Virus record (IMG/VR): IMGVR_UViG_3300014839_000648
Coordinates: 1 to 26,756 of that record
Direction: 5' to 3' (one strand)
Source: a virus
Length of the DNA stretch: 26,756 bases
Positions 1 through 26,756 of this stretch are shown in pieces. The notes under the pieces were generated by a model. That model made no database searches and had not been told where the DNA came from. It saw only the letters and a program-made list of their open reading frames with translations. Position numbers and translations under genes: made by a program. How positions within the stretch are numbered: position 1 is the stretch's first letter; each line of letters opens with the position of its first letter.

Positions 1-2
1 AT

Positions 3-74
3 GCTTTCGACGAATACATGAGAATTGGCGACAACTCGGTGTGCGCACTTTCAATGAGCGATACTGCGCACTAG
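3..74 (+). CDS. C-terminal end of a possible upstream gene (partial)
   Basis: One frame is open from the window edge to a TAG at 72-74 and would encode the last 23 residues of an upstream protein (begins AFDEYMRIGDN, ends SDTAH). A competing frame starting at base 2 is also open and runs to 361, but over most of its length it is a shadow of the small-terminase gene. The stop lies inside the 16-bp palindrome at 65-80. The piece is too short to recognise a family, so this is a weak call based only on the open frame and the phage's tight packing. Confidence 0.25.
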   Translation, partial: AFDEYMRIGDNSVCALSMSDTAH

Positions 75-80
75 TGCGCA
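42..80. promoter_or_regulatory. Three TGCGCACT half-sites, including a 16-bp palindrome
   Basis: TGCGCACT occurs at 42-49 and again at 65-72, 23 bp later (about two helical turns). The second copy is followed at once by its inverse AGTGCGCA (73-80), giving the perfect palindrome TGCGCACTAGTGCGCA. The cluster ends 16 bp before the start of an HTH protein in the small-terminase position. It could be that protein's binding site for packaging initiation (pac or cos-flanking) or for autoregulation; choosing between these is inference. No convincing -10/-35 pair is seen here. Confidence 0.45.
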
Positions 81-95
81 TACTGGTAAATCAAG

Positions 96-704
96 ATGAA
101 AACAGCATTCTTGTCCTCCGCTGGCAATCAACTCGGCGGTCACCTGAAGCGGTACACTCAGGCCCGGGTGGCCGGAAAAATTGGCGTATCAATTACAGCG
201 GTGCGAGACTGGGTCGCTGGCCGTCGGCGTCCCAACGACGCGATGTGCGCGGTCATGCTGGCGAAATTCGGTATTCCGCTGACAGATTGGGATGTGCCCG
301 CGCCCTCCGCAGAGCTGGAGCCGGAGCCACCGAAAGTGCAAATTATCGATGCGGCGCCTAGGTCTCCTGTCGATAAGCCGAGGCCCAGGCGGAGAACGCC
401 GATAATCGATATAACCGATCCGAGCATACCGGCCAGGGATCGGTGCGCATATGTGTTGGGAGAGCTTCAGGACGAGCTGAATTCGTGGGATGAAGAGAAT
501 TCGGTGTCGGCACGAATGGCCCTGCACAAGCTAATCCTCGACCGGCAAAAGGAATTATCACGACTCGACGGGGACTACGAAGTAGATTTCAAGAAATTCA
601 TCGCATCGTCTCAGGGTCAGAAGTTCCAGGATGCGCTCATGGTGCTCGACAGGGAATTCCGCGGTGTCGCGGCCCGATTGGCCGAAATAATGAATGGTCT
701 ATAA
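96..704 (+). CDS. Small terminase-like protein with N-terminal helix-turn-helix
   Basis: A 202-residue protein placed directly before the large terminase, so its likely role is recognition of the packaging site and loading of the large subunit. Residues about 20-60 fit an XRE-like helix-turn-helix: a QARVAGKIGVS stretch, then ITAVRDWVAGRRRP, then LAKFGIPLTDWD, the usual spacing of a DNA-binding HTH followed by a short helix. A Pro-rich linker (about 69-110) leads to a mostly helical, charged C-terminal part (about 115-202), as expected for an oligomerising small terminase. The ATG at 96 has only a weak ribosome site. The stop overlaps the large-terminase start region. A repressor-like regulator is the alternative, but the position argues for terminase. 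Confidence 0.65.
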   Translation: MKTAFLSSAGNQLGGHLKRYTQARVAGKIGVSITAVRDWVAGRRRPNDAMCAVMLAKFGIPLTDWDVPAPSAELEPEPPKVQIIDAAPRSPVDKPRPRRRTPIIDITDPSIPARDRCAYVLGELQDELNSWDEENSVSARMALHKLILDRQKELSRLDGDYEVDFKKFIASSQGQKFQDALMVLDREFRGVAARLAEIMNGL

Positions 705-2409
705 TATGACATCAGGACCAATTCACAAGAAAGTCAAGCACGCGGGCGGTCGACCTGCGAGTCCCAATGGCCTCTCCGACTGCCTGTCCAGGATCGATGC
801 GCGCGTATCGGCCGAGCTGATAGGTCATCATTGGCCGAATCCAAAATTCCAAAATGATCCTGTCGGATTTGCGGAGCAAATTTTAGGGGTAAAGCTCTGG
901 TCATTTCAGATCGAATTCTTGGAAGCAATACGAGATAATCGCAGAGTGAGCGTGTCGGGCGGTCGAAAAATTGGGAAGGACTTCGCCGTGGCTATCGCGG
1001 CTCTATGGTGGTATTGCTCCCATCCCAAATCTAGGGTGGTGATTCTGGCACCCACCGTGCGTCAGATTGACGAGATACTCTGGCGCGAGGTACTACAGAG
1101 ACTCGACGCCTCCGGGCGGTGTCTCGCGTGCAAAGCGCAGGAGCCTGAGGGCGAGGCCCCATGTCCCCATTCCGCCATCATACCTCACGAGCGAATTGGC
1201 ATGCGCGCGAGCACCGGCCTCAAATCGGATGATTTCCGACAGATCATCGGTTTTACCGCGATGAAAGAGGGCGGAATTCGCGGCCTTTCGGGGGACAACA
1301 TCCTAGCGATCATCGACGAGGCATCTGATGTCCAAGACCAATTTCAGAAGGCATTGTGGGGTAATCTTGCAGCATCGAATTGCAAGATAGTATACATCTC
1401 GAATCCGACCCGTTCCGTGGGATTCTTTCACCGTTCTCATCATACGGAGCGAGAGCTGTATTACACGATTCAGGTGGATACGCGGACCAATCCCAATGCC
1501 ATGTCCGGACAGCCGGTATTCCCGGGGCTCGCGTCGCGGGAATGGATTGAGGAGAGCAAAATCGCGTGGGGCGAAGGTAGCCTCGCGTGGCTGGCCAACG
1601 TCGAGGGTAAATTTCCGACGACAGAGGCCGGTCAATTATTCTCACTCGAGGATGTGCGTGCGGCCTCGAGTCCGGAACGTCTCGAGGCTACGTCATGCAG
1701 CGGTAGGCTTTGCATGGGAATTGACGTGGCCGGCGAAAAGGATTCGGGAGATGAGACCGTTATATTCTGTCGTCGAGGCAATATGATCCTCGATATGGTG
1801 GCGCAACGTGGAATGACTCCTGATGCCATCACGATGGCGGCGGTTGGAATTCTTGATCGCTTCCGAGATCCATCTACAGATTATATCGACGGATTCTATC
1901 CATTGATTGTAATCGACAGGGACGGTGCCACCGGAGCACGAGTGTACGATGCAGTCAATGCTTATCGACGAAGAGACGAAAAGACATTGCATGAATTCAA
2001 GCTCGTAGGTTTTCAGGGTGGCAATCCCAGCCCCAATCCGGGAATTGCTCAAATCTATCGGTGTCAACGTGACGTGATGTTCGCTGGGATGCATCAATGG
2101 ATAACCGAGGGCGGATGCATACCCCAGGACGCGAAGATGGAAGGTGAATTGCTTTCTCTGCGCTGGGTAGAGCGAGACAATCGTGGACGCTCCCAACTGG
2201 TACGCAAGAATGAACTGCGAGAAATTTTGGGCAGGTCGCCCGATCGGTGTGATGCCCTGGCCCTTAGCACGTGGGGATTTCATTCGTCAGCTAATGAGGA
2301 TGCGCAACCGGCCCCAAATCAAGATCGCGCGCCGAGTGTCGGGCATAGATATATTGAGCAGGCAAGCGATTACGAATCTTTGGATTGGGCGTACAAGCGT
2401 CCATGGTAA
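694..2409 (+). CDS. Terminase large subunit (packaging ATPase/nuclease)
   Basis: The 571-residue DNA-packaging motor protein that docks on the portal and cuts the concatemer. Walker A is GGRKIGKD (residues 89-96) and Walker B is ILAIIDEA (203-210, D208/E209). The RNase H-like nuclease half starts with GIDVAGEKDSGDE (342-354, D344); further acidic positions are D408 (VIDRDGATG) and D520 (SPDRCDALALS). Unusually, the ATPase domain contains a CxxC...CxH cluster (C143, C146, C157, H159) that could bind zinc. The start may be ATG 694, overlapping the previous gene by 11 bases, or ATG 706 just after its TAA; neither has a good ribosome site, so translational coupling is likely. The next gene begins at 2403 inside the last codons. 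Confidence 0.93.
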   Translation: MVYNMTSGPIHKKVKHAGGRPASPNGLSDCLSRIDARVSAELIGHHWPNPKFQNDPVGFAEQILGVKLWSFQIEFLEAIRDNRRVSVSGGRKIGKDFAVAIAALWWYCSHPKSRVVILAPTVRQIDEILWREVLQRLDASGRCLACKAQEPEGEAPCPHSAIIPHERIGMRASTGLKSDDFRQIIGFTAMKEGGIRGLSGDNILAIIDEASDVQDQFQKALWGNLAASNCKIVYISNPTRSVGFFHRSHHTERELYYTIQVDTRTNPNAMSGQPVFPGLASREWIEESKIAWGEGSLAWLANVEGKFPTTEAGQLFSLEDVRAASSPERLEATSCSGRLCMGIDVAGEKDSGDETVIFCRRGNMILDMVAQRGMTPDAITMAAVGILDRFRDPSTDYIDGFYPLIVIDRDGATGARVYDAVNAYRRRDEKTLHEFKLVGFQGGNPSPNPGIAQIYRCQRDVMFAGMHQWITEGGCIPQDAKMEGELLSLRWVERDNRGRSQLVRKNELREILGRSPDRCDALALSTWGFHSSANEDAQPAPNQDRAPSVGHRYIEQASDYESLDWAYKRPW

Positions 2410-2639
2410 GGGGATTAGTCTCCGCGCTCTCTCTGGCTATCGCCTCTTGCGTGAGAGCGCCGGACGGATTCCCAGTTATATCGACGGACGTATCCGGGAA
2501 TTCCCTGTCGTGCAAATGGGCCAGGTGTTGCTATCCGTATAGCAAAAAAGAAGGCTCGATTTACGTTTGCGCGCAATTCGAGCCCTCCATTCAGTGGGCG
2601 GATAAAATGGAAATATTCGTCAGATGGAAGTTACCGTGA
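2403..2639 (+). CDS. Small Cys-rich lipoprotein, function unknown
   Basis: A 78-residue ORF whose ATG (2403) overlaps the terminase end (ATGGTAA). It has a short basic N-terminus (MVRG), a hydrophobic stretch, and a lipobox ending LAIASC with C16 as the lipidation site: a type II signal peptide. Residue +2 is Val, not Asp, which in Gram-negative bacteria favours outer-membrane sorting. The mature part has four more Cys (37, 42, 43, 56), which could form two disulfides. The TGA (2637-2639) overlaps tail to tail by nine bases the minus-strand phosphoesterase. Candidate roles by analogy are a spanin-like lysis lipoprotein or a superinfection-exclusion lipoprotein; neither is shown. The gene also contains the minus-strand terminator. 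Confidence 0.55.
   Translation: MVRGLVSALSLAIASCVRAPDGFPVISTDVSGNSLSCKWARCCYPYSKKEGSIYVCAQFEPSIQWADKMEIFVRWKLP
2544..2584 (-). terminator. Intrinsic terminator of the minus-strand operon
   Basis: Read on the minus strand, a 7-bp perfect stem GGCTCGA / TCGAGCC (2578-2584 with 2553-2559, loop about 18 nt, extendable by two pairs after an A.A mismatch) is followed directly by TTCTTTTTT (2552-2544). It starts 47 nt beyond the phosphoesterase stop (2631), as expected for the end of the leftward transcript. In the plus direction there is no T-tract, so it should act one way only. The loop contains the palindrome TTGCGCGCAA. It lies within the lipoprotein reading frame. Confidence 0.6.
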
Positions 2640-3419
2640 TTTGAGCGCCGCGGGTAGAAGGCTAATTCCGTGGACGATCGGAATCGAAATGGTCGTGAAT
2701 ATGCCGTTGGGCCTAACGAATTGAATTCCGTATCCGTGGCTCCACGAGGTCGGGCGCGTGTGTCCGTATAGGGGAGCTAATTGGGCAAGGGTGCCGAAAC
2801 TCCATGCTCCAATTGCACCGCTGGACACGTTGGGTTCAATTCGCGAATCCACCCGGTGCGTGTGGCCGAATACCACGTTGCCGCCGAAGTACCGTATATG
2901 TTCTGCGGCCGCATGTCGCGCGTGAGACACGCCGTGGACGAAAAAGCATTTGCCCAATCGTATGGCGCCCCTACTTCGGACGCCCATATGAAATTCGCTT
3001 CTCTTATAATATTTGATGCCTCGTTGCTTCAGCTCGAGCACAGATTGGGGACCGTATACCTCGAGGAGGGACGCGGCATCATTCTCATCGGAGAATGAAT
3101 TGGCGCTCCATCGCTCCACGTGCCATTCGTGATTGCCCTCGAGGTAATGATAGTCAGCTCTCGGCGCGGCCCTCTGAATCATGTCGAGGAAGGTATTTGC
3201 CGATTTAATGTCGTCACCATACGATTCTGCAATCTCACTGGTGTAGCTGCGCTGATGCGAATTGAACGTGCCTCCACAATCGAGATGGTCTCCCAGCAGG
3301 ACTATCTCCTTAGGCTGCAGAGATTTGATATCGGCCGCGCAAGCCTTGGCGGAGCTCCAATCGATGTGAGCCCCGTGCGAGTCGGGTATGCATACCCTAA
3401 TTACCTCTCGTCTAGACAT
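2631..3419 (-). CDS. Calcineurin-like metallophosphoesterase
   Basis: A 262-residue protein with the full metal-binding signature of this superfamily in order: DSH (D13, H15), GDHLD (residues 43-47, D44), GNHE (95-98), FVHG (160-163, H162) and GHTH (185-188). The family uses two metal ions to hydrolyse phosphomono- or diesters; the substrate cannot be read from the sequence. Phage members of unknown role are common. It is the last gene of the leftward operon. Its ATG (3419) has GGTGG upstream and overlaps the previous gene by 19 bases. A terminator follows 47 nt downstream, and the stop overlaps the convergent lipoprotein gene. All catalytic residues are present, so it is probably active, possibly on nucleic acid or nucleotides (inference). 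Confidence 0.88.
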   Translation of the reverse strand: MSRREVIRVCIPDSHGAHIDWSSAKACAADIKSLQPKEIVLLGDHLDCGGTFNSHQRSYTSEIAESYGDDIKSANTFLDMIQRAAPRADYHYLEGNHEWHVERWSANSFSDENDAASLLEVYGPQSVLELKQRGIKYYKRSEFHMGVRSRGAIRLGKCFFVHGVSHARHAAAEHIRYFGGNVVFGHTHRVDSRIEPNVSSGAIGAWSFGTLAQLAPLYGHTRPTSWSHGYGIQFVRPNGIFTTISIPIVHGISLLPAALKSR

Positions 3420-3613
3420 GATTCCACCCTATCTATATTCGCCCTTGTCCATCCGTTGTCTCGGGCGTAGATGACAGCATTTACGAGCGCCTCGATACGC
3501 CTATCCCTATCAGCCTCGAGAAGTATCAGATGCTCCGGGGACATAATGCCGTCGCGCGACGTTGTAATGCCTCCATCCGCGTCTCGACGGATGTCTATGT
3601 ATTTACGGGTCAT
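3401..3613 (-). CDS. Small hypothetical protein (70 aa)
   Basis: I do not recognise a family. From the ATG at 3613 the protein is 70 residues, begins MTRKYIDIRRDADGG and is charged, with a helix-rich middle (HLILLEADRDRRIEALVNAV). I chose this start because it overlaps the end of the preceding gene by 11 bases, matching the coupling used throughout this operon; in-frame ATGs at 3628 and 3655 are alternatives that overlap more. The stop lies inside the phosphoesterase gene, with a 19-base overlap. Tight coupling on both sides supports it being a real gene. Confidence 0.6.
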   Translation of the reverse strand: MTRKYIDIRRDADGGITTSRDGIMSPEHLILLEADRDRRIEALVNAVIYARDNGWTRANIDRVESCLDER

Positions 3614-3842
3614 TGGATTTTGCGACATCGGCGATGGCTTGATATATGACAGCATCGGCCAATTCTTCGGCTCTCTCCTTATTCCAATCGCGTCTATCAG
3701 AGATGAGATTTAGCTCGCCATATACGGCCTGCCCCTTACTCATCCGTCTGGCGATATAGAGCAGCACGCGTTGCTCGGTTCGGCCGAGCGAACACACGAC
3801 ATCGAACAAATCTTCTACGTCCGCACTCAATAGCGTATTCAT
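3603..3842 (-). CDS. Small hypothetical protein (79 aa)
   Basis: The start at ATG 3842 overlaps the stop of the upstream 53-aa gene as ATGA, which decides it against a longer open frame reaching 3887. The protein is predicted helical, with the segment YGELNLISDRRDWNKERAEE followed by LADAVIYQAIAD. This pattern (an RDW motif, then an acidic helix and a D-A-x-x-Y helix) recurs in small phage and bacterial proteins of unknown function, but I cannot name a domain with confidence. It sits in the middle of the run of small coupled genes between portal and phosphoesterase. Confidence 0.65.
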   Translation of the reverse strand: MNTLLSADVEDLFDVVCSLGRTEQRVLLYIARRMSKGQAVYGELNLISDRRDWNKERAEELADAVIYQAIADVAKSNDP

Positions 3843-4000
3843 GCTTTTCCTCGTTCTCGGGTTACGACTTGCTCTTTTATTTCGCAAATTCGCATAACAC
3901 GGCCTTTATTTTCGAGAGACAGTCGAATGGCCAGATCCTTTGCTTTGCCGTAGTCTTCGATCTCAACTCCGATATAATCGGAAATTACGATGAATCTCAT
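3839..4000 (-). CDS. Very small hypothetical protein (53 aa)
   Basis: A 53-residue ORF fills the gap between two small genes exactly. Its ATG (4000-3998) overlaps the upstream stop as ATGA, and its TGA (3841-3839) overlaps the next ATG in the same way. The product begins MRFIVISDYIGVEIEDYGKA, has an N-terminal beta-like stretch followed by a basic C-terminus ending RERGKA, and resembles nothing I can name. The double ATGA overlap is the main evidence that it is translated; without it a 158-base unexplained gap would interrupt a fully coupled operon. Confidence 0.6.
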   Translation of the reverse strand: MRFIVISDYIGVEIEDYGKAKDLAIRLSLENKGRVMRICEIKEQVVTRERGKA

Positions 4001-4257
4001 TCGTTGAAATCCCCCTCTTCCGCCGCTCGCTCGTCCTCATCGGTCCACGGCTTTAATATCTCGAGCGTGGGAGCGGCGAGAGTCTCCATGAGAGATGTCT
4101 CGTCGGCAGACTCGGCGGATGCAATTAGCTTGTCGATCTCGTCCGTCATATCGATGTATTTGGACGCTGGAATTACGCCGTCCTCATCGGAGTTGGCCGC
4201 GTCCGCACCCCACGCTAACCATCCCTGTATCGCTTCCAATTTTTCCTTGAAATTCAT
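3997..4257 (-). CDS. Small acidic hypothetical protein (86 aa)
   Basis: The ATG at 4257 overlaps the portal gene stop as ATGA, so the start is preferred over an in-frame codon at 4272. The 86-residue product begins MNFKEKLEAIQGWLAWG and is strongly acidic, with long Asp/Glu runs toward the C-terminus (TDEDERAAEEGDFNE). It contains a KYID segment near the middle that also occurs in the 70-aa protein of the same operon, which is too short to call homology. Its acidity would suit binding to the very Lys-rich linker of the preceding portal fusion; that is only a guess. Confidence 0.65.
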   Translation of the reverse strand: MNFKEKLEAIQGWLAWGADAANSDEDGVIPASKYIDMTDEIDKLIASAESADETSLMETLAAPTLEILKPWTDEDERAAEEGDFNE

Positions 4258-6926
4258 TTTGACACCGCCCATTTCATTATTTTATCGAATGTCTCGAAGG
4301 CTTCTGGATCCTTATTTTTTAGCACTTCAGGGGCATAGTGGTAGGCCGACATCGTCTCGGCAAAATACTCGAATACGTTCGATTGACCATATTGAGACGC
4401 GCACCATACGCCATCGTTTCTCGGCATTGCCTTGTGTGGGGAGTCGGGGTTACCGGTGTTTACGATTTCGAATCTATCGCCGAACAGCTTCGCCACGCGC
4501 CTATATGCCGGCAAGTTTTGCTCGTGCAATATAAGGTGCAGATGGTGCGACAATTCGTGTAGCATTGTGGATTCGCGGAATAGAATTTCGTCCTCATAAC
4601 CTCCGCCGCGCGCGATGGCGCTTCCGACCCGAAAACATCCCTCTCCTATCCCGCCCGTGAATTCCTTATTTTCGAATTTCAGAGTCTTTTTCAAATAAGG
4701 AAGAGAACGAATAAATATGCTTGGAGACTTGTAATTCTCATTGTGCGGAATAAAGAGACCGTCCGCACGAGAGTATTTGCCCGGCATCTCTTCCACCTGC
4801 GCTACGGCGACCTTCTTTCTCTGTACGACCGCATCAAATCCCTTGGCCAGGACGCTATCGAGGGCTTGCCTTCCACGTTTGGTCAGTGCGACATCCATTT
4901 TCAATTCCGATGATGTTTGGGTCTTGCGCGCTGGCGCTTCCGGAATTTCCCAATCATCGAATTTTGCTTCGGGCTCGTCCTTTATGTCGTCGTAGTTTTT
5001 GCCTTCGAGTCCGGATTTCTTCGCCAGTTCTTTGGCTTCCGCTCGGTGCTTGGATGCCGCTTTCCGGTGCTCCTCCGCCTTAGCTTCCGCCTTCTCCAGC
5101 TCGGCCCGATGCTTTGCGCGTTCCCCCTTCGAAAGCCCCTTCTTGGACAGTACAGCGGCTCTGCGGGCCGCGCTCTTCCGATGTTCGTTGGCCGCGAACT
5201 TGTGGGCTTCGGCCGCCTTATTGTGGCTTTCGGTGGAAGCCTTTTTGCCAGTCGTTTTTTTTGATGCGGCCTCGGCGTTCTTGCTTGATGCTCCCCCTCC
5301 CTTGATGAAATGACCGTCCGGGCCCCGAGGGTGTAATTCTTCGTGCCACTGTCCGGACATAAGAGATCCACCACGGGCAATGGCGCTCATAGAATTGCCG
5401 CCCAAAGAGGTAGGGCCGGATCCCCCTTCATTTCCAGAATCTCCGCCCTTTTCCAATTCTGATATTGTCATATCTCCGCGCTTATCGCCCATTTTATCCA
5501 AGCCCTGTCCCTCTCGGGCTTCGTCCACCGTGACTACCTTTGATATATCGGTGGGTGCCAATTCTATATGAGAATGGGGCCGGACCTCGTGCGAAGGGCC
5601 GAGGATGGTCGGGACGCCATATCTGGCCATCAATTCTTCGATGTCCACTACGATGGGTTGCTTAATTCCTGCCGACACTTGTGCTGATGCAACCGCTTCC
5701 ACCAGGCCCTTAATCGCATTGGCTAGTTGTACATATGTTGCGGCCTCTCCCGAGCGCTCCTTCGGCGCCTCCACTTCGGTTTCAACCGTTACCGCATTCT
5801 TCAGCGCCTCCACGCCCCAAGTTTGTCCGATGTATGCTGGAAGAATTTGCGTATTCACGGTGTGGTCCCATGCTTCAGCAGTGGCTCGAATGAGATCCAA
5901 TTGCACGACACGGAAGACGTCCATATTAGAAAATCCAGCCGTGCCCTGGAGCATCACCGATGATCCGCATAGGCAGGTGGCAATTTCCTCATTGTGCGCC
6001 TTGATATCCTCGGTATAAATTTGCCAGCCCTGTCCCCTCGATTCGACGATTTTCACGTCCCATCCGATCGGGAGCACCGCGGCGGTATTAAGGCTCCAGG
6101 ATATGAGGCGCTGGAGTAGACCGCTTCGCTCCTCCTCGGTTGCCCCGAGCGGCGCGGTGGCGAATCGACCCGGAGATGAATGCTTGGTCGCATACGACTG
6201 ACGCATGAAAATCGATTGCGTCTTATTTATATACGATCGCCCGAGCGGATTCCAGAGTCCCGAATTCCAGGGATAGAGTCGGCCCCCCGGTATATGCAGA
6301 ATCCACATATTCCCGGACGAAGATACCTGGCCCGGATTGATTGGAATTAGGCCCGCGATAGAGCGGTAGTACCACTGATGACGATTCCAGAGAAAAAACA
6401 AATTCTGCGGGTATCGACGAATTAGAACGGGAAAATTGCGTCCCTGAACCGGCACCATTTCCCCGATGGAGGCTCCGGCAGTTAGCCCGTCCCATACCAT
6501 TAGACGGGCCTCGGATGACGGTATCATCTCATTATATACGTCCCGATCACTTCCAGTTTTGTCCCGCAGTACATCCACGATGGAACGATCGCCGTAGAAG
6601 CGCTTTGGAAAATTCACCACAGAGGTTCGGGCGTCGCCCAGGCCGCGAATAACGCCATCGTTCTTCATTGACTCGACCAATTGACCTATCATGGTCATGT
6701 CGCCATTTTGGGCCATGTGTTGGGCTCGCTCGATATCTGGCGGATACCATCGCAGACGGACACTGGGTATGGTCTCCAGCTCTCCGCCGAGCGCCTTGCG
6801 CGTCTCGTTGATCGCCTCATCATCCAATTGTGGGCCCGGCATGGGTTGAGGATCGAATCCGGAAATTCCAATCAGAGCCCGGGCCAGGTCTTTGATGGCG
6901 CTGATTGCCGCCTTGCGATCGACCAT
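4254..6926 (-). CDS. Portal protein (Mu gp29-like) fused to a zinc metallopeptidase domain
   Basis: An 890-residue protein, much longer than the roughly 500 residues usual for Mu-type portals. Residues about 50-380 look like a DUF935/gp29 portal: the IERAQHMAQNGDMTMIGQLVE and MVWDGLTAGASIGEM regions, an R-Y-P segment, and the helical AHNEEIATCLCGSSV stretch. Then come a Gly/Ser linker (490-515), the phage-typical HPRGPDGHFIKGG motif (532-544), a Lys/Ala/Glu-rich likely coiled coil (545-640), and a C-terminal domain with HELSH (790-794) and FEYFAETMSAY (852-862). HExxH plus a downstream E in an EYFAE context is the gluzincin pattern seen in anthrax lethal factor-like (ATLF) peptidases; H790, E791, H794 and E857 would be the zinc and catalytic residues. 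The portal ring is the DNA entry channel of the head. The peptidase may be carried in the head or act on head proteins; its target is unknown. The start overlaps the previous stop as TAATG. Confidence 0.85.
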   Translation of the reverse strand: MVDRKAAISAIKDLARALIGISGFDPQPMPGPQLDDEAINETRKALGGELETIPSVRLRWYPPDIERAQHMAQNGDMTMIGQLVESMKNDGVIRGLGDARTSVVNFPKRFYGDRSIVDVLRDKTGSDRDVYNEMIPSSEARLMVWDGLTAGASIGEMVPVQGRNFPVLIRRYPQNLFFLWNRHQWYYRSIAGLIPINPGQVSSSGNMWILHIPGGRLYPWNSGLWNPLGRSYINKTQSIFMRQSYATKHSSPGRFATAPLGATEEERSGLLQRLISWSLNTAAVLPIGWDVKIVESRGQGWQIYTEDIKAHNEEIATCLCGSSVMLQGTAGFSNMDVFRVVQLDLIRATAEAWDHTVNTQILPAYIGQTWGVEALKNAVTVETEVEAPKERSGEAATYVQLANAIKGLVEAVASAQVSAGIKQPIVVDIEELMARYGVPTILGPSHEVRPHSHIELAPTDISKVVTVDEAREGQGLDKMGDKRGDMTISELEKGGDSGNEGGSGPTSLGGNSMSAIARGGSLMSGQWHEELHPRGPDGHFIKGGGASSKNAEAASKKTTGKKASTESHNKAAEAHKFAANEHRKSAARRAAVLSKKGLSKGERAKHRAELEKAEAKAEEHRKAASKHRAEAKELAKKSGLEGKNYDDIKDEPEAKFDDWEIPEAPARKTQTSSELKMDVALTKRGRQALDSVLAKGFDAVVQRKKVAVAQVEEMPGKYSRADGLFIPHNENYKSPSIFIRSLPYLKKTLKFENKEFTGGIGEGCFRVGSAIARGGGYEDEILFRESTMLHELSHHLHLILHEQNLPAYRRVAKLFGDRFEIVNTGNPDSPHKAMPRNDGVWCASQYGQSNVFEYFAETMSAYHYAPEVLKNKDPEAFETFDKIMKWAVSK

Positions 6927-7177
6927 TATCGAATCCTCGTTTCCTGTGCGATCGCCATCACCGATCCATGCGGCGGCAATTCTATATTCAAATTCAATCT
7001 CGAAATTGCCTCCTCAACCGCCTCCCTCGAATACATGGTGCCTCCGCCCGAAAGGACTCGGCGCAGCGTTCGCTTTTCGATATGCGCCTCGGCGCAGACT
7101 AAATCCTCAAACTTGTGTGACAACATTCCCGCATCATACACCAATTCGAATCCGAAAGTGTGCCTTTTGGATTCCAA
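6926..7177 (-). CDS. Small HTH-like protein, candidate regulator
   Basis: First gene of the leftward operon. From the TTG at 7177 it is 83 residues; from the ATG at 7126 it is 66, and neither has a clear ribosome site. The core FEDLVCAEAHIEKRTLRRVLSG followed by SREAVEEAISRLNL resembles a Cro/CI-type helix-turn-helix (helix, turn, recognition helix with K-R-T-L-R-R, then a Gly and two more helices). It ends as TAATG on the portal start. Its position beside a divergent intergenic region with an inverted repeat suggests it could control one or both transcripts. A structural role, such as a head accessory protein, cannot be excluded. Confidence 0.55.
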   Translation of the reverse strand: MESKRHTFGFELVYDAGMLSHKFEDLVCAEAHIEKRTLRRVLSGGGTMYSREAVEEAISRLNLNIELPPHGSVMAIAQETRIR

Positions 7178-7223
7178 AGTGTATCAAAATTAGAATTCAA
7201 TCAGCGGGGCGCTCGACCGGACA
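7127..7223. promoter_or_regulatory. Divergent control region between portal operon and head/tail genes
   Basis: This is the only point in the window where transcription must diverge. TTTGG-ATT-CCAAA (7166-7178) is an inverted repeat with 5-bp arms, which could be an operator. For the rightward transcript, TTGGAT (7167-7172) and TAGAAT (7191-7196) are spaced by 18 bp and would start RNA near 7203; the -10 matches five of six bases, the -35 only three. No clear promoter is seen leftward, although TATGAT occurs just upstream of the ATG at 7126. If the leftward gene starts at 7177, part of this region is coding. Confidence 0.35.
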
Positions 7224-8756
7224 TTGAATGGCGCTACGCTCCAATCCGTGGACGTACACGTCTATTCGCCTATGGGCCTGATAGCCTGCTCAATGAGTGC
7301 GTGGGGAGCCACATTCGCGCCGTCTGATATAAATTCGAGTCTTCCGAATTCAGTCGCGTGCGATCGATATTCGTTCGTCCATATTGAGGGGCCTCTTTTC
7401 AATTCGAATTTTCACCCTCAATTCGATTGCTATCCACTAATTCTGGATCGCGTAAAGGCTGCTCTGTCCCTACCCTCTCCATGCCTGGTGCTTCGTCTGC
7501 GCTCTCCCGGAGGGGAATTCTCGGGAGCCATAGAATTGAGCAGAGACATTAGGGCTCTCGCGTCTGCCGCAGGTAAGAGGGTGGTGGCCCTAAGCGAGAG
7601 TCAAGCCCTTTCCGCCGCATACGCGATAGCGTGCGCGGCAGATGAAATTGTGGTGACTCCCAGCGGGGCAGCCGGATCAATTGGCGTGTGGTCAGTCCAG
7701 GAAGACTCGACTGTCAATGACGCCAAGATGGGTATGTCGTATCAATTTGTGGCCAGCGGGGATGCTAAGGTCGACCGGAATCCACACGTAGGAATTACTG
7801 AGGAATCCGTAAAACGAATTCGGGACGAGGTCGACGCCAGCGCGGAAGCATTTTTCTCGTACGTGTCAGAGCGTAGAGGCATCAGCGTCGAATCAATTCG
7901 GGCGTTGCAGGGTGGGGAATTTTTCGGGCAGTCCGCAGTCAATAAGGGCCTGGCCGATCGTGTGGTCAATTCGTGGAATTCATTTTCGTCGGAGGAAGAA
8001 ATGCCGAAGGACAAGAACGGTAGAGAACCGGGTGAACCGGGATATGATGAGGCCCTTGCGGCTATTCAGCGCGCGGCCGATGATGACAAGGACAAGGTGC
8101 GATCTGCGAAAGCTAAGCGCGCTTTGCGTGCTTGGAATGAGAATGAGCCCGAGGAAAAGAAGGATGAGCCGGCGAAAGCGGCCGCAGAGGAGAAGGAGCC
8201 CGAGGAAAAGGAGAAGGAGCCGGCGAAAGCGGCCGCAGAGGAGAAGGAGCCCGAGGAAAAGAAGGAGGAGCCGGCGAAAGCCCTGCTGGCCCTCGCCGAG
8301 CAGGTGCAGACGCTCGCATCCCAGCTCGCATCACGAGATGCAGCGGACGCGAAGAATAAGGAGGAGTCGGAACGTGCGCGACTTCTCGCGAGTCGACCCG
8401 ATTTTGGCGAAGCCGTATGTCACACGCTGGCATCCGCGTCCCTGAGTGTGCTCCGGAATGCGGTAGAGACGTGGCCTCGCGCTCGGGCATCCGCATACTC
8501 GGCTGCTATCGCGAATGTACCGTCCGGAATTACTCCGGATGTCAAATCGAATTCTCATCGCATGACCCCTGAGGAGGCGCAATTGTTTGCGCGCTCATCT
8601 GGCAGTCTCAGGGCTCAGGCGACAGGTCCTGTCCAAGTGGGAAATTCGTTTTCGATCGGATATTCAGATCCGTCTGTCGGCGCAATTCGCGCCAAGAAAC
8701 TCGCGGACGAGCTTGCCGCCATAAATGCTGAAGTCGAGGGAATGATCCATGGCTGA
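7224..8756 (+). CDS. Head maturation protease (S49/SppA-like) with C-terminal scaffold
   Basis: A 510-residue fusion of protease and scaffold, as in lambda C/Nu3. The protease covers about residues 45-250: SPGG (94-97), S130 in SQALSAAYAIACAAD as nucleophile, the GAAGSIGVW loop (148-156), and K182 in GDAKVDRNPH as the general base, a Ser/Lys dyad. It would cleave scaffold and head proteins inside the prohead. After residue 255 the chain is highly charged, with a 17-residue repeat rich in AAAEEKEPEEK, then a coiled-coil-like stretch (354-390) and a C-terminal helix (RAKKLADELAAINAEVEG), typical of a scaffold binding capsid protein. The start is uncertain: TTG 7224 is the longest, with GTG 7248 and ATG 7272 also possible. 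The stop overlaps the next gene by eight bases. Confidence 0.88.
   Translation: MNGATLQSVDVHVYSPMGLIACSMSAWGATFAPSDINSSLPNSVACDRYSFVHIEGPLFNSNFHPQFDCYPLILDRVKAALSLPSPCLVLRLRSPGGEFSGAIELSRDIRALASAAGKRVVALSESQALSAAYAIACAADEIVVTPSGAAGSIGVWSVQEDSTVNDAKMGMSYQFVASGDAKVDRNPHVGITEESVKRIRDEVDASAEAFFSYVSERRGISVESIRALQGGEFFGQSAVNKGLADRVVNSWNSFSSEEEMPKDKNGREPGEPGYDEALAAIQRAADDDKDKVRSAKAKRALRAWNENEPEEKKDEPAKAAAEEKEPEEKEKEPAKAAAEEKEPEEKKEEPAKALLALAEQVQTLASQLASRDAADAKNKEESERARLLASRPDFGEAVCHTLASASLSVLRNAVETWPRARASAYSAAIANVPSGITPDVKSNSHRMTPEEAQLFARSSGSLRAQATGPVQVGNSFSIGYSDPSVGAIRAKKLADELAAINAEVEGMIHG
8145..8280 (+). repeat. 51-bp tandem repeat in the scaffold region
   Basis: A 51-base (17-codon) unit starts at 8166, 8217 and 8268, with a partial unit from 8145 and the last copy cut off at about 8280. 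Each full copy begins GAGCCGGCGAAAGCGGCCGC, and copies are nearly identical at DNA level, pointing to recent duplication. It encodes the EPAKAAAEEKEPEEK-type repeats of the scaffold and probably varies in copy number between relatives. Confidence 0.85.
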
Positions 8757-9189
8757 TGTCAGTTCGACTCTGTATTCGCTGGTCCCTAATGGGACTTTGA
8801 AGGTGGCATCGCTGCCTATTGCTGCGAGTCATACGGCATATGCCGGTACCACGTGTTGCATCGACACTGCCAATCCTGGCGCGGTTTATCCGGCTACTAC
8901 CGGGTCGACCACTCTGGTCCCCATCGGCAAATTCAATGACACCGTCACCGCCGGAGCGGGCGGCACCGCTCAAGTAGGTGTCACTCTTGATCGTGAACAT
9001 TACATCACCTATTACGATTCCGTTACGGGTGGTGGCGCGGTCACGGCTTTGAATCTGTTTCAAACGGTCAACCTCGCCAGCAATCACGAGGTGACGACTA
9101 CCGCCAGCGGGTCTCCGACTCTTTCGGTGGTTGGACGTGTATGGGTCATACTTCCCAATGGAACTGTTGGCGTGGAAACGCCGTGGTGA
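8749..9189 (+). CDS. Candidate head decoration (cement) protein
   Basis: A 146-residue protein, Gly/Thr/Ala-rich and apparently all beta, between protease/scaffold and major capsid protein: the position of decoration proteins such as lambda gpD. Residues about 10-30 (NGTLKVASLPIAASH) and the C-terminal VGRVWVILPNGTVGVETPW fit a small capsid-stabilising beta protein of about this length. GAGGG lies about ten bases before the ATG (8749), which overlaps the previous stop. I recognise no specific family motif, so the call rests on position, size and composition. Confidence 0.55.
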   Translation: MADVSSTLYSLVPNGTLKVASLPIAASHTAYAGTTCCIDTANPGAVYPATTGSTTLVPIGKFNDTVTAGAGGTAQVGVTLDREHYITYYDSVTGGGAVTALNLFQTVNLASNHEVTTTASGSPTLSVVGRVWVILPNGTVGVETPW

Positions 9190-9221
9190 TGTGCGCCCAA
9201 AGCGCGAAAGGAAAATGAAAA

Positions 9222-10370
9222 ATGCTCGGCGTAATCACTGCTAATTTCCTGTTCAATATCGAGAGTCGCATGAAGATTGTGGTGGAGCAATCTTTCGCGT
9301 CCCTACTCGAGGATATGTGGTATCCGAAGCTCTGTAGGACCATCAATACGGATGGCAAGAGCGAGCGTGTCAACATGCTCATTGGCTCCGCCAGTCTTGA
9401 CCAGCTTACGCCGGCCGATGGTGGGGAGAATGCGGGGAGCACGAATTACGATCAATATCTCGAGGTGACAACCGAATATTTCCCGGCGGCATTCGGTAAG
9501 TCGTACAAGATCAACAAGCTCAAATATCTCAATTCGCTGAATGGCGGACAAGATCCACTGATGCAGTGGGCGCGCGACATAGCGACGCAGGGAGCTTACT
9601 ATCCGCAATGGCTTGCGGCTGGTACACTCCTAAATGGTGGTACGGCCATCGGTCCGTATGATGGGGTGTCATTTTTCAATAAACTACATCCAATTCACCC
9701 GCTCATTCCCTCGCTCGGAACCTATGCCAACGATTTCACTGGGGCCGCTGCGGCCGCGTCCGGAGCGACTCCTGCCTATCCCGGCGCTTGCCCGATCGAC
9801 GACACCGTGTCGATGGATATCGCGTTCGCAAATTTGCAGAAGGTTCTATCCTATATTCGCACGAGTGTTCGGCTTCCCAACAACATGGGAATGCCGCGCA
9901 AGCTGAAGCCGAAATTCATATTGTCGGCACCCCGGTCTTTCGGTCGAATATCCCAGCTCCTAAAGGCGCAGACTATCGCGCAAACCGCTGGCACTTCTGC
10001 TACGGCTGGAGGCGGCGCGGACGCGGGTGAAATTTTCAAAAAGTGGATGCTGGCCGAGCCAGTGCAGGCTGACGAGTTGGCGGGCGGAGTTTCCATCAAT
10101 ATCGCTCCCATCAATTCGCCACCGGTAATTGTGACTGGAAGCGACACCACGTACTATGTGGTGTGCGAAGAGGCCAATAAATTCGAAAACGGAGGTTTGC
10201 TCCGCTATTCGCGTTTGCCATTCACCATGCACACGTATTCTGGTGAATCCGGAACGGATGGCATAGATGCGATTCTCGGGCGAAGTCAAGAGCTTGAGTA
10301 CCGTGCCGATATGTACGAGTCCGTAAATTACGGACTTCCGTACACGATCTTCCGTTGCCAGGGGTCGTAA
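9222..10370 (+). CDS. Major capsid protein (Mu gpT-like)
   Basis: A 382-residue protein with the pattern of Mu-like major head subunits: a segment around FGKSYKINKLKYL (91-103), then a long helix with ARDIATQGAYYPQWLAAG (117-134), then YDGVSFFNKLHP (146-157), which corresponds to the characteristic Y-D-G-x-x-F-F-x-x-H-P of the gpT family. It would form the icosahedral shell with an HK97-type fold. AAGGA precedes the ATG at 9222. The 32-base gap before it contains a short GCGC...GCGC dyad but no terminator. Upstream protease/scaffold and downstream connector genes agree with the assignment. Confidence 0.85.
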   Translation: MLGVITANFLFNIESRMKIVVEQSFASLLEDMWYPKLCRTINTDGKSERVNMLIGSASLDQLTPADGGENAGSTNYDQYLEVTTEYFPAAFGKSYKINKLKYLNSLNGGQDPLMQWARDIATQGAYYPQWLAAGTLLNGGTAIGPYDGVSFFNKLHPIHPLIPSLGTYANDFTGAAAAASGATPAYPGACPIDDTVSMDIAFANLQKVLSYIRTSVRLPNNMGMPRKLKPKFILSAPRSFGRISQLLKAQTIAQTAGTSATAGGGADAGEIFKKWMLAEPVQADELAGGVSINIAPINSPPVIVTGSDTTYYVVCEEANKFENGGLLRYSRLPFTMHTYSGESGTDGIDAILGRSQELEYRADMYESVNYGLPYTIFRCQGS

Positions 10371-10374
10371 AACC

Positions 10375-10875
10375 GTGGCGTATCCGACTCTAACCGATTT
10401 CTCTCCGGGTGGGGCATATCCATTGCCCCTAAACCCGGCATTGATTTCGACCATAGAGTCGGAATCGCCCGGCTATACGAATTCGAGAATTGCGATACAG
10501 ATTGGAAAGATGGAGGCCAGACTGGGGAAGCGGTATGATCTTGGCCAGATCGCCGCTTCTCCGCCTCTAATCGTTATCGGGTGGCTGCAAGCCACCGTCA
10601 CGATTGATCTGCTCGACTTCCGAGGTCGCAATCCCTCCGACCCGGCCGCGGTGTCGGCCAAAGAGCGTTACGATTTGGCCATTGAGGAAATGAGGGAGGC
10701 CGCGGACGCCAAGGACGGGCTATTCGAATTGCCCCTTGTGCCCGCTGGCCAATCGGCTGTCAAGGGCCCCAAGGTCCTTTTTTACACCGAAAATTCTCCT
10801 TATATCTCTGCCGACATGCAAGAGGCAATAGGAATTCACGAAGATTTTGGAGGCAAGAATGGTCGCTGTTGCTAA
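10375..10875 (+). CDS. Head-tail connector protein (Mu gp36/DUF1320-like)
   Basis: A 166-residue protein directly after the capsid gene, starting with GTG (10375) behind AGGGG. The middle (SRIAIQIGKMEARLGKRYDL, then PPLIVIGWLQATVTIDLLD and a helix with AKERYDLAIEEMREA) follows the gp36/DUF1320 arrangement: helix with an L-x-x-R-Y, proline segment, hydrophobic helix, charged helix. Members act in the neck, linking portal to tail. The last 17 bases overlap the next gene, whose strong ribosome site lies inside this one. Identification is from pattern and position. Confidence 0.7.
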   Translation: MAYPTLTDFSPGGAYPLPLNPALISTIESESPGYTNSRIAIQIGKMEARLGKRYDLGQIAASPPLIVIGWLQATVTIDLLDFRGRNPSDPAAVSAKERYDLAIEEMREAADAKDGLFELPLVPAGQSAVKGPKVLFYTENSPYISADMQEAIGIHEDFGGKNGRCC

Positions 10876-11536
10876 CAGGATTTCTCCGTCGAGAATCGCT
10901 CCCACTGTCGATGCGCCTGTTGAGGAGTCGAAAAGCGCTCCCACTGTCGATGCGCTCACCGCGGACCAATCCGATGCTAATGCCATTGTGAGTGCAGTGT
11001 CCGAAATTGCCACCCGAATAAGGGATATACGGGCCAGACTGGACAATTCAAATTCGGACGCCACGTCGCTCGTGGGTCACTTGTTGTCATCCATACTGGC
11101 GATCGGTGGCGCCGACGTTGGCGGTCACGATAATCGATTCGATGTCTTGAGACAGATGGTGAATGAGGGGCCCAATTCTAAGAATGACCCCGACGGAACC
11201 TCTTCGGCCGCGCAAGTCGCAATTGCGGTCCTGGGATATCTTCATGCGGGCACGGTTCATCCCGAGAATACGTCAGCTATCAAGCTGATCGCTGAAGCAT
11301 GGTCCGGAGCGACGAATAAGGATGACGGGCATTCTCGCGTGTCAGCGAAAATGCAAGCCGATGCGGATGCGGCGTCTCTGGCCTGCATTGAGGCTCATCG
11401 TGTCAGATTGGCCAAATCACAATCTAGGGGTGGTGTCGTGACGTTTGATCCGCCCGTCAAAAAGCAACAGACGATTGTCCCGGATAGCAGATCCAATGTG
11501 AATCTCGCTAGCGAGACGGTTCATCGGGTCGGATAA
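10859..11536 (+). CDS. Hypothetical neck-region protein (225 aa)
   Basis: The start at ATG 10859 is fixed by GGAGG six bases upstream, better than the in-frame TTG at 10847. The 225-residue product has an Ala/Val/Asp-rich N-terminus containing a repeated APTVDA motif (from a 39-bp duplication), a helical middle (IVSAVSEIATRIRDIRARLD), and an Asp/Ala-rich C-terminal half. No membrane segment or catalytic motif is visible. It sits between the gp36-like connector and a tail-completion candidate, so a head-tail joining role is plausible, but I recognise no family. Confidence 0.7.
   Translation: MVAVANRISPSRIAPTVDAPVEESKSAPTVDALTADQSDANAIVSAVSEIATRIRDIRARLDNSNSDATSLVGHLLSSILAIGGADVGGHDNRFDVLRQMVNEGPNSKNDPDGTSSAAQVAIAVLGYLHAGTVHPENTSAIKLIAEAWSGATNKDDGHSRVSAKMQADADAASLACIEAHRVRLAKSQSRGGVVTFDPPVKKQQTIVPDSRSNVNLASETVHRVG
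10897..10955 (+). repeat. 20-bp direct repeat, 39-bp period
   Basis: CGCTCCCACTGTCGATGCGC occurs at 10897-10916 and again, identically, at 10936-10955. The 39-base spacing equals 13 codons, so the reading frame is kept and the protein carries APTVDA twice. This looks like a short in-frame duplication in the N-terminal linker of the neck-region protein. Confidence 0.85.
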
Positions 11537-11959
11537 ATGGCTGCCAAATATGGAGGAGCGGCCGCAGGGGGGGCCACACGAAGCATCGACGCCATGATCG
11601 GCTCTTGCGAGGCATTGGCTGGACTGGGAGACGAATTGGCGCGAAGGGCGGCGCCAATGATCTTGGCTGAGGTGAAGCGTACTGCGGAAGCGGGTACCAC
11701 CACACTCGGTGAATCCTGGGCTCCACGCAAAAAGGATGGCGCCAGAGCCCTAGTGCATGCGGCAACTCATATCACCGTCAAGACATCCGGATCTGTCGTG
11801 ACACTGGTGATAAGGGGACCCGATGCCATCCACAATGATGGCAATTTACCGCACACACCGGCCAGGAGAATTCTTCCAGACTATAGCAATTTGTCTCCAC
11901 CCATTTTGGCAATTCTGCAAAAGGTTTCGGCCGATCTCTTCGAAGAGATAATGACATGA
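11537..11959 (+). CDS. Tail completion / HK97 gp10-like protein candidate
   Basis: A 140-residue protein whose ATG directly follows the previous TAA. The pattern is a helical N-terminal half (GLGDELARRAAPMILAEVKR), a Gly/Ser region, a beta stretch (HITVKTSGSVVTLVIRG), an HNDG and TPARRILPD segment, and a C-terminal helix (PPILAILQKVSADLFEEIMT). A beta strand, an H-x-x-G turn, a P-x-R motif and a terminal amphipathic helix is the layout of tail-completion or gp10-like minor tail proteins that attach tails to heads. Its place between connector and sheath agrees. ATGA overlap leads into the next gene. Confidence 0.6.
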   Translation: MAAKYGGAAAGGATRSIDAMIGSCEALAGLGDELARRAAPMILAEVKRTAEAGTTTLGESWAPRKKDGARALVHAATHITVKTSGSVVTLVIRGPDAIHNDGNLPHTPARRILPDYSNLSPPILAILQKVSADLFEEIMT

Positions 11960-12552
11960 GCACGCTCCACGGAATAAAGGCTTTGGCTGATGGTGTTAGG
12001 GCTCAATTCCTGGCCAATTCTTCGCCCGTGATTGTTCCTCCGGTGGGATGGGATCAACGCAATCAGCAACAGAATTATTCGGCCGTTCCGGGTGGTGGTC
12101 GCGTGATTTTCATGCCCGGCCAATACGACGGATCTGCGGGTGCTCCGAAGCCCATCGATGGTGGCGAGTTTAGTAGGGATTTGAAATTCCAATCGTTGAA
12201 CCCGAGAGAAAACGTGGGATGGGATTCGTGGGTTACGTGCTCCGTTTGGGCTGTCGATCCTACTCGCATGATGCAAGAGGAGGATCAAATCCTCGCCACA
12301 TTGGATCTGGTGGAGAGCACGCTCCAGGCCATAAATATGGCTACGCATACGAGCGCCGACGGATCTATTCAGACCGTCGGACAGGCCAATATAAAATTCA
12401 ACGGCAAAACTACGTGGGTCCTTCCGCCCTCGACCGTTACGACCTTCGGTAGGGAATTTGTTTTTTCATTCGTGCAGCGATGCCGCTGGCTAAATGCGGC
12501 TTACGGAATTGCATATCCACAACCCGAGGTAAGTAGAACCCCGGCATTATAG
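11956..12552 (+). CDS. Hypothetical protein, possible tail terminator
   Basis: A 198-residue protein starting in an ATGA overlap and lying immediately before the sheath gene, where contractile phages often encode a tail terminator. The visible pattern is an N-terminal helix (LHGIKALADGVRAQFLA), a Pro/Gly-rich middle, a W-D-S-W-V-T beta segment, a helix (EDQILATLDLVESTLQAIN) and C-terminal beta strands (FGREFVFSFVQRCRWL). Helix plus beta sheet with a central long helix would fit terminator folds, but I cannot identify the family from sequence, so the function is inferred from position. Confidence 0.65.
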   Translation: MSTLHGIKALADGVRAQFLANSSPVIVPPVGWDQRNQQQNYSAVPGGGRVIFMPGQYDGSAGAPKPIDGGEFSRDLKFQSLNPRENVGWDSWVTCSVWAVDPTRMMQEEDQILATLDLVESTLQAINMATHTSADGSIQTVGQANIKFNGKTTWVLPPSTVTTFGREFVFSFVQRCRWLNAAYGIAYPQPEVSRTPAL

Positions 12553-12565
12553 CGAGAGGTCTAAG

Positions 12566-14044
12566 ATGACTGTTCCTTCGGTTACATTTTCCAAAGTCAA
12601 CGCGAACACGGGCGTCGTGCCGCCCTCCCAATCGGGAGTGATGGCCATTATCGCCCCCTCTCAATTCGGTCCGATCAACACTCCGCAAACGTATGGAAAT
12701 GCCGCTACTGCTCAATCCGCTCTAGGCCTGGGTCCCGCAATTGAATATCTTTCATACGGACTCAGCGCATCCGGCAAGCCCTCGCTGGCGGTTGTCCCGG
12801 CCACATCCACGGCTGCCACGTACGGAACAATTGCGTACACTGGTACGGGCACCATGCACGGTACACCACCGATAGCCGGTGCTGCCGTACCATTGGATGA
12901 TTACCAAGTTATCGTGACATTTACCACCGCTGGTACGTCGGGCACATCTGGAATTTATTACACCTACTCGCTCGACGGTGGGAATACGGTTAGCGCCCCC
13001 ACTGCTCTTGGTATCGCCCTCTCGCTGGCAATCCCCAATTCTGGCGTTTCGTTCACTCTAACTACGGCCCTCACTGTTGTCGTCGGGGATTTCTTCACGT
13101 GCAATGTGACTCATGCGCGAGCGACATCGGCAGACCTCATTGCGGCATTCGAGGCGCTCCGAACGACCCAACAACCGTTCGAGGCCGTACTCGTCGATGG
13201 AGAAACATCGTCCGCGATCATAAGCGAGATCGATGGCATCCTGGCATCGTGGGAGGCGGCAGGCAAATTCAAGTGGTTCGTCGTCAATACCAGACTCAAG
13301 AATCTGCCCCTGCCAACCGGGGAGACGGAAGCAGCCTACGCCACGGCTATGGCTGCCATAGTTAGTTCCGATTCGACAATTAGGGGTTTGGTGTGCTCTG
13401 ATGGCGCGGACAATACGAGTCTTGTTACTGGCCTCACAATGCAGCGCCCCACATCGATGTTCGTGGCGGCACGCGCGATGAAGGTGCTTCCCGGGGTGAT
13501 GCCCGAGGAAAAGGACCTGGGCCCACTACCTAATGCCTCGATTTCGGACGCCAATGGCAATCCGAGGCACCACGATGAGTACCTGTACGACGATCTGGAT
13601 GCCCTCCGCCTTGTTTCGCTATGCACCGATCCGTCCACCACCGGTACGTTCATATCGAATTCATTTGTTCTCTCGTCGCCGGGCTCCGATTACGTCTATC
13701 TCCCGCATTTGCGTACGATGAATCTCGCCTGTAGCGCGGCGTGGGCTGCATTGAATTTGCAACTAAGCAAGGGCGTTCGCAAGGGCGCTCCCGATCCTAC
13801 TACGGGCCATATCTATATTCTCGAGCCGGATGCTCAATCCATCGAAGCAGCGGTGAATGATGCTCTGGCCAATCCGCTGAAGGGGCAGGTCACGAACGTC
13901 AAATTTACGCTGTCTCGCACCGATGATTTGAGTGCGAATTCTGGCGTCACAATTCACGGAACGTTGCAAATCGAGGCCCTCGCATATATCAAGGGATTTG
14001 CGGTGTCGGCCATGTTCACCAAAAATATCGCGCTCACCACCTGA
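12566..14044 (+). CDS. Contractile tail sheath protein
   Basis: A 492-residue protein with AGAGG before its ATG (12566). The N-terminus (VPPSQSGVMAIIAPS, then a SALGLGPAIEYLSYGL helix) matches sheath proteins, where the first strand interlocks subunits. A Thr/Gly-rich inserted beta domain spans about 80-190. The C-terminal part has the typical DDLDALRLVSLCTDP and VYLPHLRTMNLACSAAW segments and ends in strands (GVTIHGTLQIEALAYIKGFA) that donate to the neighbouring subunit. It surrounds the tube and contracts on infection. Length fits the family, and the tube gene follows directly. Confidence 0.85.
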   Translation: MTVPSVTFSKVNANTGVVPPSQSGVMAIIAPSQFGPINTPQTYGNAATAQSALGLGPAIEYLSYGLSASGKPSLAVVPATSTAATYGTIAYTGTGTMHGTPPIAGAAVPLDDYQVIVTFTTAGTSGTSGIYYTYSLDGGNTVSAPTALGIALSLAIPNSGVSFTLTTALTVVVGDFFTCNVTHARATSADLIAAFEALRTTQQPFEAVLVDGETSSAIISEIDGILASWEAAGKFKWFVVNTRLKNLPLPTGETEAAYATAMAAIVSSDSTIRGLVCSDGADNTSLVTGLTMQRPTSMFVAARAMKVLPGVMPEEKDLGPLPNASISDANGNPRHHDEYLYDDLDALRLVSLCTDPSTTGTFISNSFVLSSPGSDYVYLPHLRTMNLACSAAWAALNLQLSKGVRKGAPDPTTGHIYILEPDAQSIEAAVNDALANPLKGQVTNVKFTLSRTDDLSANSGVTIHGTLQIEALAYIKGFAVSAMFTKNIALTT

Positions 14045-14054
14045 GAGGAATGCC

Positions 14055-14561
14055 ATGGGAGATATAGTTAGAGTCCAGGATATGCTTTTTTCAGGCACGT
14101 CCTGTCTATTCAAAATCGGCACCAGTATTTCGGGAGCCAGTCCGTGGACAGGCATTGTTGACATCTCTTGGGAGCACTCGCGCGAGCCCAAAGTCGTATA
14201 TGCGAATCGACAGGACGGTCGACCCATCGGATGGACGGCTGGGAAATACGAGGTAGGCTCATTCATGATGAAAATGTTGCTCGACTCGAGCAATGCTCTC
14301 AAGAAAATGCTGTCAGATCAGTATGGCGGATACGGGCGAACCCCATTTTACCTTTTCGGCTCTTTCTATGAGCCCGAGTTGACAGCGGAAGGGGTCATGT
14401 CAATTGTGGCTTCTCCGTGCCGAATCAAGTCGGTCAAATTTAGTAAATCGGAGGGCTCGGACGAGCTTTGCGAGGAGTTGAGCATTGCGTGCCTCGGAAT
14501 CATCGAAAACGGATATACGCTATACGAGGCCAATCCGGCTCTTGTGCCGCAAGTCGTTTGA
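14055..14561 (+). CDS. Tail tube protein
   Basis: A 168-residue protein immediately after the sheath, the standard order in myoviruses. The start is ATG 14055 with GAGAGGAA upstream; a longer open frame from 13932 would overlap the sheath gene and is not needed. It looks like a single beta-rich domain: FSGTSCLFKIG, a WEHSREPKVVYANR strand pair, GWTAGKYEVGSFMMKM, a helix (LDSSNALKKMLSDQYGG) and a final ELCEELSIACLGI strand region. Sheet plus one helix fits a tube subunit. Assignment rests on position, size and pattern. Confidence 0.75.
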   Translation: MGDIVRVQDMLFSGTSCLFKIGTSISGASPWTGIVDISWEHSREPKVVYANRQDGRPIGWTAGKYEVGSFMMKMLLDSSNALKKMLSDQYGGYGRTPFYLFGSFYEPELTAEGVMSIVASPCRIKSVKFSKSEGSDELCEELSIACLGIIENGYTLYEANPALVPQVV

Positions 14562-14573
14562 TAGGAGAATGCC

Positions 14574-14999
14574 ATGACCGAAGTGATTGAAACTATTTCT
14601 ATCGAGGAGCGAAAGAGAATTATATCCGAAAAGAAAGCGGAGAGAGAGCTGAAGCTGAATCAGCAAAGGGAAATTCATGCCCTTGAGGGGGACGAACTTT
14701 CGGAGCAATACGAAACAGAAATCGGTCCCAAAGGTCAGAAGTTCGATCTTGTGGATTGCGAGAATGACGGATGGATTGTGGTGCGTCGCGGACCGGCCGT
14801 GACGTATAAGCGATTTATGGCGTCGGCCAAGGTCGACGACCTGGACAAACAGCACGAATTCGTGGTGCCCAATTTGGTACATCCGGGGAAGGATGAATTC
14901 AATCGAATTACATCGGACCGGCCTGGTCTACTGACCGCTAGTGCCAATGCACTAATTCGTCTCTTCGGGATGGGTGTACAGGAGGCAAAAAAAGGATAA
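14574..14999 (+). CDS. Tail assembly chaperone, short form (P2 E / lambda G-like)
   Basis: A 141-residue protein between tube and tape measure with GGAG before its ATG (14574). It is highly charged at the N-terminus (ISIEERKRIISEKKAEREL) and has a GWIVVRRGPAVTYKRF segment and a C-terminal helix (TASANALIRLFGMGVQEA). In contractile and siphophage tails this slot holds a chaperone that coats the tape measure and is made in two forms by -1 frameshifting. Here the last codons are GCA AAA AAA GGA TAA, giving a canonical slippery site. A shift would add 65 residues after residue 140 and give a 205-residue long form. Confidence 0.8.
   Translation: MTEVIETISIEERKRIISEKKAERELKLNQQREIHALEGDELSEQYETEIGPKGQKFDLVDCENDGWIVVRRGPAVTYKRFMASAKVDDLDKQHEFVVPNLVHPGKDEFNRITSDRPGLLTASANALIRLFGMGVQEAKKG
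14987..14993 (+). other. -1 ribosomal frameshift site A AAA AAA
   Basis: The seven As are in the correct phase: the zero frame reads GCA AAA AAA GGA TAA, so the heptamer is X XXY YYZ with tandem AAA codons. Slipping back one base gives AGG ATA ATC GGG GAG CGC TCC ATG..., with no stop until 15190, joining the 141-aa and 58-aa frames into 205 residues. AGGAGG ends one base before the As, and the palindrome GGAGCGCTCC follows at 15004-15013, both possible modulators. The geometry and gene context match the tail-chaperone frameshifts of lambda G-GT and P2 E-E'. Confidence 0.8.
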
Positions 15000-15013
15000 T
15001 CGGGGAGCGCTCC

Positions 15014-15190
15014 ATGGCGGAGAATGACCAATGGATAGTGGCTTATTCTCTGCTAGAATTGCTTTCGACCAGCATCGAAAGAGATGAAGCGTCGGAAGAA
15101 AGAGCCCTCCTAGGGGCCCTGCTGATTGCCGACAATATCGCCGAGGAGAGGGCGTTCCGGAAGTGGATAGTCAAATCGTTCAGTAAGTGA
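15014..15190 (+). CDS. Tail chaperone frameshift extension (T/E' part), 58 aa if initiated alone
   Basis: A 58-residue reading frame in the -1 frame relative to the chaperone gene, open upstream across the slippery site. It encodes a helical segment: WIVAYSLLELLSTSIERDE, then EERALLGALLIADNIAEE and a basic end KWIVKSFSK. In the family this T-like domain recruits the tail tube to the chaperone-bound tape measure. GGGGAG six bases before ATG 15014 could also allow independent start. The stop lies five bases before the tape-measure ATG, which has no ribosome site of its own, suggesting coupling. Confidence 0.75.
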   Translation: MAENDQWIVAYSLLELLSTSIERDEASEERALLGALLIADNIAEERAFRKWIVKSFSK

Positions 15191-15195
15191 TTACA

Positions 15196-17253
15196 ATGCC
15201 CGATCAAACAGCCACGTTCAGACTCCAATTCGAGGGCAACGCCAAAGACGAGGCGTTCGCCCTCAGTGCGGAAATGGAGAAACTGAGGGCTCGAATAGAG
15301 CAGGGACAGGGGGCCATCAAGGCTTACAATTCAAATATCAAAGCGATGAAGGGCAGTTCCGATGCTCTTGTCGCGGCGAAAAATAATTTGAAATCCAAGG
15401 TGGATGCCGAGCGAGACTCAATCTCCAAAGATCGCCTCGATTTGTTGAGGTTGGGGGCCAGCTACGAGACGTGCGCCGCCAAAGTGAAGCATCTGGCGCG
15501 AGAAGAGGCGAATAGGATCAAGCTGAAAGAGGCGGAAAATCTGAAAAAGTCGACAGAGGCCCAAAACAGGTTATCGGCCGCTATCCGCATGGGTGGTGGA
15601 CCGGTGTCGAGCCTGGCCGGCAAGGCCAAGGAATTGAATGGTGTATTGGGAGGATCTGGCGGCGCCATGGCTGGCGTCGCCCTGGGAGCCGCCGCTATTG
15701 TGACAGGGGTAATCGCCGTCACATCGACGATCGCGGGCGCCACCGAGGCGATGGGCCGATTTCTCTGGCAATCAGCCCTGTCGACTCGCCAGCAATATCA
15801 ATTCGCTCGCGCATCCACAATATCCGGTGATAGCGCCAAAAATATGATCAAAGGGCTCGACTATTTTTCCAAGATGCTTCCCCAATCCAGGGAGGAACTA
15901 GCGGGTTTGCAGGCCGACATCACCATGGCAATTCGAGGCTCCAGATTGGGTGGGGAAGCCCGGGCCGTTTCGAATTTGTTTGCCCTTACCGCCTCGACTG
16001 CCGCCGTATATGGCGACAAGGTTTCATCGAAGATGAGAAGCGTTTTCGAGGGAATGAAAGACGAGATGTGGGGATATTCTCGAATTTCGAGGCAGGCGCT
16101 TGAGGGTACCCCATTCGCAAAGTCGTTCAATGAAATTGCGGCTATGGCGAAAAAGGCCGGAATAAACATCAATCTCGTAGCCAATGGTATGGGCGAACAG
16201 GGTCTAATGGGCAAGACGAAGGATCTGCTCGCAGCCTTCCGCATGTTCAACGATCAATCGCAGACCACGAGGGAAACGCTTTCGTCGGCCATGAAAGATC
16301 CATATGTCTTGTGGACGAAATTTACCGATAAATTGGGCCAATTCGGCAGGTCACTGAAAATTGAACCGGTCCTGTTGGCACTATCAAAATTGGTAGATGG
16401 ATTCGACGTGTCGACGTCGGAAGGCAAGGCATTCGGCGAAACGCTGAGCCGGGCGATGAATAGCAGTATGCCCACCATCATTGCCGGCATAGAATGGATC
16501 GGGGCCAGCATTCCGTCGCTCATACGTAGCGTAGGGGCCTTCGTGTCTTCGATTGGTAGTATGGCTAAATTCGTCAGCGATCATTGGGGTACGATTAAAC
16601 TTGCCATCATGGCTATTGGCGTCTCTGTCGTCGCAATCGGCGCCGTATTCGTTCTCGTTGGCGGGATTATCGCTGCATCTCTTGCCCTAGTCGGAGCGGC
16701 TATCGTTGCCGTGGGTACGGCCGGTTACGGCGTCATGTCCGTCATTTGGAATTTAGGCTCGAGCATTGTCAGCGCCTATAATTTCATTGCCGGCCTAAAA
16801 TGGTCAGATATTGGCAGGGCAATTGTGGATGGCATCGGAAGCGGAATCAGAAATTTCGGAGCTTCACTGATCCAAGACGTGAAGGATCTCGGATCTGGCA
16901 TAATGAATGCGTTCAGGGGAATGCTGGGCATTCATTCCCCGTCGCGCGTATTCGCCGAATACGGACTCAACATCACTGCCGGATTGGCGCAAGGCATACA
17001 CTCGGGGGCACCGCAGGCGAGAGAAGCGGTGGAACAAATGGCTCCCATGCCGCCCCCAGCATCGATGGGAAACGGCGTAAACCGAAACAGTTCGAATGTG
17101 TTCAATATAACCATTCAGGTTCCCACGACCGGAAGCGGAAAAGAAACAGCCGATGCCCTCACATCTCCGTCTCTTCGCGAGGCGCTCGTTAGATTCCTGG
17201 AGCAAGCAGCGATAGAATCCGGATTGTCAATCGGGACGGTGGTACCGCAATGA
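15196..17253 (+). CDS. Tape measure protein
   Basis: A 685-residue protein that sets tail length; at about 0.15 nm per residue the tail would be near 100 nm (inference from the known relation). The start is taken at ATG 15196 rather than an in-frame GTG at 15187. The N-terminal 130 residues form a charged likely coiled coil. Hydrophobic Gly/Ala stretches lie at about 155-183 and 465-515, the latter long enough to cross a membrane. The C-terminus has the common HSPSRVFAEYG motif (about 578-588) and a Ser/Asn-rich tail ending in a beta segment. It follows the chaperone as expected. Confidence 0.88.
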   Translation: MPDQTATFRLQFEGNAKDEAFALSAEMEKLRARIEQGQGAIKAYNSNIKAMKGSSDALVAAKNNLKSKVDAERDSISKDRLDLLRLGASYETCAAKVKHLAREEANRIKLKEAENLKKSTEAQNRLSAAIRMGGGPVSSLAGKAKELNGVLGGSGGAMAGVALGAAAIVTGVIAVTSTIAGATEAMGRFLWQSALSTRQQYQFARASTISGDSAKNMIKGLDYFSKMLPQSREELAGLQADITMAIRGSRLGGEARAVSNLFALTASTAAVYGDKVSSKMRSVFEGMKDEMWGYSRISRQALEGTPFAKSFNEIAAMAKKAGININLVANGMGEQGLMGKTKDLLAAFRMFNDQSQTTRETLSSAMKDPYVLWTKFTDKLGQFGRSLKIEPVLLALSKLVDGFDVSTSEGKAFGETLSRAMNSSMPTIIAGIEWIGASIPSLIRSVGAFVSSIGSMAKFVSDHWGTIKLAIMAIGVSVVAIGAVFVLVGGIIAASLALVGAAIVAVGTAGYGVMSVIWNLGSSIVSAYNFIAGLKWSDIGRAIVDGIGSGIRNFGASLIQDVKDLGSGIMNAFRGMLGIHSPSRVFAEYGLNITAGLAQGIHSGAPQAREAVEQMAPMPPPASMGNGVNRNSSNVFNITIQVPTTGSGKETADALTSPSLREALVRFLEQAAIESGLSIGTVVPQ

Positions 17254-17867
17254 CATATTTCTCCCCCCTCCTAGCACCCAATTCGTCTGCTACGAATTAT
17301 CTAAATCCGCTGTATTGGCCTGCCGTCGATTCAATCTGGCTCGGTGGTGAGCAGGCTCCGGGCAAATGGACGCTCAGGAGCGCGCCCCGAGTCTATGACT
17401 GGCAGGTGGTGCTTCAATGGTCAATGGAGGGTGGGGCACTACTCCCCAAATGCGTTGCCCCCATGGCCATCGAATTCCTGGTAGAGCTTTTTGATGATCC
17501 CAGCAATCAAAAGGATTATTACCTAGAATATATGGCATTTCGGTCCAAGTGGCTCAAGAGGCCATCGTGGCAACCCGGCGGATCGTCCAAACAATTCGCC
17601 ATCCCAATATTGCATCCCGAATTGAATTTCAGAAGGGTGAATTCCGTTGTTATTGCCGAGGAAAATCCCCTGGTGAATGACGGAAGTGGCTTGTGGTCTT
17701 GCACTGTAAAATTCATACAATGGATGCCATTCCGAGCTATGAAAATAAAGCCGGATGCGGCTTACCCGTCTGACGGTGGTGTTGCCGCAACAGATCAAGA
17801 ATCGGCACGGAATGACCTGCTCACGCAGCAGCAGGCCAATGCACCCGTTCCAGATTTTAATCCATGA
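17250..17867 (+). CDS. Tail/baseplate protein after tape measure, family unclear
   Basis: A 205-residue protein starting in an ATGA overlap with the tape-measure stop. It is aromatic-rich (YFSPLLAP; NPLYWPAVDSIWLGG; LKRPSWQPGG; FIQWMPFRAMKI) and looks mainly beta. In Mu this slot holds gp43 and in other myoviruses a baseplate hub-associated protein; here length and sequence do not let me pick one. The C-terminal 40 residues are polar and probably flexible. It ends in another ATGA overlap with the hub/spike gene, so it most likely belongs to the central baseplate. Confidence 0.7.
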   Translation: MTYFSPLLAPNSSATNYLNPLYWPAVDSIWLGGEQAPGKWTLRSAPRVYDWQVVLQWSMEGGALLPKCVAPMAIEFLVELFDDPSNQKDYYLEYMAFRSKWLKRPSWQPGGSSKQFAIPILHPELNFRRVNSVVIAEENPLVNDGSGLWSCTVKFIQWMPFRAMKIKPDAAYPSDGGVAATDQESARNDLLTQQQANAPVPDFNP

Positions 17868-19111
17868 TTACGCTCAACGGAATTATCGCACATGCAATCG
17901 AGTTGCATGTGCCCTATCGCGGTGTGTGGCACGCCGATCTGGAAATTGATCCAGATGACATCTCGACATTGCCGTCGAGCGGTAGCGCCAAAATTGTGAT
18001 ATCCGGAGACTCGTCGGCGTCCACCACCATTGTCGGCACAATAGACCCAACGGGTACCGGCTCATTCGGTAATATGGGCAGAATAAGAGTCATAGGTGGG
18101 GCAGGCGGATGGGGTTCGCTTGTGTCGGGAACCGATTTGGGTTCGAGTTCCCCTCTCTCTTCTACGGTCATTTTTCAGGCTGTAGCTGCCAAATGTGGTG
18201 AGACGGTTTCCGATCTCTCTCCGGTATCCGTGTCTAGCAATTGGTGTCAGATTGCGGGCCCCGCAAGCGCAGTATTCAATGATCGCGAATGGTGGGTGGA
18301 TCCAGCCACGGGCGTCACAATGGTTGGTCAACATCCCCCCGTTCAGCCCGATCAGTCGCTCCTCGTCACGTATTACCATCCCGATAAAAAGATGGTGGAG
18401 GGAACGTGCGACGTTATCGTGTTGCCCGGAACCGTAATTTCTGACTCCAGAATTGGCGAAACACCGGTTACAATTTCAGACGTAGAACAAACGTTTGATC
18501 CCCAAATCGGATCGCGATTTCGGGCATGGTGCTCTGTCACCCAAATATCTCGCATCAATAATGTATTGACGGCGATGATTCGGAGCATGGCGAAGACCTC
18601 TCAGCTCAAATCGTATTGGTACAGAATTGTAAATCAGGATAATTCGGGCAAGCTATCTCTCCAGATCGTCGACAAGACTCAGGGCGCGCCCGACCAGGTG
18701 CCTATCGAGGTGATCGGTCCCAGCGGAGTATCTGCGAAATACACCCTGGCCACTGAATGCTTAGTCCTATTCGCGTTCGGAGATCCTAGGTATCCGGAAA
18801 TAATTGGATTCCGTGGAACCCCGTTGCCGGTCGAGGCCACTGTCGATGCGCAGAATACGGTTCACGTCGGCCCCACGGTATCCGCCGTTCAGATCGCGGG
18901 CGCTGGCAATCCGATCGCCAGAGTGGGTGATCCAGTCTCGACCACCATAAGTTCCCTCCATGTCGCGGCACTGATGGCGGCAGGATCGGTGCTCATCACG
19001 GCACCACCTAGCGGTGGTCCCTGCGTCGTAACTCCCGGGCCCTCCCCACTGTCTGTCACCCTACCAGGTATAATAACCGCTGGCTCGACGAAGGGGAGTT
19101 GTGGCGGATGA
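17864..19111 (+). CDS. Baseplate hub/spike protein with PAAR-like C-terminus
   Basis: A 415-residue protein. The first 240 residues (VPYRGVWHADLEID; SAKIVISG; GRIRVIGGAGGWG) look like a beta-rich hub domain of the gpD/gp44 kind. Residues about 250-316 carry an OB-fold-like stretch ending CLVLFAFGDPRYPEIIGF, the G-D-x-x-x-P-x-I-x-G pattern of gpV/gp45 spikes. The rest (PIARVGDPV at 350-358, then Gly/Pro-rich turns to GSTKGSCGG) resembles a PAAR-like tip. In Mu and P2 hub and spike are separate genes, so this may be a fusion (inference). It would form the central membrane-piercing device. Flanking overlaps are ATGA on both sides. Confidence 0.75.
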   Translation: MITLNGIIAHAIELHVPYRGVWHADLEIDPDDISTLPSSGSAKIVISGDSSASTTIVGTIDPTGTGSFGNMGRIRVIGGAGGWGSLVSGTDLGSSSPLSSTVIFQAVAAKCGETVSDLSPVSVSSNWCQIAGPASAVFNDREWWVDPATGVTMVGQHPPVQPDQSLLVTYYHPDKKMVEGTCDVIVLPGTVISDSRIGETPVTISDVEQTFDPQIGSRFRAWCSVTQISRINNVLTAMIRSMAKTSQLKSYWYRIVNQDNSGKLSLQIVDKTQGAPDQVPIEVIGPSGVSAKYTLATECLVLFAFGDPRYPEIIGFRGTPLPVEATVDAQNTVHVGPTVSAVQIAGAGNPIARVGDPVSTTISSLHVAALMAAGSVLITAPPSGGPCVVTPGPSPLSVTLPGIITAGSTKGSCGG

Positions 19112-20121
19112 GCGGATTGACATATCTCGGGGAGTCGAGCTTGGGTGTTTATTTTCCACTGTTCACGCCCGAATTGCTGGCCGAGGCTGATGCCAATCTG
19201 CAAACACAATTGTCCGCGTCCGTGGCGCTTTCGGCCGGCCTCAATGTGTCTCTGCCCACGGTGGGAATGCTACTCGAGCTGGACGCTGAAGCGGTGGCAA
19301 GAATTCAGGGCGAGATCGGTGCGGCACTGACGGGCCCCAGTCTGAATGTCGACCTGTCGGCCACGCTGGCGCTAATCGAGCAATTGAATTCAGAGATAAG
19401 CGCATTCCTTAATATCTCTAGCCTGATGGCATCGGGGGGCGTGGCATTCATGTCATACGGTGGTCCGGCCTCGTCTGTTGGGGCTGACATCGCTTCCGGA
19501 ACCGATTCGATTTGGAATCCCACCGATATCGTGAATGCGTTAATTTTGGGGGCCAATTCAGGACTCTCCGAATCAGCCATCGGCATCATGTTCGGACAGA
19601 CATCTCCTTCCGGATTCACGCTAATAGGCGTCGAATCTCTATCGGTGTGCCTTCCTCTGCTGGGTCCCTTCGTTTTCTCGGTATTGGCCGATCTGTATGT
19701 CAAGCTGCAATTGGCGATCGGATTCAATTTGAATATAGGGGTCACTCTGCCGTCGGTTCAATTATCACTTGAATTGGCGCTATCCATTCTCGCGGCTCTG
19801 AATGCGGATCTGGCCGTAGCCATTACTCCACCTAGCATCTCACTTTCCGTGGTGATCGAAGCCATGGTGAATTTCCAATTGTCACTGCAATTGTATTTGA
19901 ATATACTATTGCAATTGCCGGGTCTCTTTTCTACGGCAGGAATCTTCGCTTGGAAATATTCGGGACCGTCCAGTGGATTCGGGCCTGCACTCACGTCCGC
20001 ACTGGCCACTAATTGGCCAGACGGTAGCCCTAGCTCCGGGAGCGTAGATATGATAATCTTGGGAACAAATGTATCTGCTACCGCAGTGTCTATCGGATCA
20101 TTATTCGGGCTGACATGGTGA
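19108..20121 (+). CDS. Hydrophobic baseplate-region protein with internal duplication
   Basis: A 337-residue protein starting at ATG 19108 in an ATGA overlap. It is low in charge and rich in Leu, Ala, Ser and Ile, and consists of two related halves: LTYLGESSLGVYFPLF (4-19) against FTLIGVESLSVCLPLL (170-185), and YGGPASSVGADIASGTDSIW (117-136) against YSGPSSGFGPALTSALATNW (284-303); both end with an ILG...IG.(I/L)FG block. Between these lie long helical or beta hydrophobic stretches such as SLSVVIEAMVNFQLSLQLYL. I recognise no family. Position between spike and gp25-like gene suggests a baseplate or tip component, perhaps contacting membrane (inference). Confidence 0.8.
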   Translation: MSGLTYLGESSLGVYFPLFTPELLAEADANLQTQLSASVALSAGLNVSLPTVGMLLELDAEAVARIQGEIGAALTGPSLNVDLSATLALIEQLNSEISAFLNISSLMASGGVAFMSYGGPASSVGADIASGTDSIWNPTDIVNALILGANSGLSESAIGIMFGQTSPSGFTLIGVESLSVCLPLLGPFVFSVLADLYVKLQLAIGFNLNIGVTLPSVQLSLELALSILAALNADLAVAITPPSISLSVVIEAMVNFQLSLQLYLNILLQLPGLFSTAGIFAWKYSGPSSGFGPALTSALATNWPDGSPSSGSVDMIILGTNVSATAVSIGSLFGLTW

Positions 20122-20579
20122 GCAATTCTGACCCCACCGTTCCGTTTTTTACGGATACCACGGTAGCAGCCAATTTGGCTGCACTCGAGAAGTGCTCCAA
20201 TACTTCGGTTGTCGATCTGGTCTATTGGGATGACATGGATCCGTTGGCCGACGAAACAACCTCTGACCTCCAGGCCCTGGAGCAGGACGTTTATCACATT
20301 CTACTCGAGGCCATGGCTAGTAACCTGGACGATCCCACCCATGGAGTAAATATCACCGGCGCACTGTCGGGCACACTGCAAGGACTCCAGGCGCGCGCTC
20401 AAATGATCGATGCCCAATTGGAGGGCGATGACAGGGTGAATTCATCACGCACGACTGTGCAGCAGAATTCGGATGGCACCTATCTTGTGCTAATGGATAT
20501 AGGCACGGATGGCTCGGTCGTTCGGCTAAAATTCACGCTCCAACAGGCGTCGGTCGGAACCGTGGAGGTATTGCCGTGA
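20115..20579 (+). CDS. Baseplate wedge protein (gp25 / P2 W / Mu gp46-like)
   Basis: A 154-residue protein matching the gp25-like layout: an N-terminal arm (DPTVPFFTDTTVAANLAALE), a helix with LEQDVYHILLEAMASNLDD, a G-V-N-I-T-G turn, a long helix (LQGLQARAQMIDAQLEGDDR), then strands ending GSVVRLKFTLQQ. In T4 and P2 this protein connects sheath to wedge. It lies just before gpJ and gpI homologues, the expected order. The start may be ATG 20115 or GTG 20118 (GTGA overlap with the previous stop). Confidence 0.75.
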   Translation: MVSNSDPTVPFFTDTTVAANLAALEKCSNTSVVDLVYWDDMDPLADETTSDLQALEQDVYHILLEAMASNLDDPTHGVNITGALSGTLQGLQARAQMIDAQLEGDDRVNSSRTTVQQNSDGTYLVLMDIGTDGSVVRLKFTLQQASVGTVEVLP

Positions 20580-21847
20580 TTTCATTTTCGACCCTTCTTT
20601 CTCCATTCACCACGGCCCAGGCTCGCGCCAAATTCGATTCGATGCTGGCGACCCTTAATGTGCCGAGCGCCTCATGGAGAAAGGGCGGAGTATTTTCGAC
20701 GCTACTGACGTATGTGGCATCGTGTTACGCAACATTTTCGGTGATAATTACGCAAGCCATTGGGGCCGGATTTCTCGAGACTGCTACGGGCAATTGGCTC
20801 ACGATGCTGGCATTCTACACGTTTGGTGTGGACCGTACCGCATCTCCATTCTCGTCCACGGCAGCTACGGGGCAAATTCAATTCACTAATTCGGGAGGTG
20901 GCGCGTACGGTCCCTTCCCCGCCGGCACCGTAACTATGGGATACAATCCCAATCCGTCGAATTCTGGCAGTACATCACAATTATATACCAATACGCAAGC
21001 CTTCTCTCTGTCGTCATGGTCGGGATCTGGAGTGAATCCCACGGCGACAGTGCAATTCCAGTGCGTGACTCCGGGATCAATTGGCAATGTGCCTCCCGGA
21101 ATTTCGTCCGGATTGAGCAATCAGCCCACTTGGATTTTTTCCACAGGTCTACCGGGTGTCAGCGCGTACAGCGCGCAGGCGTTCGTTGGCACCGATCAAA
21201 TATCCGATACACAGCTGAAGGCTATTTGCTCCGCTAAAATCGACGCCAATAGCGTTCGTGGACCCAAGGGCGCCTATGTTTGGGCCGCAACGCAAGCGGG
21301 CAATGCTTCCACTGGCGCCGCAATCGTCACTAAGGCCCCGGTAATCCAGAATAATTCAGGCAACGGGACAATTACCGTGACGGTGGCCCCGCTATCCGGC
21401 GCCCTAACTCCCGACGATGTGACCGGAATTCAGGCGGCGATATCTCAATTCGCCCAACCGCAGGCGATAACCGTACTGGTCCAGGTGGCAATTCCAATTC
21501 CAATAGTCGGCACCATAACAGTTTATTGCTCCTCAGAGCTCGGACTTTCGGTTTCTGATTTGACCACGCAAATAGAATCCTCGATATCGGCACTCGTGAC
21601 AGGGCTGCCAATCGGCGGGCTTGCGAAGCCCATTGCGGGGTGCGTATCCGGCTTGTGGGGCTCCGACATCTTGGGGGCCATCACGTCCGTAAATCCAAAT
21701 ATATTCGCAATTGACTCGACCCTAAATTCAACCTCTGGCACTCTGTCCGATACCGTACTTGTACCAGCATTCCCTCTGCTCCCGAGTCAGAATGCTACGG
21801 TCGCATTCGACGCCTCTGACGTCGTAATTGTGGTGAGGATGGTCTGA
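20576..21847 (+). CDS. Baseplate J-like wedge protein (P2 gpJ / Mu gp47)
   Basis: A 423-residue protein starting with GTG in a GTGA overlap. Near residue 70 a GNWLTMLAFYTFGVDR segment is followed by a Gly/Ser-rich beta domain (FTNSGGGAYGPFPAGTVTMG, then PGSIGNVPPG) as in gpJ proteins, where the L-A-x-x-x-G-V-x-R region and the G-x-x-G-N-V-P-x-G motif recur. The C-terminal third has a helix of DDVTGIQAAISQFAQPQA type and a V-V-V end, also usual. It forms the wedge ring with the gp25-like and I-like proteins encoded on either side. Confidence 0.82.
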   Translation: MISFSTLLSPFTTAQARAKFDSMLATLNVPSASWRKGGVFSTLLTYVASCYATFSVIITQAIGAGFLETATGNWLTMLAFYTFGVDRTASPFSSTAATGQIQFTNSGGGAYGPFPAGTVTMGYNPNPSNSGSTSQLYTNTQAFSLSSWSGSGVNPTATVQFQCVTPGSIGNVPPGISSGLSNQPTWIFSTGLPGVSAYSAQAFVGTDQISDTQLKAICSAKIDANSVRGPKGAYVWAATQAGNASTGAAIVTKAPVIQNNSGNGTITVTVAPLSGALTPDDVTGIQAAISQFAQPQAITVLVQVAIPIPIVGTITVYCSSELGLSVSDLTTQIESSISALVTGLPIGGLAKPIAGCVSGLWGSDILGAITSVNPNIFAIDSTLNSTSGTLSDTVLVPAFPLLPSQNATVAFDASDVVIVVRMV

Positions 21848-22770
21848 TGGGAAATCTAGGAATAAGGCATCGGATTCCGGTACCATCCTGGCTGGCCAAT
21901 CGACCCGGATTCAATTCCGCATACAAGGTCCTTTATACATTGGCTGCAAATCTCGATATACTAATCGAGGCGGCCGAGGAGGGAATCATGGCTGCCTGGC
22001 CCGGCTCCACTTCGCGCACCGATTCACTGCCGTACATCGGCCGGACCAGGGGGATAATACGGGGAGAGGTCGAATCGGATTCTGCGTATGAGGCGCGGCT
22101 CACGAAGTGGATTGATACTCATTGGAATTGCGGAGCTTCGGGTCAGCTTGCACTGGCAATTCAGAAATACTTGGGGAACACCCCAAAAGTTTCCATCATC
22201 GATAGAGTCGGCAATTGGGCTATCGCGGAAACGAATGGATCGGTCCGATATATTGGGCCCGGGCGATGGTATACGGTCAATCCGGGTACGGTACTACCCG
22301 GTGGACTTCCATTGGGTAATGGGGTCGTCACACCAACTGGATTCTCGATTCCTGGCACCATCACTCCCGATCTTGTGAATTCAGGACAACGGGCGATCAA
22401 TTGGGATTATTCCTCCAACCCTGAGCGGGCAAATAATTGGGCCAACATTTGGATAGTAATCTATCCGTGCGAATGGCCCGTCGCGGGAACGATCGCAGCA
22501 ACCGAGGCGCCTGGTCCGTCAGTTTCCGGTGGATTCGACGACACTGGCATAGGACACACCGTCGCCACGAATACGGGTGACACCGTCAAATCTCTCGTGA
22601 ATCAATGGATCGGGGAGCATGTACAGATTCAATCAATTGTATGGTGCTACGATTCGACGCTCTTCGATCCCACCAATTTGCTGATTGCTGGCAATCCCAA
22701 CGGACAATGGGGAAATTGGCGAGGTCGACAAGGCTCCACGTGTAGATTTTGGCAACCGAGAGGAGATTGA
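21847..22770 (+). CDS. Tail protein I-like (P2 gpI / Mu gp48)
   Basis: A 307-residue protein, start in TGATG. The N-terminal 140 residues fit gpI: a helix with LYTLAANLDILIEAAEEGI, W-P-G, IGRTRGIIRGEVESDSAYEA and a helix ending LALAIQKYLG. The part after 150 (Gly/Pro-rich loops, W-rich, VVTPTGFSIPG) looks like an extra beta domain, longer than P2 gpI (about 176 residues). Placed after J and before the fibre genes, as in P2 and Mu, where it anchors the fibres to the baseplate. The tail ending FWQPRGD is followed by a strong ribosome site for the fibre gene. Confidence 0.78.
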   Translation: MGNLGIRHRIPVPSWLANRPGFNSAYKVLYTLAANLDILIEAAEEGIMAAWPGSTSRTDSLPYIGRTRGIIRGEVESDSAYEARLTKWIDTHWNCGASGQLALAIQKYLGNTPKVSIIDRVGNWAIAETNGSVRYIGPGRWYTVNPGTVLPGGLPLGNGVVTPTGFSIPGTITPDLVNSGQRAINWDYSSNPERANNWANIWIVIYPCEWPVAGTIAATEAPGPSVSGGFDDTGIGHTVATNTGDTVKSLVNQWIGEHVQIQSIVWCYDSTLFDPTNLLIAGNPNGQWGNWRGRQGSTCRFWQPRGD

Positions 22771-22773
22771 CAC

Positions 22774-24048
22774 ATGCAAAATTATTCGGGCAATCCGGCT
22801 TCGTTTCCGGCATCGATTTCGGTATTCGATGATTCTAACGATGATCTGAGGAATGCCGCCAATATGAATGCGTCCCCGGAGGCCTTGGCTGATCGCACCG
22901 CATATCTGAAGGCTCAGCAATTCAGCATCCAAACATTGGTCACGTATAATTCGGCAAGCGATTGGCTTCCGGTTAGCGCGCCAGTGGGAACGGGAACCGA
23001 TTTCGTTGCCCAGTGCGCCACCTATCATCCGGGCTCTGGAATATGGCTTATTGGTGGGAATACGACCACCACTCCGACTGCATTTCCTCGAGTAGCCTGG
23101 TCTCATGGCGTGGACGGTTCTGCTTCCGACATCTATTGGCTGGGAACTTCGGGCAGTAGTGGGGTGGTGGTCAATACCACCACGATGGTGTCGTCTCTGG
23201 CCGTCGACCCAACCGTCCCATTTGGTATTTATGCCATAACGAGTCGGGTGGGTGGGGGCGGAACGTCATGTAATATATATTATCTACCCAATGCATCCGG
23301 ACTGTGGGTCTCAGTGGCAGCACTACCGTCCACTAGTTGGGTAACGAATAGTGTGTTTGGCGGAAATGTGCTATTTGGAAGGACCGTCTCCACGGGGTGG
23401 GAAATAGATATATGCGCGGGTGGTGGTGCGGCCCCCGCAAACGTATTCTCGTCCACGGAGTCTAACAGTGGTGGGAGAATCCTATTTGCGCCGAATTCGG
23501 CCGGTAATGCTATTTTGGCGATGCCGCAATACCCTTTCACTGCGGGACATTATGCCTATTCCGCGAATGGTAGTACGTGGTCTCAATATCCGGCGCCCTC
23601 CGCATTCGCAGCCGCATACGTTGCCGGGCTCGTGTACGGATCGGACGCCAATGGCGCCTGCTGGCTGGCCATCATCGTCAACGAGACGACGAATCAGGTG
23701 AGCGTGTGGCGTACTGCTGATGGCGCGAATTGGACAGCCAACGCGGGTGGATACAATTTCGGCTCCGGCAATCCGGCTTTGGCGGCGAGAGTTACGGACG
23801 TCAATTCGGCCGGCAATGGGGTCCTAATCGGGATTACGGAGTCCGCAGGTGGTGTGACTCCGGATTTGGTCAATTCGAGAATTATACTGTCCGGAGATGC
23901 TGGGGCAACATGGCACTGGGTCCCGGCAAATTTGCCAATATCAAACTCTCAAGATCCGAGGCTATATGGATCGGGATCGCAAAGCTGCGCCGTAACCGGG
24001 TCCTTTCGATTCTCTCACAATTACGGCATCGCGGCTCAAAAATTGTAA
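22774..24048 (+). CDS. Tail fibre-like protein with Asp-box repeats
   Basis: A 424-residue protein with GAGGAG before its ATG. The N-terminus has the ASPEALADRTAYLKAQQ motif (33-49), common at the base of tail fibres and collar-linked proteins. The rest is beta-rich with at least three Asp-box-like motifs: SANGSTW (263-269), TADGANW (314-320) and SGDAGATW (373-380), the S/T-x-D/N-x-G-x-x-W turns of sialidase and BNR-type beta-propellers. A propeller could bind or hydrolyse host glycans; no sialidase catalytic arginine triad can be claimed. It is probably a receptor-binding fibre or a structural component next to the tailspike. Confidence 0.7.
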   Translation: MQNYSGNPASFPASISVFDDSNDDLRNAANMNASPEALADRTAYLKAQQFSIQTLVTYNSASDWLPVSAPVGTGTDFVAQCATYHPGSGIWLIGGNTTTTPTAFPRVAWSHGVDGSASDIYWLGTSGSSGVVVNTTTMVSSLAVDPTVPFGIYAITSRVGGGGTSCNIYYLPNASGLWVSVAALPSTSWVTNSVFGGNVLFGRTVSTGWEIDICAGGGAAPANVFSSTESNSGGRILFAPNSAGNAILAMPQYPFTAGHYAYSANGSTWSQYPAPSAFAAAYVAGLVYGSDANGACWLAIIVNETTNQVSVWRTADGANWTANAGGYNFGSGNPALAARVTDVNSAGNGVLIGITESAGGVTPDLVNSRIILSGDAGATWHWVPANLPISNSQDPRLYGSGSQSCAVTGSFRFSHNYGIAAQKL

Positions 24049-24062
24049 GGAAGGAATGAATT

Positions 24063-24536
24063 ATGACTGACACCGATGTTGGGCCATTTACGTCGTCTGG
24101 AGGAGTGACTGACGTGAAATTCTCGTATCCACTGGTAGCGTCGGTCGGACAAATACCCGAGATTTCTTTATCGAAAAATTGGGTGCAATCCATCAATTCG
24201 TCCGGAGCCATTACGCCCGCCAATCCGATCACCCTCGCAGCTCCCGCCATCACCCGCATGGGTTCGGGGATAATGCACGCCGTATTCACGTCGTGCCCAT
24301 TCCCTTCCGGCGCTCCCGTTGTATTCACTTTCACGCTCTGGCGAGACTCTACCCAATTGCCGCCGATCAAAAAAACACTCCCAGCGGGCCCGGGAGACGA
24401 CTATCCCGTGAGTCTGGACTGGGTAGATACAGTGACAGATTATCTGCCGCATACGTATTCGGTACAGGTGTCTGCCCCATCGGGAACGATAAGCGATTCG
24501 ACAAATCATGTCACCGCTATGGTAGAGGAATGGTAA
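24063..24536 (+). CDS. Hypothetical tail-associated beta protein (157 aa)
   Basis: Strong ribosome site AAGGAAGGA before ATG 24063. The product is beta-rich and Pro/Ser/Thr-rich, with alternating strands such as VVFTFTLWRDSTQLPP and TYSVQVSAPSG, similar in look to an Ig-like or fibronectin-type domain but without a motif I can name. It lies between fibre and tailspike, where fibre accessory or chaperone proteins occur, although it lacks the helical character of typical tail-fibre assembly chaperones. Only four bases separate it from the tailspike gene. Confidence 0.65.
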   Translation: MTDTDVGPFTSSGGVTDVKFSYPLVASVGQIPEISLSKNWVQSINSSGAITPANPITLAAPAITRMGSGIMHAVFTSCPFPSGAPVVFTFTLWRDSTQLPPIKKTLPAGPGDDYPVSLDWVDTVTDYLPHTYSVQVSAPSGTISDSTNHVTAMVEEW

Positions 24537-24540
24537 TTCA

Positions 24541-26756
24541 ATGACTCAATCAGGCACATGGCTGGACTCCTATTTCGCGGCCACACGGATCGCCAGTAGT
24601 GGCAATCTGCAACCGCAGGAACCGGTCCTGAATTTGCGATCGGGTCTCACGGTAGCCGACAATCCCATTACTGGTCAGACGACCGTTGATGCCGTGGGTA
24701 CATCGATCGGTGATCTCGTTGCTGATTTCGGTGGAGATCCAACCGGTGTGACTCAGAGCGATGATGCTCTGGATTCTGCTATTTCGAAGAAAGAGGGAGT
24801 CGCCAATGGTGGCAATATTACCATCCCCCCCGGCACATTCAAATTCACACGATATCATGACCTCGGATTCAAACCGGGGCGCATCGTCGGGGCCGGAGCG
24901 GGCAATGGCGATGGGGTTAGCGGGACGACGCTACTGAGCACCCTCGCGACCGGAACGGCCTTTTCCTTGGCCGCCACCCAATCTAATGGCGCCGGCTCTC
25001 ACGTGAGTCTCGAGAATGTATTTATTACGTCCACGTTTGTTCCAGCCGGATCAAGTATTTATCCCATATCGGGTGCGACGGCCGTACAAATTGGACCCAT
25101 CGGGACCGTGACCCCATTCGGATTTGCGTGCCTACGCAATGTGAGTATTTCAGGATTTGGCGTCGGGCTCAATGTGGGGTCCGTTGAAGAGTCCACGTCC
25201 GAAAATGTGATCATTAGCCATTGCACGATCGGGAGGATAAATAATCTGTCGGCCAATTCTACGACGTGGATAAATTTTAGCACGTCGCAATGTGGAATTG
25301 GGGACAAGATCACGTCCGGCGAAGACATGCGCATGTTTGGTGGCTCGTCGCAAGCAAACACCATAGGAGTGCTGCTCGCCCCCTCGCAAGGCTCGGGTAA
25401 TGGGACTGCCTACGTGGGCAATATCAATTACTTTTGCACCCACTTCGAGGGCAATGGGACGGATATCAAATTCGATATGTCTTACGCGGCCGGCTCAAAT
25501 ATAGCCGAGGTTGAGGGGGCGAATTTCATCTGTTGCCATTTCGGCGGCAATTCGTCTGGAGCCGTTCCGGTGGTCTTCGTCGCGCCGCCGGTGCCCACGA
25601 ATTCATTATTACAATTCTCGTTCGATCGCGGATATGCGCGAGGCATGTCACTGGCAATCCCATCCTATGCATCGGGATGCGCGATTCATGGGAGACTCGA
25701 TTTTGAAGCGTTCTCTGATGGATCGTCCGATACAACAATTGAAAATGTCAATGTTCCCGCCACTGGACCGGTGCAACCCAAGAATACGGGAATAGCCATA
25801 TATCCGACGCTTATCGGAGCATCAGCTCCGCCCAACATCATCATCGCTCCGTACGGCTCTCCCGCTCTGAATGTGCCACTGCCGGCATCCTGCATCGCGT
25901 ACTATGATGCGAGCGCCACGGCAAATTCGGCATCGTCGCTCGTCGATTTGTCCGGTCAAGGTAATAGTGCTCTTGCGCCCCTCTACGCCGGTACCACATT
26001 TGTGGTCAACGACGTTAATGGATTGCCGGCCATTTATTCGAATGGTACTTTACCGCTCGCATATACGTCGAATTTGACCGGTGTGACTGGGGGGACGGGA
26101 CTCTATATTTGGATCGCCTACGCTTCAGTTCGAAGGGTCGGAATCGATTATTTGACAATCTTTGGCGGCGACGGGGGCGGCGCCTATATTAGGGGATTCG
26201 TGGGTAGTCTGTCGTATACTACTGCCGATTATTTGCAGACTCAAAATAGCCAGGGGACGATCGCCTCTCAGGCCGGGACAACGATATGGAAAGCCGTACA
26301 CACTGCCGGATTTGGAGCTTCCGGGACGGGCACCAGTATATCGGTAGATGGTGGCCCGGCCGTATCGGCCTACGGAGCATCCGTGACATACGTGAATGGA
26401 TCTCTCGTGATCGGTGGCCCCAATTTCAACGGATGGATCATGGCGGTAGTGGTCTGCAATGCGATTCCGACAGCTTCCGAGCTGGAGGCCTTGCAGGCCT
26501 ATGCGACCAACGTTTGGGGCGGTGGATTGGTTGGCGTCGGCGGCACAATCGGGTCGTACGCGGTTTCCGGTAATGCAATGAATGACGCATTATTACCAGC
26601 TACCAATACCATACTGATATCCGGATTTATTACTGGAGGTACTATAACAGGATTTGCCGGTGGATATCCAGGAAGAATTGTCAATCTGATATTCATTGAT
26701 AATATCAGTTCCGTGACGGTAAAGAATCAGAGTGCCGGTTCGTCGGTGGGGAATAG
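24541..26756 (+). CDS. Tailspike: pectate-lyase-type beta-helix plus lectin-like domain (3' end outside window)
   Basis: Open from ATG 24541 to the window end without a stop: at least 738 residues. GAGGAATGG lies upstream. After a 58-residue head-binding part comes VADFGGDPTGVTQSDDALDS (60-79) and GGNITIPPGTFKF (90-102), the start pattern of pectate-lyase superfamily tailspikes (D-F-G-x-x-x-D-G/T-x-x-D-D-x-A, then I-P-P-G). Residues to about 400 look like a parallel beta-helix. Residues about 448-660 (IAYYDASATA; LVDLSGQGN; LYIWIAYA; SLVIGG; FNGWIMAVVVCN) look like a concanavalin/LamG-type lectin domain. Residues 670-738 resemble a C-terminal module with an SVTVKNQSAGS strand. It would bind or degrade surface polysaccharide. 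Confidence 0.85.
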   Translation, partial: MTQSGTWLDSYFAATRIASSGNLQPQEPVLNLRSGLTVADNPITGQTTVDAVGTSIGDLVADFGGDPTGVTQSDDALDSAISKKEGVANGGNITIPPGTFKFTRYHDLGFKPGRIVGAGAGNGDGVSGTTLLSTLATGTAFSLAATQSNGAGSHVSLENVFITSTFVPAGSSIYPISGATAVQIGPIGTVTPFGFACLRNVSISGFGVGLNVGSVEESTSENVIISHCTIGRINNLSANSTTWINFSTSQCGIGDKITSGEDMRMFGGSSQANTIGVLLAPSQGSGNGTAYVGNINYFCTHFEGNGTDIKFDMSYAAGSNIAEVEGANFICCHFGGNSSGAVPVVFVAPPVPTNSLLQFSFDRGYARGMSLAIPSYASGCAIHGRLDFEAFSDGSSDTTIENVNVPATGPVQPKNTGIAIYPTLIGASAPPNIIIAPYGSPALNVPLPASCIAYYDASATANSASSLVDLSGQGNSALAPLYAGTTFVVNDVNGLPAIYSNGTLPLAYTSNLTGVTGGTGLYIWIAYASVRRVGIDYLTIFGGDGGGAYIRGFVGSLSYTTADYLQTQNSQGTIASQAGTTIWKAVHTAGFGASGTGTSISVDGGPAVSAYGASVTYVNGSLVIGGPNFNGWIMAVVVCNAIPTASELEALQAYATNVWGGGLVGVGGTIGSYAVSGNAMNDALLPATNTILISGFITGGTITGFAGGYPGRIVNLIFIDNISSVTVKNQSAGSSVGN

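Follow-up and report, generated by a model that had tools for sequence, protein, structure and literature searches.

The closest described systems are the gpG/gpGT gene pair of phage lambda and, for the signal itself, dnaX of Escherichia coli. In lambda, a two-part gene lies between the tube and tape measure genes; a heptamer late in its first part (G_GGA_AAG) lets ribosomes slip by -1, and a C-terminal extension is thereby read in the -1 frame. Tail assembly frameshifts of this sort are well known among tailed phages and were reportedly surveyed by Xu, Hendrix and Duda in 2004. The locus described here has the same arrangement. However, its tail is contractile, its heptamer is A_AAA_AAA and a strong hairpin follows the heptamer. 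The combination of an A-run heptamer and a downstream hairpin is that of dnaX, but a dnaX-type Shine-Dalgarno element lies 9-14 nt upstream (PMC5009743), whereas that of our locus lies 1 nt upstream, where -1 slipping is attenuated (PMC6321510).

The DNA analysed, hereafter the window, comprises 26,756 bases and is a linear IMG/VR virus contig. We propose that it encodes a conserved G/GT-type tail assembly chaperone pair of a contractile-tailed phage, expressed through a programmed -1 frameshift with the hairpin as stimulator, and we put the probability of this reading, which is built on sequence comparison, at about 0.93. In practical terms, it correctly joins a pair of ORFs that would be separated or overlooked in annotation.

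The genes run in the order sheath, tube, two-part gene, tape measure (Table 1), which is the placement of a G/GT-type pair and bears out the position between tube and tape measure that an earlier, sequence-only reading of this DNA had assigned. For the tape measure gene ATG 15196 is the preferred start, and its ORF opens at GTG 15187. Elsewhere in the window, a block at 2631-6926 on the minus strand, opposite to the terminase, capsid and tail genes, holds a Mu-like portal gene and a calcineurin-like phosphoesterase. At its C-terminus the portal protein (4254-6926, minus strand; 890 aa) is extended by a long segment bearing a HELSHH zinc-protease-like motif, which we take as a fused protease-like domain; the Pfam match there (ATLF, E 0.009) falls below its cut-off. 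On the plus strand, a 51-bp tandem repeat of 2.8 copies (8139-8281) lies inside an S49-type head protease gene and encodes an E/K/A/P-rich linker.

Table 1. Features of the tail chaperone locus, in window coordinates.
Feature	Position	Strand	Evidence or detail
Tail sheath gene (DUF2586, phrog_907)	12566..14044	+	Pfam E 3.8e-18; PHROG E 5.6e-19
Tail tube gene	14055..14561	+	Weak match to phrog_4579 tail protein, E 0.0057; position after sheath
Zero-frame chaperone (gpG-like), 141 aa	14574..14999	+	Family profile excluding the window, E 4.9e-22; model pLDDT 93; 3FGX Z 10.3
AGGAGG, Shine-Dalgarno-like	14980..14985	+	1 nt before A-run; direct reading and family comparison
Slippery heptamer A_AAA_AAA	14987..14993	+	Phase by direct reading; equivalent sites in 51/68 -1 loci
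-1 frame T-like domain, 65 new codons	14990..15190	+	Stop TGA 15188-15190; profile built without the window, E 6.2e-11
Two-tier RNA hairpin, proposed stimulator	15003..15066	+	15003-15009 with 15060-15066; 15015-15030 with 15039-15055
Possible separate 58-aa ORF from ATG 15014	15014..15190	+	GGGGAG 15002-15007 upstream; start not conserved
Tape measure gene	15196..17253	+	phrog_58 tail length tape measure, E 5.2e-24

The zero frame ends in CAG GAG GCA AAA AAA GGA TAA, with the TAA at 14997. The A-run therein stands in X_XXY_YYZ phase and is separated from the stop by one sense codon. The open -1 frame spans 14942-15190; translation after tandem slippage gives a predicted fusion of 205 aa whose junction reads ..EAKKRIIGER. 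The sequence-only reading had called the heptamer phase, the open -1 frame, its 65 further codons and products of 141 and 205 aa, and all of these were confirmed base for base; the AGGAGG one base before the A-run and the GGGGAG ahead of ATG 15014 with its 58-aa ORF, which it also described, are likewise present on direct reading. The downstream hairpin was absent from its account.

Searched against Pfam and PHROG, the two-part gene itself matched no chaperone family at E 0.01, and DUF6848 and phrog_5128 match 17 of 47 homologues. Its identity as a tail assembly chaperone, claimed earlier, is supported by the gene order, by the resemblance to solved tail chaperones in both profile and structure comparisons and by homology across 113 distinct loci. 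When the predicted structure of the zero-frame protein was aligned with 223 chains, the top three solved matches were 3FGX (Z 10.3), 3KLU (5.1) and 2OB9 (4.7), all of them called phage tail assembly chaperones, 2OB9 being gp13 of HK97 (PMC9603447). A profile of the homologues also matches 3FGX by sequence (E 1.2e-9), and in Meiothermus phage MMP7 the homologue carries the annotation ‘XkdN-like’. The window protein is predicted to share the tail chaperone fold of HK97 gp13, Bacillus subtilis YqbN and RBSTP2171, its best three structure matches, but differs from these in an extra helix at the N-terminus, about 40 residues long (10-49).

Direct scans with the chaperone, sheath or baseplate protein of the window alone found no relatives; profiles built from distant phages were needed. 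Loci gathered by a sheath profile from viral contigs and bacterial genomes yielded 113 distinct chaperone genes, that of the window included. A search of both shifted frames placed the second domain in the -1 frame at 68 distinct loci, in the +1 frame at 16, and showed another or unclassified domain at 29. Profiles from which the window had been left out still find its first part and its -1 part at the E-values of Table 1; the next best window ORF for the -1 part profile reaches only E 0.57.

A slippery site is usual at the same place in the -1 loci of this family. A canonical in-phase heptamer, with A in the second triplet, occurs within the last 8 codons of the first part at 51 of the 68 -1 loci, compared with 5 of 1283 control stretches of 8 codons elsewhere in the same homologous genes. 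A7 as such is not rare in the window (4 listed matches, two of which overlap on the minus strand within one 8-base run, against 3.0 expected from shuffling), but its phase and place exceed chance, since in-phase A/T-type heptamers occupy only those 5 control stretches. The 51 heptamers are G_GGA_AAA (27), A_AAA_AAA (19), A_AAA_AAC (2), A_AAA_AAG (2) and G_GGA_AAG (1), and most of the other 17 loci retain a single-tRNA run of A_AAA-, G_AAA- or U_UUC-type. One of the three nearest relatives (L005) speaks against the frameshift reading in that it has only TCA_AAA_TAA, a weaker single-tRNA site. In other words, the frame relation is retained in this sheath-anchored family of phages even as its slippery sequence drifts, mainly between G_GGA_AAA and A_AAA_AAA. 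The sequence-only reading had looked to relatives for conservation of the run and of the -1 frame: the exact A7 is not conserved, whereas an equivalent site at its place and the -1 relation are. It is this frame relation in 68 loci, together with a slippery site at the same place, that supports a programmed -1 frameshift.

The stem of the hairpin begins 9 nt after the heptamer, a usual spacer and within the 5-9 nt of dnaX-type sites. Its folding energy is -28.2 kcal/mol (z -4.0). When the -1 frame was recoded synonymously 1000 times, the average was -16.4 +/- 3.0, and 1 in 1000 was as stable (P about 0.001). The closest sheath is only 44% identical and no relative is near enough for a base-by-base alignment of the hairpin. 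Folding across the family gave a mean z of -1.4 under synonymous recoding, compared with -0.36 for a segment located 81 nt farther downstream, and a dinucleotide-shuffle test agrees (-1.41 versus -0.07 for an upstream control).

Frame, phase, conservation, homology, predicted fold and hairpin are what the analysis shows; the slippage itself, its rate and the roles of the two proteins are inferred. In this reading, most ribosomes would stop at the TAA and release the 141-aa chaperone. A fraction, slowed by the hairpin with AAA-AAA in the P and A sites, would slip back one base on A_AAA_AAA and continue into the T-like domain to give the 205-aa fusion. By analogy with lambda, where gpG and gpGT function as described (PMC5009743), the short form may coat the tape measure and the long form may recruit tube subunits.

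An alternative is that ribosomes reinitiate past the TAA and make the 58-aa part alone from ATG 15014, either in place of frameshifting or in addition to it. This ATG lies 17 nt past the start of the TAA and its GGGGAG has an anti-Shine-Dalgarno energy of -7.3; however, that GGGGAG falls partly within the predicted outer stem of the hairpin, and in loci that have a canonical heptamer no stop interrupts the -1 frame across the slippery site. Because a start with a Shine-Dalgarno near the join is present in just three of the 68 -1 loci, including the window, and 39 of the 68 lack any start codon there from which the second part could be made, reinitiation cannot be the mechanism of the family. 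Although we hold this explanation to be improbable, ATG 15014 may contribute some product by reinitiation in the phage of the window.

Somewhat less probable again is that RNA polymerase slips on the A7 and that messages with extra A residues yield the fusion. The run is a homopolymer, and slippage is known to occur on A/T runs of about 9 bases (PMC5009743). However, the replacement of A7 by G_GGA_AAA in 27 relatives argues against it, in that this sequence has no long homopolymer yet suits tandem tRNA slippage. The phase of the heptamer is also conserved, which polymerase slippage would not need.

The AGGAGG raises a third alternative, as the sequence-only reading suggested that it might favour forward slipping as in prfB. 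Its distance to the P-site codon, 2 nt, is indeed near the 3 nt of prfB (PMC5009743), and the product of a +1 slip would read ..EAKKDNRGALHGGE. However, reading in the +1 frame meets a stop after 11 codons and yields no conserved domain, and the T-domain homology sits in the -1 frame. Forward slipping is thus unsupported as a productive route, and we give it very little credence.

What the AGGAGG does for -1 slipping is a separate matter. It aligns with an E-E-A/V codon stretch of the relatives, in which the Shine-Dalgarno-like element, where present, usually ends about 4 nt before the heptamer; that of the window is one codon nearer. Stimulatory elements lie 9-14 nt away for -1 and 3 nt away for +1 shifts (PMC5009743), and -1 slipping is attenuated by an element adjacent to the E site (PMC6321510). 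We considered a conserved stimulatory Shine-Dalgarno and rejected it: after sheath-cluster weighting the family signal is suggestive, and for the spacing of the window it is negative. Unweighted, family pairing exceeds the synonymous expectation at 8-mer gaps of 3-5 (z -3.85). Weighted by 32 sheath clusters, it is modestly stronger than expected at gaps of 4-6 (z -2.1 to -2.5) and weaker than expected at gap 0, the position of the window's own element (z +2.6). Given a spacing outside the stimulatory ranges, the attenuation at the E site and the weak family pairing at this gap, the AGGAGG of the window is probably neutral or a mild brake on -1 slipping.

That a sequencing error in the homopolymer splits a single gene, such errors being common and the window being an IMG/VR virus contig, is refuted by the recurrence of the same frame relation in 68 distinct loci with different local sequences, and its probability is negligible.

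The same chaperone pair occurs with its second part in the +1 frame in a Thermus/Meiothermus-type clade (16 distinct loci, including L002:7120-7160 and L003:7160-7190). Meiothermus phages MMP7 and MMP17 and Thermus phage Riverbug share the gene order of the window and have homologous first and second parts, but differ in the +1 position of the second part and in having no A-run; the likely slip is at TTT_C behind GA(G/A)GAG. At 13 of the 16 loci the join reads GA(G/A) GAG (G/A)CN NNN TTT C. Phenylalanine is TTT at all 13 of these joins, and TTT makes up 29% of Phe codons in these loci, a bias whose P of 1e-7 assumes independent loci, which they are not. The other three (L043, L053, L057) have no TTT_C and an ambiguous slip site, CTT_C or AAA_A. 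The sequence TTT_CGN resembles the PA-X site of influenza, UCC_UUU_CGU (PMC3498833). A -2 shift was rejected for the main +1 clade by reasoning, since it would require re-pairing from TTT to mismatched codons such as ATT or AAT.

The sheath tree places all +1 loci in one clade (SH-aLRT 99), so one change of direction suffices. In the main +1 group (13 loci), the slip codon TTT stands at the third codon after GA(G/A)GAG, the register that GGA, as first slippery codon, has in -1 relatives bearing GAGGAG. We tentatively hypothesize, while considering the odds to be somewhat against it, that the direction switched once between -1 and +1 and that the upstream Shine-Dalgarno-like element at about 4 nt is a shared, direction-neutral pausing element. 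If true, this would place a pausing element outside both of the known ranges given above. Shifts of -1, -2 and +1 are already known among different phages (PMC5009743), and a switch of direction would therefore be a new case within one family rather than a new kind. A family holding both -1 and +1 joins offers a natural set for how ribosomes are steered backward or forward.

The 29 unclassified loci (e.g., L034, L041 and L052) are homologues of the chaperone in which the -1 frame encodes a second domain of another kind. They carry T_TTT_TTA/C or A_AAA_AAG heptamers and include genome contigs of Lachnospiraceae and Clostridiaceae (L174-L182).
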